Assembly: GCF_004001325.1 (NCBI RefSeq)
Contig: NZ_AP018722.1
Location: 62,001-126,000 of the forward strand
Length of the DNA stretch: 64,000 nt
Direction: 5' to 3'
From: Thiomicrorhabdus aquaedulcis
GTDB lineage: Bacteria; Pseudomonadota; Gammaproteobacteria; Thiomicrospirales; Thiomicrospiraceae
Every line of letters begins with the position of its first letter. Within the stretch, counting starts at the first letter, position 1. Below, in pieces: positions 1 through 64,000 of this stretch. The notes below the pieces were generated by a model, which searched no databases, was not told the origin of the DNA, and worked only from the letters and a program-made list of their open reading frames with translations. The translations under genes were made by a program, and so were the position numbers.

Positions 1-17
1 AGGCAACTTAAGTTTGC

Positions 18-485
18 TTATTGGCCTTTATTAAACGCCACAATGGCCATTAGTTCGGCGTATTGTTGTGGGGTTAAGATGGCTTTTAACCCAAATACGC
101 ATTCTATGGTGAGTTGCATGCGTTTTTTGTCTATTTCACCCAGTTCGTCAATCAGCTTTAAACTGGTGGCTTGCTGGCCGTCTTTGCCCAGGGTTTCTTC
201 TTGCAGTTGGGTTTTTAGGTTGTGGTATTGGGCGTTAATGTATTCAACTTGCGAAAAATTGGTGCGCGCAATTTGGCGCACTTGGGTGATTTGTTCTGGC
301 GTTAACTCAAGGGTGTCTAAATTATCGATGACCACGGGCATTAACACCGCCACGGGTGAGGATGGTTTAAAGTCTTGAGCCGCTTGAGCATGGGCTAAGT
401 TGGACTGCAGAGCCAAGCTACTTAGAAGGGTGACGCTCAATAGGCAAGTCTTTAGTTTTCTGATGCGTACAAGGGAATTTAACAT
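18..485 (-). CDS. Periplasmic LTxxQ-motif (Spy/CpxP-like) protein
   Basis: About 155 residues. An N-terminal signal peptide ends near LAHAQA, followed by a mostly helical mature protein with two LTPxQ motifs (LTPEQITQ and, near the C-terminus, LTPQQYAEL). This paired motif is typical of the Spy/CpxP/CnrX-like periplasmic proteins, which act as small chaperones or metal/envelope-stress sensors. The start at 485 is preferred because AGGAG lies 7-8 bases upstream; a longer form from 515 lacks a good ribosome site. No partner sensor kinase lies next to it, so its exact role is unknown. Family placement is by motif only. Confidence 0.7.
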   Translation of the reverse strand: MLNSLVRIRKLKTCLLSVTLLSSLALQSNLAHAQAAQDFKPSSPVAVLMPVVIDNLDTLELTPEQITQVRQIARTNFSQVEYINAQYHNLKTQLQEETLGKDGQQATSLKLIDELGEIDKKRMQLTIECVFGLKAILTPQQYAELMAIVAFNKGQ

Positions 486-540
486 GGCGGTTCTCCTAGT
501 TTTGTTTTGCAACACGAATCGTTAACGGGTAAAAGTTTTG

Positions 541-858
541 TTAAGTATGACTTAATTTAAGTCCGATAATGCCGGCAATAATTAATAACACGCTGATGAT
601 TCGTCCGGCGGAAATGGGTTCGGCCAGCATAATGATACCAAAAATGACTGTACCCACCGCGCCCACACCCACCCAAATGGCGTAAGCGGTGCTGGCCGGC
701 AGGCTTTTCATGGCAAGGCTGAGCAGCCACACGCTTAACACCATAGCCACCAGCGTTCCCAGGGTCGGCCAAAGCCGCGTAAAGCCTTCGGTGTATTTTA
801 AGCCCACCGCCCAAACCACTTCAAACAGACCCGCTAAGATTAAAATAGCCCAAGCCAT
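541..858 (-). CDS. gdx: Small multidrug resistance protein, Gdx/SugE type
   Basis: 105 residues with four transmembrane helices, the normal length for SMR transporters. The N-terminal segment contains the conserved Glu of the family in [14 protein letters not shown], and [14 protein letters not shown] and IIGLKLS near the end closely match E. coli SugE, now named Gdx, a guanidinium/proton antiporter of the inner membrane. It starts 3 bases after the stop of the VIT1-like gene, so the two are probably co-transcribed. I did not recognise a guanidine riboswitch upstream of the pair. Assignment to Gdx rather than to a drug exporter is from sequence resemblance. Confidence 0.85.
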
Positions 859-861
859 CGC

Positions 862-1581
862 TTAACCCGCCGTGCCAAACAGTAAACCCACATAAGTGGT
901 TAAGCCCATCGCCAAACTTCCCCACACAAACATTCTTAACGCCCCTTTGCCCATTGGCGCACCACCGGTTTTGGCGGCCAATGCCCCCAAAGCGGCCAGC
1001 AATACCAGCGAACTGGCGGCAATGATGATGCCTAAGTTTTGCATGGGCAAAATCGCCACCAAGCCCACAGGAACCGATGCCCCAGCCACAAACGATGCCG
1101 CCGACGCCAACGCCGCTTGCAACGGTTTAGCGCTGTGGGTTTCGGTTAAGCCCAGCTCGTCACGGGCGTGTGCGCCAAGGGCGTCGTGTTGCATCAGTTC
1201 GATGGCGACTTGTTGTGCAGTCGCGGGGCTGACGCCGCGTTGTTGGTAAATTAAGGCTAATTCGGCCGTTTCGGTTTCCCAGTCGTCTTCTAACGCCTTT
1301 TTTTCAATGGCCAAATCGGCTTTTTCGGTGTCGGATTGCGAGCTGACCGACACGTATTCGCCTGCCGCCATAGACAGTGCACCGGCCACCAATGCCGCCA
1401 CCGCCACCAGCAAAACGTGCTCTTTAGACGCGCCAGCGGCCAGCACGCCCACCAACAAACTCACCACCGAAATAATGCCGTCGTTGGCGCCTAATACGGC
1501 CGCACGCAACCAACCCATGCGGTGGCTAAAGTGGGCGGTGGTTAGGTGTTGGTCGTGCATTTCTGGGGTGTAATGGGGCAT
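862..1581 (-). CDS. VIT1/CCC1-family transporter
   Basis: About 239 residues. Near the N-terminus GWLRAAVLGANDGIISVVSLLVGV is the signature first helix of the VIT1/CCC1/nodulin-21 family, which moves iron or manganese across membranes. MAAGEYVSVSSQSDTEKADLA follows helix 2, then a hydrophilic helical stretch with several acidic residues (the metal-binding region in VIT1) and three further helices. The start at 1581 has GGAG at good spacing; a TTG start at 1593 is less likely. Bacterial members are poorly characterised, so the substrate is inferred. Probably co-transcribed with the downstream gdx-like gene. Confidence 0.8.
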   Translation of the reverse strand: MPHYTPEMHDQHLTTAHFSHRMGWLRAAVLGANDGIISVVSLLVGVLAAGASKEHVLLVAVAALVAGALSMAAGEYVSVSSQSDTEKADLAIEKKALEDDWETETAELALIYQQRGVSPATAQQVAIELMQHDALGAHARDELGLTETHSAKPLQAALASAASFVAGASVPVGLVAILPMQNLGIIIAASSLVLLAALGALAAKTGGAPMGKGALRMFVWGSLAMGLTTYVGLLFGTAG

Positions 1582-1614
1582 AACGTACTCCAAAATAGAT
1601 TGTTTATAATTGAC

Positions 1615-1633
1615 CAGGCCTGGCAGGCCTGGT
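1615..1633. repeat. Two overlapping imperfect copies of the dispersed palindrome
   Basis: CCAGGCCTGG is followed directly by CAGGCCTGGT, sharing a G, in the short gap before the VIT1-like gene and against the oxygenase stop codon. Confidence 0.8.
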
Positions 1634-2283
1634 TAAAGTCCTGTGCTCTGGCATCTAAACCAACCGGCGACGCTGGTTCTGGGTTGTTGGGTGGGCAAGA
1701 CTTCGTGTGGAATTTGTTCGCTCATAAATAAAACTAACGTGCCCATTTGCGGCGTCACAGTGGCCAATGTTTGAGTGGAATCTTCATTGTAAATCACTAA
1801 CTCACCGCCCCAGTTAGCTTGCCAATCGGGATTTAAATAGAGCACGGTGGTGACCATGCGGTTGGCACGGCCTCTAAAACTGTCTAGATGTTTTTTATAA
1901 AAATCACCGCTGTTGTAGAGCGCAAAATGACTTTCGTATTGGTTTAGCCCCAAATAAAGCGCGCGGTTTAAGGTGGTTTGCAGCTCATGCATATAAGCCA
2001 AATAGTCTTGTTGCGCGGGGCTGGTTTGGTCAAGCCATTTAATGTGATCGCGCCGAATGGTTTGATTAATGTGATGCTCGCCACCGCGACCAATCCCGGC
2101 GCGTTGCAGTTCGCCTTGCGCTTCAAGCTGAGCCACTTCGTCCAGCAACGCCAAGCATAAGGCATCGGGCAGCGCGTTAGGCCAGACAAACCAACCGTGC
2201 TCTACCAACGCGTCCAACATTGCGTCTAAGACGGGTTGCGTGGCGTGATGTAGGGTTTGATTAGACAAAGCGTTTAAAGACAT
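1633..2283 (-). CDS. 2OG-Fe(II) oxygenase, prolyl 4-hydroxylase-like
   Basis: About 216 residues. The C-terminal half has the double-stranded beta-helix iron site: HLDSF supplies the HxD pair, PHEVLPT the distal histidine, and RTSVAGWF the arginine that binds 2-oxoglutarate. The layout (N-terminal helical part, then YKKHLD, LYLNPDW, GGELVIYN) resembles the SM-20/EGL-9 (PHD) group of bacterial prolyl hydroxylases, of which the Pseudomonas enzyme modifies EF-Tu. The substrate here is not known. The ATG at 2283 is preferred over a TTG at 2301, though neither has a strong ribosome site. The stop lies next to a tandem copy of the dispersed CCAGGCCTGG palindrome. Confidence 0.8.
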   Translation of the reverse strand: MSLNALSNQTLHHATQPVLDAMLDALVEHGWFVWPNALPDALCLALLDEVAQLEAQGELQRAGIGRGGEHHINQTIRRDHIKWLDQTSPAQQDYLAYMHELQTTLNRALYLGLNQYESHFALYNSGDFYKKHLDSFRGRANRMVTTVLYLNPDWQANWGGELVIYNEDSTQTLATVTPQMGTLVLFMSEQIPHEVLPTQQPRTSVAGWFRCQSTGL

Positions 2284-2345
2284 GACAGGGCACTCGTGCA
2301 AAGGTCTTTGATTATGCCGTTAAGCGGGCGACTAATCAAATAGTC

Positions 2346-5318
2346 TTAAGGATTATTGTTAACCAGGCCTGGTGAATTAAAATCACGCATAAATTGGGTC
2401 ATGTGTTTGGCATTAATGGGGCGTGAATAAAAATAGCCTTGAATGTTGTTGCAGCCGTTTTGCAGTAAAAAATCGCGTTGTTGTGCGGTTTCTACGCCTT
2501 CGGCAATCAGTTTAAGTCCCAAACTGGTGGCCATCGCAATAATGGCTTTGGTGATGGCGGCGTCGTCCTCGTCTTGGGGCAAATCGCGCACAAACGACTG
2601 GTCTATTTTAAGTTTGGTGACCGGTAAGCGTTTTAAATACGCTAGGGACGAATACCCAGTACCAAAATCGTCAATCGCTAAACTAATCCCCAGTTGGCGT
2701 ATTTGATTAAGCTGTTCTATGGCGATATCCGGGTTTTTCATTAAGTCACTTTCGGTGACTTCAAGCTCTAGCCAATGGGCTTGGCATTGAGTTTCTGTAA
2801 GAGTTTTGGTTAAGCACTTCAAAAAATCAGTTTGTTCGGTTTGCTTGGCCGACAGGTTAAGCGACAATGTTCCTGGGTTAAATCCTTGCGCAACCCATTG
2901 AGCAAACTGTTGCATCGCCATGCGCATCACCAAACGGTCGAGCTCCACAATCACGCCGGTCGATTCGGCCAGTGGAATAAATTTGTTGGGAGGCACCAAA
3001 CCCATAATGGGGTGTTGCCAACGCACCAACGCTTCCATGCCGGTAATGCAGTGGGTGAGCGCGTTGATTTGCGGCTGATAATAGACCACAAATTCTTGGT
3101 TTTTGATGGCTTGGCGCAAACTGGCTTGCATGGCGATGTGCTCAAACGCCAGTGTGGTCATATCGGCGGTGTAAAATTGAAAATTGTCACGGCCTTCATC
3201 TTTGGCGCGATACATGGCGGCGTCGGCGTATTTTAAAAGTTCTTCGGCCGTTTGTGCGTCTTTGGGGTAAATGCTAATGCCAATGCTACTGGACAAATAC
3301 AATGAGTGTTCGTCAATTTGAAAAGGTTGCTTGGTGATGTCAAGAATTTTATTGGCCAAAATCGACGCGTCTTGTGGCTGATTAAGCTCTTGCACAATAA
3401 TCGTAAATTCGTCCCCGCCTAAACGTGCCAAAGTGTCTTCTTCGCCCAGAGCACTTTTTAAGTTTGCAGCCACCATTTTGAGCACTTGGTCGCCAATGTC
3501 GTGACCTAACGAATCGTTAATTTGTTTAAATTGATCCAGGTCAATAAACAGCAAGGCAAATTGTTGGGCGTGGCGTTTAGACTTTTGAATAGTTTGTTGT
3601 AAACGATCTTGAAACAGTACCCGATTGGGTAAACCGGTTAGCGCATCGTAATGCGCTTGGTAACGTAAAAACTCTTTTTGTTGCAGCAACTGGTTTTCAA
3701 TAAAGCGGCGCTCAGTAATGTCGTCGTACGTACCTAAGGTGCCAATAATTTGGTTTTGTTCATTTTGCAACGGCACTTTTGAGGTCAGTAAATAAATAGT
3801 CTGACCATTTGAAGTGGTCTGCTTTTCTTCAAACTGGAGTTTGGGGTGGCCGGTGTTGATTACCTTTTGGTCATCGTGTCGATAATATTGCGCGTTGGTG
3901 TCTGCCCAAGGCATGTCAAAGTCGGTTTTGCCAATAAGCTGGTTTTTGTCGGTGAGTTGCGCGTCTTGTAAAAATAAGTTGTTGGCGCCCAAGTAATGGC
4001 CGTTTAGGTCTTTCCAAAATATACGTGTGGGTACGGTGTTAATTATTTTTTCGAGCAAACCATTTTGCGCCATTAAACTGTTTTCGGCCGTTTTAAGCGC
4101 GGTGATGTCGGTGTTAAAAATAGCGTAGGCCATGTGGCCTTTGTAGTGAATTTTTTGCAAAGACGATTGCACAAAATAATCACTGCCATTTTTGCGCTTA
4201 AGACGACTTTGCAAGGTTATTTTTTGTGGTTTGGGGTGTTCAATCTCGGCGCGACATGCGGGTTTTTTAAGGGTCTTTTGCATATTGGAATCAATGTGCT
4301 CTAAGCTTAACGCCATCAACTCGTCGTATGTGTAACCTAAATTTTCTAACGCGGCCTGATTGGCGTAACGAAATTTTAAGTGTTCGGGATCAATAATAAA
4401 AATTTCTTTATGGGCAATTTCAATTAAATGTGCCAAGTCTAGGTTGTCTTGTTTTAAGGCCAGCAGGTCGGTAATGTCTATGGTCGTGCCCAAAATTTTT
4501 ATAGGCAGTTGTTGTGCATCAAATAAAATTTGCGCCACCATTTCTAACATCCGTTTTTGACCATTTTTACGGATAATGGTGGCCATCACACGTTGCTTTT
4601 GGCCTGTTTTTTGCGCCTCTGTTAAGGCGTGTAACATGGCATCGCGCTCTATTTTGAACGAACGTTTTAGTACATAGTCCAGCGTAGGGGTAAAACAGGT
4701 GGGGTCTTCTTGATAAAAATCGTAAATTTCTTGCGACCACGTAAATTGATGCGTTACCAAGTCGAGTTCCCAACTGCCAATTTGGGCTATTTTTTGGGTT
4801 TCACGCAATTGTAAGGCGTTTTTTTGCAACTCTAAGTTACTTTTCATCAGCGCATTGGCGGTTTCTTGCAACACCAAAGCATTGTGTTCGGGGGCGGCAA
4901 TTTCAACCAATACAATGGCATGGTAGTGTTTGGCAATGGGCGAATTTAAGTGTGAGGTAATTTGAAACCAGCGTGTTGTTTGGTCTTTGCACATTACCTT
5001 GGCCGGAAACGCCAATAAATGTGACTGCGTTTGCTGGGCTTTTTCTAAAGCATTAAACCATTCTGCTTTAACCATGGCTTGGTATATTGGATCGGGATAA
5101 GCTTTTTTAAACCAGGCCTGGTCGGTTGGAATATCTTCTACACAATACCCTAAAATGTTTTGAAACGCGGTATTCACAAAGACAATTTGATCCAATATCA
5201 CCCCTTGGTCATTTATCATCGAACGATTTAACGTAACTGGATTGGGTAGGGCGTTTAGCAGCTCGAACCAATGCAAAATGTCATTCATATTTTGGGGGTG
5301 CTTAGAAAAAATGGTCAA
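2346..5318 (-). CDS. Multi-PAS GGDEF-EAL cyclic-di-GMP enzyme
   Basis: 990 residues with no transmembrane segment seen, so probably cytoplasmic. The first ~540 residues hold several PAS/PAC modules (for example IGSWELDL, the ITDLLALKQ joint, ITALKTAENSL, and GKTDFDMPW followed by DDITERRFIE). A GGDEF domain follows with YDALTGLPNR and intact RLGGDEF, then an EAL domain with MEALVRWQHP, NLSAKQ, IDDFGTGYSSLAYL and AEGVET, all catalytic motifs present. It could both make and break c-di-GMP. The TTG at 5318 is chosen because GGA lies at usable spacing and the next ATG (5288) has none. It may feed the LapA-like adhesin system at 57.4 kb (inference). Confidence 0.9.
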   Translation of the reverse strand: MTIFSKHPQNMNDILHWFELLNALPNPVTLNRSMINDQGVILDQIVFVNTAFQNILGYCVEDIPTDQAWFKKAYPDPIYQAMVKAEWFNALEKAQQTQSHLLAFPAKVMCKDQTTRWFQITSHLNSPIAKHYHAIVLVEIAAPEHNALVLQETANALMKSNLELQKNALQLRETQKIAQIGSWELDLVTHQFTWSQEIYDFYQEDPTCFTPTLDYVLKRSFKIERDAMLHALTEAQKTGQKQRVMATIIRKNGQKRMLEMVAQILFDAQQLPIKILGTTIDITDLLALKQDNLDLAHLIEIAHKEIFIIDPEHLKFRYANQAALENLGYTYDELMALSLEHIDSNMQKTLKKPACRAEIEHPKPQKITLQSRLKRKNGSDYFVQSSLQKIHYKGHMAYAIFNTDITALKTAENSLMAQNGLLEKIINTVPTRIFWKDLNGHYLGANNLFLQDAQLTDKNQLIGKTDFDMPWADTNAQYYRHDDQKVINTGHPKLQFEEKQTTSNGQTIYLLTSKVPLQNEQNQIIGTLGTYDDITERRFIENQLLQQKEFLRYQAHYDALTGLPNRVLFQDRLQQTIQKSKRHAQQFALLFIDLDQFKQINDSLGHDIGDQVLKMVAANLKSALGEEDTLARLGGDEFTIIVQELNQPQDASILANKILDITKQPFQIDEHSLYLSSSIGISIYPKDAQTAEELLKYADAAMYRAKDEGRDNFQFYTADMTTLAFEHIAMQASLRQAIKNQEFVVYYQPQINALTHCITGMEALVRWQHPIMGLVPPNKFIPLAESTGVIVELDRLVMRMAMQQFAQWVAQGFNPGTLSLNLSAKQTEQTDFLKCLTKTLTETQCQAHWLELEVTESDLMKNPDIAIEQLNQIRQLGISLAIDDFGTGYSSLAYLKRLPVTKLKIDQSFVRDLPQDEDDAAITKAIIAMATSLGLKLIAEGVETAQQRDFLLQNGCNNIQGYFYSRPINAKHMTQFMRDFNSPGLVNNNP
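2362..2373. repeat. ACCAGGCCTGGT palindrome (coding, PGLV frame)
   Basis: Perfect copy in the last ten codons of the GGDEF-EAL gene. Confidence 0.95.
5111..5122. repeat. ACCAGGCCTGGT palindrome (coding, QAW frame)
   Basis: Perfect copy inside the first PAS region of the GGDEF-EAL gene, read as DQAWF. Confidence 0.95.
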
Positions 5319-5383
5319 GATACATTCCAGCGTAAAAGAGCTTAACGGTTAGAAAATTAGGATTTATTAGAATTATAAATAAA

Positions 5384-5404
5384 ACCCCTCTGAGTGTTAG
5401 GGGT
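5384..5404. other. Small hairpin between divergent genes
   Basis: ACCCCT and AGGGGT are separated by 9 bases in the ~200-bp gap between the GGDEF-EAL gene and tsaC. There is no T-run of terminator type and both neighbours point away, so it may be an operator or 5' UTR structure. Confidence 0.3.
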
Positions 5405-5521
5405 GAAGCCGTAAAATTGCGAAAATAGTTTTAATTTTGTCTGTGTGCCTTATTAAAAGAAGTTTTTCTTTAAAAAAATAAGTGTTTTAACTAATGGGTT
5501 TAGGGTGCGGGCAAGGTTAAA

Positions 5522-6109
5522 ATGCGGGTCTATTTTAATCATCGTACAAGGCCAAATCGAGTGACGCATTTAACGCTATCGCAAACTGTTAGCCAAATTA
5601 ACGCCGGTGACGTGGTGGCCTATCCTACCGAATCGGTGTTTGGTTTGGGGTGCGACCCGTTTAACGAGGCGGCCGTGCAAAAATTGTTTCACGTGAAACA
5701 ACGCGAACACACCAAAGGGCTTATTTTAATTGCCGCTACCGTTGAGCAAATTGCGCCTTACGTGTTACTGCACAATCAGGCCTGGCAACAAGCGGTATTG
5801 GCCACTTGGCCAGGGCCGGTTACCTGGATTTTACCCACCAAAACCCATTTACCCAATTGGATTACCGGCGGACGCGACACCGTGGCCGTGCGCGTATCCA
5901 GCCACCCAACTGTACAAGCCTTATGTTTGGCCTGCGGTCACGCCCTTATTTCGACCAGTGCCAATCCCAGTGGACAGCCACCCGCCAAAAGCTGCGCGCA
6001 AGTTGAGGCGTACTTTCAAAATCAAATAAATTGCTTAGACGGCGCATTAGGCAATCTAAGCAAACCTACCCAAATCATCGACGCACAAACCGGCCATATT
6101 TTGCGTTAA
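5522..6109 (+). CDS. tsaC: Threonylcarbamoyl-AMP synthase TsaC (YrdC family)
   Basis: 195 residues, the short single-domain form like E. coli TsaC. It makes threonylcarbamoyl-AMP from threonine, bicarbonate and ATP for the t6A37 modification of ANN-decoding tRNAs. Visible family motifs are GDVVAYPTESVFGLGCDP (nucleotide and threonine site), KLFHVKQREHTKGLIL (the KxR...KGL basic motif), WPGPVTWILP, and ALISTSANPSGQP. AAGG lies 6 bases before the ATG. The gene stands alone. A perfect parS site is embedded at 5685-5700, within the HVKQ codons, and a near-copy of the dispersed palindrome encodes NQAWQ at 5777. Confidence 0.92.
   Translation: MRVYFNHRTRPNRVTHLTLSQTVSQINAGDVVAYPTESVFGLGCDPFNEAAVQKLFHVKQREHTKGLILIAATVEQIAPYVLLHNQAWQQAVLATWPGPVTWILPTKTHLPNWITGGRDTVAVRVSSHPTVQALCLACGHALISTSANPSGQPPAKSCAQVEAYFQNQINCLDGALGNLSKPTQIIDAQTGHILR
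5685..5700. promoter_or_regulatory. parS centromere site (ParB binding), perfect
   Basis: TGTTTCACGTGAAACA is a 16/16 match to the conserved bacterial parS palindrome, lying inside tsaC. ParB loads here and spreads along the chromosome for origin segregation. parS sites normally cluster near oriC. Confidence 0.92.
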
Positions 6110-6140
6110 CCACCAGCCATCACTACTCTATCACCGCTCT

Positions 6141-6152
6141 ACCAGGCCTGGT
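6141..6152. repeat. ACCAGGCCTGGT palindrome (intergenic)
   Basis: Perfect copy about 30 bp after the tsaC stop, flanking the REP-like element on its left. Confidence 0.95.
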
Positions 6153-6180
6153 CACTACCATAAACACCACAAAAACAACT

Positions 6181-6254
6181 CGGTCATTGCGGGCTTGACC
6201 CGCAATCTATTGCCGTTACCGCGTTAGATGCCGTGTCGTAGCACGGCATGACGA
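6181..6254. repeat. REP-like element with two hairpins
   Basis: Two stem-loops: ATTGCGGG-cttga-CCCGCAAT at 6186-6206 and ATGCCGTG-tcgtag-CACGGCAT at 6228-6249. The first recurs imperfectly at 10394-10420 and the second exactly, in the other orientation, at 57164-57185. Dispersed non-coding repeats of this look are common in gammaproteobacteria. It sits between two perfect dispersed palindromes. Confidence 0.75.
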
Positions 6255-6278
6255 TTATCTTCCTTGCTAAACAAATTC

Positions 6279-6290
6279 ACCAGGCCTGGT
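6279..6290. repeat. ACCAGGCCTGGT palindrome (intergenic)
   Basis: Perfect copy about 27 bp before the 3' end of the M48 peptidase gene, flanking the REP-like element on its right. Confidence 0.95.
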
Positions 6291-6316
6291 CACCGCAAAA
6301 TTAAAGTTAGTTAGCA

Positions 6317-7125
6317 TCACTTTTTAGCCTGTTCATACAGCGGTTGGACTTTTTGGGCGTACTTTTGTAAATCGTCTATGCGACTGCTGTGCGAGGGGTG
6401 GGTGCTTAAAAATTGCGGGGGTTGTTGGCCTCCAGATTGTTTGGCCATTTTTTGCCACAGTGTGACGGCGGCATAAGGGTCGTAGCCAGCGCGAGCGGCC
6501 AGTTCGATGCCAATGCGATCGGCTTCGACTTCGTGTTCACGGCTGTTGGGTAGGGTAACGGTCACGTTAAGCGCCATAGCGGCGGCGTCTAAAGTAGCGC
6601 CGCGCACGCCGGTAAACAGGCTTAAAGCGGTTAAACCAGCTTGCGATAATTGCGCGCGTGAGGCGCGTTCGCGGCCGTGTTCGCGTAGGGCGTGCGAAAT
6701 TTCGTGCCCCATAATGGCGGCAATTTCAGCGTCGGTCAGTTGCAATTTGTCAATGATGCCGGTGTAAAACGCAATTTTGCCGCCAGGCATGCACCAAGCG
6801 TTAATCTGATCGGACTTTAACACATTCACTTCCCATGCCCATTTGGGTGCATCGGCTCTAAACACAGCGGTTTGCGGTATCAATCGATTGGCAATGGTTT
6901 GCACGCGTTTTAATACATTGGGGTCGGTGTTAAGGGTTTTTTGGCTTTGGCTTCTTTAATAATGGCGCTGTACGCGGCCGCACCACCCTTGGTCATTTCG
7001 GCTTCGGACACCAATAAAAGCTGTTGGCGATCAACGCCCACCTCGCCTTGTTTGGTGCTGGTGGTGGTGCATGCTATAAGACTTAAAGAGAATAGCCCAA
7101 TCAGCAGGGCGCGACTGTGTTTCAT
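6317..7125 (-). CDS. M48-family metallopeptidase lipoprotein (frameshifted in this sequence)
   Basis: Read with one base added in the T6 run at 6937-6942 (A6 on the coding strand), this is a 269-residue lipoprotein beginning MKHSRALLIG, with the lipobox LIAC near residue 19. The peptidase domain has the zinc motif HEISH and the downstream HEVEADRIG glutamate, and ends with the STHPSHSSRIDDL segment usual in LoiP/BepA-like peptidases, which act in outer-membrane quality control. As printed, the frame breaks after EAKAKK and resumes as TLNTDPNVLKR. The gene follows the DUF4197 gene on the same strand and is likely co-transcribed. A sequencing indel is more likely than a pseudogene because the rest is intact. 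Confidence 0.8.
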
Positions 7126-7171
7126 AGTGGTTACCGTTTGTTGTGTAGTGTGGGTTGTGTGCCGTGAGTGT

Positions 7172-7977
7172 TTATTGACCAAATACTTTTTAAGCAGTTC
7201 TGTGCCTTGTTTTAATGGGTCTTTGCGAATGCTGGCCTCTTCTTGCCCAAGGTAATAAAACAGTCCGTTTAAGCTTTGGTCGAGCACGTGGTTTTGCAAA
7301 TCGTTTTTAACATCGGGTACAAAGGGCACCGATTTGTAACTGGCAATGGCTTTGTCGTAGGTGTTGAGTGCGCCCACCTGGCTTAACGATTGCGCCACAA
7401 TAGGGGTCATTTGCGTTTTAAGTTTGGCGGCGGTTTTAGACCTTAAATATTGGGTGGCCGAATCGTTCGCCCCGCTGTAAATTTGTTTTACGTCGTCAAA
7501 GTTCATCTGTTTAATGGCGTCAATAAACAACGCTTTGGCCTGCGGTGCGGCGGCCTCAGCCGCGCGGTTAATTTTAAGTTCTAGGTCGTCTAGGGTGCCG
7601 CCCATGCCAATTTGTTTTAAGGTAGATTGCACCGTTTTTAAACTGCCCGGTAACGCAATGTGTACTTTTGGGTCTTTATTAAACCCATCGGGAGCGCCCA
7701 GTTTTTTAACCACCACGTCAGAACCCTGCGTTAATGCCTGCTTAAACGCCGTTTGCAAGTCGCTGTTAGAAACATTGTTTGGGGTGTTTTTAGGGGTGTT
7801 GGCGTTGGATGGTGCGCTAGGTAAGGTCTGAATTTGCTTGAGCGCCTCAGCACCTTGTTGCAACCAATCGGCCTGCGCTGGTGCGTTTAGGATGACTAAC
7901 GTACTTAAAACCGTTACGGTGGTTAACAGCGTTTTTTGAGTGCAAAATGTCATGGTCGTGCCCAACTGTAAAGTCAT
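7172..7977 (-). CDS. DUF4197 family secreted protein (frameshifted at its last codons here)
   Basis: About 268 residues after adding one base to the A3 run at 7181-7183, which makes the protein end KKYFGQ and stop at 7172, as is usual for DUF4197. As printed, the frame runs on and falsely joins the start of the downstream M48 lipoprotein. The N-terminus has a signal peptide ending near APAQA, so the mature protein starts DWLQQG. The body has the repeated helical pattern of the family (IALPGSLKTVQSTLKQIG, AAPQAKALFIDAIKQMNFDD, QSLNGLFYYLGQEEASIRKDP). The family has no assigned function; location is periplasmic or surface. Start could also be at 7953. Confidence 0.75.
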
Positions 7978-8032
7978 TAAAACCCCATTGTAGCCTATTT
8001 AAAAACTAAGCAAAAAGCCCTTTTGCAGTTTG

Positions 8033-8044
8033 ACCAGGCCTGGT
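8033..8044. repeat. ACCAGGCCTGGT palindrome (intergenic)
   Basis: Perfect copy between the divergent DUF4197 and hemF genes. Confidence 0.95.
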
Positions 8045-8108
8045 TAATATAAGAACTCTTCATGTAAGCGCAATATAAGCACATGCAAAAACGCGCAATA
8101 CCGTCTAA

Positions 8109-9523
<1,415 letters not shown>

Positions 9524-9546
9524 TTTGCTGGTTTAGTCCAACTTTA

Positions 9547-9575
9547 TTGGTCAACTAAATTATTTTATGCATAAT
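9547..9575 (+). promoter_or_regulatory. Putative sigma-70 promoter for the outer-membrane protein gene
   Basis: TTGGTC at 9547-9552 and CATAAT at 9570-9575 are separated by 17 bases, about 50 bp upstream of the ATG at 9624. This is a pattern match only. Confidence 0.45.
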
Positions 9576-9623
9576 ACCTGCTGGATATAAATTGTGTTTA
9601 ATTACGTAAAGGATAGTTAAAAA

Positions 9624-10307
9624 ATGAAAAAATTAGCGTTAGCAAGCGTGTTAGGATTGGCCGGTTTAAGTTCATTTGCCGTTCAGGCATCGGGTGCACA
9701 AGGTGTGGGTGTGGCGGTTAATTACGGTTTAATTTCGGGTCCGGCGTTAGAAGTAAGCTATCCAATCAGCGATGTTTTGCAAGTGCGCGGTGCATTGTCG
9801 GCCGGTATGGGCTTGTCAGAAAGCACCAGCGATACCGACATTAACTACGATGTAGAAGCCGACGGCGGCATTCACCGTTTAAGCATGGACTACCACCCTT
9901 TTGCCGGCAGTTTCTTTTTATCAGCGGGTTATGCGTTTAATGATTTTAAATTGAAAGCCAACGGACGTGGTACGGGCAGTGTTGATGTAGGTGATGAAAC
10001 TTATGATAATGCTGACCTTAATTTAAAAGGTCAAATTGAGTGGGATAGCGCGCCGATGTTGTCTTTAGGTTTTGGCCACAGTCCAGAAGCCGGTTGGGGT
10101 GCCATGATTGAAGTCGGTGCTATCTTTACGGGTTCACCAGACGCATCTTTAGACGGAACGGGTACTTATGATAATGGTACTGTTGACGTTTCAACAGATC
10201 CTTCGTTTCAACAAGCCCTACGCGACGAAGAAGCTAAATTACAAAACGACGTGGGAGATTTTGACTTTTTACCGATTTTACAAGCGGGTGTTACGTACCG
10301 TTTTTAA
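9624..10307 (+). CDS. Outer-membrane beta-barrel protein of unknown role
   Basis: 227 residues with a clear signal peptide (MKKLALASVLGLAGL...VQA). The mature part alternates hydrophobic and polar residues as amphipathic strands (GVAVNYGLISGPALEVSYPI, FFLSAGYAFNDFKLKANG, MLSLGFGHSPEAGWGAMIEVGA) and ends ILQAGVTYRF, with the C-terminal aromatic residue used for BAM-dependent insertion. Loops are rich in Asp, Gly and Thr. Size suggests an eight-stranded barrel. I do not recognise a characterised relative. AAGGA precedes the start, and a plausible promoter lies at 9547. A bidirectional terminator follows at 10473. Confidence 0.8.
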   Translation: MKKLALASVLGLAGLSSFAVQASGAQGVGVAVNYGLISGPALEVSYPISDVLQVRGALSAGMGLSESTSDTDINYDVEADGGIHRLSMDYHPFAGSFFLSAGYAFNDFKLKANGRGTGSVDVGDETYDNADLNLKGQIEWDSAPMLSLGFGHSPEAGWGAMIEVGAIFTGSPDASLDGTGTYDNGTVDVSTDPSFQQALRDEEAKLQNDVGDFDFLPILQAGVTYRF

Positions 10308-10393
10308 GAGCGTGTTTGTAAGACCGTGGTTTAGCGTTGCATAACATTACACAACATTTTGTAACGTAATCGTTGTGGTGTGAGCCAAACGGT

Positions 10394-10420
10394 CGTCATT
10401 GCCGGCTTGACCCGCAATCT
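10394..10420. repeat. Partial REP-like element
   Basis: CGTCATTGCCGGCTTGACCC plus GCAATCT matches the first hairpin of the element at 6181 with one change (CCGG for CGGG). It lies just after the outer-membrane protein gene. Confidence 0.65.
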
Positions 10421-10472
10421 ACCGCCAATTTAGCCGCATACTGTCTAAGCCACAATTAAAACAAACCCACAA

Positions 10473-10510
10473 AAAAACCCGCGTTAAGACAATCTTAACG
10501 CGGGTTTTTT
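10473..10510. terminator. Bidirectional rho-independent terminator
   Basis: AACCCGCGTTAAGA and its complement flank a CAA loop, with an A-run on the left and TTTTTT on the right. It serves the plus-strand outer-membrane gene and the minus-strand prk, which converge here. Confidence 0.9.
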
Positions 10511-10575
10511 GCTTTTAAATCACTTAAAACCATTTAAATCGCCCTTGCAACAAGGGCGTTTAAATTTATTGCAAT

Positions 10576-11514
10576 TTACTGCGCGGCCATAGCAGCGCGT
10601 TTTTTGGCGATTAGGTTTTGAATGATAGGAGTCATCATCAAATCCATGGCTTGTACCATGTACTGGCCATTGCACACTAAGGTGTCAGGACGCTGTAAAA
10701 AAGCACCTGGAATTTGTGCTTTAATGGCTTCCATGTCCACATCTTGGTGACGCACGTGGCAGATGATTAAGGAATCTTCTGGCGCAGGCCCCATTGGTGC
10801 ATCAGCCGACATGGTTGAAAACGGATCAGAGGTGTCAATTAACGGCACACGGTGAAAGTTAATGTGGGTACGGTGAAACTGCGGCACGATGGTTTCAATG
10901 TAGTCGGGCATACGCTCTAAAATGGTGTCGCGTACTTGCTGAACCGAATAAGGACGTTCTGCTGTATCGCGGTAGATTTTTTGCATCCATTCAATGTTGA
11001 TAGACGGTGCTACGCCAATGCCTAAATCAACGTATTGTGCTACGTTGTGCATGCCTTCGGCTGGACCGTGATCCATACGTTTGGCCATGCCGTGCAAGCC
11101 TTCGTAAAATAATACGTCGGTGTCTTCTGGAATCGATTCCCAAGGGGTAAATTCGCCCGATGCAAAGTTGGTTCCGCCCAAACGTGCGTTGTGCTCAACC
11201 GCTTCTTCGTCGCTGTGAATGTAGTAACGACGCTTGCCTGTGGCGCTTTCTTTGTACTCTTTAAACAACGCTTCTAGTTGACCAAATTCGTTTGCCGCTT
11301 CTGAAAAGTGGGTTAACACTGGGCCACAATTGGCTTTAGATTCAGCCACTTTTACTTTCATTTCGGCACGGCTGTATTTGTGGTAGCTGTCGCCTTCAAC
11401 GATGGCCACATTTAGGTTTTCGCGAGTAAAGATTTTTTCGACGGCACGTTTAACAAAAGACGTTCCGGCACCTGAGGAACCGGTAACGGTTACGATTGGG
11501 TGTTGTACAGACAT
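10576..11514 (-). CDS. prk: Phosphoribulokinase (Calvin cycle)
   Basis: 312 residues, the octameric bacterial type of phosphoribulokinase, not the longer plant/cyanobacterial one. It phosphorylates ribulose 5-phosphate to ribulose 1,5-bisphosphate in the cytosol. The P-loop GSSGAGTS is at the N-terminus, followed by EGDSYHKYSR with the catalytic Asp. LFYEGLHGM carries the Walker B-like strand, and RRYYIHSDEEA and HRVPLIDTSDPF are family blocks. AGGAGA stands 6 bases before the ATG at 11514; the GTG two codons earlier is too close to it. No rubisco or carboxysome genes lie nearby. It is the best single sign of an autotrophic lifestyle. Confidence 0.95.
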   Translation of the reverse strand: MSVQHPIVTVTGSSGAGTSFVKRAVEKIFTRENLNVAIVEGDSYHKYSRAEMKVKVAESKANCGPVLTHFSEAANEFGQLEALFKEYKESATGKRRYYIHSDEEAVEHNARLGGTNFASGEFTPWESIPEDTDVLFYEGLHGMAKRMDHGPAEGMHNVAQYVDLGIGVAPSINIEWMQKIYRDTAERPYSVQQVRDTILERMPDYIETIVPQFHRTHINFHRVPLIDTSDPFSTMSADAPMGPAPEDSLIICHVRHQDVDMEAIKAQIPGAFLQRPDTLVCNGQYMVQAMDLMMTPIIQNLIAKKRAAMAAQ

Positions 11515-11539
11515 AAACACTCTCCTAATAAATGAAATG

Positions 11540-11551
11540 ACCAGGCCTGGT
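11540..11551. repeat. ACCAGGCCTGGT palindrome (intergenic)
   Basis: Perfect copy between gyrB and prk, about 25 bp upstream of the prk start. Confidence 0.95.
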
Positions 11552-11628
11552 CATCGTAAAGTTAATAAAATTATTATCAAACGGTTCTTATACATAGTAT
11601 TACAAATAAATTACGGGTAGCGCACACT

Positions 11629-14619
<2,991 letters not shown>

Positions 14620-15057
14620 ATGAGCCTATTTTTAAGTAAATTTGAACCGTTTAAAGAGTTAAAAGCACTAGAGCGTCGTATTGAAGACAAGTGGCCATCG
14701 TTAATGGCGTTTGAGGCCAATCTAGCGGGTTTTACTCCCAGCGTAAACACGCGAGAAGGTGAGTACGCGTACCACATAGAGGTGGATTTACCCGGTGTGA
14801 ATAAAGACGATATTAAAGTTGAGGTTAAAGACAATCGCATGTCTATTACCGGTGAGCGTAAAACCCATGAAGAAGTCAACAAAGACGATTATTATCGAGT
14901 AGAAAGCAGTTACGGTCGCTTTGAACGTAGCTTTACCTTGCCCGATGGAGTGGACGTAGAAAACGTCAAAGCCAACAGTAAAAACGGCGTATTAGAAGTG
15001 GTTATACCTAAAGTAAAAGGCAAAGAAAATGCCAGCAAAAAAATTAAGGTAGATTAG
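14620..15057 (+). CDS. Hsp20-family small heat-shock protein
   Basis: 145 residues. The alpha-crystallin domain spans about residues 42-140, with YAYHIEVDLPGVNKDDIKVEV, LSITGER-like MSITGERKTH, and FERSFTLPDGVD followed by the GVLEV signature (NGVLEVVIPK). The N-terminal arm is short and the C-terminal extension is lysine-rich (ENASKKIKVD), with no clear IxI motif. It acts as an ATP-independent holdase oligomer. It follows a strong AAGGAG site and ends at a terminator built around a dispersed palindrome (15101-15138). Confidence 0.93.
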   Translation: MSLFLSKFEPFKELKALERRIEDKWPSLMAFEANLAGFTPSVNTREGEYAYHIEVDLPGVNKDDIKVEVKDNRMSITGERKTHEEVNKDDYYRVESSYGRFERSFTLPDGVDVENVKANSKNGVLEVVIPKVKGKENASKKIKVD

Positions 15058-15100
15058 ATTAAGCTAAATGTACCTTTATTATTGAGTCTATTTTTAAACC

Positions 15101-15138
15101 AAAAAACCCTTTGACCAGGCCTGGTCAAAGGGTTTTTT
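15101..15138. terminator. Bidirectional terminator with the dispersed palindrome as its apex
   Basis: A perfect 38-bp palindrome: AAAAAACCCTTTG, then ACCAGGCCTGGT, then CAAAGGGTTTTTT. It lies between the convergent Hsp20 gene and the membrane-protein gene at 15180, and has the GC stem and T-tract of an intrinsic terminator in both directions. Confidence 0.88.
15114..15125. repeat. ACCAGGCCTGGT palindrome (in terminator)
   Basis: Perfect copy forming the top of the terminator hairpin. Confidence 0.95.
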
Positions 15139-15179
15139 ATGGCTGTTTTAATGACTTAAATGGTTTAAATTTAAATCGT

Positions 15180-15596
15180 TTAACCAAACATCCAGCTGGT
15201 TGGGTTTGGCACGGGTTGTTGTTTGCCCAGTAACTGAATACCTTTAATGCAACGCACAATCAGCCACACCAAGGTAAACAATAAAATAAGCCAGCCAATT
15301 AAAATGGTGGTTAATATTATGCCCACAAAGCCATACAGCACGCCAATCCAAAACGTTCTAATCGCGTATTGATAATGCGACTTTAACACCTCGGGCGCAT
15401 CGCCCTTATTAATGTACGCCATAATAAGCCCCACCACACCGGTTAACGGAATAAGTAAGTTAAGCAAATACAACACGTAAATAATCATGGGCACCGTGGT
15501 AGAAATTGGCTCGGCAATCGCCTGCGCGGCCGGTGCAACCGGTGCGGGCGCGGTGGTTTCAATCATCGACTCTTGTGAATTAGGGGTTGGGTTCAT
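15180..15596 (-). CDS. Small membrane protein, DUF4870-like
   Basis: 138 residues. A 30-residue Pro/Ala/Thr-rich N-terminus is followed by three or four predicted membrane helices (MIIYVLYLLNLLIPLTGVVGLIMAYI, TFWIGVLYGFVGIILTTILIGWLILLFTLVWLIV) with the KSHYQYAIRTFW segment between. This arrangement is typical of the DUF4870/Tic20-like small inner-membrane proteins, whose function is unknown. AGGAG stands 7 bases before the ATG. It is a single gene with dispersed palindromes on both sides. Confidence 0.65.
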   Translation of the reverse strand: MNPTPNSQESMIETTAPAPVAPAAQAIAEPISTTVPMIIYVLYLLNLLIPLTGVVGLIMAYINKGDAPEVLKSHYQYAIRTFWIGVLYGFVGIILTTILIGWLILLFTLVWLIVRCIKGIQLLGKQQPVPNPTSWMFG

Positions 15597-15618
15597 TGTA
15601 ATCTCCTGTTAAAGCTTG

Positions 15619-15630
15619 ACCAGGCCTGGT
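15619..15630. repeat. ACCAGGCCTGGT palindrome (intergenic)
   Basis: Perfect copy, extended to an 18-bp palindrome with TTG and CAA flanks, upstream of the DUF4870-like gene and downstream of cmoA. Confidence 0.95.
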
Positions 15631-15671
15631 CAAAGGGTTTTTAGTGTTTTTGTGAGTGGGTTTAGGGTGTT

Positions 15672-16430
15672 TCAAGCCCCTTTAATCGCTAAAAATGAGA
15701 CAAAATTATACGCTTGAAACCAGATTCCGGCTGAGGCGAAGCCTACTGTTTTAAAGCGGTTTAAATGAAAATCGGCGGTGTCGCTAATAAGCACGTTTTC
15801 GAGCGAGTTACGTTTTTGGCTTATTTCGAGTTCGGAATAGCCGTTGCTGCGTTTAAATTGCAAATGCAAATGTTCAATGGCGTCTTGCAGGGCGTTGTCT
15901 TCAAAATGAATTTTTTCGGACACAATCAAAATGCCGCCGGGTTGCAGGCCATCATAAATGCGTTGCAACAGCGGTTGGCGTGCCTGTGGGTCAATAAATT
16001 GCAAAGTAAAGTTAATCACCACGACCGAGGCGTTGGTGATGGGCACTTGGGTGACGTCGGCGCAGAGTAAGTCGACAGGCACATCGGAGTGATAGGCGTG
16101 CAGGTATTGACCCGCTCGTGCAATCATGGCCGGTGAGTTGTCAATGGCGACAATATTGCACGGACGATGCTCGACATTGCGGCGCAGGGTGAGCGTGGCC
16201 GCGCCCAGTGAGCAGCCTAAATCGTACAGTTGAGTATGGTCTTGGGCGTGACATTTGGTCAACTCACCAATGCCGGTTAAGATGGTTTGATAACCCGGCA
16301 CCGAGCGTTGAATCATGTCGGGAAACACCGCCACCACCGATTCGTCAAACTGAAACGCGCCCACCGCTTCGTGCGCTTGGGCAAACAAAGTGTCGCGTTG
16401 ATGGTCGGTTAGGTGCGGCGTATTTTTCAT
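15672..16430 (-). CDS. cmoA: Carboxy-S-adenosylmethionine synthase CmoA
   Basis: 252 residues, normal for CmoA. It converts SAM and prephenate to carboxy-SAM, the donor for the cmo5U34 wobble modification of tRNA. The N-terminal FQFDESVVAVFPDMIQRSVP block is diagnostic. The SAM-binding fold has YDLGCSLGAATL, VAIDNSPAMI and LLCADVTQ, and NFTLQFIDP and FKRSNGYSELEISQKR complete the family signature. The partner CmoB is not in this window, but the later-step methyltransferase CmoM is at 24875. It starts 9 bases after the corrected end of mltC, so the two probably form an operon. Confidence 0.95.
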   Translation of the reverse strand: MKNTPHLTDHQRDTLFAQAHEAVGAFQFDESVVAVFPDMIQRSVPGYQTILTGIGELTKCHAQDHTQLYDLGCSLGAATLTLRRNVEHRPCNIVAIDNSPAMIARAGQYLHAYHSDVPVDLLCADVTQVPITNASVVVINFTLQFIDPQARQPLLQRIYDGLQPGGILIVSEKIHFEDNALQDAIEHLHLQFKRSNGYSELEISQKRNSLENVLISDTADFHLNRFKTVGFASAGIWFQAYNFVSFLAIKGA

Positions 16431-16439
16431 GGCGGGTTC

Positions 16440-17629
16440 TCAGGTGCGTGCAAAGTCATTAAGATATTTTTGTTTATTGGCGGTCACTTTAATTAAATAA
16501 TTTCTGGCCTCGGCGTATTTTAAACGGCTTTTAAGATATTGGTAAACTTGTTGACTGGAGAGGCGATTAATTTTTGCAGCGCACGAGCACGGTCGCTGTC
16601 AAACGCATTAAACACATTGCCACTGCCGGTGTTGTAAGCCGCAATCACACAATATTCGCGTGATTTGGCGTTGGTAACGCCTACTAAATAGCGGGTAAAT
16701 AAAATGGATAAATAGGCCGCGCCGTATTCAATATTTTGCGCGGGTTGAAACAGCAAGTTTCTGCTTGGCGTGCCATCGCGCTGGTTAAGCAAGCGATAAA
16801 CGTCGCGTCCCGCGGTGGTGGGCACAATTTGCATAAGCCCATAAGCGGGCGCGTGACTGACGGCGTAGGGATTAAACGCGCTTTCGGTTTCGATAATGCC
16901 CGAAATTAACGCGGGTTCCACGTGAAACCTTTTGGCTTGACGTAATACGATGGCTTGATAGCGGTGTTGTTGCTGCCCCTGAAAATCGTTGACCATGTCA
17001 AATTGCACAAAGTGGGTGGTTTTGCCTTGCACGCGACGGGTTTGCAGGCGATTTTTTATTAACCAGTCGGCGTATTGGTTAGCGCGCCACACGGTGCGAA
17101 TGGTGGTGCGAGTGTGGTCTTTTACCAAACCGTATAAAAAGGGTGTTTTGCCGGTAATAATATCTTGGTCGCTAAACAGATCCACTTGGCTGGGGTCGTC
17201 TGGCGTTAAGAGCGTGCTAATAATGGCTTTTTTTAACGCGGTTTTGGGGGCGTTGGCGACCAAGGTTTCGACTTGAATGTGGCCGTTATTAAAGTCAATT
17301 AAGGCGCGACTTTGATAGGTGTCGGTGTATTTAACGTACTCTTTGGGGCTGGCCATGCGCTTATCGCCCCAATTTTTGGTAATTTGGTTTAAAAATCGGG
17401 CGAGTTGTTGGCGAATCAGACCGTCAATTTCGGGCACGCCAACGCCGGGAATTTGTGCGGTCACCGCATGGGTCACATCGCCTTTATAGAGTTGATGACC
17501 GGTGCTGACGCCACGCCTAATTTGCGTGGCGGTACAACCGCTTAACCCAACGCTGCTGACTACGGCCACGGTCGCCAAGGGGTAGGTTGCGCCTAAGAGT
17601 AATTGTTTTATAAACAGCCGACGTTTCAT
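16440..17629 (-). CDS. mltC: Membrane-bound lytic murein transglycosylase C (frameshifted near the end here)
   Basis: Adding one base to the TT at 16548-16549 (AA on the coding strand) extends the protein past the printed stop at 16520 through VYQYLKSRLKYAEARNYLIK to a TGA at 16440, restoring the MltC C-terminus (about 396 residues). The N-terminus is a lipoprotein signal (lipobox LSGC) that also carries KRRLFIK, close to a Tat twin-arginine motif. The DUF3393 domain (KYTDTYQSRALIDFNNGHI, FLYGLVKDHT) precedes an SLT domain with the catalytic Glu in IIETESAFNPYAVS, and YGLMQIVPTTAGRDVY. It cleaves peptidoglycan glycan strands. Contains a parS site at 16914. Confidence 0.88.
16914..16929. promoter_or_regulatory. 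parS-like site
   Basis: GGTTCCACGTGAAACC keeps the whole GTTNCACGTGAAAC core of parS and differs only in the outermost base pair. It lies inside mltC. Confidence 0.8.
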
Positions 17630-17724
17630 GGGAGGGGCATTGAGTTGGCCGAGTTGTTTATAACTTTTTTACAATGCAATGGTCTCATTTAGTAGCGCGA
17701 TGGGCGATTAGCCACTTCGGCCAG

Positions 17725-17740
17725 TCCCCAGGCCTGGGGA
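17725..17740. repeat. Variant of the dispersed palindrome
   Basis: TCCCCAGGCCTGGGGA is a perfect palindrome with the same CCAGGCCTGG core but different flanks, between the nuclease gene and mltC. Confidence 0.7.
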
Positions 17741-17753
17741 AGTGAGTCGGACT

Positions 17754-18670
17754 CTATGCGTGTTTCGAGTTCGTCGTCAAGTTGCCAAAAAAGTCAATTC
17801 CGGTGCGCGCTTCCACAGCGTCAACGGTGGTGACCAGTTGCTGTAAATTAACATTGGGCGGGGTGTCTTGTTCAAATATAAACGCCAAGGCAATCGCTGG
17901 GCGTTCGGGTGTCGTGGGTTTAATTAATATTTTGTAAAATGCGCTGGGAATCACTACGCGACTGTTGTTAAGTGTAGGCTGTTGTTCGTTAAAAATAGGG
18001 CCGGTTACTACCCAAAACTCACCGTGTTTTTTAGCAAAATCGTTGGCGACAATTTCTTCAAGGCGCTGCCATGACTTTTGATTAAGCTTGGGATTTTGCG
18101 GGGTAATGTTGGTCATTAAAAAGTTTGTGATTGGGCATTTACGCCATAGCGTGTGGCAATAAGGTGGTTGGGTGCCATGTGGCCACGGTCAAACCCCGAG
18201 CCGGTGTAATCGTCGTGTGCAATGCTTGATGGACTGCGCCAGTCGGACTCAAAACGACTGGGGCGTTTGCCTGCCTTATAAATAGGCTCTCCCACTTTAT
18301 ACGTTACCCACAGCGGGTTGGCGAGTTTTTCAGAGTAACCCAGCATAAAACCATCGTTACGAATAACATGTGACCAGCTGTTGGCGGCATGGCCTGCGTG
18401 CATTTTAGGAACACCCATGTAGGCCATATTAGGACGAGCAATTTGGGTTTCATAAGCGTACCAAGCACCGCCCAATACAATAATAAGCAAAGCAAATTGT
18501 GGGCGACGTTTTATCCAGGACATCATAGGCACAAGCCATTGACCTAATGTACGGGCATTTATGTTTGAGCGGGCAGAAGAGCGACGACGTGTGGTTTTCA
18601 TAAGGCGTTTACTTTGAGAGTGTTTAAAGTGGTTAAAAGCCTTTGGCGACTTTAGAGTGCCGTTTGGCAT
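17754..18670 (-). CDS. DNA/RNA non-specific endonuclease, membrane-anchored (frameshifted here)
   Basis: One base added to the A5 run at 18118-18122 joins two frames into a 305-residue protein. An N-terminal basic segment is followed by one membrane helix (FALLIIVLGGAWYAYETQ), then the NUC1/NucA-type beta-beta-alpha-metal nuclease: FDRGHMAPN contains the DRGH catalytic histidine, and FLMTNITPQNPKLNQKSWQRLE the metal-binding Asn. Similar enzymes digest nucleic acids outside the cytoplasm. It begins 4 bases after the mrpG stop, so it may be carried on the mrp transcript, though functional links are not obvious. Start could also be at 18601. Confidence 0.82.
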
Positions 18671-18673
18671 AAA

Positions 18674-18988
18674 TTAGCGTTTGTTTTGTGTGCGCTCAAC
18701 CTGTTTAATTTTTAGGTGCAATGCCGCCTTTGCCATTAAATGCGCACTGACTGGAGCGGTAATAAACAAAAACAACGTCACCAATATTTCGTGGGTGCTT
18801 ATTTGCTCAGTTGCCAAGCTAAAGTAAAGTGCAGATGCCACCAAAATAGCACCCACGCCTAAGGTTGTGGCTTTAGTAGGGCCATGCAGGCGCATAAAAA
18901 AATCGGGTAATTTTAGTAAGCCAATCGAGCCTACCAGCGTAAACACTGCGCCAATTAACACCAAGGCGGCCAAAATATAATCAAGCAT
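18674..18988 (-). CDS. mrpG: Mrp-type Na+/H+ antiporter subunit G
   Basis: 104 residues with three membrane helices. GSIGLLKLPDFFMRLHGPTKATTLG is the highly conserved MrpG/MnhG block; the C-terminal tail is basic. It is the last Mrp subunit in the operon mrpA(B)CDEFG, which exchanges cytoplasmic sodium for protons in alkali and salt tolerance. AAGGAAC precedes the ATG. It is separated from mrpF by a 66-bp gap that holds a perfect dispersed palindrome. Confidence 0.93.
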   Translation of the reverse strand: MLDYILAALVLIGAVFTLVGSIGLLKLPDFFMRLHGPTKATTLGVGAILVASALYFSLATEQISTHEILVTLFLFITAPVSAHLMAKAALHLKIKQVERTQNKR

Positions 18989-19043
18989 GTGGGTTCCTTT
19001 TTACATCTAATTTAAACGTTTTAAATCAATAAACCAGTAAGTG

Positions 19044-19055
19044 ACCAGGCCTGGT
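19044..19055. repeat. ACCAGGCCTGGT palindrome (between mrpF and mrpG)
   Basis: Perfect copy abutting the mrpF stop codon, inside the operon. Confidence 0.95.
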
Positions 19056-19324
19056 TATTCCATAATATCGCCGCGCAATAGGTATTTGCTTAAAGCCACA
19101 GTACCCACAAACCCCATTACGGCAATCAACAATGCGGCTTCAAAATACAGAGAGCTGCCTAAATACAAGCCCAATAAAATCAGTAAAGCAATGGCGTTAA
19201 TGTATAAAGTATCCAGCGCTAAAATTCGGTCGGGCACATCGGGCCCTTTTACCAGGCGCACAAAACTTAGCAGTAACGCTAAGCTTACCAAGGCAAATGC
19301 AAAGGGTAATACGGTCATTAACAT
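19055..19324 (-). CDS. mrpF: Mrp-type Na+/H+ antiporter subunit F
   Basis: 89 residues, three membrane helices. The RLVKGPDVPDRILALDTLYINAIALL block, with the PDRILALD signature, identifies MrpF. Its start overlaps the end of mrpE (the mrpE stop is within the first codons), indicating coupled translation. Confidence 0.93.
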   Translation of the reverse strand: MLMTVLPFAFALVSLALLLSFVRLVKGPDVPDRILALDTLYINAIALLILLGLYLGSSLYFEAALLIAVMGFVGTVALSKYLLRGDIME

Positions 19325-19821
19325 GGGGCAAATACCTTTTTTAAGGGGGTTTCGTAACGGGTTTTAATTTGCAAAATGGTGTCTTCAATGTCGTCAACAT
19401 GCAAAGCGTGAATAATTAAGTGCGTGCCATCGGGGGTTAAATCACACGATACCGTGCCGGGCGTAAGCGAAATGGTGTTGGCCAATAAGCTGATACCCAG
19501 TGGTGTAGTAATGCTTAATTCGTATTCGAAAAAGCCCGGTTTAAGCGCGTCGTTTTTACCCAAAATAAGTTTGGCCACGGCAATGTTGGCCACCAAAATA
19601 TCCCACAACACCACGGCCAAAAACTTAAGCAAAGTAAGCGGTGCTTTGATGCAGACTTTTTCGGGCCAAAAGCCCGAGGTAAGTTTGGGAATGACAATGG
19701 CTAAAATGGCTCCCAATACCATGTGGCCTGCGCCCACGGTATTGTTAAGCAGTAACCAAATAACCCACAGCATCACTGATAAAACAGGATGAGGCAATAA
19801 CCAAGTAAGCATTTTAGACAT
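19318..19821 (-). CDS. mrpE: Mrp-type Na+/H+ antiporter subunit E
   Basis: 167 residues. Two or three N-terminal membrane helices (PVLSVMLWVIWLLLNNTVGAG) precede a cytoplasmic domain with LLANTISLTPGTVSCDLTPDG and LIIHALHVDD, the standard MrpE pattern. The start ATG overlaps the TAA stop of mrpD and the end overlaps mrpF. Confidence 0.93.
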   Translation of the reverse strand: MSKMLTWLLPHPVLSVMLWVIWLLLNNTVGAGHMVLGAILAIVIPKLTSGFWPEKVCIKAPLTLLKFLAVVLWDILVANIAVAKLILGKNDALKPGFFEYELSITTPLGISLLANTISLTPGTVSCDLTPDGTHLIIHALHVDDIEDTILQIKTRYETPLKKVFAPC

Positions 19822-21431
19822 TATTGGTTGCTCCCAGGGGTGTGTGAGTTTTGCATGCTTTGCGCATCTTGAACCGTTTGATTAACCGGCGCGGCACTTA
19901 GCACAGCGTTGATGTAGGCGTGTGTATTAAACAGTTGTACTGCACTGGCTTGTGTAAACGCACTGATTGGATTGGCAAACAGTACCAGGCCTGGGCTGGT
20001 TAAAAACAGCGCCAACACCACCGCCATGGCGGGTTTGTTAAGTGCTGAGCCTTGGTCTAACGCAGCTTGATGAGGTGTTGTGGTTAGTTTGTCGGTTGAT
20101 TTAATGGGTGACAGGGTGCGATAAAACAACCAAGAGCCACTGCGCGCCATAGCGATAATCATCATTAAACCTGCGCCTAACACCACGGCTAAAATAACGC
20201 CAAACCACGGATGACTTAGGGCGCTGTTTAAAATGAATACCTTGCCAAAAAGCCAGACAACGGTGGTAATCCGGTTAACGCAATAGCACCAAACATAAAG
20301 ACCGAGCCTACTAAAATAGCGTTTTGCATAGATGGCGCTTCACAAAACTGGTCGCCAAACGAACCTCTTCCACGCGTAATAATGTCGGCTAATAAAAACA
20401 TCGCACCGGCCATAAAGGTCGAGTGAATTAAATAATACAGCGTGGCGTTAAGAGCCGCAGGGCTGTTAAGCCCCACGCCAATTAATAAAGTGGCCACCGA
20501 AGCCAAAACCAAATACGCCACTTGTTCTTTTAAACCACGCGCCGCCAAAACCCCTAAGGCCGCCATAAACAACGTCACTAACCCTAATCCCAGTACCCAA
20601 GGGGCAAAAAGACCCGCCAGTTGGCCGGCATCAATGCCAAACACGGTGCCATGCACTCTTATAATGGCGTAAATACCCACTTTGGTCATAATGGCAAACA
20701 ACGCGGCCACCGGTGCCGAGGTATTGGCGTAGCCAGCGGGCAACCATAAGTACAGTGGGAACATGGCGGCTTTTATGCCAAACACCACCAGTAACAACAA
20801 ACCGGCTGCGGCAATAACGCCTAAGTTTTCGGGTGGGGCAATGGCGACTTTAGCGGCCATATCGGCGATGTTAAGCGTGCCCAATACACCGTATAACGCG
20901 CCCACGGCAAATAAAATAACGTAGAGCCAATTAGGTTAATGACCACATAGTGCAAACCCGCTTTGGTACGTAGACGACCACTGCCGTGCAACAGTAAACC
21001 GTACGACGCTAACAGCAATACTTCAAAAATACAAATAGGTTAAACACGTCACCGGTTAAAAAAGCACCGTTTAAGCCAAACAATTGCAGGTGAAACAGCA
21101 CGTGAAAATGCGCGCCTTTTTTATCCACATTGGTAAAGATTGCATACAAGACCGCCCCTAGCGCCAATACGCTTGTAAGGGTAATCATCAGTGCCGAGAG
21201 TTGATCGAGAACCAGCACAATTCCAAAAGGTGCCGCCCAGTTGCCCAATAAATAAATGTGATGCTCGCCACCCACGGCGGCAAATAACAATGCGACCGAC
21301 AAGGCAACCAGGCCGATTACACCCAATACGCTTACCGCACGTTGAAGGTTTAAGCCGCCTAAGCGCGCAAGCAATAAAAATACGCCCACCAACAGGGGCA
21401 AAAAGACCGGCCAAGCCGTTAAGTGACTCAT
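19821..21431 (-). CDS. mrpD: Mrp-type Na+/H+ antiporter subunit D (three frameshifts here)
   Basis: Adding single bases to the A-runs at 21025-21029, 20913-20916 and 20247-20251 gives one 537-residue protein, normal for MrpD; the printed sequence breaks it into pieces. The protein is a NuoL/M/N-like membrane subunit with about 14 helices. Landmarks are TGDVFNLFVFFEVLLLASYGL, a conserved Glu in FFEV, VVFGIKAAMFPLYLWLP with the key Lys, MTKVGIYAIIR, and LTGLPPLSGFFGKVFI. It is part of the proton/sodium path. Its ends overlap mrpC and mrpE exactly, which supports the corrected reading. Confidence 0.9.
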
Positions 21432-21871
21432 TAATTTTCTCCCTTGTTAGCCCAAGAATCGGCTAAACGTGAGGTGGTTTTAGCGCTGGGTGTAACGCGC
21501 GCACTTAATTGACTGGATGTATTGTCATTGGCCACTTCATCGTGCGCTAGGTGCAGGCCGTCTACATGATCGTTGCCCAATTCGCCACGCGCTTTTAGCG
21601 CCAATACAATTAAAAACGCGGTCATTCCAAAGGCAATTACAATGGCGGTTAACACCAATGCTTGTGGTAGTGGGTCGCTGTAACCAGCGGCGGCGGCATC
21701 AATCACCGACGGCTGGCCAATGGTTAAACGTCCCATAGCAAATAAAAAGACGTTAATGGCATAGGCCAATAAGGTTAGCCCCAGCACCACTGGAAAGGTA
21801 CGAGCTCTTAAGGTTAAAAAAACGCCCGTGGCGGTTAATACGCCAATCACGAAAGCAATTAACCATTCCAT
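21431..21871 (-). CDS. mrpC: Mrp-type Na+/H+ antiporter subunit C
   Basis: 146 residues, NuoK-like with three helices (AFVIGVLTATGVFLTLRAR, VVLGLTLLAYAINVFLFAMG, PLPQALVLTAIVIAFGMTAFLIVLAL). DPLPQALVLTAIVI is the family signature. The hydrophilic C-terminal tail is longer than in most MrpC proteins. Stop and start codons overlap both neighbours. Confidence 0.93.
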   Translation of the reverse strand: MEWLIAFVIGVLTATGVFLTLRARTFPVVLGLTLLAYAINVFLFAMGRLTIGQPSVIDAAAAGYSDPLPQALVLTAIVIAFGMTAFLIVLALKARGELGNDHVDGLHLAHDEVANDNTSSQLSARVTPSAKTTSRLADSWANKGEN

Positions 21872-24729
21872 TATGATTCTCCCAAATGCGTAGATGAGTG
21901 GGTGGGTTGAGCGGCAGGCTTGTTTAGCACCGCACTGTGCGAATGATGACTAAGTTTGCCTAACTGCACTAAACTTAATACCGTAGAACCTACTACCACT
22001 AAGAACACGCCAAGGTCAAAAGCGATGGCGCTGGCCACTTCAAACTCGCCCACCACGGGCCAATGCACATGGCTAAAGGTAGAGGTTAAAAATGGATACC
22101 CTAAGCTCATAGCCACCAAGCCGGTGGCTGTGGCAATAAGCAGCCCCACGCCAATGGCGGTTTGCATGCCCACTTTTAAGCGTTCGTTGGTCCAGGCAAT
22201 GCCGTTGGCCAAATACTGCACAATTAAGGCTACGGCGGCAATTAAGCCGGCAATAAAGCCGCCACCGGGTAAATTATGCCCGCGCAAGAAAATAAACACC
22301 GCCACTAATATCATCAACGGCAGTAATAAGCGGGTAAGGGTTTTCATAATAGCCGGATGGTGGTCGGTGTTCCATGCAATGCCTTGCGTATTGTGAGTGG
22401 GCGCGGGCAGTTTCATGCCTTGTAACAGGGCATAAATACCCAGACCGGCTAACGCCAATACCGCAATTTCGCCTAAGGTATCGGTGCCTCTAAAGTCCAC
22501 TAAAATAACGTTGACCACATTGGTACCGCCACCACCGGGTACTGAGTTTTGAATAAAGAACTCTGATATAGGCGCAAAATCACGGCTTAACACCGCCAGG
22601 GTTAGCAAGCTGGCCGAAACACCCGATGCCAGTGCAATAAGGGCATCTCGTCCCAGTCTAAAACGACTGGTTTCCGAAGGTGTGCTTTGCGGTAAAAAGT
22701 ACAATGCCAGCAACAGTAAAATAATGGTTACCACCTCAACCGACAATTGAGTAAGAGCCAAATCGGGAGCCGAAAATTTTACAAACCCCAGTGATATCAC
22801 CAGGCCTACTACCCCTAAGGTAATCAAAGAAACCAAACGTTGTTGATGCCATACAAGCGTAAGCACACTGGCCACCACCAAGGCCAACACCGCCAAAACG
22901 GTCACCCCTTCAATGGGTAAGAATTCACGCGTACCCAACAGGGGAGCGTCAAAACTAGCAAAGCCAATAAAGCCTGCCGCTAAGGCGGTTAATATCACCC
23001 AAACTGAGGCAAACTGCAGCGAGCCTTTGTCAAAACCACGTGTTACTTTATGCGCCATAAACATAAGCGCGTTCATTAACGCGTTGTAAATAATGCGTGC
23101 ATCCCAATGCGCTAAAGTGCGTTCGTGCCACGCAAACAAAGGCTTGCGCAGTAAATACACCACCACACCTAAGGCTAACGCCACCGCACTCATGGTTAAG
23201 GGCACATTAAAACCGTGCCAAATGGCCAAGCTGTATTCGGGTGGTGTGCTTTGCAAAGTGCCTGCCACTGCCACCGCCAAAATGGGGGCGACGGTAAACA
23301 TAGGCACAATGCCCACGGCCAAACAGACAATCACCAATAAATCGACGGGGATTTTCATAAAGCGTGGCGGTTCATGTGGGGTTTTAGGTAAATCGATGGG
23401 TTCGCCGTTAAAAAATACGTCATGAATAAAGCGCAGTGAATAAGCCACCGAAAACACCGCCGCCAAGGTCACCAATACCGGAACGCCCCATGCCAATACC
23501 GACGCATTGGCCGAGCTGACCGCTTGTTCAAAAAACATCTCTTTGCTTAAAAAACCATTTAACAACGGCACACCGGCCATTGCGGCCGCGGCAATCATCG
23601 CCAAGGCGGCGGTGTGAGGCATGTACTTTAACAAGCCGTTGAGTTTACGCATGTCACGTGTGCCGGTTTCGTGGTCGATGATGCCCGCCACCATAAACAA
23701 CGACGCTTTAAAGGTGGCATGGTTAATAATATGAAAAATCGCCGCCACGGCCGCCAACTGAGTGCCAAAGCCAAATAACAAGGTAATTAACCCCAAGTGA
23801 CTGATTGTAGAATAAGCCAATAAGCCTTTTAAATCGTGCTTAAACAACGCGGTATACGCGCCAATAAGAAGGGTAATTAAACCCGCTCCGCCTACTAAAA
23901 ACGTCCACTCTGCCGTGCCCGATAATGCGGGAAAAAAACGCGCCAGTAAAAAAATACCGGCCTTAACCATGGTGGCCGAATGCAAATACGCCGACACCGG
24001 CGTGGGCGCGGCCATAGCGTGTGGCAACCAAAAATGAAACGGAAACTGTGCCGACTTGGTAAACACGCCCAATAAAATCAACACCAAAATAGGCACGTAC
24101 AATTCATGTGCACGAATTAAGTCGCCTGCGGCCAACACGTCGGTTAGGTTGTAACTGCCCACGATATTGCCCAGCATAAGAACGCCACCCAACAAAGCTA
24201 ACCCGCCAGCGCCGGTAATGGTTAGAGCCATGCGCGCGCCTTGACGAGCCTCTTTGCGATGCTGCCAATAGCTAATCAATAAAAACGAGGTGAGCGAGGT
24301 GAGTTCCCAAAAAACCACTAATTGCAGCAGGTTTTCGGACAGTACTATGCCGAGCATAGAACCCATAAACATCAGCAAGTAGGCAAAAAATCGCCCCATG
24401 GAATCTTTTTCGGACAGGTAGTAGCGGGCGTAAATAATGACCAATAAGCCAATGATTAAAATCAGTAACGCAAACAATAACGCCAATCCATCCAGTCTAA
24501 AGGCAAATTCTAGCCCAATGCTGGGCATCCATTGCCAGCTCTGAATTAACGTTTCACCGGTAAATGGCAATGCCATGCTCGGGGCTAAAAAAGCCAAAGA
24601 CAACGCCGTTACTAGCGCGGCAGTCCAAGCCGATGCAACGCGGTGAAAGCGCGCCGACCAGGCAACAAAAATAGCCCCAATAAACGGCAGTAACACCACA
24701 ATAGGAAGGTTTAATGAGAGTAAAGTCAT
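21871..24729 (-). CDS. mrpA: Mrp-type Na+/H+ antiporter fused subunits A and B
   Basis: 952 residues. The NuoL-like part (first ~510 residues) has [19 protein letters not shown] with the conserved Glu, [34 protein letters not shown] and [25 protein letters not shown] middle NuoJ-like region contains [17 protein letters not shown] and [25 protein letters not shown]. The last ~140 residues are an MrpB domain ([21 protein letters not shown]). Such A-B fusions occur in gammaproteobacteria. It begins the six-gene operon, with an ATG at 24729. The gene is intact, unlike mrpD. Confidence 0.95.
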
Positions 24730-24874
24730 GCGTTATCCGATGGTTTTGAGGCTTTAAAAAATGTAAAAATGGTGCGTTAGCCTGTTTGTAAAACAATAAT
24801 TGATATTTTAAAAGGGCTAGATAATACCATGATAGTCAACACAATTTAAGCCGCCAGTTACAATCAAGCCAACA

Positions 24875-25759
24875 TTAATCGGCTTTACGCTGTGCCAAAA
24901 CATGCACATAACGCGCCATATTTCTAAAGGTGGGGGCGCGACAATAGCGGTATTCGAGGGCAAACAACTCGTCTAAATCGGTTTGCGCCAACGCCTCGGG
25001 CGTCATGTAATCGTGAAAAATTCTAATGCCGGTATGCACTTTAATTTCAAACCCCCAATCGGCCAGCCATTGGCACACTTCTTCGGGGGTTTGCGGGTTG
25101 GGTGGAGTGAGTTTTTTGCCCTTGCCCATGTAGTCGTCGGTAAGCAAACTTTGCAAACGCCATGCGCCTTTTAAGGTGTTGCGAATCACCACCGAATTGC
25201 GGTTGTAAAACAACAGCGACAAATGGCCGCCAGGTTTAACCTGATTGGCCACCGTGTTGAGCGTGGCTTTTGGCTCGCCCAACCACTCTAAAACAGCGTG
25301 AAACAGCACCAAATCAAACTGCGGTAAGGTGGGCGCTAAGGCTTGCGCCGCGCCCTCTAAAAACGTAGCCGAAAGGTTGGCCTGTTTAAAATTTTCTTGC
25401 GCGCGCATCAACATTTGATGCGACACATCGCACGCCGTAATGTGGTGGCCAGATTGCGCCAACCATTGGCTCATCTGCGCAAAACCACACCCGGCATCCC
25501 ACACGGTTAATGGCGCTTTAACCAGGCCTGGTAAGTTGGGTATATTTGGCAAATCGCTTACAAACCTCTGCAAGTCTTCTTTAAGCAATTTTAAACGCCA
25601 TTCCCCTTTAAGCGTGTCATACACTTTAGACTCAAACTTATGCACCAATTTATCAAAATTGCGATCGCACGCTACGTTGTTGGGCGTGGTTTGATGGGCA
25701 GAAGAACTGGCAGAATAACTGTTAGAAGACGGCGAAGAACTCGGTGGCGTTTTAGGCAT
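24875..25759 (-). CDS. cmoM: tRNA 5-carboxymethoxyuridine methyltransferase CmoM
   Basis: About 294 residues. After a Ser/Pro-rich N-terminal extension, DRNFDKLVHKFESKVYDTLKGEWRLKLLKEDL matches the CmoM (formerly SmtA/YcbD-like) start. The Rossmann methyltransferase has VWDAGCGFAQMSQWLA, CDVSHQMLMRA and FDLVLFHAVLEWLGEP, with the later GGHLSLLFYNRNSVV and HTGIRIFHDYM blocks. It methylates cmo5U34 to mcmo5U in tRNA using SAM, acting after CmoA and CmoB. ATG at 25759 is taken over a GTG at 25771; neither has a strong ribosome site. A perfect palindrome encodes LPGLVK. Confidence 0.88.
   Translation of the reverse strand: MPKTPPSSSPSSNSYSASSSAHQTTPNNVACDRNFDKLVHKFESKVYDTLKGEWRLKLLKEDLQRFVSDLPNIPNLPGLVKAPLTVWDAGCGFAQMSQWLAQSGHHITACDVSHQMLMRAQENFKQANLSATFLEGAAQALAPTLPQFDLVLFHAVLEWLGEPKATLNTVANQVKPGGHLSLLFYNRNSVVIRNTLKGAWRLQSLLTDDYMGKGKKLTPPNPQTPEEVCQWLADWGFEIKVHTGIRIFHDYMTPEALAQTDLDELFALEYRYCRAPTFRNMARYVHVLAQRKAD
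25521..25532. repeat. ACCAGGCCTGGT palindrome (coding, PGLV frame)
   Basis: Perfect copy within cmoM, in the linker before the SAM-binding strand. Confidence 0.95.
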
Positions 25760-25816
25760 GCTCGGGTACACTTATAAGCTGTTTTAAAACCCCTATTGTA
25801 AAGTGATGGAGAAATC

Positions 25817-26164
25817 ATGTCAGCCAAAGTCTATTGTTTAGCCCAATTTAACCCCAAACCCGGTCAAGAAAACGCCCTGTTTAGCGTATTGCAAAGCCTA
25901 GAACCCAACACCCTGCGAGAAGACGGCTGCCTGCAATACCGCGTAACCCGCCAGATTGCCAGCCCCTTTGCCACAGGCACCAGCTACCCTATTGTGTTTA
26001 ACGAAATATGGGCCAACATGGCCGCCTTTGAAGCCCATTGCCAACGCCAAGAAATCGTCGATTTTTTTAACACCTACTGCCTAGCCCCCAACGGCCTAGC
26101 CGCCCAATGGAACGTCTGCGTTTACAGCGATCAACCGCAAGACTACGACGCCCCGAAAATATAA
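25817..26164 (+). CDS. Antibiotic biosynthesis monooxygenase-like (ABM) domain protein
   Basis: 115 residues, a single ABM ferredoxin-like domain: VYCLAQFNPKPGQENALFSVLQSLEPNTLREDGCLQYRVTRQ, then NEIWANMAAFEAHCQRQEIVDFF. The family includes YgiN-type quinol monooxygenases and many proteins of unknown substrate, usually cytoplasmic dimers. GGAG stands 6 bases before the ATG. Divergent from cmoM and isolated. Confidence 0.82.
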   Translation: MSAKVYCLAQFNPKPGQENALFSVLQSLEPNTLREDGCLQYRVTRQIASPFATGTSYPIVFNEIWANMAAFEAHCQRQEIVDFFNTYCLAPNGLAAQWNVCVYSDQPQDYDAPKI

Positions 26165-26183
26165 AGTAATAAAAATTAAATTG

Positions 26184-26195
26184 ACCAGGCCTGGT
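26184..26195. repeat. ACCAGGCCTGGT palindrome (intergenic)
   Basis: Perfect copy, extended by TTG and CAA to 18 bp, about 20 bp after the ABM-domain gene and upstream of the WYL regulator. Confidence 0.95.
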
Positions 26196-26232
26196 CAAGA
26201 GGTTAATGCGTTTTTGGTGTCTTGATTGCCAA

Positions 26233-26281
26233 AAATATAAGTGTAGATATTTCTACAAAATAAGTTTTTTAGCTTATATTT
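26233..26281. promoter_or_regulatory. Nested inverted repeats upstream of the WYL regulator (putative operator)
   Basis: AAATATAAG at 26233-26241 pairs with CTTATATTT at 26273-26281, enclosing TGTAGA-tatt-TCTACA at 26242-26257. The block ends about 28 bp before the regulator's ATG, a position suited to autoregulation. Confidence 0.5.
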
Positions 26282-26308
26282 GTAGCGGGTAATAATACGA
26301 GTTGGCCA

Positions 26309-27274
26309 ATGCACAAATTTGAGCGTAAAAGAGCGTTATTAAAGCAACTGCAACAGACTAAGCGGCCGCTAAGTTTAAAGCTATTGGCGCAACAGCAGGC
26401 CTGTTCGGTTAAAACAATACGCCGAGACATTGACGAGCTGGTCATGGAACGATCAGCTCCCTGGTTTATTTTAAACGGACAGGTTCACCTTGATGAACTT
26501 AGGCAACAACAAATAGAGCACGAAGGCTATTGGTTTACCTCAGAAGAGCTTTTTTCATTACTGGCGCTTTATAAGATGATTGATGCTTTGGCAGAAGGCT
26601 TATTAGCCGAGCATTTTGCGCAGGTAAAGCCGCTTATATTAAACATGCTGGGTGCCAAAGAAAAAAGTCAAAACCTCATTGATAATATTAAAATTATTCC
26701 CATTGCGCAACCGTCAGTCGACAGTCAACTGCTTAATAAAATTACCACGGCCATCGCTCAACAGAAAAAACTAGAAATTGAATTCTGGAATCGTCGCACT
26801 GATCACATCAAGCTTCGCGAAATATCACCCTATCAATTAGTTCGCTATCGCGACCGATGGCTAGTGGACGCCCATTGCCACCAACAAAATGCCTTACGCA
26901 GCTTCTCTTTAGAAGCCATTTTGCGCGCAAAAATCCTTCCACAAAAAGCACGGCTAGCCAATTTTGAAGCGTTAAACACCTATTTTCAATCCAGTTACGG
27001 CATCTTTAGCGGCCAGGCCGACAAGGTAGCCATTATACGCTTTAGCGCCTACCAAGCCCGCTGGATCAAAGACCAACAATGGCACCCAAAACAAATAACC
27101 GAATGGCTAGAAGACGGCCGATACCAATTAGCCTTGCCCTATAAAGAAGATTTAGAACTGATTCAGGACATTCTTAAATACGGCGCAGAAGTAGAAGTCA
27201 TCAGCCCGCCACAGCTGCGCCAAAAAGTGCACGAAACCCTACAAAAAACACTGGCGCTGTACGCAGAAAATTAG
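26309..27274 (+). CDS. WYL-domain transcriptional regulator next to the cas operon
   Basis: 321 residues. An N-terminal winged helix-turn-helix (LLKQLQQTKRPLSLKLLAQ, then CSVKTIRRDIDEL) is followed by a WYL domain around residues 145-225 (EIEFWNRRTDHIKLREISPYQLVRYRDRWLVDAHC, ALRSFSLEAILRA) and a WCX C-terminal extension. WYL proteins commonly control defence loci and sense nucleic-acid ligands. It lies 71 bp upstream of cas3 in the same direction, so it is likely to regulate the CRISPR-Cas operon (inference). Inverted repeats lie before it and before cas3. Confidence 0.85.
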   Translation: MHKFERKRALLKQLQQTKRPLSLKLLAQQQACSVKTIRRDIDELVMERSAPWFILNGQVHLDELRQQQIEHEGYWFTSEELFSLLALYKMIDALAEGLLAEHFAQVKPLILNMLGAKEKSQNLIDNIKIIPIAQPSVDSQLLNKITTAIAQQKKLEIEFWNRRTDHIKLREISPYQLVRYRDRWLVDAHCHQQNALRSFSLEAILRAKILPQKARLANFEALNTYFQSSYGIFSGQADKVAIIRFSAYQARWIKDQQWHPKQITEWLEDGRYQLALPYKEDLELIQDILKYGAEVEVISPPQLRQKVHETLQKTLALYAEN

Positions 27275-27275
27275 C

Positions 27276-27292
27276 GGGACAGGTTTTGTCCC
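27276..27292. promoter_or_regulatory. Inverted repeat before cas3 (putative WYL operator)
   Basis: GGGACA-ggttt-TGTCCC lies just after the stop of the WYL gene and about 54 bp before the cas3 ATG. A promoter should lie in the same 71-bp gap. The TTGTCC of the right arm could overlap a -35 element, which would fit repression. Confidence 0.5.
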
Positions 27293-27345
27293 AATCGATT
27301 GATATACTTAAATAACATTGCAACTCAAAGACTTTTTGGAAAAAA

Positions 27346-29609
27346 ATGAATACATATTATGGGCACTCAGGTAAGAATCCAGATAAATCAGATTGGCAGA
27401 CATTGCAAGACCATTTGCATGAAGTTGCAAACATTGCCAAACATAATGCACGTTATTTTGGTGCGGAAGAACTGGCTTATTTGGCAGGTTTGCTACATGA
27501 CTTGGGAAAGTACACCTCAGAATTTCAGGCGCGTTTAGGCGGTTCACCTAAAAAGTTGACCACGCTACCGCTGGTGCAAAAATAGCATCTGAAATTTTGC
27601 CAGATGAATTGTTTGGTTGGCCATTTTATAAATTTTTAGCTTATGCCATTGCTGGTCATCATGCAGGTTTAGCCAATGGAATTAATGAGGGTGATGGGCG
27701 GAGTACGCTTGAAGCGCGTTTAAAACAAACTCTTGGTAAAGAGTTATGCCAGCTAGATAATGAGGCTTGGCGCAAAGAATTGACTTTACCTGAAGTAAAT
27801 CAACTTTCACCAAAAATTCAGCCTCACCCTGATCAGGGCATTCATGGTTTTCAGTTCGCATTTTTAATCCGCATGATTTTTTCTTGTTTAGTGGATGCCG
27901 ACTTTGTAGATACAGATAAGTTTTATAAGCAATTAGAGGGTAAGCCTTGGTTGCGAGGCGGGTATCCAGAGTTGGTTGACTTGAAATTCGTTTTTGATGC
28001 CTATCTTCAAGATAAGTCAGCCAATAGCAAACCAACCAAGGTCAATCAATTACGCCAAGACATTTTAACTACCGCGCGTGAGCGTTCGCACTTGTCACCA
28101 GGCCTGTTTACGTTCACCGTGCCAACAGGAGGCGGTAAAACTTTTAGCTCTATGGCGTTTGCATTGGATCATGCTTTGCAGCATGGTATGCGTCGCGTGA
28201 TTTATGTGATTCCGTTTACCAGCATTATTGAACAGAATGCTAAGGTTTTTCGTGAGGCGTTTGGTGAGTTGGGCGAAGCGGCTGTGCTCGAACATCATAG
28301 TAACTTTGATGATAGGCGTATCAAAAATGAAGATACGCAAGATAAGCTCAAATTGGCTATGGAAAACTGGGATATGCCGATTGTGGTGACCACCGCAGTA
28401 CAATTTTTTGAATCCTTATTTGCGGATCGGCCTTCGCGCTGCCGCAAGTTACATAATATTTCCGGCAGTGTGATTATTTTGGATGAAGCGCAAACTCTGC
28501 CGCTTAAATTTCTTAAGCCTGTAATGGCTGTGATTGATGAGCTTGCTCGCAATTATGGATGTTCTGTGGTGCTGTGTACGGCTACCCAACCTGCACTGTG
28601 CGCGCCAGATTTTGATAAGGGGTTTGAAAATGTGCGTGAAATTGCGCCGAATCCTGCAAGGCTTTTTGAAGAATTAAGCTTGGTCAGCGTTAGCCATTTA
28701 GGCGAGTTGGAAGATGAGCAATTATTAGAGCGGATTAAGGCAAATGAACAAATTCTAACTATTGTTAATAACCGCCGTCATGCACAATCTTTATTTCAAG
28801 CGCTCAAGGGAAGGCAGGTTGAAGGCGTTTTTCATCTCACAACCCTTATGTGTGCCGCGCATCGTATTCAAACTCTAAACACACTTCGTGAAAGATTGAA
28901 AAACAACCAGGCCTGCCGAGTGATTTCAACCTCGTTAATCGAGGCGGGCGTTGATGTTGACTTTCCATGCGTTATGCGTGCCGAAGCTGGACTGGACTCC
29001 ATAGCCCAAGCCGCTGGGCGCTGTAACCGCGAGCGTTTAAAAACCAAAGAAGACAGTCATGCTTGGGTGTTCAAGTCACCCGATTGGAAAATTCCGCCGG
29101 AATTGGACGGCTTGGCGGCCGGTATGCGTTCGGTGTTTCGTCGCGGTTATGACAACCTGCTAGGGCAGCAAGCGATTAAAGAATATTTTTCGGAAGTCTA
29201 TTGGCGCAAGGGTGATGAGTTAGATCAAAAGCGGTTAATGAAAATGCATCAGGATCACGCGCCTAAGATGACTTTTCCTTTTCAGACCATTGCGAAAGAG
29301 TTTCGGATGATCGAAAGTTTTATGCATCCAATTTTTGTGCCGTTTGACGAGGAAGCAGAATCTTTATTGGCGCAACTCAAAATAACGGATGAGGTGGGTA
29401 AAGTGTTGCGAAAACTCCAGCCTTATATCGTGCAAATTCCTATGAAAGGCTTTGAGGCATTACAGATGGCGGGAGCGATTCAGACAGTTGCACCGCATCG
29501 GTTTGAAGACCAATTTTGGGAGCTGATTAACCATGATATTTATGATCAAGAGTTTGGTATAAGTTGGAATGATCCGTCATTTATCAAAGCAGAAAGTTCA
29601 GTTATTTAG
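27346..29609 (+). CDS. cas3: Cas3 HD nuclease/helicase, type I-C (frameshifted here)
   Basis: Adding one base to the A5 run at 27550-27554 joins an 80-residue HD start to the rest, giving 754 residues. HD nuclease: GHSGKNP, DHLHEV, LLHDLGKY (His51-Asp52) and AYAIAGHHAG. Superfamily 2 helicase: Walker A VPTGGGKTFSS, Walker B LDEAQTLP, VLCTATQPAL, STSLIEAGVDVDFP and QAAGRCNRER. Cas3 is recruited by target-bound Cascade and degrades the non-target strand. As printed the HD and helicase parts are in different frames, which would inactivate interference if real. Confidence 0.92.
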
Positions 29610-29644
29610 TCGCCGTTTGGCGTGGATTAATGGAGGAGAAATTA

Positions 29645-30325
29645 ATGGCTTACGGAATTAAACTGCATATTTGGGGTGATTATGCGTGTTTTACACGACC
29701 AGAGATGAAGGTGGAACGAGTATCTTACGACGTGATTACACCATCGGCAGCGCGTGGCATTTTAGAAGCGATTCACTGGAAGCCCTCAATACGTTGGGTG
29801 GTAGATCGGATCCATGTTTTAAAGCCGGTGCGTTTTGAATCGATTCGGCGCAATGAATTGGGTAATTGCAAAATTTCGGCTTCAAAAGTAAGCGGGGCCA
29901 TGAATAGGAAAACAACGCAGGATTTATACTTTTTGATTGATGACGGTGACAATCGTCAACAAAGAGCCACAACGCTGCTTAGAGATGTCGGATATGTGAT
30001 CGAGGCTCACTTTGAATTGACCGATAAAGCCGGCAGTGAAGACTCAGTTGGTAAACATCTCGATATTTTTAACCGCCGCGCACGTAGGGGGCAGTATTTT
30101 CATCAGCCGTGCTTAGGCAATCGTGAATTCCCCGCCTATTTTGCATTGATTGAAACGGATGATGGCTTTCCTACTTCCGATTTAGTTGATGTATCTAAGG
30201 ATTTGGGTTGGATGTTGCACGATATTGATTTTGCCAATAATGCCGAACCTAAGTTTTTTAGAGCGGAATTAAAGAATGGTGTGATTGAAGTCCCTCCCTT
30301 TAATGCAATGGAGGTGGTGCAATGA
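29645..30325 (+). CDS. cas5c: Cas5c (Cas5d), type I-C
   Basis: 226 residues. The start GIKLHIWGDYACFTRPEMKVERVSYDVITPS followed by SAARGILEAIHWKPSIRW is typical of the I-C Cas5. In this subtype, which lacks Cas6, Cas5c itself cuts the pre-crRNA within the repeat and stays bound to the 5' handle. ATG at 29645 follows GGAGGAG at good spacing; an upstream start at 29630 overlaps the ribosome site. The stop overlaps the cas8c start (ATGA). Confidence 0.93.
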   Translation: MAYGIKLHIWGDYACFTRPEMKVERVSYDVITPSAARGILEAIHWKPSIRWVVDRIHVLKPVRFESIRRNELGNCKISASKVSGAMNRKTTQDLYFLIDDGDNRQQRATTLLRDVGYVIEAHFELTDKAGSEDSVGKHLDIFNRRARRGQYFHQPCLGNREFPAYFALIETDDGFPTSDLVDVSKDLGWMLHDIDFANNAEPKFFRAELKNGVIEVPPFNAMEVVQ

Positions 30326-32127
30326 TATTAATGGCTTTGACTCAATATTATGATCGTTTAGCCAATGCCAGCGATGGTGCAAAAGTACCCGCTTACGGTT
30401 TTAGCGAAGAAAAGATTGGCTATATTCTTGTGCTTTCTGAAAAAGGTGAGCTGGTGGACGTTGTACCAAACTTAACCGATGAAAAAAAACCGCGGCCTAA
30501 GTTTATGGCGGTGCCAAGACCTGAAAAAAGAACGTCAGGCGTTAAGCCAAATTTTTTGTGGGATAAAACAGCTTATGTATTAGGTATAGCATTGCCTAAA
30601 GACAAAAAAACTGAGGTTGTTTTTGAATTGTCTTTAGTTACGTTTGAAGCATTTCGGGATACACATTCGTCACTATTGAGTCAGACAGAGGATAAGGGTC
30701 TAAAAGCGGTTTTCCAATTTTTGCAGAATTGGCAACCAGAAAATTTTGAGTCTTCTGTTTTAACTTCAGACATCTTAGACGCAAATGTTGTGTTTCGATT
30801 GGATGGGGTTCGCCAATTTATCCATGAATCTATTGAGGCAAAAGAAATTTGGTCGTCACAGCTAAAGTCAGAAGATGGCAAAGAAGCCATGTGTTTGCTT
30901 ACAGGCAAGCAGCAACCCATTTCAAGATTACACCCATCTATTAAAGGGGTTTCCGGAGGTCAAAGCTCAGGCGTGTCAATTGTTTCATTCAATAAAGATT
31001 CATTTGAGTCTTATGGTAAAGAGCAGGGGGTAAATGCCCCTGTATCTGAACAAGCTGCATTTGCCTACACAACAGCATTAAATTACTTGTTACGTCGCGA
31101 AAATAGACAAAGTATCGGTTTGGGGGATACGACTATCGTATTTTGGGCGCAGGCGGATAAAACTGAAAAGGCTCAAAAAGCCGAATCCTTATTTATGAAC
31201 TTCTTTAATCCACAGTCGGCAACTGACGAGTCAGAGACAGTTCAGTTACAAGTTGAAATTGAAAAGTTGGCTAAGGGTCGCCCTTTGTCTGAAATCGCAC
31301 CTGACCTAGATCCTAAAACTCAGTTTTTTATTTTGGGATTGGCACCGAATGCGGCGCGACTTTCAATTCGCTTTTGGTTGCAAACCGAGTTTGGTTATAT
31401 TCAACAAAAACTGTCCGAGCATTTCCAAGATTTAGCACTAGACCCATTGCCCTGGAAAACACCGCCTTCAATTTGGCGTTTGTTAATGCAATTAGTTCCG
31501 CATCGGGAAGGGCAAAAAAACAAAATTGAAGATGTACCAGCGCATTTAGCCGGCGAGTTAATACGCTCGGTTTTAACCGGGCAACGCTACCCTAGAGCGA
31601 TACTTGCTCAATTGCTATCACGGTTTCGTTCGGATGGCGACATAAATGGTTTACGGGTCGCAATGGTTAAAGCCGTTTTACAAAGAGAGTTTAGAAAACA
31701 ATTAACCAAAGAGGAGATTCCAATGAGTTTAGACGAATCCAATACCAACCCTGCTTATTTGCTCGGCAGACTGTTTGCGGTGTTAGAAAATATTCAGCGA
31801 GGTGCATTAGGCGATAAGGTTAATGCCACGATTGCAGACAAATATTATGCCTCGGCTTCAACCGTGCCTTATTCAGTCTATCCAAGACTATTATCAGGTA
31901 GTAAGCACCATTTATCGAAGATTCGTAAAGAAAGGCCAGGCTGGGCTTTTAATTTAGAAAAAGAGTTGGGGCAAATTATGTCGCAATTGCCAACTGAATT
32001 TCCTCGCCATTTTTCGATTGAAAACCAAGGCCGTTTTTCGATTGGTTATTATCATCAAAAGAATGCGCGCTTTGTCAATGCAATCAAAGATGAAACTAAT
32101 GAATTAATCTCTGAAGGAGAAGAATAA
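30322..32127 (+). CDS. cas8c: Cas8c (Csd1), large subunit of the type I-C Cascade
   Basis: 601 residues, normal size. [23 protein letters not shown] near the start and the [20 protein letters not shown] block are typical of Csd1. In I-C complexes it recognises the PAM, and an internal start in the 3' part often yields the small subunit Cas11c. A candidate here is the ATG at 31723, preceded by GAGGAG ([10 protein letters not shown]). GGAGG precedes the gene's own ATG at 30322. The end overlaps cas7c by one base. Confidence 0.92.
31723..32127 (+). CDS. Possible internal Cas11c small subunit
   Basis: An in-frame ATG within cas8c is preceded by GAGGAG 7-8 bases upstream and would encode about 134 residues, from [20 protein letters not shown] to the shared cas8c stop. 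Type I-C systems are known to make Cas11c from an internal start in cas8c at about this position. The site and the length fit, but use of the start is inference. Confidence 0.55.
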
Positions 32128-32996
32128 TGACTATTCAAAACCGCTATGAATTTGTGTATTTTTTTGACGTAATTAACGGTAATCCAAATGGAGACCCAGA
32201 CGCGGGTAATATGCCCCGGCTTGATCCCGAGTCCAGTAAGGGGCTTGTTACTGATGTCAGTCTTAAGCGTAAAATTAGAAACTATATTCAGTTAAGTGAA
32301 GAGCAAACGCCTGGTTATGATATTTACGTTCAAGAAAAGGGCGTTTTGAACCGTCAAAATCAAAAAGCCTATGATGCCTTGGAAATTAAATCTGAATCCA
32401 AAAAATTACCTAAAGAGCAGGAAAAAGCAAAAGCCGTGACGGATTGGATGTGCGCTAACTTTTTCGATGTTAGAGCCTTTGGTGCGGTAATGACAACCGA
32501 AGTGAATTCAGGCCAAGTACGCGGGCCTTTACAGTTGGCGTTTGCTAAATCTATTGATCCAATTATTCCATTAGAAATATCGATTACCCGTATGGCGGTA
32601 ACCAACGAAAAAGATTTAGAAAAAGAGCGCACTATGGGGCGTAAGCACATTGTGCCTTATGGTTTGTATCGGGTGCATGGTTTTGTTTCAGCCAAATTAG
32701 CCGAAAAAACCGGCTTTTCAAGTTCCGACTTAGAAAAGGTTTGGAAGTCATTGGAAATGATGTTTGAACACGACCATTCTGCTGCACGTGGCGAAATGTC
32801 AGCACGTAAGTTGATCGTGTTTAAACATGACAATGCTTTAGGTAGTGCGCCCGCGCATAAATTGTTTGAACGCGTCACAGTTGAGCGTGTTAATGGCGAA
32901 GAAGGTACGCCTGCCAGTGAGTTCAAAGACTATGCTATACAACTGAATCAAGAGGGTTTAAAAGAAATGGGTGTTGAAGCCAAAGAGATCTTCTAG
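32127..32996 (+). CDS. cas7c: Cas7c (Csd2), Cascade backbone
   Basis: 289 residues. [20 protein letters not shown], then RLDPES and [12 protein letters not shown], and [19 protein letters not shown] are hallmark Csd2 blocks. Several copies coat the crRNA spacer. AAGGAGAAGAATA precedes the ATG, which overlaps the cas8c stop. Confidence 0.95.
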
Positions 32997-32998
32997 CC

Positions 32999-33637
32999 AT
33001 GCCCGATACCCGTTTAATCCCTTTGTCGGCATTACAGCATTATGCCTTTTGTCCGCGTCAGTGCGCACTCATTCATAATGAGCAGGCCTGGTCGGAGAAC
33101 TGGCTTACCGCACAAGGCCAGCAACTGCATCAGCGGGTTGATTATGGTTTACCCGAATCCCGTAAGGGGATTCGTTACGAGCGCGGGGTGGAAGTCTCTG
33201 CCCCAACGCTCGGTTTAACCGGAAAGTTGGATTTGGTGGAGGTGGAAATCACCACCGGAGCCTGTTTTCCGGTTGAATACAAGCGTGGCAAACCCAAGCA
33301 AGATCATATTGATTTAATTCAACTCTGTGCCCAGGCTCTCTGTTTGGAGGAGATGTTGGGGTTAGATGTTCCACATGGAGCAATTTGGTATTGGCAAACA
33401 CACCATCGTCACCAAGTAGAGCTCACCCCAGAGCTTCGGCAAGAAACGTTCAATATTATTAATTCAACCCGTGAATTGCTTAATTCCAGTCAAACCCCCA
33501 AAGCCAAGTATGAAAAAAAGTGCCAGGCCTGCTCACTCTACGACTTATGCAATCCTAAGCTAACATTCCGCGACGCCAGCCGCGCTTATGTAAAGGCGAT
33601 TTATCAGGAGAACACCGATGAAGAAACTGCAAAATAG
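32999..33637 (+). CDS. cas4: Cas4 adaptation exonuclease
   Basis: 212 residues. A RecB-like nuclease core (GLTGKLDLVEVE, PVEYKRGKPKQDH) lies between the cysteines of a 4Fe-4S cluster: FCPRQC near residue 20 and KCQACSLYDLC near residue 180. Cas4 trims pre-spacers and selects PAM-proximal ends before Cas1-Cas2 integration. It overlaps the start of cas1 by 20 bases. Near-copies of the dispersed palindrome occur at 33081 (NEQAW) and 33523. Confidence 0.94.
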   Translation: MPDTRLIPLSALQHYAFCPRQCALIHNEQAWSENWLTAQGQQLHQRVDYGLPESRKGIRYERGVEVSAPTLGLTGKLDLVEVEITTGACFPVEYKRGKPKQDHIDLIQLCAQALCLEEMLGLDVPHGAIWYWQTHHRHQVELTPELRQETFNIINSTRELLNSSQTPKAKYEKKCQACSLYDLCNPKLTFRDASRAYVKAIYQENTDEETAK

Positions 33638-34637
33638 CCTTTACATAACCCGTCAAGGGGCTTACTTACACAAAGAGCGCGAAACCTTAGTGATCGAGGT
33701 CGAAAAAGAAAAGGCTATGCAAGTGCCGATTCATGCTATCCAGGCTATTTATTGTTTTGGAAACGTAATGGTATCGCCATTTTTAATGGGGTTTTGCGGT
33801 GAAAATGGCGTGCATTTGGCGTTTTTTACCGAGTACGGTCGGTTTTTGGGGCGGTTACAAGGTAAGCAAACGGGAAACGTGTTGTTGCGACAGGCGCAAT
33901 ACAAAACCGCCGAGCTTAAACCAGAGTTAATTTCGCGCAATATTATTGCCGCCAAATTGACTAATTCGCGTTCAGTTTTATATCGTCATTTACGAAATTA
34001 CGCTGAAAATAAATCCGTTAATCAAGCGATTATTCAAATTAACTCTGCCCTTGGGCGTTTACAAAAAGCCATACAATTAGACTCGATTCGCGGCATAGAA
34101 GGGGAAGCCGCCGCATTTTACTTTGGCGTATTCGACGAATTGATTTTGCCATCGGTCGGTGAGGGGTTTGAATTTAATACGCGAAGCCGTCGTCCGCCAT
34201 TAGACAGAGTAAACGCCTTGCTTTCATTTTTATACAGTGTGGTCGGCAATGACATTAGTGCCGCGTTGCAAGGTGTTGGGCTTGATCCGCAAATGGGCTT
34301 TTTACACCAGACCAGGCCTGGTCGTGACAGTTTAGCGCAAGATATTCTGGAAGAGTTTCGAGCATGGTTGGTGGATCGCTTAGTGTTAAGTTTAATTAAC
34401 CGTAAACAAATCAAAGCCAATGACTTTGTGATAGAAGCCAGCGGCGCAGTCAAATTAAAAGACGATGCGCGAAAAACGGTGCTAGTTGCTTTGCAAAACC
34501 GCAAGCAAGAAACGGTAAAGCATCCATTTTTAAATGAAGATGTGCCTATTGGTTTATTGCCCCATGTACAAGCACTTTTGCTAGCGCGTCATCTACGAGG
34601 CGATTTGGCAGAGTATCCTCCCTTTGTTCCGCGTTAG
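33618..34637 (+). CDS. cas1: Cas1 integrase, type I-C
   Basis: 339 residues. The N-terminal beta domain is followed by the helical catalytic domain with the metal ligands in [13 protein letters not shown] (Glu), DPQMGFLH (His) and [12 protein letters not shown] (Asp/Glu). It integrates spacers at the leader end with Cas2. A perfect dispersed palindrome sits directly between the His and Asp motifs, encoding TRPG. Eleven bases separate it from cas2. Confidence 0.96.
34311..34322. repeat. ACCAGGCCTGGT palindrome (coding, TRPG frame)
   Basis: Perfect copy in cas1, in the loop between catalytic motifs. Confidence 0.95.
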
Positions 34638-34648
34638 GAGAAATCAAT

Positions 34649-34942
34649 ATGATGGTTTTAATTACTTATGATATTTCATTTGATGACCCAGGTGGACAAC
34701 GTCGGCTGCGTCACATTGCAAAGGCTTGTTTGGATCATGGCGTACGCGTACAGTATTCGGTGTTTGAGTGCGAAATTGACCCAGCGCAATGGGTGGCATT
34801 AAAAGCCAAACTACTCGAAATTTATAATGAAGATGCCGACAGTTTGCGATTTTATATGTTGGGTACTAAATGGCGAAGTAAGGTTGAGCATCATGGTGCT
34901 AAAAAAGCACTGGATATTTTTCAAGACACGTTGATATTATAA
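34649..34942 (+). CDS. cas2: Cas2, type I-C
   Basis: 97 residues. The ferredoxin-like fold starts [19 protein letters not shown], with the conserved Asp in TYDIS, then [15 protein letters not shown]. It forms the Cas1-Cas2 integration complex. GGAG precedes the ATG. It is the last cas gene; a toxin-antitoxin pair follows after 30 bp. Confidence 0.96.
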
Positions 34943-34943
34943 A

Positions 34944-34961
34944 GTTATCCTATATGATAAC
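34944..34961. promoter_or_regulatory. Inverted repeat, putative operator of the toxin-antitoxin pair
   Basis: GTTATC-ctatat-GATAAC fills the gap between cas2 and the toxin gene, just before its ribosome site. Such palindromes are usual binding sites of XRE antitoxins. Confidence 0.6.
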
Positions 34962-34972
34962 AAGGGTGAGTT

Positions 34973-35317
34973 ATGTCTAAAGAGTGGATAATAAAATTCT
35001 ATACGGGTGTAGAAAACGACATTCGTGAAATGCCTGTTGGTATTCGAAGTAGGATGGTGAAGTTACTTGAAGTGATTCAGATAAAAGGTCCTGATTTAGG
35101 TGAGCCAATGACGAAACCGATGGGAAAAGGGTTATTTGAAATCCGAGCAAAAGGGACAGAAGGGATTGGCCGAAGCCTATTTTGTTATCAAAAAGGCAAG
35201 ATGATTGTAGTTTTATATGCTTTTGTTAAAAAAACACAGAAGACGCCAAAAACTATTTTGGAGATTGCAAGACAACGTCAAAAGGAGATTGAACATGCAA
35301 ATGATGACATTAGATGA
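34973..35317 (+). CDS. HigB/Gp49-like (RelE-superfamily) toxin
   Basis: 114 residues. The DUF891/Gp49 pattern is clear: LGEPMTKPMGKGLFEIRAKGTEGIGRSLFCY, then IVVLYAFVKKTQKTPKTILEIARQRQKE. Members are ribosome-dependent mRNA interferases paired with XRE antitoxins encoded downstream. GGTGAG precedes the ATG. It overlaps the antitoxin start and is the first gene after cas2. Confidence 0.85.
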   Translation: MSKEWIIKFYTGVENDIREMPVGIRSRMVKLLEVIQIKGPDLGEPMTKPMGKGLFEIRAKGTEGIGRSLFCYQKGKMIVVLYAFVKKTQKTPKTILEIARQRQKEIEHANDDIR

Positions 35318-35572
35318 ATTAAAAAGTGAATTAATGCAACAACCTGATTTTAAAAAGGAATATGACGCGCTTGAAGAAGAGTTTAAGTTGATTGAAGTCT
35401 TGGTTGATATGCGCCAAAAAGCAGGTCTAACCCAAGAAGAAATTGCGCAAAAAATTGGCACTAAAAAAGTAATATTAGCAGGTTAGAGTCCGGCACGGGT
35501 AACCCAGGCTGGAAGACCCTACAAAAATACGCTCACGCCTGCGGGTTTAAAATTCAATTGCAGTACTCTTAA
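35295..35572 (+). CDS. XRE-family (HigA-like) antitoxin (frameshifted here)
   Basis: Adding one base to the A6 run at 35463-35468 gives a 92-residue protein. After a short N-terminal helix (LDELKSELMQQPDFKKEYDALEE), the helix-turn-helix reads MRQKAGLTQEEIAQKIGTKKSNISRLESG, ending GWKTLQKYAHACGFKIQ. As printed, the frame stops at 35486 in the middle of the recognition helix. It would neutralise the toxin and repress the operon through the palindrome at 34944. AAGGAG precedes the ATG. Confidence 0.8.
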
Positions 35573-35770
35573 TTTAACCTGCCTTTTTAGCTCGCGCTAA
35601 CCCCTGGTGCTCTTTAAAAACCCGGAACCTTAGCGATAAGCCAAAACAGCCTAAAATTGGCAATTATTGATTCTTAAAATATTAATTTTGTTAAAATACA
35701 AACGCCTATTTTTAAGGTTAGCGAATTCCCGTCTACAGCCTAACGATTTACTAGCCTTAAAACATAAGCA
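35573..35770 (+). promoter_or_regulatory. CRISPR leader region
   Basis: 198 AT-rich bases between the antitoxin and the first repeat, containing A/T tracts such as TTAAAATATTAATTTTGTT near 35673. The promoter for the array and the Cas1-Cas2 integration signals are expected here. The first repeat is directly adjacent and the degenerate repeat lies at the other end, fixing the orientation as left to right. Confidence 0.75.
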
Positions 35771-38700
35771 GTCGCGCCCCCCGCGGGCGCGTGGATTGAA
35801 ACTAAAACATAAACAAACATTGCGAAACTATCATTTTCGTCGCGCCCCCCGCGGGCGCGTGGATTGAAACGTCCTGAGTGGCAATACCTGGCCGCTCATA
35901 CGAGTCGCGCCCCCCGCGGGCGCGTGGATTGAAACTAATAACAACGGCAAACCAACATAAGCACCGCCGTCGCGCCCCCCGCGGGCGCGTGGATTGAAAC
36001 TCGTGATGATTCTAGTGCGTTTTGAATTACCGCAGTCGCGCCCCCCGCGGGCGCGTGGATTGAAACGCGGCAAGTGCTTTGAGTTAAGCGTTGTACTCTG
36101 TCGCGCCCCCCGCGGGCGCGTGGATTGAAACCCACCTTACGGTTTTATCAACAATGATACTGGCTGTCGCGCCCCCCGCGGGCGCGTGGATTGAAACAAA
36201 CCAAAGCTACACTTTCCGCCTGCGCGTTAGGTCGCGCCCCCCGCGGGCGCGTGGATTGAAACGACCTACCCCAACACGTCGCACAAGTAGCCAAAGAGTC
36301 GCGCCCCCCGCGGGCGCGTGGATTGAAACAATAGTACGGGCGAATTTGGCCACATTTGCGGAAGTCGCGCCCCCCGCGGGCGCGTGGATTGAAACCCAAA
36401 ATAGGCTTTTACCGGTACCCTGCGGACCGTCGCGCCCCCCGCGGGCGCGTGGATTGAAACATAAAGTCCTAGGTTTTTGTAGTTGTCGCCGCCCAGTCGC
36501 GCCCCCCGCGGGCGCGTGGATTGAAACAAATGGAATCAACTATCGCTACAGTAGCTATTGAGTCGCGCCCCCCGCGGGCGCGTGGATTGAAACTCCGCCT
36601 CCTCCGGTTGAGAAGACAAACCAAGAGGTCGCGCCCCCCGCGGGCGCGTGGATTGAAACAACAGCGTACTTTGTTTCAAGCGAACGGCTATCCTGTCGCG
36701 CCCCCCGCGGGCGCGTGGATTGAAACCATGTACCCGGCCATTAGGCATGGCTGGTATGTAGTCGCGCCCCCCGCGGGCGCGTGGATTGAAACGAGCATTT
36801 GGTCGTATGGAATAGAAGTCGTTGCCGTCGCGCCCCCCGCGGGCGCGTGGATTGAAACCCACAAAACCCACTGTGTGCTTAAACGCTTGGGTGGTCGCGC
36901 CCCCCGCGGGCGCGTGGATTGAAACTAAGGCCTGCTGGGTCTGCTGAACTTGGCTGGTGTCGCGCCCCCCGCGGGCGCGTGGATTGAAACTGACCCATGA
37001 CGTCTTTGTCGTCTGGGGTTAAATCGTCGCGCCCCCCGCGGGCGCGTGGATTGAAACGGTGCCATTGGTCGCCGCCGCGCTGTAAGGCGCGGTCGCGCCC
37101 CCCGCGGGCGCGTGGATTGAAACTAGCTTACTGGTCTTTTTAGCCATTGCGCCAAAGGTCGCGCCCCCCGCGGGCGCGTGGATTGAAACAATTTCGTATG
37201 CCAACCCGTTTGGGGCAAAGAATAGTCGCGCCCCCCGCGGGCGCGTGGATTGAAACACAGCACGATTGGCTAAGACTTCATCAATCTGATAGTCGCGCCC
37301 CCCGCGGGCGCGTGGATTGAAACTTGCGTATGGCACGAGAGCCTCGGTTGCTATGTGCGTCGCGCCCCCCGCGGGCGCGTGGATTGAAACTTAAAGTCGC
37401 TTCCATCTTTTAGAACAGATTCAGGTCGCGCCCCCCGCGGGCGCGTGGATTGAAACTACCACGGGCGGCTGGGGCGTTAATCCATTCACTGTCGCGCCCC
37501 CCGCGGGCGCGTGGATTGAAACGGTGATAAGGCGTTTTATTTTTGGGTTAAACGTGTCGTCGCGCCCCCCGCGGGCGCGTGGATTGAAACAGCGCCCATG
37601 GTGCTGTTTACTAATAACAGCACGGTCGCGCCCCCCGCGGGCGCGTGGATTGAAACTTCAAACTCTTTAGAGCGCATACCGCGCGCTAAGGTCGCGCCCC
37701 CCGCGGGCGCGTGGATTGAAACTAGATTTTTATCAATTTGCTTTTTCATGGCGTTAGTCGCGCCCCCCGCGGGCGCGTGGATTGAAACTACCAGCGGCCT
37801 ACCCATGCCGCTTATGCCTTTTGTCGCGCCCCCCGCGGGCGCGTGGATTGAAACTATGACGAAGTCGTTATAGGGTCGGACCCCAACCGTCGCGCCCCCC
37901 GCGGGCGCGTGGATTGAAACATTGAGAATAACGCGAGGAGCACCTATGAGCTTTCGTCGCGCCCCCCGCGGGCGCGTGGATTGAAACAAACGTTACACCC
38001 AATAACAGCAGCAGGGTATTGCGTCGCGCCCCCCGCGGGCGCGTGGATTGAAACTTATGATTATTACGCCAAGTGTGAAGAAAGTCGAGTCGCGCCCCCC
38101 GCGGGCGCGTGGATTGAAACTAGGGAATGAGGAAGGGTAGGGGATCGTATTCAGTCGCGCCCCCCGCGGGCGCGTGGATTGAAACTCCGCATCGACAATG
38201 CATGGGTTGTCGTATCTACGTCGCGCCCCCCGCGGGCGCGTGGATTGAAACAACGTCAGGGGTGAGGTTAATTGGCTCATACGGCAACCTTGTCGCGCCC
38301 CCCGCGGGCGCGTGGATTGAAACAACGTCGCGGCCGCGTCGGCCTACCACGTTTTGGTCGCGCCCCCCGCGGGCGCGTGGATTGAAACCATTATAAGTTT
38401 TTACGGTTAAAAAAACGCCGTAGTCGCGCCCCCCGCGGGCGCGTGGATTGAAACTTAGAATCCTGTTCAGATGTTTTTAAAGAAAAGCGTCGCGCCCCCC
38501 GCGGGCGCGTGGATTGAAACAATAGTAGCCTAAAGGCAACTATAAGGCAACAAGTCGCGCCCCCCGCGGGCGCGTGGATTGAAACCGCTCCAACCTCCAA
38601 CCGCTTGCAAAAGAGGCCATGTCGCGCCCCCCGCGGGCGCGTGGATTGAAACCAAATGTAAACGTCACGGCCAACAATTGCGTCAAGTCGCGCCCCCCGC

Positions 38701-39380
38701 GGGCGCGTGGATTGAAACTAGCACGACCGGTTGGTGCTCGTTTGATAAAAACAGTCGCGCCCCCCGCGGGCGCGTGGATTGAAACACGTTGATTATTAGT
38801 TGCGGCTTGTACTTGTCGGGTCGCGCCCCCCGCGGGCGCGTGGATTGAAACACATGGTTAACATGATTGAGCGCGTAGGCGGTATGTCGCGCCCCCCGCG
38901 GGCGCGTGGATTGAAACATCTTTGTGCAGCCTTTGGCCACGCTCAACGGCTTGTCGCGCCCCCCGCGGGCGCGTGGATTGAAACTCAAGACTAGTCACCC
39001 ATTGAAAACCTTTTAAAGTCGCGCCCCCCGCGGGCGCGTGGATTGAAACCAACCCAAACCTTTATTTAGTGGCGTTCTATGCAGTCGCGCCCCCCGCGGG
39101 CGCGTGGATTGAAACGCCATCGTTATTACACCATTTAAAGGAAATAGGAGTCGCGCCCCCCGCGGGCGCGTGGATTGAAACATGCCTTAAATCGTGAAAT
39201 CTTAACCCCTCAATCCCGTCGCGCCCCCCGCGGGCGCGTGGATTGAAACTAAACTCCAACGTGTGCAGCCGGCCACAGTCCGGGTCGCGCCCCCCGCGGG
39301 CGCGTGGATTGAAACCTATTTCTTTATCTATGCCTTTGGATCAACCGCGTCGCGCCCCCCGCGGGCGCGTGGATTGAAAC
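35771..39380 (+). CRISPR. Type I-C CRISPR array, leader-proximal part (55 repeats)
   Basis: 32-bp repeats that begin GTCGCGCC, contain the CGCG/GCGGGCGCG hairpin and end GTGGATTGAAAC, the standard I-C handle. I counted 55 repeats, all identical by eye, with spacers of 33-36 bases, all apparently distinct. The array is 198 bp from the antitoxin and is interrupted after repeat 55 (39349-39380) by an IS3-family element. Repeat pitch is 65-68 bp. Spacer targets cannot be determined from this window. Confidence 0.97.
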
Positions 39381-39489
39381 TCGCGGAAAGGTGTCCAGCG
39401 GGTCGAAATATCGTACTGGACTGGCTACAATCCTTCGTACACAAAGACACGTTAAAATGTGACTTAAAAAATACGAATAGGAATTGAAC

Positions 39490-39789
39490 ATGAAACATCA
39501 AAAACGCTATGACGACCAACTCAAACAGCAAGCCATTGAAATGGCGCTAGAAGGTTCAAAATCCGTGGCACAAATCGCCCGAGATTTAGACATAAAAGAC
39601 AACACTCTTTACGGTTGGGTTGATAAACATCGTCGTGATAATCCTGATAAAGCTTCAACTAAACTGGTTGTCGCAATACCAGTCGATTTAGAGGCACAGA
39701 ACCGCAAACTCAAACGCGAACTCGCTCGTGCATTGGAGGACGTTGAACTCCTAAAAAAGGCGGCGGCGTACTTTGCGGTTCACAAGTAG
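39490..39789 (+). CDS. IS3-family transposase OrfA
   Basis: 99 residues. A helix-turn-helix (KQQAIEMALEGSKSVAQIARDLDIKDNTLYGWV) is followed by a leucine-zipper-like helix (LEAQNRKLKRELARALEDVELLKKAAAYF). The codons CTA AAA AAG at 39751-39759 contain the A AAA AAG slippery heptamer, where a -1 shift yields the OrfAB transposase. OrfA alone binds ends and regulates. Confidence 0.92.
   Translation: MKHQKRYDDQLKQQAIEMALEGSKSVAQIARDLDIKDNTLYGWVDKHRRDNPDKASTKLVVAIPVDLEAQNRKLKRELARALEDVELLKKAAAYFAVHK
39753..39759 (+). promoter_or_regulatory. Programmed -1 frameshift site of the IS
   Basis: A AAA AAG is in the correct zero-frame phase within orfA. The -1 frame is open from here through orfB without a stop. 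Confidence 0.85.
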
Positions 39790-39830
39790 CAAAGTACGCC
39801 TGGATAGACGAACATAAAGCCCACTATGGA

Positions 39831-40721
39831 GTGTGCCGACTGTGCCGATTAATGGATCTCAAACGCAGTAGTTACACCAGTCATCTTCAATCGCAGCCTG
39901 AGCGCGCCAAAAAGCAAGCTCAGCAACAGAATAGATTAAACGAACTAGATCAGCACATCACGAAGATGGTCGAGGACTACAAAAACACCATTGGTGCGCG
40001 ACGCATTAAAACCGCCCTCAAGCGCAAGCATAAGCTCATCGTCAGTCGCCGACATATTATTGAGCGTATGAACGCCTTAGAGTTAAAAGTCGTCACACGC
40101 CAGCGTTACCGTAATCGCAATGTGGCGGCCATTGACGATGACCGGATTGCGGCCAATGTACTCAAGCGCGAATTTAATGTTAAAGGGCCGAATCAAAAAT
40201 GGGTCGCCGACATTAGCTATATCCGCACGCTGGAAGGCTGGCAATATCTAGCCGTGTTTATCGATCTTTATTCACGCCGAGTGGTTGGCTGGGCTATGGA
40301 TAAACACATGAGTGCCCAACTGGTGAAAACCGCTTTAATGAGAGCGTTGTGGAGCCGAAAGCCCAAGCGCGGGTTGATTATTCATACGGATCAAGGCAGT
40401 CAGTTTGTCTCCAAGGCCTATCGTAACGTGCTCAAACACTGGGGCATAAAACCCAGCATGAGCCGTCGCGGAAACTGTTGGGATAATGCGGTGGTAGAGA
40501 GTTTTTTTGCTTCTTTGAAAAAGGAACGAGTGTATCGGACAACCTACAGCACGGGTAAAGAAGCATTATACGATGTGACCGAATATATTGGTTGGTACAA
40601 CCACAAAAGAATGCACAGTACCAATGACGATTACTCGCCAGTAGAGTATGAAAATCAATGGATCAAAGCCATGAAGGACTTAGATAAAAAATGGGCGTCT
40701 TTGTGTACGAAAAAGGGTTGA
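39831..40721 (+). CDS. IS3-family transposase OrfB (DDE integrase domain)
   Basis: 296 residues if started at the GTG at 39831, but normally made as an OrfAB fusion through the slippery site upstream. An HTH_21 segment (IGARRIKTALKRKHKLIVSRR) precedes the rve integrase core with the full DDE triad: WVADISYI, IIHTDQGSQF and WDNAVVESFFASLKKE. The frame is intact, so the element may still be mobile. Only one copy is present in the window. Confidence 0.92.
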   Translation: MCRLCRLMDLKRSSYTSHLQSQPERAKKQAQQQNRLNELDQHITKMVEDYKNTIGARRIKTALKRKHKLIVSRRHIIERMNALELKVVTRQRYRNRNVAAIDDDRIAANVLKREFNVKGPNQKWVADISYIRTLEGWQYLAVFIDLYSRRVVGWAMDKHMSAQLVKTALMRALWSRKPKRGLIIHTDQGSQFVSKAYRNVLKHWGIKPSMSRRGNCWDNAVVESFFASLKKERVYRTTYSTGKEALYDVTEYIGWYNHKRMHSTNDDYSPVEYENQWIKAMKDLDKKWASLCTKKG

Positions 40722-40732
40722 CAGTCCAGACA

Positions 40733-41817
40733 GTCGCGCCCCCCGCGGGCGCGTGGATTGAAACTCAGATAACAAGGAAAAAGTACAAGCACTAGGCGGT
40801 CGCGCCCCCCGCGGGCGCGTGGATTGAAACTTCCTGCTGCACCAAATACCACCCCACTACCGTGTCGCGCCCCCCGCGGGCGCGTGGATTGAAACTAGCC
40901 ATGGATTTACACGGCTTCCAAGGGCGTTGAGTCGCGCCCCCCGCGGGCGCGTGGATTGAAACTAAACATGTTCGTGATATGTATATACAGGCTGGGTCGC
41001 GCCCCCCGCGGGCGCGTGGATTGAAACGTGCCGAAGCGGTTAAAACGGATTACAAAAAACAGTCGCGCCCCCCGCGGGCGCGTGGATTGAAACATGAGTT
41101 TAGGACTAATTACATTTACGAGTTAGGTCGCGCCCCCCGCGGGCGCGTGGATTGAAACTCGCGATCGGTCAATCGGCCGTCCTGTAATGCCTGTCGCGCC
41201 CCCCGTGGGCGCGTGGATTGAAACTGCTTATGCTGCTGTTATTGATCCAGTTGTAATGTCGCGCCCCCCGCGGGCGCGTGGATTGAAACAGCGTAGCCAT
41301 ACGGTACGGTTTGATGCAGTGCGGTCGCGCCCCCCGCGGGCGCGTGGATTGAAACTCGAAAGGATTCGTGCATCATTACCCTGTCGGTGGTCGCGCCCCC
41401 CGCGGGCGCGTGGATTGAAACTGAAACTCACGCACGCAAAGTATGCGCATCTTTGTCGCGCCCCCCGCGGGCGCGTGGATTGAAACATTTGAGTTCGCCT
41501 TTATAAAATACGTGACTATGTCGCGCCCCCCGCGGGCGCGTGGATTGAAACAGGCTGTCTGCTAGGGTCACAAAATACGATTTCGCGTCGCGCCCCCCGC
41601 GGGCGCGTGGATTGAAACATCATAAGTTTTGCCAACATATTCAGCAGGTTTAGTCGCGCCCCCCGCGGGCGCGTGGATTGAAACCAAGTAAATGCTGTGT
41701 GCGGGACCCTGTAGCTTTGTCGCGCCCCCCGCGGGCGCGTGGATTGAAACAAACTTGCGTGATTGACTCGCTTGATTGGCTTGAGGTCGCGCCCCCCGCG
41801 GGCGCGTGGATTGAAAC
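40733..41817 (+). CRISPR. Type I-C CRISPR array, distal part (17 repeats)
   Basis: Seventeen further repeats of the same 32-bp sequence continue after the IS, bringing the total to 72. The repeat at 41193-41224 has a C-to-T change (GTGGGC for GCGGGC), as expected for the old, leader-distal end; the final repeat is at 41786-41817. Spacers are again 33-36 bases. Confidence 0.97.
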
Positions 41818-41845
41818 TGCTCTCTGAAAATGGCCGCCTACCATT

Positions 41846-41875
41846 ACCCGCATCGGGCGCGGGTTTAAATTTTTG
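41846..41875 (+). terminator. Probable terminator of the CRISPR transcript
   Basis: ACCCGC-atcgggc-GCGGGT is followed by TTAAATTTTTG, about 30 bases after the last repeat. Confidence 0.6.
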
Positions 41876-41886
41876 TTTGATTATTG

Positions 41887-41898
41887 ACCAGGCCTGGT
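41887..41898. repeat. ACCAGGCCTGGT palindrome (intergenic)
   Basis: Perfect copy just after the CRISPR terminator. Confidence 0.95.
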
Positions 41899-42187
41899 CA
41901 TAACTTTATAAGCCATAAAAACCATAAAATTCATAAGGCTAATTTGGACTTTGATTTAATGATTTGATATTAAGCATATAACCCATGCACCAACGTTAAT
42001 TTAAAGTTCGTGTATTACTTAACAACGCTGGGTTATAAAACTTCTTTAATAACGTTTACTTAGGATAAATAAATTTTGTGCTGGCTTTTCAATAATTGGG
42101 GGTGATCAAGTTACGAATTATCTTGATAAGCGTCAAGTTTCGCATTAGTATCAGTAAAAAATCATAACCTTAATAAGAGTGCTGTAA

Positions 42188-44941
42188 ATGAGAAAAAATC
42201 ACCCAATTCTTCAAGAAGAGTACGCTGTTCCTAAAGGGCTTACTTTGGTTTCTAATACCGATTTAAACGGCACAATCACCGATTTAAACGATGCCTTTGA
42301 AATTGTAAGTGGTTTTAGCCGTGGTGAGCTTATTGGCCAGCCCCATAATATGGTACGTCATCCAGACGTACCCGAAGCGGTGTTTAAAGACATGTGGACA
42401 ACCCTTAAAATGGGAGCAATTTGGTCACAATTGGTTAAAAATCGTCGTAAAGATGGCAGTTTTTATTGGGTGAGAGCGAATGTATCGCCTGTGTTTGAAA
42501 ATGGCTTACCTGTTGGGTATATTTCGTTTAGAACCGAGGTAACGCAGACCGAAAAAAATGAGGCCGAACAAGCGTATAAAGACATTAATGCCGGCCTTAA
42601 AAAAATACAATATGGCAAGGTTTACAGCGGTGTTAATTGGTCAGAGTTAAATTTTTACAGCAAACTTAACCCACAGTGGCAATTGTCTATCCTTACACTT
42701 ATTTTTAGCGTTATCCCTTTGTTAACCGTTGGCATTGACGATGGGTTAAATCCATTAATCTTAGCGTTTCTGTCGGTGATTATGCTCAGTGTTTCTTTTT
42801 TATATGGATTGTCTGAGTTAAAAGGTCAGCGATCAGTCAGGGTTGCATTGCGTCACGTATCGGCTAATGAACCTATCACCATGAGTTGTTCACGTCCAAA
42901 ACATTTTTTTGGCAAATTGATTAATCCTGTTATTTCAAGCTCAATAGCGGTTAGACACGCCATAGAAGACAGCCACGCCAAAGCAGATCAAGCTGCGCAA
43001 TTGCAAGTGGCCATTGATCAGGTGTCCAGTAATATTATGATTGCTGACGCCAATTTAACGATTGTATACATGAACGACAACATGAAAGTTTTTATGGCAG
43101 ACGCGCAACCGACCTTACAGCATTATTTGCCAAATTTTAATGCCAATGAATTACTGGGCGCAAATATTGACATTTTTCACAAAGACCCCAGTCATCAAAG
43201 GGGGTTACTCAACAAAATTACCGCACCGCATTTGGCCAGTATTAACTTGGGAAATACGCATTTAGAAGTAAACGCCATTCCAATTTATAATCGTGCAGGG
43301 GTTAGAACGGCCACTTTGGCCGAATGGCGCGATAAAACTCAAGAAGTGCAGTTGGTTCGTGATGTAAACGGCGCGGTTCAGGCGGCCAAGCACGGCTTGC
43401 TTAACAAGCGCATTGATTTGTCACAGGTAACTGGGTTAGCCAAAGAGTTAGCGGCGGCCATGAATGACATGCTAGAAACCATTGAAAAGCCTATAAATGC
43501 GGCTGTGGCGGTTGGTGTGAGTTTGGCAGAGGGTGATTTAACCAACCATATTGATGGCACTTATTTGGGACGTTTTGCTGTATTACAAGACAGTTTAAAC
43601 GTGGCGGTAGACAACCTGGCATCCATGATGGCACAAACCAAAGTGGCCACTCAATCGGTAGCCGATGGCGCCAATGAAATTAAAAATGCCAGCACCGATC
43701 TAAATGATCGTACGCAAAATCAAGCGGCTGCTTTAGAGCAAACGGCGGCGAGTATGGAGCAAATGACCGCGGCCGTTCGCCAAAATGCCGACAACGCGCA
43801 CCAAGCAGAAACCTCTACGGCGACAGCTAAAAAAGAAGCCGAAAACGGGGTATTGGTTATGAACAATGCCATTGCCTCAATGGAACAAATTCACGCTTCT
43901 AGTCAAAAAATTAACGACATTATTGGGCTTATTGACAGCATTGCGTTTCAAACTAATTTACTGGCACTTAACGCTGCAGTCGAAGCGGCGCGTGCGGGTG
44001 ATCATGGTCGTGGGTTTGCCGTCGTGGCGAGTGAAGTGCGCAATTTAGCCGGTAAGTCTGCCAGTGCCGCTAAAGAAATCAGAATACTCATTGAAGACAC
44101 TGTAAAAAAAGTGTCCGAAGGCACGCAACACGTAAAAGGTTCGGGCAATGCGCTCAATGAAATTGCCAGCTCTATTCAGACAGTCAATAAAGTCATTGAA
44201 GAAATTGCGCGCTCTAGCCATGAGCAAGCCGAAGGTGTTTCGCAAGTAAATCAAGCCATTACGGCCATTGACAGTGCCGTGCAGCAAAATGCGGCGTTGG
44301 TTGAAGAGTCTGCCGCCACCTCTGATGAGCTTGGAGAGATGGCACTTTTAATGAACGCCAATGTGTCGCAGTTTAAAGTGAACGGCAACTTGATTAGTTT
44401 AGGTACGGCGTTAAAAACGGGTAATTTTGACTTTGCCTCTGCACGGCGCGCGCATCGCCAATGGCGTGTAAAAGTGCGTGCTTATATTAATGACGTTAAT
44501 ATTGTATTTGATAGAGCCACTGCGTCGGACGGCTCTAAGTGTGCATTGGGTAAATGGATTTACGGTCATGGTAAAGATTACGTCTCTTTAAACACGTATC
44601 AAGCGCTAGAAAAAGGCCATGCTGAGTTGCATGCGTTTATTGGCCGAATTATGGACATAAAAGACATTGGGGACATAGAACAAGCCAATAATGAAATGGC
44701 TAAATTAGAAGAGTACAGCAACCAGGTCATTAATTTAATTAACGCATTAGAAAATGACATCGCTAATGGCGGCGTTATTAGAGCAAAAGCCAGTGCTTTT
44801 GATGCGCCGGCCTCCAGTCATAAGGCAACGGCTTTAAAAACCAATGTTATTAAAGCGTTGCCAAAAGCCTCAGTGGCGGGTATTAAAAAACCTGTCGTCA
44901 ATATTTCGCAACAAAACTCAGATGAGTGGAATGAGTTTTAA
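42188..44941 (+). CDS. Aer-like PAS chemoreceptor with CZB domain
   Basis: 917 residues. An N-terminal PAS domain of the Aer type ([53 protein letters not shown]) precedes two close membrane helices near residues 165-215, a second PAS-like domain (residues ~270-370), and a methyl-accepting signalling domain with [33 protein letters not shown]. The C-terminal ~100 residues form a CZB zinc-binding domain ([31 protein letters not shown]). It likely senses redox or oxygen and modulates CheA. No che genes are nearby. Confidence 0.92.
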
Positions 44942-44958
44942 AATTGATTTAATTAAAG

Positions 44959-45008
44959 AGACCTTTGTATGAGTGAATGCACAATCTCACTCGTGCAAAG
45001 GTCTTTTA
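44959..45008. terminator. Long bidirectional terminator
   Basis: AGACCTTTG at 44959 pairs with CAAAGGTCT at 44996-45004 and the stem continues through GAGTG/CACTC with wobble pairs; TTTT follows. It separates the convergent chemoreceptor and ATPase genes. Confidence 0.8.
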
Positions 45009-46576
45009 CTGCGTTTGCCAGTCCATTTGCACCAAATTGCGGGCGGTTTGGTTAAACACCAAACCCACCAAGTGAATGTGTTTACCCGAATGTGACCAGG
45101 CCTGGTACTTTTGCGCGTACTGTTTGGCCACAATTTGTGCCAAGGCGGGGTTGGGGGTTTGCGGTTGGTAATTAAGCGATTTATCGAGTTTAAATTCCAT
45201 AATAAACAGCTGATCGGCCAGCTGAACAGTTAAGTCGACTTGGCCGTGATTGTTAATGTCTTCGGGGGTGATTTGAGCGTTTAGGCTCGACAAATACGCA
45301 AACATGACCGAAGCGTAATAGCCTTCGGCCGAATCAATGTCGTTTTGGGTAAAGTTACGCCAAGGTATGGCCGCAAACAGCGAGATAATGTGGGTTTGTA
45401 CCGCATTTAAATCCCCCGCAATTAACGCTTTAGCCAAATCTGTACGGCGATAGTGCAGGCTTTCGGCCAAATGGGTGTAGCCCGACAACAGCTGATTGTA
45501 CAACGCCATTTGCACCTCTTTATTAGGGATTTTTAGCGTGTATTCCCAGTCCTCTAAAATGCTTTGTTCGGCCTTGGCAATGGTCAAATAACCAGCCTGA
45601 AACAACAGGGTAATCGGGTTAATTTTATCCACGTCAAACGAGTCTAAAATCTCTTCGCCTACCTTAATATTTTCTAAAGAGGGCAAAAAATAGTGGTATT
45701 TTTTAAAGAGTTTAATTAAAAAACTTGGGCTGCCAGTCTCAAACCAAAAGCTGCGGTAGCTTTGTCCTTTGTCAATAAACAGCAAAATATCAAACGGGTT
45801 GTACACCGGCTCACCCAAAATTGGTAGCCGTTGTACCACTCTTTAAGCTTATCCCAATTTACCCCAGCCAAGTGCTCGGAAAACGTGGTTTCTAGATCGT
45901 GTTGCGTGTAACCGCACAAGGTGGCATAACGACGGTCTAAAGAAATGTCGCTAAGTTGGTTCATACCGCTAAACAAACTCACCTTAGAAAACTTAGTAAC
46001 GCCGGTCATAAACACAAACTGCAAATACGCGTCTTGGCCTTTGAGCACAGAATAGACGTTTTTAAGCCCTTCGCGCACCTCGGCCGACACGGTGGGATTG
46101 TCAATGTTGTCTAATATGGGTTTATCGTATTCGTCTACCAGCACCACTACTTTTTGACCGTAGTGGGTGTAAGCGGCCTCAATTAACTGGCTTAAACACG
46201 CGCCTTTATTGGCCATTGGCGCACAGGTAATGCCCAGGCGATTTTGATTTTGTTCTAAGTTATGTTGCAGCCAAACATCTAAATCGGCCAAACTTTGCAC
46301 CGAGCCGTTGGCAAAATCGAGTTTAATGACCGGATAAGTGGTGTGCCAATCCCATTGATTTTCAATGTACAAGTCTTTAAATAAGGCTTTATTGCCTTCA
46401 AACAACTCTTTAAAGGTGTCAATCAGCACACTTTTGCCAAACCGGCGCGGGCGCGATAAAAAATACGCCCCGGCTTTTGAGGTAAGTTGGGCAATAAGCG
46501 GGGTTTTATCGACGTACACAAAATCGTCTTCGCGCATTTTTGCAAAGGTTTGAATGCCAATGGGGAGCTTTTTCAT
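45006..46576 (-). CDS. AAA-ATPase-like / PD-(D/E)XK nuclease superfamily protein (frameshifted here)
   Basis: One base added to the C3 run at 45814-45816 (GGG to GGGG on the coding strand) joins two frames into a 523-residue protein. The N-terminal ATPase-like domain starts LPIGIQTFAKMREDDFVYVDKT and has the P-loop-like PRRFGKSVLIDTF and VVLVDEYDKPI. The C-terminal DUF1703 PD-(D/E)XK nuclease-like domain has VDLTVQLADQLFIMEFKLDKS. Such proteins are widespread, often multi-copy and of unknown function. A perfect palindrome encodes YQAWS. Confidence 0.82.
45095..45106. repeat. ACCAGGCCTGGT palindrome (coding, QAW frame)
   Basis: Perfect copy near the C-terminus of the ATPase/nuclease gene. Confidence 0.95.
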
Positions 46577-46776
46577 GGTGAACCGCTTTAAAAAGGTAAC
46601 GTGCTCAAAATTATAGCACAGCCAGTCACGGCTCAAAAATGCCGTTCAAGGCGGTGCTTAAAACGCGGTAGAATGTGGCCTGAGTGCAACAGTGTGTGCC
46701 TAACAGATTTATAATCAAATAATCAATTGAATATTAATTTTAAGTTTGCACAACTCACGGCACACAGCGTAAAATA

Positions 46777-46804
46777 TTGACTTATTTTTAAGTCTTTCTA
46801 TTTT
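46777..46804 (+). promoter_or_regulatory. Possible promoter of the MoxR-Bat operon
   Basis: TTGACT at 46777 and TATTTT at 46799 with a 16-base spacer, 22 bp before the moxR start. The -10 is weak. Confidence 0.3.
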
Positions 46805-46825
46805 TTCAGTGGAGCGCCGCCTTGT

Positions 46826-47806
46826 ATGCAAAACGAATTTAAAGCGTTAAAGCGCCATTTACAGTCGGTGATTGTGGGGCAAGAGGCGTTGCTGGACAAG
46901 ATGATGATTGCCTTATTAACCGGCGGCCATGTGTTGTTAGAAGGTCCACCAGGCCTGGCCAAAACCACGGCGGTTAAAACCTTGGCATTGGGGGTGCACG
47001 CGGGTTTTCAGCGAATTCAGTTTACTCCCGATTTAATGCCCGGCGATGTTATCGGTTCAGAGGTATTGGACGTAAACAGCGGTGCACTGAGCTTTGTAAA
47101 AGGCCCTATTTTTAACGAAATTGTGTTGGCCGATGAAATTAACCGCGCGCCACCCAAAGTGCAGTCGGCGCTATTGGAAGCCATGGCCGAAAAACAAGTC
47201 ACCGCCGGCGGTCAAACTCGCGCCTTGCCTGATCTATTTTTGGTGATGGCCACGCAAAATCCACTAGAGCAAAGCGGCACTTATCCGCTGCCCGAAGCGC
47301 AATTGGATCGATTTATGTTGCACGTGGTGTTGGATTACCCAACCGAGGCCGAAGAACTGACGATTTTACGCCGTGACCGCGCGCACCATTTTGGCGAAGA
47401 CAAAGACCAGCCGGCGGCGTTAATTACCCCGCACAACGTGCTGCACGCGCGCCGCCAAGTGGCCGAACAATTTGTAAGCGAACCGGTAGAGCGTTACATG
47501 GTGGCGCTGGTGGCGGCCACGCGTAAGTTGGGTACGCTTGATCCGTCGTTAGAAGGGGTGTTGGACGTCGGTGCGTCGCCGCGTGCCTCGATTGCGTTAT
47601 TGCATGCGGCCAGCGCCTATGCTTGGTTGCAAGGGCGCAATTATGTCACGCCAGACGATGTGGTGACCTTGTTGCCCGACGTGTTGCGCCACCGTTTGGC
47701 GGTGAGTTTTAGCGGTCGCGCCAAGTTGTGGACAGCCGATTTGGTGATTGCCAAACTCATCGAGTTGGTGGCCGTGCCGCTGATGCCCTTGACGGATGCG
47801 CCATGA
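46826..47806 (+). CDS. MoxR-family AAA+ ATPase
   Basis: 326 residues. Walker A is LLEGPPGLAKTTAVK and Walker B VLADEINRAPPKVQSALLEAM, with TQNPLEQSGTYPLPEAQLDRFML as the MoxR sensor block and SPRASIALLHAASAYAWLQGR in the lid. MoxR ATPases act as chaperone-like partners of von Willebrand A (VWA) proteins, here encoded just downstream. The stop overlaps the next start (ATGA). The Walker A codons PPGLAKT coincide with a near-copy of the dispersed palindrome at 46948. Confidence 0.95.
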   Translation: MQNEFKALKRHLQSVIVGQEALLDKMMIALLTGGHVLLEGPPGLAKTTAVKTLALGVHAGFQRIQFTPDLMPGDVIGSEVLDVNSGALSFVKGPIFNEIVLADEINRAPPKVQSALLEAMAEKQVTAGGQTRALPDLFLVMATQNPLEQSGTYPLPEAQLDRFMLHVVLDYPTEAEELTILRRDRAHHFGEDKDQPAALITPHNVLHARRQVAEQFVSEPVERYMVALVAATRKLGTLDPSLEGVLDVGASPRASIALLHAASAYAWLQGRNYVTPDDVVTLLPDVLRHRLAVSFSGRAKLWTADLVIAKLIELVAVPLMPLTDAP

Positions 47807-48945
47807 TACAACAACGTATCACGTTGTTTTTAAAACGATTGTTTGCAAGATGGTTTACAAGATGGTTTAAAGGGCGGCTGTTTAAAGAGCTGCTTTTTAA
47901 AGAGCTGCTGTTTAAAGAGCTAATGGGTGTTAAAAACCCCGACCACAGTGCCAACCCCGCCCATCATAACGCGCCGCTGCTGACCCACGCTGACATGTTG
48001 GCATTGGCCAGCGAGTTGGCGGCGTTGCCGGCGTTAGACAGAGTGTCGCGCAAGACCAGTCAAGCCATTCGCCAAGGCGAACAGTCCAGCCGTTTTATGG
48101 GCTCGGGGTTTGAATACGCCGACAGCCGACCGTATCAGCCGGGCGATGAAATTAGGCGCATTAACTGGCGCTTAATGGCGCGTTTGGGCGGTATGGGTAT
48201 TCGTGGTATGGGCGGCATCGGACGCACGGGTCAGGCGTACACCAAGTTATTTCAAGAAACCCGCCAAGAAAATTGGCTTATTTTGGTAGATCATCGCGCC
48301 ACCATGCAATTTGGTACCCGGGTGCGTACCAAAGCCCAGCAAGCGGTGCGCGTGGCGGGGTATTTTGCCTGGCAAGCCCAGCAAGCCGCCATTCCGGTGG
48401 TGGGTGTGCATGTGGCGCAGCACGTGAGCTGGTCGCCCACGTTAGAAGGGTACCGCACCTATTTACCGTTGATGGAGCTGTTTTGCAATGCTGAAGGCGC
48501 GCACGCGCAATCGGCTTTATTAAACGAATCGGCGCCGCGTTTAAACGACGTATTACTGGCGTTAAACAGCCGTTTGGCGCAGGGTGCGCGAGTGATGATT
48601 ATCAGCGATTTTAACGACGTGGACGACAAAACCACCGCCGTGCTGGCGCAACTGCAATACCATTGCGATGTGCACGCCATTTGGATTGAAGACCAGGCCG
48701 AGCAGACGTTACCGCCCTTAAGCGGCGTTACATTGCACGCCATTGCCACTCCTGTTGCACATGCTGCCCATGACAGCCACGGCATAACGTTTGATGCCGC
48801 GCAAACTCAAACCTACCAGGCCTGGTTAAATCAATATCACCAAACCACCTTGCAACACCTTAACGCGGCGGGCATTACGGTAAGCCGACTAAACGCCCAC
48901 GAGGACTTAAGCGTGCTGCCGGTGCGATTGAGTGCGCAACCATGA
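47803..48945 (+). CDS. DUF58 protein of the MoxR/Bat operon
   Basis: 380 residues. The DUF58 core is SSRFMGSGFEYADSRPYQPGDEIRRINWRLMAR, followed by a VWA-like domain with WLILVDHRATMQFG and MIISDFNDVDD. An unusual basic N-terminus contains three near-perfect 15-base tandem repeats (47881-47925) encoding FKELL FKELL FKEL. DUF58 proteins are thought to be membrane-associated MoxR partners. Start and stop overlap both neighbours by 4 bases. Confidence 0.85.
   Translation: MIQQRITLFLKRLFARWFTRWFKGRLFKELLFKELLFKELMGVKNPDHSANPAHHNAPLLTHADMLALASELAALPALDRVSRKTSQAIRQGEQSSRFMGSGFEYADSRPYQPGDEIRRINWRLMARLGGMGIRGMGGIGRTGQAYTKLFQETRQENWLILVDHRATMQFGTRVRTKAQQAVRVAGYFAWQAQQAAIPVVGVHVAQHVSWSPTLEGYRTYLPLMELFCNAEGAHAQSALLNESAPRLNDVLLALNSRLAQGARVMIISDFNDVDDKTTAVLAQLQYHCDVHAIWIEDQAEQTLPPLSGVTLHAIATPVAHAAHDSHGITFDAAQTQTYQAWLNQYHQTTLQHLNAAGITVSRLNAHEDLSVLPVRLSAQP
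47881..47925 (+). repeat. 15-bp tandem repeat, three copies
   Basis: TTTAAAGAGCTGCTT, TTTAAAGAGCTGCTG and TTTAAAGAGCTAATG are in frame and encode an amphipathic FKELL repeat in the DUF58 protein. Confidence 0.8.
48815..48826. repeat. ACCAGGCCTGGT palindrome (coding, QAW frame)
   Basis: Perfect copy in the DUF58 gene, encoding YQAWL. Confidence 0.95.
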
Positions 48946-49565
48946 AAGACAATGTGCCCAGTACAGTGTCCAATACAGTGCTTGAAACGGCGACCGATTT
49001 AAGCCATGCCAGCTTGCAAAACCTGCAAGACATTGACGTGCCAGTTTGGTTGGCAGCCGAGCCTGCCTTAACCCCTGCCGTAAACTCAGCTATGGAGCTT
49101 GGCATTGTTTTGGCGTTGCTGTGCGGGGTGTTGCTGTTGAGCGTTTGGGGGTTTGGGATGTTTAAAGCGCGCGCACAATGGTTTGCGTCTTCGCGTTTTA
49201 ACGCCGAAGTAGAACAGTTAAAAACCCAGGTTGAAGTGGGTCGTTCTTTAGAGATTAATTCAGGTGTTGGCTCAGACGTTGATCCACAATCAGTGTGGCG
49301 TTTGCTGAGCGTGGCCAACCAAGTGCAACACGCGGTTCATACTGTAAACAGGGTAAACGCCAAGCAAAGCGATTTAGCCAATTTAATGCGCTTAAACCAA
49401 GCCTTGCAAGCGTCGCTTAACAGCATGGCGTTTTCGGCCGACGTGGTTTCACGTGAAACATTTTTGAACACTTGCGTTCAGTTGCAAACGCTCATAGCCC
49501 ACTACCAACGGGTTAAGCGGGATGCTGTATGGATTCGTTTTAGGAAACGCCATGATGTGGTTTGA
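48942..49565 (+). CDS. Small single-pass membrane protein of the Bat operon (DUF4381-like position)
   Basis: 207 residues. One membrane helix near residues 53-70 (LGIVLALLCGVLLLSVWGFG) separates a short periplasmic N-terminus (LQNLQDIDVPVWLAAEPALTPAVN) from a cytoplasmic helical domain. Position between the DUF58 and VWA genes, and a DIxxP-like motif before the helix, fit DUF4381 proteins, but similarity is weak. It overlaps the next gene by 14 bases and contains a parS site. Confidence 0.6.
   Translation: MKDNVPSTVSNTVLETATDLSHASLQNLQDIDVPVWLAAEPALTPAVNSAMELGIVLALLCGVLLLSVWGFGMFKARAQWFASSRFNAEVEQLKTQVEVGRSLEINSGVGSDVDPQSVWRLLSVANQVQHAVHTVNRVNAKQSDLANLMRLNQALQASLNSMAFSADVVSRETFLNTCVQLQTLIAHYQRVKRDAVWIRFRKRHDVV
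49445..49460. promoter_or_regulatory. parS site (one mismatch)
   Basis: GGTTTCACGTGAAACA differs from the perfect site at 5685 only in the first base. It lies within the DUF4381-like gene. Confidence 0.88.
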
Positions 49566-50807
49566 AGCTATTTTACTGCGCGGTTTAAGCGCCCTTAACC
49601 AAACGCCAGTGGAGTTTGCGCACGCCCAGTGGCTGTGGCTGGTGGTGTTGTGGCCTCTTTTGTGGGGTGTTTCGGCGTGGCTAAAACGCCAGCAAACCAC
49701 CGGCTTTATCGACGATGTGCAGCATTGGCAAGCCAGTCAAACCCTAAACGTGCGCCATCCACTGCTGGGCGTGTGGCTGGCTCAGCGCGCGCTAAATCCT
49801 GGCGATAACACGCAACAAATCCGCCACGTTGACGCGTTAGCGTGGCTGCTGCAAGGGTTGCGCGGGGTGATTATCGTGGCACTGGCGGTGGCGTTGGCCA
49901 GTCCGTATAAAATTGAAACGCCTATTTTAAACCCCTCTTTGACCAATACAGCAGAAAAGAAGGTGCGCGATATTCAGTTGGTAATAGAAAGTTCGGCGTC
50001 GTTTTTACTGCCCGACTATCAACTCAACGGTCAGCCCGCCAAGCGTATGGACGTGGTTAAATCGGTGCTGGATGGCTTTGTGGCGCAACTGCCGGGCAAT
50101 CAATTTGGCTTAACGGTGTACGCCGAGCAAGCCTACACTCTAATGCCCTTAACCCCTGATATTGCGGCCACGCGGCTTAATTTACAGCGTTTGCAGCCCC
50201 ATTTGGCAGGGCGCACCGACGAGGCGTTGGGCGAGGCGTTGGGCTTGGCGTTAAAAGGCGCAAGCGCTCAAATGAACAAAAACAGTGGCTTGACCAGGCC
50301 TGGTCAAGTTGATTTATCCGATTTAAAAGAATCTAACCCATCTAACCCACCTAACGCATCCAATGCACAACGCAATCGAGTGCTGGTGCTGATCAGTGAC
50401 GGACAATCCAAACCCAGCCGACTGGATTTGGCCGAAGCGGTGAATTACGCCCAATGGCTCAACGTGCCCATTTACACCATTGGCGTAGGAGCCGGGCACG
50501 CTACGGCCGACACGCGGGTGTTTACCGGCTTGTTGTACGAGCCATTAGACGCGCAATCGTTGCAATGGTTGGCTCAGCAGACCCAAGGCGTCTATTATCA
50601 AGTGGGCAGTGGTGAGGCGTTGCAAACGGTGTTACAACAAATAGAACACAGCAGCGGTCAACCTTTACCGCTCATCGCGGCCGCACCACAAAAACAGCGC
50701 TGTATTACCAACCATTGCAGTGGGCGGTGTGGGGCTTGGCGTTGTATGCACTTTTGTACGCCATGTTGGGCTTTGGCGCGCGCACAATTAACGGAGCATC
50801 CCAATGA
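49552..50807 (+). CDS. BatA-like VWA-domain protein (frameshifted near the end here)
   Basis: Adding one base to the A5 run at 50690-50694 gives 418 residues ending TALYYQPLQWAVWGLALYAL...ASQ, with a C-terminal membrane helix, and a stop at 50807 overlapping the next gene. As printed, the frame runs on to 51003 in nonsense sequence. Two N-terminal helices are followed by a VWA domain starting IQLVIESSASF, so the first metal ligand of the usual DxSxS MIDAS is Glu. LVLISDGQSKPS and YTIGVGAG are further VWA strands. AGGA stands 7 bases before the ATG at 49552. Confidence 0.82.
50293..50304. repeat. ACCAGGCCTGGT palindrome (coding, TRPG frame)
   Basis: Perfect copy, 18 bp with TTG/CAA flanks, in a hydrophilic loop of the BatA-like gene. 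Confidence 0.95.
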
Positions 50808-53122
50808 GCCCGGTACTGGACATGAGCATGCTGGATTCGCTCAGCACATTTTTTGCGGCGCTGGCAAACGACCAATTGCATTGGCGCAGTCCGCTGACTT
50901 TATGGGCGTTGATGTTGCCGTTGGGGGTGTTTGCTTTGCGGGTGTGGGCGCGCAAACGCCACAAAACCCAGTACGCCGACGCGCATTTGTGGCCGTGGGT
51001 TAACGCCGACTTTGATGTTTTAACCAGGCCTGGTCAACGTAATGTTTACACTTATGTTTATGTTTGGATTAAAAAAATACTTAACCCCGGCGTGTTATGG
51101 GGTGCGGCCTGGTGTTGCTTGGTGGTGGCGTTGGCCGGGCCTAGAGTGGCTTTAAACCATCAACCCACTCATCAGCCACCTCGCGCTGGGTTAGACGTGG
51201 TGGTGGCACTCGACTTATCACATTCTATGACTGCCGACGACGTAGCGCCTAATCGGTTTTTATTGGCCAAATCGCTGATTGAATCGCTTAAAAACGATTT
51301 GCAAAGCCAAGCACCGGCGTTAAATAGTCACGCAAACGGTAGCTTAAATTCGCCGAACGCCGCAGATCGATTGGGATTGGTGGCGTTTGCCGGCGCACCG
51401 TATGTGGTGAGTCCGTTAAGCGTTGATGCCCAATTATTTGCCCACACGTTAAATTTATTAGAGCCGGATTTACTGCCCACTCAAGGCTCATGGTTGGCGC
51501 TGGCGTTAATGGAATCGATGCAACATTTGGCGCAGCTTAAACAAACCAATCAATCCGTTGTGGTGGTGTTTACCGACGGCGCGCCCGCGTTTTGGAACGA
51601 TATCCCCTTGCCCGAACGCTTTGCCCAATCGCCTTTTGCCAGTGCGGTGCTTGGTCAAGAGCATGGAGATGAGCATGGACAAGACCGCGCAAAAACCCCG
51701 CCATTGCCCAGCGTTATTTTGGTGGGCGTAGGCACGCCACGCGCCACACCGTTGAAGGATTTTGCGTTTTCGGCCAAGCCCAACGCGCCCATGGTGGTCA
51801 ATGGTTTATTGGCGCAAAGCCGGTTAGAAGAGGCCAGTTTAACCCGCATGGCGCAACAGCTTAACGGGGTTTATTTGCACGCCAATAACAGCGATGGTTT
51901 TAGACAAGCCTTGCTGGCGCAGATTATGCAAGCGGCGCAAACCGCGCGCGACGCGAAATCTAACTCAATTAATTCATCGACACACTCAGCTCAACTAACC
52001 CAATTTACCCAGTGGCAAAACCTGGCCTGGCCTTTTATGGCGTTGGGGGCATTGTTGATGCTGGTGGCATTTTACGGCGTGTTAAGTTGGCGTTGGCCGG
52101 TGAAGCCCGGCTCTTCTCAAAACTTGAGAGGCACGCATTTGGGTGTGGCAGCGTTGAGCAGTGTGTTGACGGCGTTGAGCTTGGCGGGCGGCTTAAGCTA
52201 CAGCAAAGTGAGTTACGCCGATTTGAATACTGTAACGCAAGCCGATCACTTAGCTCAGGCGCAAACCGCCTATCAAGCGGGTGATTACACGGCGGCGTTT
52301 AATGCGTTTGCGCAAATAGAAGACTATGTTGGTTGGTTGGGTGCGGGGGTGTCGGCGTACCAAAATAACGACATGACCTCGGCCGTGGCGTATTTTAGGC
52401 AAGCTGCATTGGGCGCGCCCACCGACGCCGAGCGCGCGGTGGCTTTGTTTAACTTGGGCAACAGTTATTATGGCGCCACGATTTGGCCTTGGGCGATAGA
52501 GGCCTATGAGCAAGCGTTGCTCTATCAACCACATTACCCCAAAGCCACGCACAATTTAGCCCTAGCCTTGGCGGCGCAAGAGCAGGCCAAGCAAGCACAA
52601 CAAGCGGAACAGGCTAAGCAGGCTAAGGCTCAAACCAAGCCCGAAGACGACCAAGACGACGCCGGCAGTGGCAAAGGCAAGGGCAAAGGGCGCAGTAACG
52701 AGAGTGCTTTTTACGGCGGTCAAAAACCCAATCCCGCCAACGATTCGGGCTCAGAGCAAGGCGATGGCATCGACGGCGGTCAAAGCGATGGCAAGGTAAT
52801 TTTACCGGTGCTTAACCAAGCCACACACTATCAAAAAAACACCGCATCAAGCGATTTGATTAATGTTAATCCGCTGGGTCAAAATCAAGCTGGCCAAAAT
52901 CAAACAAATGCCGTTAATTCAGTAGGTACAAATGTTCAAGCCCAAGCCTTGGCGCTTATTGAGCAGACTAAACGTCAACAACGCGCCCAGGCGTTTGAGC
53001 AGAGTTTGCTGGGGTTAAAAGATGAGCAAAAAACCTTATTAAAACGCCTGGTTGAGCGCCAAGAAGGGTTTGATGCACCCCAAGCGCATCCACACCCTAT
53101 TGATGGAGTTCAGCCATGGTAA
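50804..53122 (+). CDS. BatB-like VWA protein with TPR repeats
   Basis: 772 residues. N-terminal membrane helices flank a VWA domain (residues ~125-320) with an intact MIDAS, VVALDLSHSM, plus SVVVVFTDGAPAF. After another helix (FMALGALLMLVAFYGVLSW) come TPR repeats (AQTAYQAGDYTAAFNAFAQIED, ALFNLGNSYYGATIWPWAIEAYEQALLYQP) and a low-complexity Gln/Lys/Gly-rich tail. It combines the roles of BatB and BatC in one chain. GGAG precedes the ATG, which overlaps the BatA-like stop. Confidence 0.9.
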   Translation: MSPVLDMSMLDSLSTFFAALANDQLHWRSPLTLWALMLPLGVFALRVWARKRHKTQYADAHLWPWVNADFDVLTRPGQRNVYTYVYVWIKKILNPGVLWGAAWCCLVVALAGPRVALNHQPTHQPPRAGLDVVVALDLSHSMTADDVAPNRFLLAKSLIESLKNDLQSQAPALNSHANGSLNSPNAADRLGLVAFAGAPYVVSPLSVDAQLFAHTLNLLEPDLLPTQGSWLALALMESMQHLAQLKQTNQSVVVVFTDGAPAFWNDIPLPERFAQSPFASAVLGQEHGDEHGQDRAKTPPLPSVILVGVGTPRATPLKDFAFSAKPNAPMVVNGLLAQSRLEEASLTRMAQQLNGVYLHANNSDGFRQALLAQIMQAAQTARDAKSNSINSSTHSAQLTQFTQWQNLAWPFMALGALLMLVAFYGVLSWRWPVKPGSSQNLRGTHLGVAALSSVLTALSLAGGLSYSKVSYADLNTVTQADHLAQAQTAYQAGDYTAAFNAFAQIEDYVGWLGAGVSAYQNNDMTSAVAYFRQAALGAPTDAERAVALFNLGNSYYGATIWPWAIEAYEQALLYQPHYPKATHNLALALAAQEQAKQAQQAEQAKQAKAQTKPEDDQDDAGSGKGKGKGRSNESAFYGGQKPNPANDSGSEQGDGIDGGQSDGKVILPVLNQATHYQKNTASSDLINVNPLGQNQAGQNQTNAVNSVGTNVQAQALALIEQTKRQQRAQAFEQSLLGLKDEQKTLLKRLVERQEGFDAPQAHPHPIDGVQPW
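51023..51034. repeat. ACCAGGCCTGGT palindrome (coding, TRPG frame)
   Basis: Perfect copy before the second helix of the BatB-like protein, encoding LTRPGQ exactly as in the BatA-like gene. Confidence 0.95.
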
Positions 53123-54819
53123 GACACTTAACACAACGTGGTGTACTTGGGTTTTTAATGCTCTGGTTGTGGTTGGGCGTGGCCAATGCGCAAGGGATTC
53201 AGGAGGCTTCAGACACGCAAGACGTCAACCCAATGCAGACGGTGGACGTGCGGTTATCGGCCACCAAACTCATGTTGGGTCAGCCGTTGGTGTTGACCAT
53301 TACTGCGCGGCCAACCATCAGCGGCGCGCAACTAGCCGAGCAGTTTAGTCAACTAAATTGGCGTACCCTACAAACCGATTGGGCGATTGAGTCGGTCAAC
53401 AGTAACTCCGAGCGCATTCGGGTGACTTTGTACCCGTTGCGCGCCGGTCAAGTGGCGTTTTCGGCCATTAAAGCGGGGTGGATTAACGCACCGCAGACCC
53501 TTATTGAAGTAGCGCAAAACCCCGAAGTGACTATTGAATGGCAAGCGCCACCGCCCACAATGTATCACCAACAAAACAGCGCCTGGAACGCACGTGTGAC
53601 CTTAAAAAATGCCGCCAATGCCGCTCATTTTGAGGCGCGTAAACCACTGCATTTGTTGGACGATCAAAGCGTTAATACACAAAAGGTTGAGGTTGTGGCC
53701 GAACCGTTTAACGAGAAAACGCAGGCGAATGCCGCGCAAAAAACCGTGCAACTGCTGGCCAATGTGCAAGCTAATGTGCAGGCCAATTTGGGGCGAAGCC
53801 CGTTTGAACCCCCGCAACCCAATGCAACCCAGAACGCAACGCGCAGCGTGCTGTCGCCTGTGGTGGTGGTTAAAAACACCACGCAACAAGTGTGGCGTTT
53901 TTACGATGCGCCGCATACGCTTAACGTACAGCCGTTGCCACAATTTTTACCTGCGGGCTTGCCCGTAGGCCAAGTGAGCTTTGGCGCGGCAAACGAATTT
54001 GACATTAAACCTTTTAAACCACCCTTTTGGCACCTCGCCAAACGGCTGTATCACTGGCCTATGCGCTTAACCACTCAAGGCCTAGATCAAACAGGGCTTA
54101 AACAGTTGGCTGAACAATGGCAAACGCAAATTCCTAATACGGCAAAAAACAGTACAAAAAATAGCGCACAAATAGAGTGGTTGGTTGAATCACAAACTTT
54201 TACACAAGTGCTTAACCCAAATAGCGCAAGTGGCGAAAGTAGCGCAAATGGTACAAACGCCACCAGTAATTTAAGCGGAGAAGTGCTTAATAATGTGCCT
54301 TATCGCATTATGCAACCAGGCCTGGTTACCTTGCCGGCAGTGCATTGGCGCGTGTTTGATCCGCACACGGGTAAATTGCAGGTGCTAAGTATGCCCGAGC
54401 GCACGGTATTTGCGGTGCCTGTTTGGGCGCTATATATGGGAGTGATTTTGCTGGTCATGTTGCTGTTGTACACGCTGTATAAAGCGCGCAAACCGTTTAA
54501 CCAGGCCTGGTCAAAGCGTCGTTTAAAACAAGCCATTCATCAAGCCAGCACGCCCCAGCACATTTGGCGCGCTATGCAATTATGGCAGGGGTTGCAAATA
54601 CAGCCAGCCAGCCAAACTCTGGGGCAGTTTAACGCTTGGTACAATACGCATTTTAAACCGTGTCACGTGCTAAACGCATTAATGGCACAGTTGAATGTCG
54701 AACATTTTTCAACGCAGCCCAGCAATACAAGTGATTCAAGCAATCCAGTCAACTCAGACAACACCTTAACGGCGTTGAAAACATTGGCATTAGAGTGGGT
54801 TAACAACATTCGTCGCTAA
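53116..54819 (+). CDS. BatD-like membrane protein
   Basis: 567 residues. A signal peptide (LGFLMLWLWLGVANAQG) is followed by a long periplasmic beta-rich region (TVDVRLSATKLMLGQPLVLTIT, RVTLYPLRAGQVAFSAIKAGWI), a late membrane helix (VWALYMGVILLVMLLLYTLY) and a basic cytoplasmic tail. This matches BatD/BatD-like proteins that end MoxR-Bat operons, linked to envelope or oxidative-stress fitness. It overlaps the BatB-like stop by 7 bases and contains two perfect palindromes. Confidence 0.8.
   Translation: MVRHLTQRGVLGFLMLWLWLGVANAQGIQEASDTQDVNPMQTVDVRLSATKLMLGQPLVLTITARPTISGAQLAEQFSQLNWRTLQTDWAIESVNSNSERIRVTLYPLRAGQVAFSAIKAGWINAPQTLIEVAQNPEVTIEWQAPPPTMYHQQNSAWNARVTLKNAANAAHFEARKPLHLLDDQSVNTQKVEVVAEPFNEKTQANAAQKTVQLLANVQANVQANLGRSPFEPPQPNATQNATRSVLSPVVVVKNTTQQVWRFYDAPHTLNVQPLPQFLPAGLPVGQVSFGAANEFDIKPFKPPFWHLAKRLYHWPMRLTTQGLDQTGLKQLAEQWQTQIPNTAKNSTKNSAQIEWLVESQTFTQVLNPNSASGESSANGTNATSNLSGEVLNNVPYRIMQPGLVTLPAVHWRVFDPHTGKLQVLSMPERTVFAVPVWALYMGVILLVMLLLYTLYKARKPFNQAWSKRRLKQAIHQASTPQHIWRAMQLWQGLQIQPASQTLGQFNAWYNTHFKPCHVLNALMAQLNVEHFSTQPSNTSDSSNPVNSDNTLTALKTLALEWVNNIRR
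54315..54326. repeat. ACCAGGCCTGGT palindrome (coding, PGLV frame)
   Basis: Perfect copy in the BatD-like gene, encoding QPGLVTLP. Confidence 0.95.
54500..54511. repeat. ACCAGGCCTGGT palindrome (coding, QAW frame)
   Basis: Perfect copy just after the membrane helix of the BatD-like protein, encoding NQAWS. Confidence 0.95.
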
Positions 54820-54851
54820 TGGTGAGCGTTAAGGGTTTGAGTTAGCGTTAA

Positions 54852-55133
54852 TTATTCACTGGCGTTATGTTTATCGTTTCCATTAAACGTCGCCTCAAAC
54901 GGTTTAATAATTTTTAGATATTTTTGGTAAGCAATGGCAATCGCATAGGCCATCGAGCCAATAATAATCACGTCACCCAAATACGCCAAGCCCATCGAAA
55001 ATAGGTTGTCGCGGATAAAACTCGGTAAAATAAGTGCGCCGCCCACCACCAAACCCAACAATATGGTTTTTAAAGCGACTTTTAAAATGCCTTTTACTAA
55101 CAAATGCTTGTGTTCTTTAGAGCCAAGTTGCAT
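54852..55133 (-). CDS. Small membrane protein, unknown
   Basis: 93 residues with two predicted helices (ILKVALKTILLGLVVGGALILPSF and LAYLGDVIIIGSMAYAIAIAY), a basic N-terminus and a polar C-terminal tail. I do not recognise the family. AAGGA stands 7 bases before the ATG, which supports a real gene. It converges with the Bat operon and is followed upstream by trxC on the same strand after about 108 bp. Confidence 0.6.
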   Translation of the reverse strand: MQLGSKEHKHLLVKGILKVALKTILLGLVVGGALILPSFIRDNLFSMGLAYLGDVIIIGSMAYAIAIAYQKYLKIIKPFEATFNGNDKHNASE

Positions 55134-55240
55134 GGGGTTTCCTTGTTTTTATTATGTTTATTGCGTTTATTGCATCAATGACGTTAACCCGGAGACTGCA
55201 AACTACGCTTGAGCGTGCCATCTTAACGCATCCACAAAAA

Positions 55241-55672
55241 TTAACGTAAAGTTTGCTCAACCCAGCGACTAAAGCCACCTAAATCCAACGCGCCCGACAT
55301 ACGATTAAGCTCTTTGCCGCCTTTAAAAATCGCCAAGGTGGGAATCGAGCGAATGTTAAATTGCTGAGAAATTGCTGGTTCGTTTTCGGTGTTAATTTTA
55401 ATAAAGCGCGCGTGGGTTTTAGGTTCTAACTGGGCGGCGGCTTGGGCAAATGTGGGGGCAAAACTTTTGCACGGCCCGCACCACGGCGCCCAAAAGTCCA
55501 CCACCAACGGCTGATCGGTTTTGGCCAAAGCGCGCAAAAACTGCTCGCCAGTCATTTCAATAGGTTTGCCAATAAACAAATTATTTTGGCACTTGCCACA
55601 GCGCGCCGGTTGCGCCAATTTCTCATCGGCCACGCGGTTTAAACCACCACAATGCGGACACATAATAATCAT
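55241..55672 (-). CDS. trxC: Thioredoxin 2
   Basis: 143 residues. An N-terminal zinc ribbon (CPHCGG...CGKCQNNL, four cysteines) precedes a thioredoxin fold with the active site FWAPWCGPCKSF, and IRSIPTLAIFKGGKE with the cis-proline. It is a cytosolic disulfide reductase induced by oxidants in E. coli. AGGAG stands 5 bases before the ATG at 55672. The upstream hypothetical gene ends 22 bp before, so they may share a transcript. Confidence 0.95.
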   Translation of the reverse strand: MIIMCPHCGGLNRVADEKLAQPARCGKCQNNLFIGKPIEMTGEQFLRALAKTDQPLVVDFWAPWCGPCKSFAPTFAQAAAQLEPKTHARFIKINTENEPAISQQFNIRSIPTLAIFKGGKELNRMSGALDLGGFSRWVEQTLR

Positions 55673-55694
55673 AACAGCTCCTTTTGTTTTGTTG

Positions 55695-56171
55695 CTAGTC
55701 GGTTAACCAATCGGGTTTGGGGCTTTCTTCTCTGCCGGCGGCAAAGCCTCGGTCTACAAAGCCATGCAAGGTTGCATCGTGCGCGTGAATCAGCGCAATC
55801 ATTTTAGGGTCGTCGCTGGTTAAGGTCGCCTCAACCCCCATTTTAACAGCGCGATAGGTCATGGTAATTTGGTCTTTGTATTCAAACAACGCCGCAAACA
55901 GCGGATCCCACGAGCGAATGGCGCGCCCCATGTCAAAGCGTTTTTGCATACCCACCACATGCGCTTGCAGTATTTTGGCCAACTCTGGTGTGGTGGCCGT
56001 GGTGGTGGCGCAAATACCATTGGGCAACCGCGTGGTATGACGCTGCAATTGCTGGTGAAACTCCAACAAATGGCTAAACAACGCCTGGTCTTGTTTGTGC
56101 TGCTCATCACTGCCGCGCCCGTGTTTATAAGGGCGATGGCTTTCTACGGTGTTCTGTTCAGTGTTTGACAT
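55695..56171 (-). CDS. Conserved-looking cytoplasmic protein, unknown function
   Basis: 158 residues, rich in His and charged residues, no signal or membrane segment. Helical, with GRGSDEQHKQDQALFSHLLEFH, ILQAHVVGMQKRFDMGRAIRSWDPLF and MIALIHAHDATLHGFVDRG. The regular histidines could bind a metal or heme, but I cannot assign a family. AGGAG stands 8 bases before the ATG. It lies just upstream of trxC on the same strand, suggesting a redox context. Confidence 0.65.
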   Translation of the reverse strand: MSNTEQNTVESHRPYKHGRGSDEQHKQDQALFSHLLEFHQQLQRHTTRLPNGICATTTATTPELAKILQAHVVGMQKRFDMGRAIRSWDPLFAALFEYKDQITMTYRAVKMGVEATLTSDDPKMIALIHAHDATLHGFVDRGFAAGREESPKPDWLTD

Positions 56172-56261
56172 AGATTACTCCTAACCAATGGATTCTTTAT
56201 AGGGGGTTGCGCGGCTAAATACAAGCGGTGTGTAAAGGGCTCACCTATATTTTGGGCAAAA

Positions 56262-56291
56262 AAAAGCACGGTAAGGTCGTACCGTGCTTTT
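56262..56291. terminator. Rho-independent terminator-like hairpin
   Basis: AAAAGCACGGTA and TACCGTGCTTTT enclose a short loop. It lies upstream of the gene at 55695, so it would end transcription arriving from the right (the 121-residue gene) or act on an upstream RNA. Confidence 0.7.
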
Positions 56292-56633
56292 CTGAGGAGT
56301 GTAAAACGTGAAACATAAAACTAATTAACAACTGACTTTAAAACCTTAACTTTAAACCACAGGGTAAAACGTAACCAAAATAACCACGAACTTGACAATT
56401 AGTTCGTCAACGCACTTTTAAGGTTTGTGGAGCATACAAGCTTTAAAAGTGGCTAAAGGTTAGAAGGCTATGTTTAACCAATTTTAACCATTAACGCCTA
56501 ACAAACGTCTTTATTAAGCGCTGTGTAAAGTGTAGGCGGGCATCGTCATAAAATCAATTAATAACCCTTGAAACACTCTTGAAAAACCCTGCGTATTTAA
56601 AGGGTTAATGCCACCGTTAAAAACAGCCGTTTA
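56292..56633. other. 342-bp gene-free region with two further hairpins
   Basis: ACGAAC...GTTCGT at about 56386-56407 and a long imperfect hairpin at 56413-56451 (CACTTTTAA...TTTAAAAGTG). No ORF of note. It could include a small RNA or the 3' UTR of the 56634 gene. Confidence 0.4.
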
Positions 56634-56999
56634 TCACTCAACCTTATCCATTTGAGTGATTTGTTGCGCGTAATAGTTAGCCTGATTTTGCAAGCCGCCG
56701 GCATAATTTAAGCGGTTTAATGACTCGTTGGGTTCAATGGTGCGCTGCTCGGGCGCGGTGCTGGCGTTAATACTTTGTGACGCACCCAACGCCAAATAAT
56801 CGGTTACAGCACCACTTTGCATAGACTGACCCGCCGCATTTTGCGACAAAGACACCGTAGTGTTGCCGGCCGAGGTAGTAGTCGGTGCCGATTTTTCGTC
56901 CATTTTAATGTCCGCTTTAGCGTTTAAAGCATTGTTTGCCATCACCTGCGGATTAAGTGACACAGCGGCTGACGCCAATACTGGATTTAACGTGCTCAT
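56634..56999 (-). CDS. Small Ser/Asn/Gln-rich protein, unknown
   Basis: 121 residues, low in aromatic residues, with no signal peptide and a disordered look (MSTLNPVLASAAVSLNPQVM, ending NYYAQQITQMDKVE). I do not recognise it. The ribosome site AAGGAG at 6 bases from the ATG is strong, so it is probably expressed well. It is divergent from the giant adhesin gene across a 433-bp gap. Confidence 0.6.
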   Translation of the reverse strand: MSTLNPVLASAAVSLNPQVMANNALNAKADIKMDEKSAPTTTSAGNTTVSLSQNAAGQSMQSGAVTDYLALGASQSINASTAPEQRTIEPNESLNRLNYAGGLQNQANYYAQQITQMDKVE

Positions 57000-57432
57000 A
57001 CATAACTCCTTGACTCATTAAATAAAGTCGTTATTAAACAACCACCTTTATTATAATTTTAAAAAAGCAAAAGAACACAGTGCGCGAATAAAAAATATCA
57101 ATATAAACAACACAACCCGTCATAAAAAAATCAACCCTCATATCGCGCCAAAACCTCATTATCATGCCGTGCTACGACACGGCATCTGCAAACCCAGCCG
57201 CAAACAAAATCCACTCGCACAACACTCACTTAATATAAGCGTTTTATTATGCCTAACAAAACATCGTCCTTACTGTCCTTTAGTACAGTAGGAAAGCCTC
57301 TGTAGTTTTAGTATTATCCCAAGTACAAAAAATATCAGAGAACCTTTTAAATTCACTTAGCCCACTTAACGCAAACGTTAAACGCCAAGAAATTCAAGGT
57401 TTTTCAGTCGTCTAAAAATGGAGTAAAGCATC
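57000..57432. other. 433-bp divergent intergenic region before the adhesin
   Basis: AT-rich. It contains the REP-type hairpin at 57164-57185 and the expected promoters of the adhesin and of the 56634 gene. I cannot place a convincing -35/-10 pair. Confidence 0.5.
57164..57185. repeat. REP-like hairpin
   Basis: ATGCCGTG-ctacga-CACGGCAT is the second stem-loop of the element at 6181 in the opposite orientation. Confidence 0.75.
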
Positions 57433-60400
57433 ATGGCAACAATTATCGGTCAAGTTACAAGCTTACAAGGCACAGTCAGAGCCATTAACCCGGTCACCGG
57501 AGAAGTAAGAATACTTGAGGTAGGCAGCCCAATTTTCGCCGGCGAAACCCTGCAAACCTCCAGCACCGGTGGCGTAGTGGTTAACATGCAAAATGGCGAG
57601 CTGCTTACATTAGGCCGTGACACCCAAATGCTATTAGACGACGACGTAATTGGCCAAGCCAACACCCCTGATATTACCGAAGCCAGCGCCGAAGTCGCCG
57701 CCCTACAACAAGCCATTTTAGACGGCAACGTAAACCTAGACCAACTAGAAGAAACCGCCGCCGGCGAAACCGCCGCACCAGGCAGCGCCTCCGAAGGCGG
57801 AGTGTTTATAGATCGAACCGCAGCAGAAGGCGAAGTAACCAGCGGGTTTGAAACCAGTACTAGCAGTTCAACCACTCTAACCGATGTGGAACGTAATGAT
57901 GCTGCTGAGCCTGCCGTTAATAATGCACCAACATTGCAAGATGACAGTCCTACTAACGCCGAAAACGACGCACTCACAACAGATGAAGACAACGCGATTG
58001 ATATTAATGTGCTCGCCAACGACACCGACATTGACGGCAACGTCTCAGCGGTTGCCTCGGTGACCCAAGGCACCAACGGGACAGTGGCCATCAATACCGA
58101 TGGCACGGTGAAATACACCCCGAATGCCAACTACAGCGGCAGCGACAGCTTCACCTACACCAATGCCGAAGGCAACACCGCCACGGTGAACGTCACGGTC
58201 AACCCCGTGAACGACCCAACGGTAGTGGTCAATGACGCAGCGACAACAGATGAAGACAACGCGATTGATATTAATGTGCTCGCCAACGACACCGACATTG
58301 ACGGCAACGTCTCAGCGGTTGCCTCGGTGACCCAAGGCACCAACGGGACAGTGGCCATCAATACCGATGGCACGGTGAAATACACCCCGAATGCCAACTA
58401 CAGCGGCAGCGACAGCTTCACCTACACCAATGCCGAAGGCAACACCGCCACGGTGAACGTCACGGTCAACCCCGTGAACGACCCAACGGTAGTGGTCAAT
58501 GACGCAGCGACAACAGATGAAGACAACGCGATTGATATTAATGTGCTCGCCAACGACACCGACATTGACGGCAACGTCTCAGCGGTTGCCTCGGTGACCC
58601 AAGGCACCAACGGGACAGTGGCCATCAATACCGATGGCACGGTGAAATACACCCCGAATGCCAACTACAGCGGCAGCGACAGCTTCACCTACACCAATGC
58701 CGAAGGCAACACCGCCACGGTGAACGTCACGGTCAACCCCGTGAACGACCCAACGGTAGTGGTCAATGACGCAGCGACAACAGATGAAGACAACGCGATT
58801 GATATTAATGTGCTCGCCAACGACACCGACATTGACGGCAACGTCTCAGCGGTTGCCTCGGTGACCCAAGGCACCAACGGGACAGTGGCCATCAATACCG
58901 ATGGCACGGTGAAATACACCCCGAATGCCAACTACAGCGGCAGCGACAGCTTCACCTACACCAATGCCGAAGGCAACACCGCCACGGTGAACGTCACGGT
59001 CAACCCCGTGAACGACCCAACGGTAGTGGTCAATGACGCAGCGACAACAGATGAAGACAACGCGATTGATATTAATGTGCTCGCCAACGACACCGACATT
59101 GACGGCAACGTCTCAGCGGTTGCCTCGGTGACCCAAGGCACCAACGGGACAGTGGCCATCAATACCGATGGCACGGTGAAATACACCCCGAATGCCAACT
59201 ACAGCGGCAGCGACAGCTTCACCTACACCAATGCCGAAGGCAACACCGCCACGGTGAACGTCACGGTCAACCCCGTGAACGACCCAACGGTAGTGGTCAA
59301 TGACGCAGCGACAACAGATGAAGACAACGCGATTGATATTAATGTGCTCGCCAACGACACCGACATTGACGGCAACGTCTCAGCGGTTGCCTCGGTGACC
59401 CAAGGCACCAACGGGACAGTGGCCATCAATACCGATGGCACGGTGAAATACACCCCGAATGCCAACTACAGCGGCAGCGACAGCTTCACCTACACCAATG
59501 CCGAAGGCAACACCGCCACGGTGAACGTCACGGTCAACCCCGTGAACGACCCAACGGTAGTGGTCAATGACGCAGCGACAACAGATGAAGACAACGCGAT
59601 TGATATTAATGTGCTCGCCAACGACACCGACATTGACGGCAACGTCTCAGCGGTTGCCTCGGTGACCCAAGGCACCAACGGGACAGTGGCCATCAATACC
59701 GATGGCACGGTGAAATACACCCCGAATGCCAACTACAGCGGCAGCGACAGCTTCACCTACACCAATGCCGAAGGCAACACCGCCACGGTGAACGTCACGG
59801 TCAACCCCGTGAACGACCCAACGGTAGTGGTCAATGACGCAGCGACAACAGATGAAGACAACGCGATTGATATTAATGTGCTCGCCAACGACACCGACAT
59901 TGACGGCAACGTCTCAGCGGTTGCCTCGGTGACCCAAGGCACCAACGGGACAGTGGCCATCAATACCGATGGCACGGTGAAATACACCCCGAATGCCAAC
60001 TACAGCGGCAGCGACAGCTTCACCTACACCAATGCCGAAGGCAACACCGCCACGGTGAACGTCACGGTCAACCCCGTGAACGACCCAACGGTAGTGGTCA
60101 ATGACGCAGCGACAACAGATGAAGACAACGCGATTGATATTAATGTGCTCGCCAACGACACCGACATTGACGGCAACGTCTCAGCGGTTGCCTCGGTGAC
60201 CCAAGGCACCAACGGGACAGTGGCCATCAATACCGATGGCACGGTGAAATACACCCCGAATGCCAACTACAGCGGCAGCGACAGCTTCACCTACACCAAT
60301 GCCGAAGGCAACACCGCCACGGTGAACGTCACGGTCAACCCCGTGAACGACCCAACGGTAGTGGTCAATGACGCAGCGACAACAGATGAAGACAACGCGA

Positions 60401-63400
60401 TTGATATTAATGTGCTCGCCAACGACACCGACATTGACGGCAACGTCTCAGCGGTTGCCTCGGTGACCCAAGGCACCAACGGGACAGTGGCCATCAATAC
60501 CGATGGCACGGTGAAATACACCCCGAATGCCAACTACAGCGGCAGCGACAGCTTCACCTACACCAATGCCGAAGGCAACACCGCCACGGTGAACGTCACG
60601 GTCAACCCCGTGAACGACCCAACGGTAGTGGTCAATGACGCAGCGACAACAGATGAAGACAACGCGATTGATATTAATGTGCTCGCCAACGACACCGACA
60701 TTGACGGCAACGTCTCAGCGGTTGCCTCGGTGACCCAAGGCACCAACGGGACAGTGGCCATCAATACCGATGGCACGGTGAAATACACCCCGAATGCCAA
60801 CTACAGCGGCAGCGACAGCTTCACCTACACCAATGCCGAAGGCAACACCGCCACGGTGAACGTCACGGTCAACCCCGTGAACGACCCAACGGTAGTGGTC
60901 AATGACGCAGCGACAACAGATGAAGACAACGCGATTGATATTAATGTGCTCGCCAACGACACCGACATTGACGGCAACGTCTCAGCGGTTGCCTCGGTGA
61001 CCCAAGGCACCAACGGGACAGTGGCCATCAATACCGATGGCACGGTGAAATACACCCCGAATGCCAACTACAGCGGCAGCGACAGCTTCACCTACACCAA
61101 TGCCGAAGGCAACACCGCCACGGTGAACGTCACGGTCAACCCCGTGAACGACCCAACGGTAGTGGTCAATGACGCAGCGACAACAGATGAAGACAACGCG
61201 ATTGATATTAATGTGCTCGCCAACGACACCGACATTGACGGCAACGTCTCAGCGGTTGCCTCGGTGACCCAAGGCACCAACGGGACAGTGGCCATCAATA
61301 CCGATGGCACGGTGAAATACACCCCGAATGCCAACTACAGCGGCAGCGACAGCTTCACCTACACCAATGCCGAAGGCAACACCGCCACGGTGAACGTCAC
61401 GGTCAACCCCGTGAACGACCCAACGGTAGTGGTCAATGACGCAGCGACAACAGATGAAGACAACGCGATTGATATTAATGTGCTCGCCAACGACACCGAC
61501 ATTGACGGCAACGTCTCAGCGGTTGCCTCGGTGACCCAAGGCACCAACGGGACAGTGGCCATCAATACCGATGGCACGGTGAAATACACCCCGAATGCCA
61601 ACTACAGCGGCAGCGACAGCTTCACCTACACCAATGCCGAAGGCAACACCGCCACGGTGAACGTCACGGTCAACCCCGTGAACGACCCAACGGTAGTGGT
61701 CAATGACGCAGCGACAACAGATGAAGACAACGCGATTGATATTAATGTGCTCGCCAACGACACCGACATTGACGGCAACGTCTCAGCGGTTGCCTCGGTG
61801 ACCCAAGGCACCAACGGGACAGTGGCCATCAATACCGATGGCACGGTGAAATACACCCCGAATGCCAACTACAGCGGCAGCGACAGCTTCACCTACACCA
61901 ATGCCGAAGGCAACACCGCCACGGTGAACGTCACGGTCAACCCCGTGAACGACCCAACGGTAGTGGTCAATGACGCAGCGACAACAGATGAAGACAACGC
62001 GATTGATATTAATGTGCTCGCCAACGACACCGACATTGACGGCAACGTCTCAGCGGTTGCCTCGGTGACCCAAGGCACCAACGGGACAGTGGCCATCAAT
62101 ACCGATGGCACGGTGAAATACACCCCGAATGCCAACTACAGCGGCAGCGACAGCTTCACCTACACCAATGCCGAAGGCAACACCGCCACGGTGAACGTCA
62201 CGGTCAACCCCGTGAACGACCCAACGGTAGTGGTCAATGACGCAGCGACAACAGATGAAGACAACGCGATTGATATTAATGTGCTCGCCAACGACACCGA
62301 CATTGACGGCAACGTCTCAGCGGTTGCCTCGGTGACCCAAGGCACCAACGGGACAGTGGCCATCAATACCGATGGCACGGTGAAATACACCCCGAATGCC
62401 AACTACAGCGGCAGCGACAGCTTCACCTACACCAATGCCGAAGGCAACACCGCCACGGTGAACGTCACGGTCAACCCCGTGAACGACCCAACGGTAGTGG
62501 TCAATGACGCAGCGACAACAGATGAAGACAACGCGATTGATATTAATGTGCTCGCCAACGACACCGACATTGACGGCAACGTCTCAGCGGTTGCCTCGGT
62601 GACCCAAGGCACCAACGGGACAGTGGCCATCAATACCGATGGCACGGTGAAATACACCCCGAATGCCAACTACAGCGGCAGCGACAGCTTCACCTACACC
62701 AATGCCGAAGGCAACACCGCCACGGTGAACGTCACGGTCAACCCCGTGAACGACCCAACGGTAGTGGTCAATGACGCAGCGACAACAGATGAAGACAACG
62801 CGATTGATATTAATGTGCTCGCCAACGACACCGACATTGACGGCAACGTCTCAGCGGTTGCCTCGGTGACCCAAGGCACCAACGGGACAGTGGCCATCAA
62901 TACCGATGGCACGGTGAAATACACCCCGAATGCCAACTACAGCGGCAGCGACAGCTTCACCTACACCAATGCCGAAGGCAACACCGCCACGGTGAACGTC
63001 ACGGTCAACCCCGTGAACGACCCAACGGTAGTGGTCAATGACGCAGCGACAACAGATGAAGACAACGCGATTGATATTAATGTGCTCGCCAACGACACCG
63101 ACATTGACGGCAACGTCTCAGCGGTTGCCTCGGTGACCCAAGGCACCAACGGGACAGTGGCCATCAATACCGATGGCACGGTGAAATACACCCCGAATGC
63201 CAACTACAGCGGCAGCGACAGCTTCACCTACACCAATGCCGAAGGCAACACCGCCACGGTGAACGTCACGGTCAACCCCGTGAACGACCCAACGGTAGTG
63301 GTCAATGACGCAGCGACAACAGATGAAGACAACGCGATTGATATTAATGTGCTCGCCAACGACACCGACATTGACGGCAACGTCTCAGCGGTTGCCTCGG

Positions 63401-64000
63401 TGACCCAAGGCACCAACGGGACAGTGGCCATCAATACCGATGGCACGGTGAAATACACCCCGAATGCCAACTACAGCGGCAGCGACAGCTTCACCTACAC
63501 CAATGCCGAAGGCAACACCGCCACGGTGAACGTCACGGTCAACCCCGTGAACGACCCAACGGTAGTGGTCAATGACGCAGCGACAACAGATGAAGACAAC
63601 GCGATTGATATTAATGTGCTCGCCAACGACACCGACATTGACGGCAACGTCTCAGCGGTTGCCTCGGTGACCCAAGGCACCAACGGGACAGTGGCCATCA
63701 ATACCGATGGCACGGTGAAATACACCCCGAATGCCAACTACAGCGGCAGCGACAGCTTCACCTACACCAATGCCGAAGGCAACACCGCCACGGTGAACGT
63801 CACGGTCAACCCCGTGAACGACCCAACGGTAGTGGTCAATGACGCAGCGACAACAGATGAAGACAACGCGATTGATATTAATGTGCTCGCCAACGACACC
63901 GACATTGACGGCAACGTCTCAGCGGTTGCCTCGGTGACCCAAGGCACCAACGGGACAGTGGCCATCAATACCGATGGCACGGTGAAATACACCCCGAATG
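57433..64000 (+). CDS. Giant LapA-like repeat adhesin (5' part, runs off the window)
   Basis: Open from ATG 57433 to the window end, at least 2189 codons with no stop. Residues 1-~75 (TIIGQVTSLQGTVRAINPVTG, GETLQTSSTGGVVVNMQNGELLTLG) are the retention module of LapA/BapA-type adhesins, which lodges in the outer-membrane TolC-like pore. Residues 108-111 are TAAG, the LapG protease cleavage motif. From about residue 182 the protein is a perfect tandem of 89-residue Ig/cadherin-like (Big_9-type) domains with Ca-binding TDEDNAIDINVLANDTDIDG. Secretion by a type I system is expected; the transporter genes and C-terminal signal must lie beyond the window. Confidence 0.9.
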   Translation, partial: MATIIGQVTSLQGTVRAINPVTGEVRILEVGSPIFAGETLQTSSTGGVVVNMQNGELLTLGRDTQMLLDDDVIGQANTPDITEASAEVAALQQAILDGNVNLDQLEETAAGETAAPGSASEGGVFIDRTAAEGEVTSGFETSTSSSTTLTDVERNDAAEPAVNNAPTLQDDSPTNAENDALTTDEDNAIDINVLANDTDIDGNVSAVASVTQGTNGTVAINTDGTVKYTPNANYSGSDSFTYTNAEGNTATVNVTVNPVNDPTVVVNDAATTDEDNAIDINVLANDTDIDGNVSAVASVTQGTNGTVAINTDGTVKYTPNANYSGSDSFTYTNAEGNTATVNVTVNPVNDPTVVVNDAATTDEDNAIDINVLANDTDIDGNVSAVASVTQGTNGTVAINTDGTVKYTPNANYSGSDSFTYTNAEGNTATVNVTVNPVNDPTVVVNDAATTDEDNAIDINVLANDTDIDGNVSAVASVTQGTNGTVAINTDGTVKYTPNANYSGSDSFTYTNAEGNTATVNVTVNPVNDPTVVVNDAATTDEDNAIDINVLANDTDIDGNVSAVASVTQGTNGTVAINTDGTVKYTPNANYSGSDSFTYTNAEGNTATVNVTVNPVNDPTVVVNDAATTDEDNAIDINVLANDTDIDGNVSAVASVTQGTNGTVAINTDGTVKYTPNANYSGSDSFTYTNAEGNTATVNVTVNPVNDPTVVVNDAATTDEDNAIDINVLANDTDIDGNVSAVASVTQGTNGTVAINTDGTVKYTPNANYSGSDSFTYTNAEGNTATVNVTVNPVNDPTVVVNDAATTDEDNAIDINVLANDTDIDGNVSAVASVTQGTNGTVAINTDGTVKYTPNANYSGSDSFTYTNAEGNTATVNVTVNPVNDPTVVVNDAATTDEDNAIDINVLANDTDIDGNVSAVASVTQGTNGTVAINTDGTVKYTPNANYSGSDSFTYTNAEGNTATVNVTVNPVNDPTVVVNDAATTDEDNAIDINVLANDTDIDGNVSAVASVTQGTNGTVAINTDGTVKYTPNANYSGSDSFTYTNAEGNTATVNVTVNPVNDPTVVVNDAATTDEDNAIDINVLANDTDIDGNVSAVASVTQGTNGTVAINTDGTVKYTPNANYSGSDSFTYTNAEGNTATVNVTVNPVNDPTVVVNDAATTDEDNAIDINVLANDTDIDGNVSAVASVTQGTNGTVAINTDGTVKYTPNANYSGSDSFTYTNAEGNTATVNVTVNPVNDPTVVVNDAATTDEDNAIDINVLANDTDIDGNVSAVASVTQGTNGTVAINTDGTVKYTPNANYSGSDSFTYTNAEGNTATVNVTVNPVNDPTVVVNDAATTDEDNAIDINVLANDTDIDGNVSAVASVTQGTNGTVAINTDGTVKYTPNANYSGSDSFTYTNAEGNTATVNVTVNPVNDPTVVVNDAATTDEDNAIDINVLANDTDIDGNVSAVASVTQGTNGTVAINTDGTVKYTPNANYSGSDSFTYTNAEGNTATVNVTVNPVNDPTVVVNDAATTDEDNAIDINVLANDTDIDGNVSAVASVTQGTNGTVAINTDGTVKYTPNANYSGSDSFTYTNAEGNTATVNVTVNPVNDPTVVVNDAATTDEDNAIDINVLANDTDIDGNVSAVASVTQGTNGTVAINTDGTVKYTPNANYSGSDSFTYTNAEGNTATVNVTVNPVNDPTVVVNDAATTDEDNAIDINVLANDTDIDGNVSAVASVTQGTNGTVAINTDGTVKYTPNANYSGSDSFTYTNAEGNTATVNVTVNPVNDPTVVVNDAATTDEDNAIDINVLANDTDIDGNVSAVASVTQGTNGTVAINTDGTVKYTPNANYSGSDSFTYTNAEGNTATVNVTVNPVNDPTVVVNDAATTDEDNAIDINVLANDTDIDGNVSAVASVTQGTNGTVAINTDGTVKYTPNANYSGSDSFTYTNAEGNTATVNVTVNPVNDPTVVVNDAATTDEDNAIDINVLANDTDIDGNVSAVASVTQGTNGTVAINTDGTVKYTPNANYSGSDSFTYTNAEGNTATVNVTVNPVNDPTVVVNDAATTDEDNAIDINVLANDTDIDGNVSAVASVTQGTNGTVAINTDGTVKYTPNANYSGSDSFTYTNAEGNTATVNVTVNPVNDPTVVVNDAATTDEDNAIDINVLANDTDIDGNVSAVASVTQGTNGTVAINTDGTVKYTPN
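57976..64000 (+). repeat. Perfect 267-bp tandem repeat, 22 full units plus a partial
   Basis: Units start ACAACAGATGAAG at 57976 and recur every 267 bp (58243, 58510, ... 63850). 22 complete units and 151 bases of the next fit in the window. By eye they are identical at DNA level; only the sequence before the first unit diverges. The array is in frame and continues past the window. Confidence 0.95.

Follow-up and report, generated by a model that had tools for sequence, protein, structure and literature searches.

The LapA adhesin of Pseudomonas fluorescens and P. putida, which is served by the LapB/C/E, LapD and LapG system, provides the background against which the stalk described below is compared. 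The ice adhesin of Marinomonas primoryensis, MpAFP or MpIBP, is a protein of 1.5 MDa (PMC4083281; PMC3492233). In the Periscope Proteins the DNA identity of the repeats is expected to drive length variation (PMC8201768; PMC9704523), and intragenic recombination between highly similar units has been proposed for such arrays (PMC8201768). According to the highlights of a study of the extenders of RTX adhesins, these repeats differ greatly across species (PMC7493085). Identical repeats of ~100 amino acids in adhesins of this kind are already known, from MpAFP and the Periscope Proteins. Here we describe an adhesin gene of the sulfur-oxidising bacterium Thiomicrorhabdus aquaedulcis with an array of identical 267-bp units and compare it with adhesin genes of related genomes. 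At a probability of roughly 0.87, we consider the product to be a LapA-type, type-I-secreted adhesin anchored by a retention module, with identical stalk units that result from recent expansion, recombinational homogenisation or both.

Architecture of the adhesin

The window, by which we mean the entire 64-kb stretch of DNA analysed, corresponds to C1:62001-126000 of the 2.54-Mb host assembly (G000), which consists of two contigs. The 5' part of the adhesin gene occupies 57433..64000 of the window on the plus strand, and the full open reading frame (C1:119433-128963) extends 2,963 bp past the window and encodes 3,176 amino acids, equivalent to about 325 kDa with a pI of about 4. An N-terminal outer-membrane retention module is predicted for residues 1-140 (57433..57852, plus strand). 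Residues 3-158 match PDB entry 5ix9 (phmmer, E 5e-12), described as Antifreeze protein and presumably representing the N-terminal part of MpAFP from Marinomonas, and homologous N-termini are present in 25 of the 32 genomes of the genus. A TAAG motif at residues 108-111 (57754..57765, plus strand) is, by analogy to LapA, a putative LapG cleavage site. Among the 11 other family adhesins read, TAAG occurs at residues 107-110 in nine, is replaced by PAAG in a second adhesin of G027 and is absent from that of G427.

A short linker and the 5' edge of the array (57853..57975, plus strand), where a diverged remnant similar to the tail of a unit is found, precede the tandem repeats (57976..64000, plus strand, continuing to C1:126331). 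Each repeat unit corresponds to one tandem-95/Big_9 Ig/cadherin-like domain, and profile searches matched all 24 units to Pfam Big_9 and Cadherin_4/5 and to NCBIfam tandem-95 (NF012211). A weak structure model of three units (mean pLDDT 66) had as its top Foldseek match 6xi1, the tetra-tandem repeat (extender) of an Aeromonas hydrophila RTX adhesin, which at a TM score of only 0.32 supports the fold class only. On the distal side of the array, residues 2375-2475 give a weak T1SS-143 match (58 bits, below the cut-off of 66), and a vWA-like region (residues 2479-2614) matches 9no5 and carries the sequence DFSTS, a DxSxS motif, at residue 2490. An AlphaFold model of the C-terminal region was discarded at a mean pLDDT of 50. 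No GG.G.D motif (GGxGxDxUx nonapeptide) occurs in the whole 3,176-aa protein, which therefore falls outside the RTX adhesins in the narrow meaning of the term; GGxGxD motifs do occur in the G005 adhesin and in one G027 adhesin. The length of the protein and its LapA-type architecture agree with the sequence-only reading, which had called it a giant adhesin. We propose that the N-terminal module would hold the type-I-secreted protein in the outer membrane, while 24 chained Ig/cadherin-like domains would form a stalk that keeps the distal region, with its T1SS-143-like domain, vWA domain (DxSxS metal site) and C-terminal secretion region, at a distance from the cell.

Extent and identity of the array

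Tandem Repeats Finder (TRF) reports one array at 57976-64000 of the window, with 22.6 copies at a period of 267 that match at 100% and are free of indels. Followed along the host contig, the repeat keeps its exact 267-bp period over C1:119976-126331 (window-equivalent 57976-64331), a length of 6,356 bp or 23.8 copies, made up of 23 identical full units and a 24th that matches over its first 215 bases. The 3' end lies 331 bp beyond the window edge and the array is not open-ended. The reading frame is kept throughout, with 0 mismatches and 0 indels, and identity between the units covers all synonymous positions. The sequence-only reading had claimed at least 22 repeats of 267 bp that are identical even at synonymous positions; both claims hold on the contig, the latter over 23 full units of 267 bp (89 amino acids) and the former with 24 protein domains. 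Chance is excluded as the source of this identity.

Synonymous divergence is confined to the 3' edge of the array, where the final unit, beyond the breakpoint, retains the peptide TVNVTVNPVND although 6 synonymous sites differ within 45 nt. Since the edge keeps its amino acids despite these differences, protein constraint alone fails to explain the identity of the inner units. The unit folds compactly and has conserved residues, as would be anticipated if purifying selection on the protein, together with codon usage, were all that kept the units alike; however, besides the silent changes at the edge, the codons of the array are opposite to those of ribosomal proteins (GC4, the GC content at fourfold sites, is 0.84 versus 0.18 in G000), and we regard this already disfavoured explanation as having next to no likelihood. 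Under the mechanism that we favour, the array would have expanded recently and/or been homogenised continually as its in-frame 267-bp copies undergo homologous recombination with one another, through unequal exchange or gene conversion, and the same exchanges would also gain and lose units. Intragenic recombination agrees with every observation made here. By analogy with the Periscope Proteins (PMC8201768), recombination may continue to alter copy number, between strains or within a culture, as the sequence-only reading had supposed.

Putative secretion and release locus

A LapB/LapC/LapE/LapD/LapG locus sits about 140 kb from the adhesin gene, in a block at C1:267-276 kb that comprises an OEP/TolC-type gene, a LuxR-type regulator, an HlyD-type gene, an LssB/LapB-type transporter, LapD and lapG. 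The LssB/LapB-type ABC transporter scores 961 bits in a profile search (curated cut-off 693), its gene is adjoined by the HlyD and TolC-type genes, and LapD has the domain order LapD_MoxY_N-GGDEF-EAL. By homology with the LapA system, the adhesin is predicted to be exported, retained and placed under c-di-GMP control.

The lapG gene (C1:274980-275776; L057:10980-11776, minus strand) has its reading frame broken at a T6 run, so that it lies in two overlapping frames, and PF06035 matches elsewhere in the genus are single frames, mostly of 220-260 amino acids. A batA-type vWA gene in the window has a frame break at an A5 run (50685-50700), with its C-terminal membrane helix going on in another frame. 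The association of both breaks with homopolymers suggests that they are leftover long-read errors. As lapG appears frameshifted in the host assembly, release of the adhesin may fail in the host strain; the break may be a genuine lesion, in which case the adhesin would be left permanently on the cell surface.

The adhesin locus in related genomes

The product of the gene 3' of the host adhesin (L009:17100-18542) combines a Ser/Thr-kinase-like domain with Sel1 repeats, and a similar kinase/Sel1-type gene also comes after the G007 adhesin. The adhesins of G005 and G009 have a chromosome position similar to that of the host. An apt gene lies 2.5 kb downstream of the host adhesin, and the closest named apt loci (~80% protein identity) belong mostly to Thiomicrorhabdus, with some from Thiomicrospira, Hydrogenovibrio and Thiotrichales MAGs. 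Many of these contigs stop one to a few kb upstream of apt, at the expected adhesin site, as expected of repeats that break assemblies. Elsewhere in the window, CRISPR-like arrays with the repeat GTCGCGCCCCCCGCGGGCGCGTGGATTGAAAC are found at 36028-41423.

The adhesins with the closest N-termini bear other arrays of near-identical units, of 312 bp in G007 (58 copies), 402 bp in G005 (14 copies) and 393 bp in G009 (4 copies). The G007 array (L041 and L111, C1:153737-171858) extends over ~18 kb with frame-breaking indels that cluster mid-array; its unit is equal in length to MpAFP RII. A higher-order repeat was identified in the G029 adhesin, in which 25 copies of a 405-bp unit form blocks of 7 and of 5 in alternation, with an unlike segment of 720 bp between them (L043/L044), and the G011 adhesin carries several blocks of a 393-bp unit. 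In other members of the family, G427 has one ORF of 9,550 amino acids in which a 351-bp unit recurs 46.9 times in near-identical form (L138-L139, C1:135719 on), and the arrays of G403 and G406 contain 18 and 17 copies, respectively, at 100% identity. Differing units are seen in G005 (8 distinct units among 14) and G006a (7 among 18). At the DNA level the host unit is closest, at about 75% identity, to an array that G010 carries in a different adhesin. The G029 and G011 units are homologous to each other, with identities of 99.5% and 90% within the species and 65% between them, and a tree separates the two species. This species-wise clustering, observed in one pair of species, amounts to concerted evolution.

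A single very recent burst from one seed, with no continuing homogenisation and an array destined to decay, would also produce 23 full units that are all identical and show no sign of a mutation-conversion balance, and the 0 substitutions in 6.36 kb would fit an origin within about the last few million generations at mutation rates usual for bacteria. However, near-identical arrays recur in the complete assemblies of many relatives with differing unit families, and the units of G029 and G011, although they belong to one family, are uniform within each species; a steady process accounts for this recurrence better than many separate recent bursts. We therefore view one isolated burst as possible, if rather unlikely. 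Recent expansion together with concerted evolution of the adhesin arrays is well supported, and the proposal of recent expansion or ongoing homogenisation made from the window alone is still the best reading, given species-specific arrays at a syntenic locus, units that cluster by species and synonymous divergence only at the edge.

The host array is known from one assembly of one genome of the species, and both its copy number and the perfect identity of its units rest on that assembly. The warning that assembly collapse is a risk was apt, as the truncated contigs of relatives at the adhesin locus illustrate. Consensus building or polishing with multi-mapping long reads could have masked slight differences between units, or copies could have been collapsed, and this would be in keeping with those contig breaks, with the central concentration of indels in the 18-kb G007 array and with the homopolymer frame breaks in lapG and batA of G000, which are typical of an incompletely corrected long-read assembly. 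Against this, the G000 array is without an indel and in frame for 6.36 kb, its ~6.4 kb fall inside ordinary long-read length, and the differing units retained in the assemblies of G005 and G006a indicate that such differences are not always erased. An artefactual origin of the uniformity is accordingly improbable in our estimation.

Base composition at silent sites

GC4 was compared for 18 arrays of near-identical units from 16 genomes (including L009, L041, L045, L052, L054-L056, L125, L127, L137-L139, L142, L143, L149 and L152). In this limited sample, which comes mostly from one family and one query and was chosen after the pattern had appeared in the first ten genes, 17 of 18 adhesins had a higher GC4 in the unit than the non-array remainder of their ORF, matched per amino acid, would predict (mean +0.21, p = 4e-5), the sole exception being G009 with only 4 copies. 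The excess over the rest of the ORF persists when one adhesin per genome is considered (15 of 16, p = 2e-4), and unit GC4 is also higher than the genome background (15 of 17, mean +0.11, p = 1e-3) and than ribosomal-protein usage (15 of 15, mean +0.40). Array-less adhesins have GC4 values scattered about that of the genome. The excess correlates moderately with array identity (rho 0.41) and copy number (rho 0.46). Translational selection for high GC4 was rejected as a cause, ribosomal-protein GC4 in the family genomes being 0.10-0.22 and far below that of the arrays, as was amino-acid composition, for which expectations were matched per amino acid.

GC-biased gene conversion has been argued for bacterial genes that recombine, including where it runs counter to optimal codons ending in A or T (PMC4450053), and the GC4 excess fits the pattern expected from it. 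The within-array test did not confirm this, giving no signal in the comparison of majority with minority alleles (182 S>W versus 162 W>S sites) or of core with edge units (p = 0.25). We advance only as a doubtful conjecture that high silent-site GC, at odds with the codon preference of the cell, builds up in recombination-homogenised adhesin arrays through a bias of bacterial gene conversion towards G/C. GC-rich seed units, or codons selected to slow the folding of identical domains, may be responsible instead. In the collection of open-licence papers searched, we found none tying adhesin repeats to GC-biased conversion. If the conjecture, still a hypothesis, is true, the arrays would offer a natural setting in which to study GC-biased gene conversion in bacteria, and the silent-site GC excess of near-identical arrays is a testable lead on biased conversion.

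Comparison with known systems

The host adhesin resembles LapA in its retention module, TAAG motif, giant repetitive stalk and vWA domain, and the host genome resembles the LapA system in having a dedicated T1SS and a LapD of the LapD_MoxY_N-GGDEF-EAL type. It differs from LapA in the distance of the adhesin gene from the lap locus, in the split lapG of the assembly and in the family of its stalk unit. MpAFP likewise belongs to a Gram-negative aquatic host and has an N-terminal retention module that is homologous by sequence; unlike MpAFP, the host adhesin has 24 units of 267 bp (89 amino acids) of the tandem-95/Big_9 type, and in it we identified no ice-binding domain and found no RTX motifs of the GGxGxD kind. 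The A. hydrophila extender (PMC7493085) is the top fold match of the three-unit model but belongs to a different sequence family. Like the host adhesin, Periscope Proteins are surface proteins in which folded domains of high mutual identity are arranged in tandem (PMC8201768; PMC9704523), although the best-studied of them are wall-anchored and Gram-positive, whereas the host adhesin is predicted to be type-I-secreted and is known from one genome. Taken alone, the host gene adds another example to the giant adhesins that have identical repeats. Its wider use is comparative: several unrelated, internally homogenised arrays occupy one syntenic locus in one genus, so that species can be compared there for the replacement of units, for concerted evolution and for bias in base composition.
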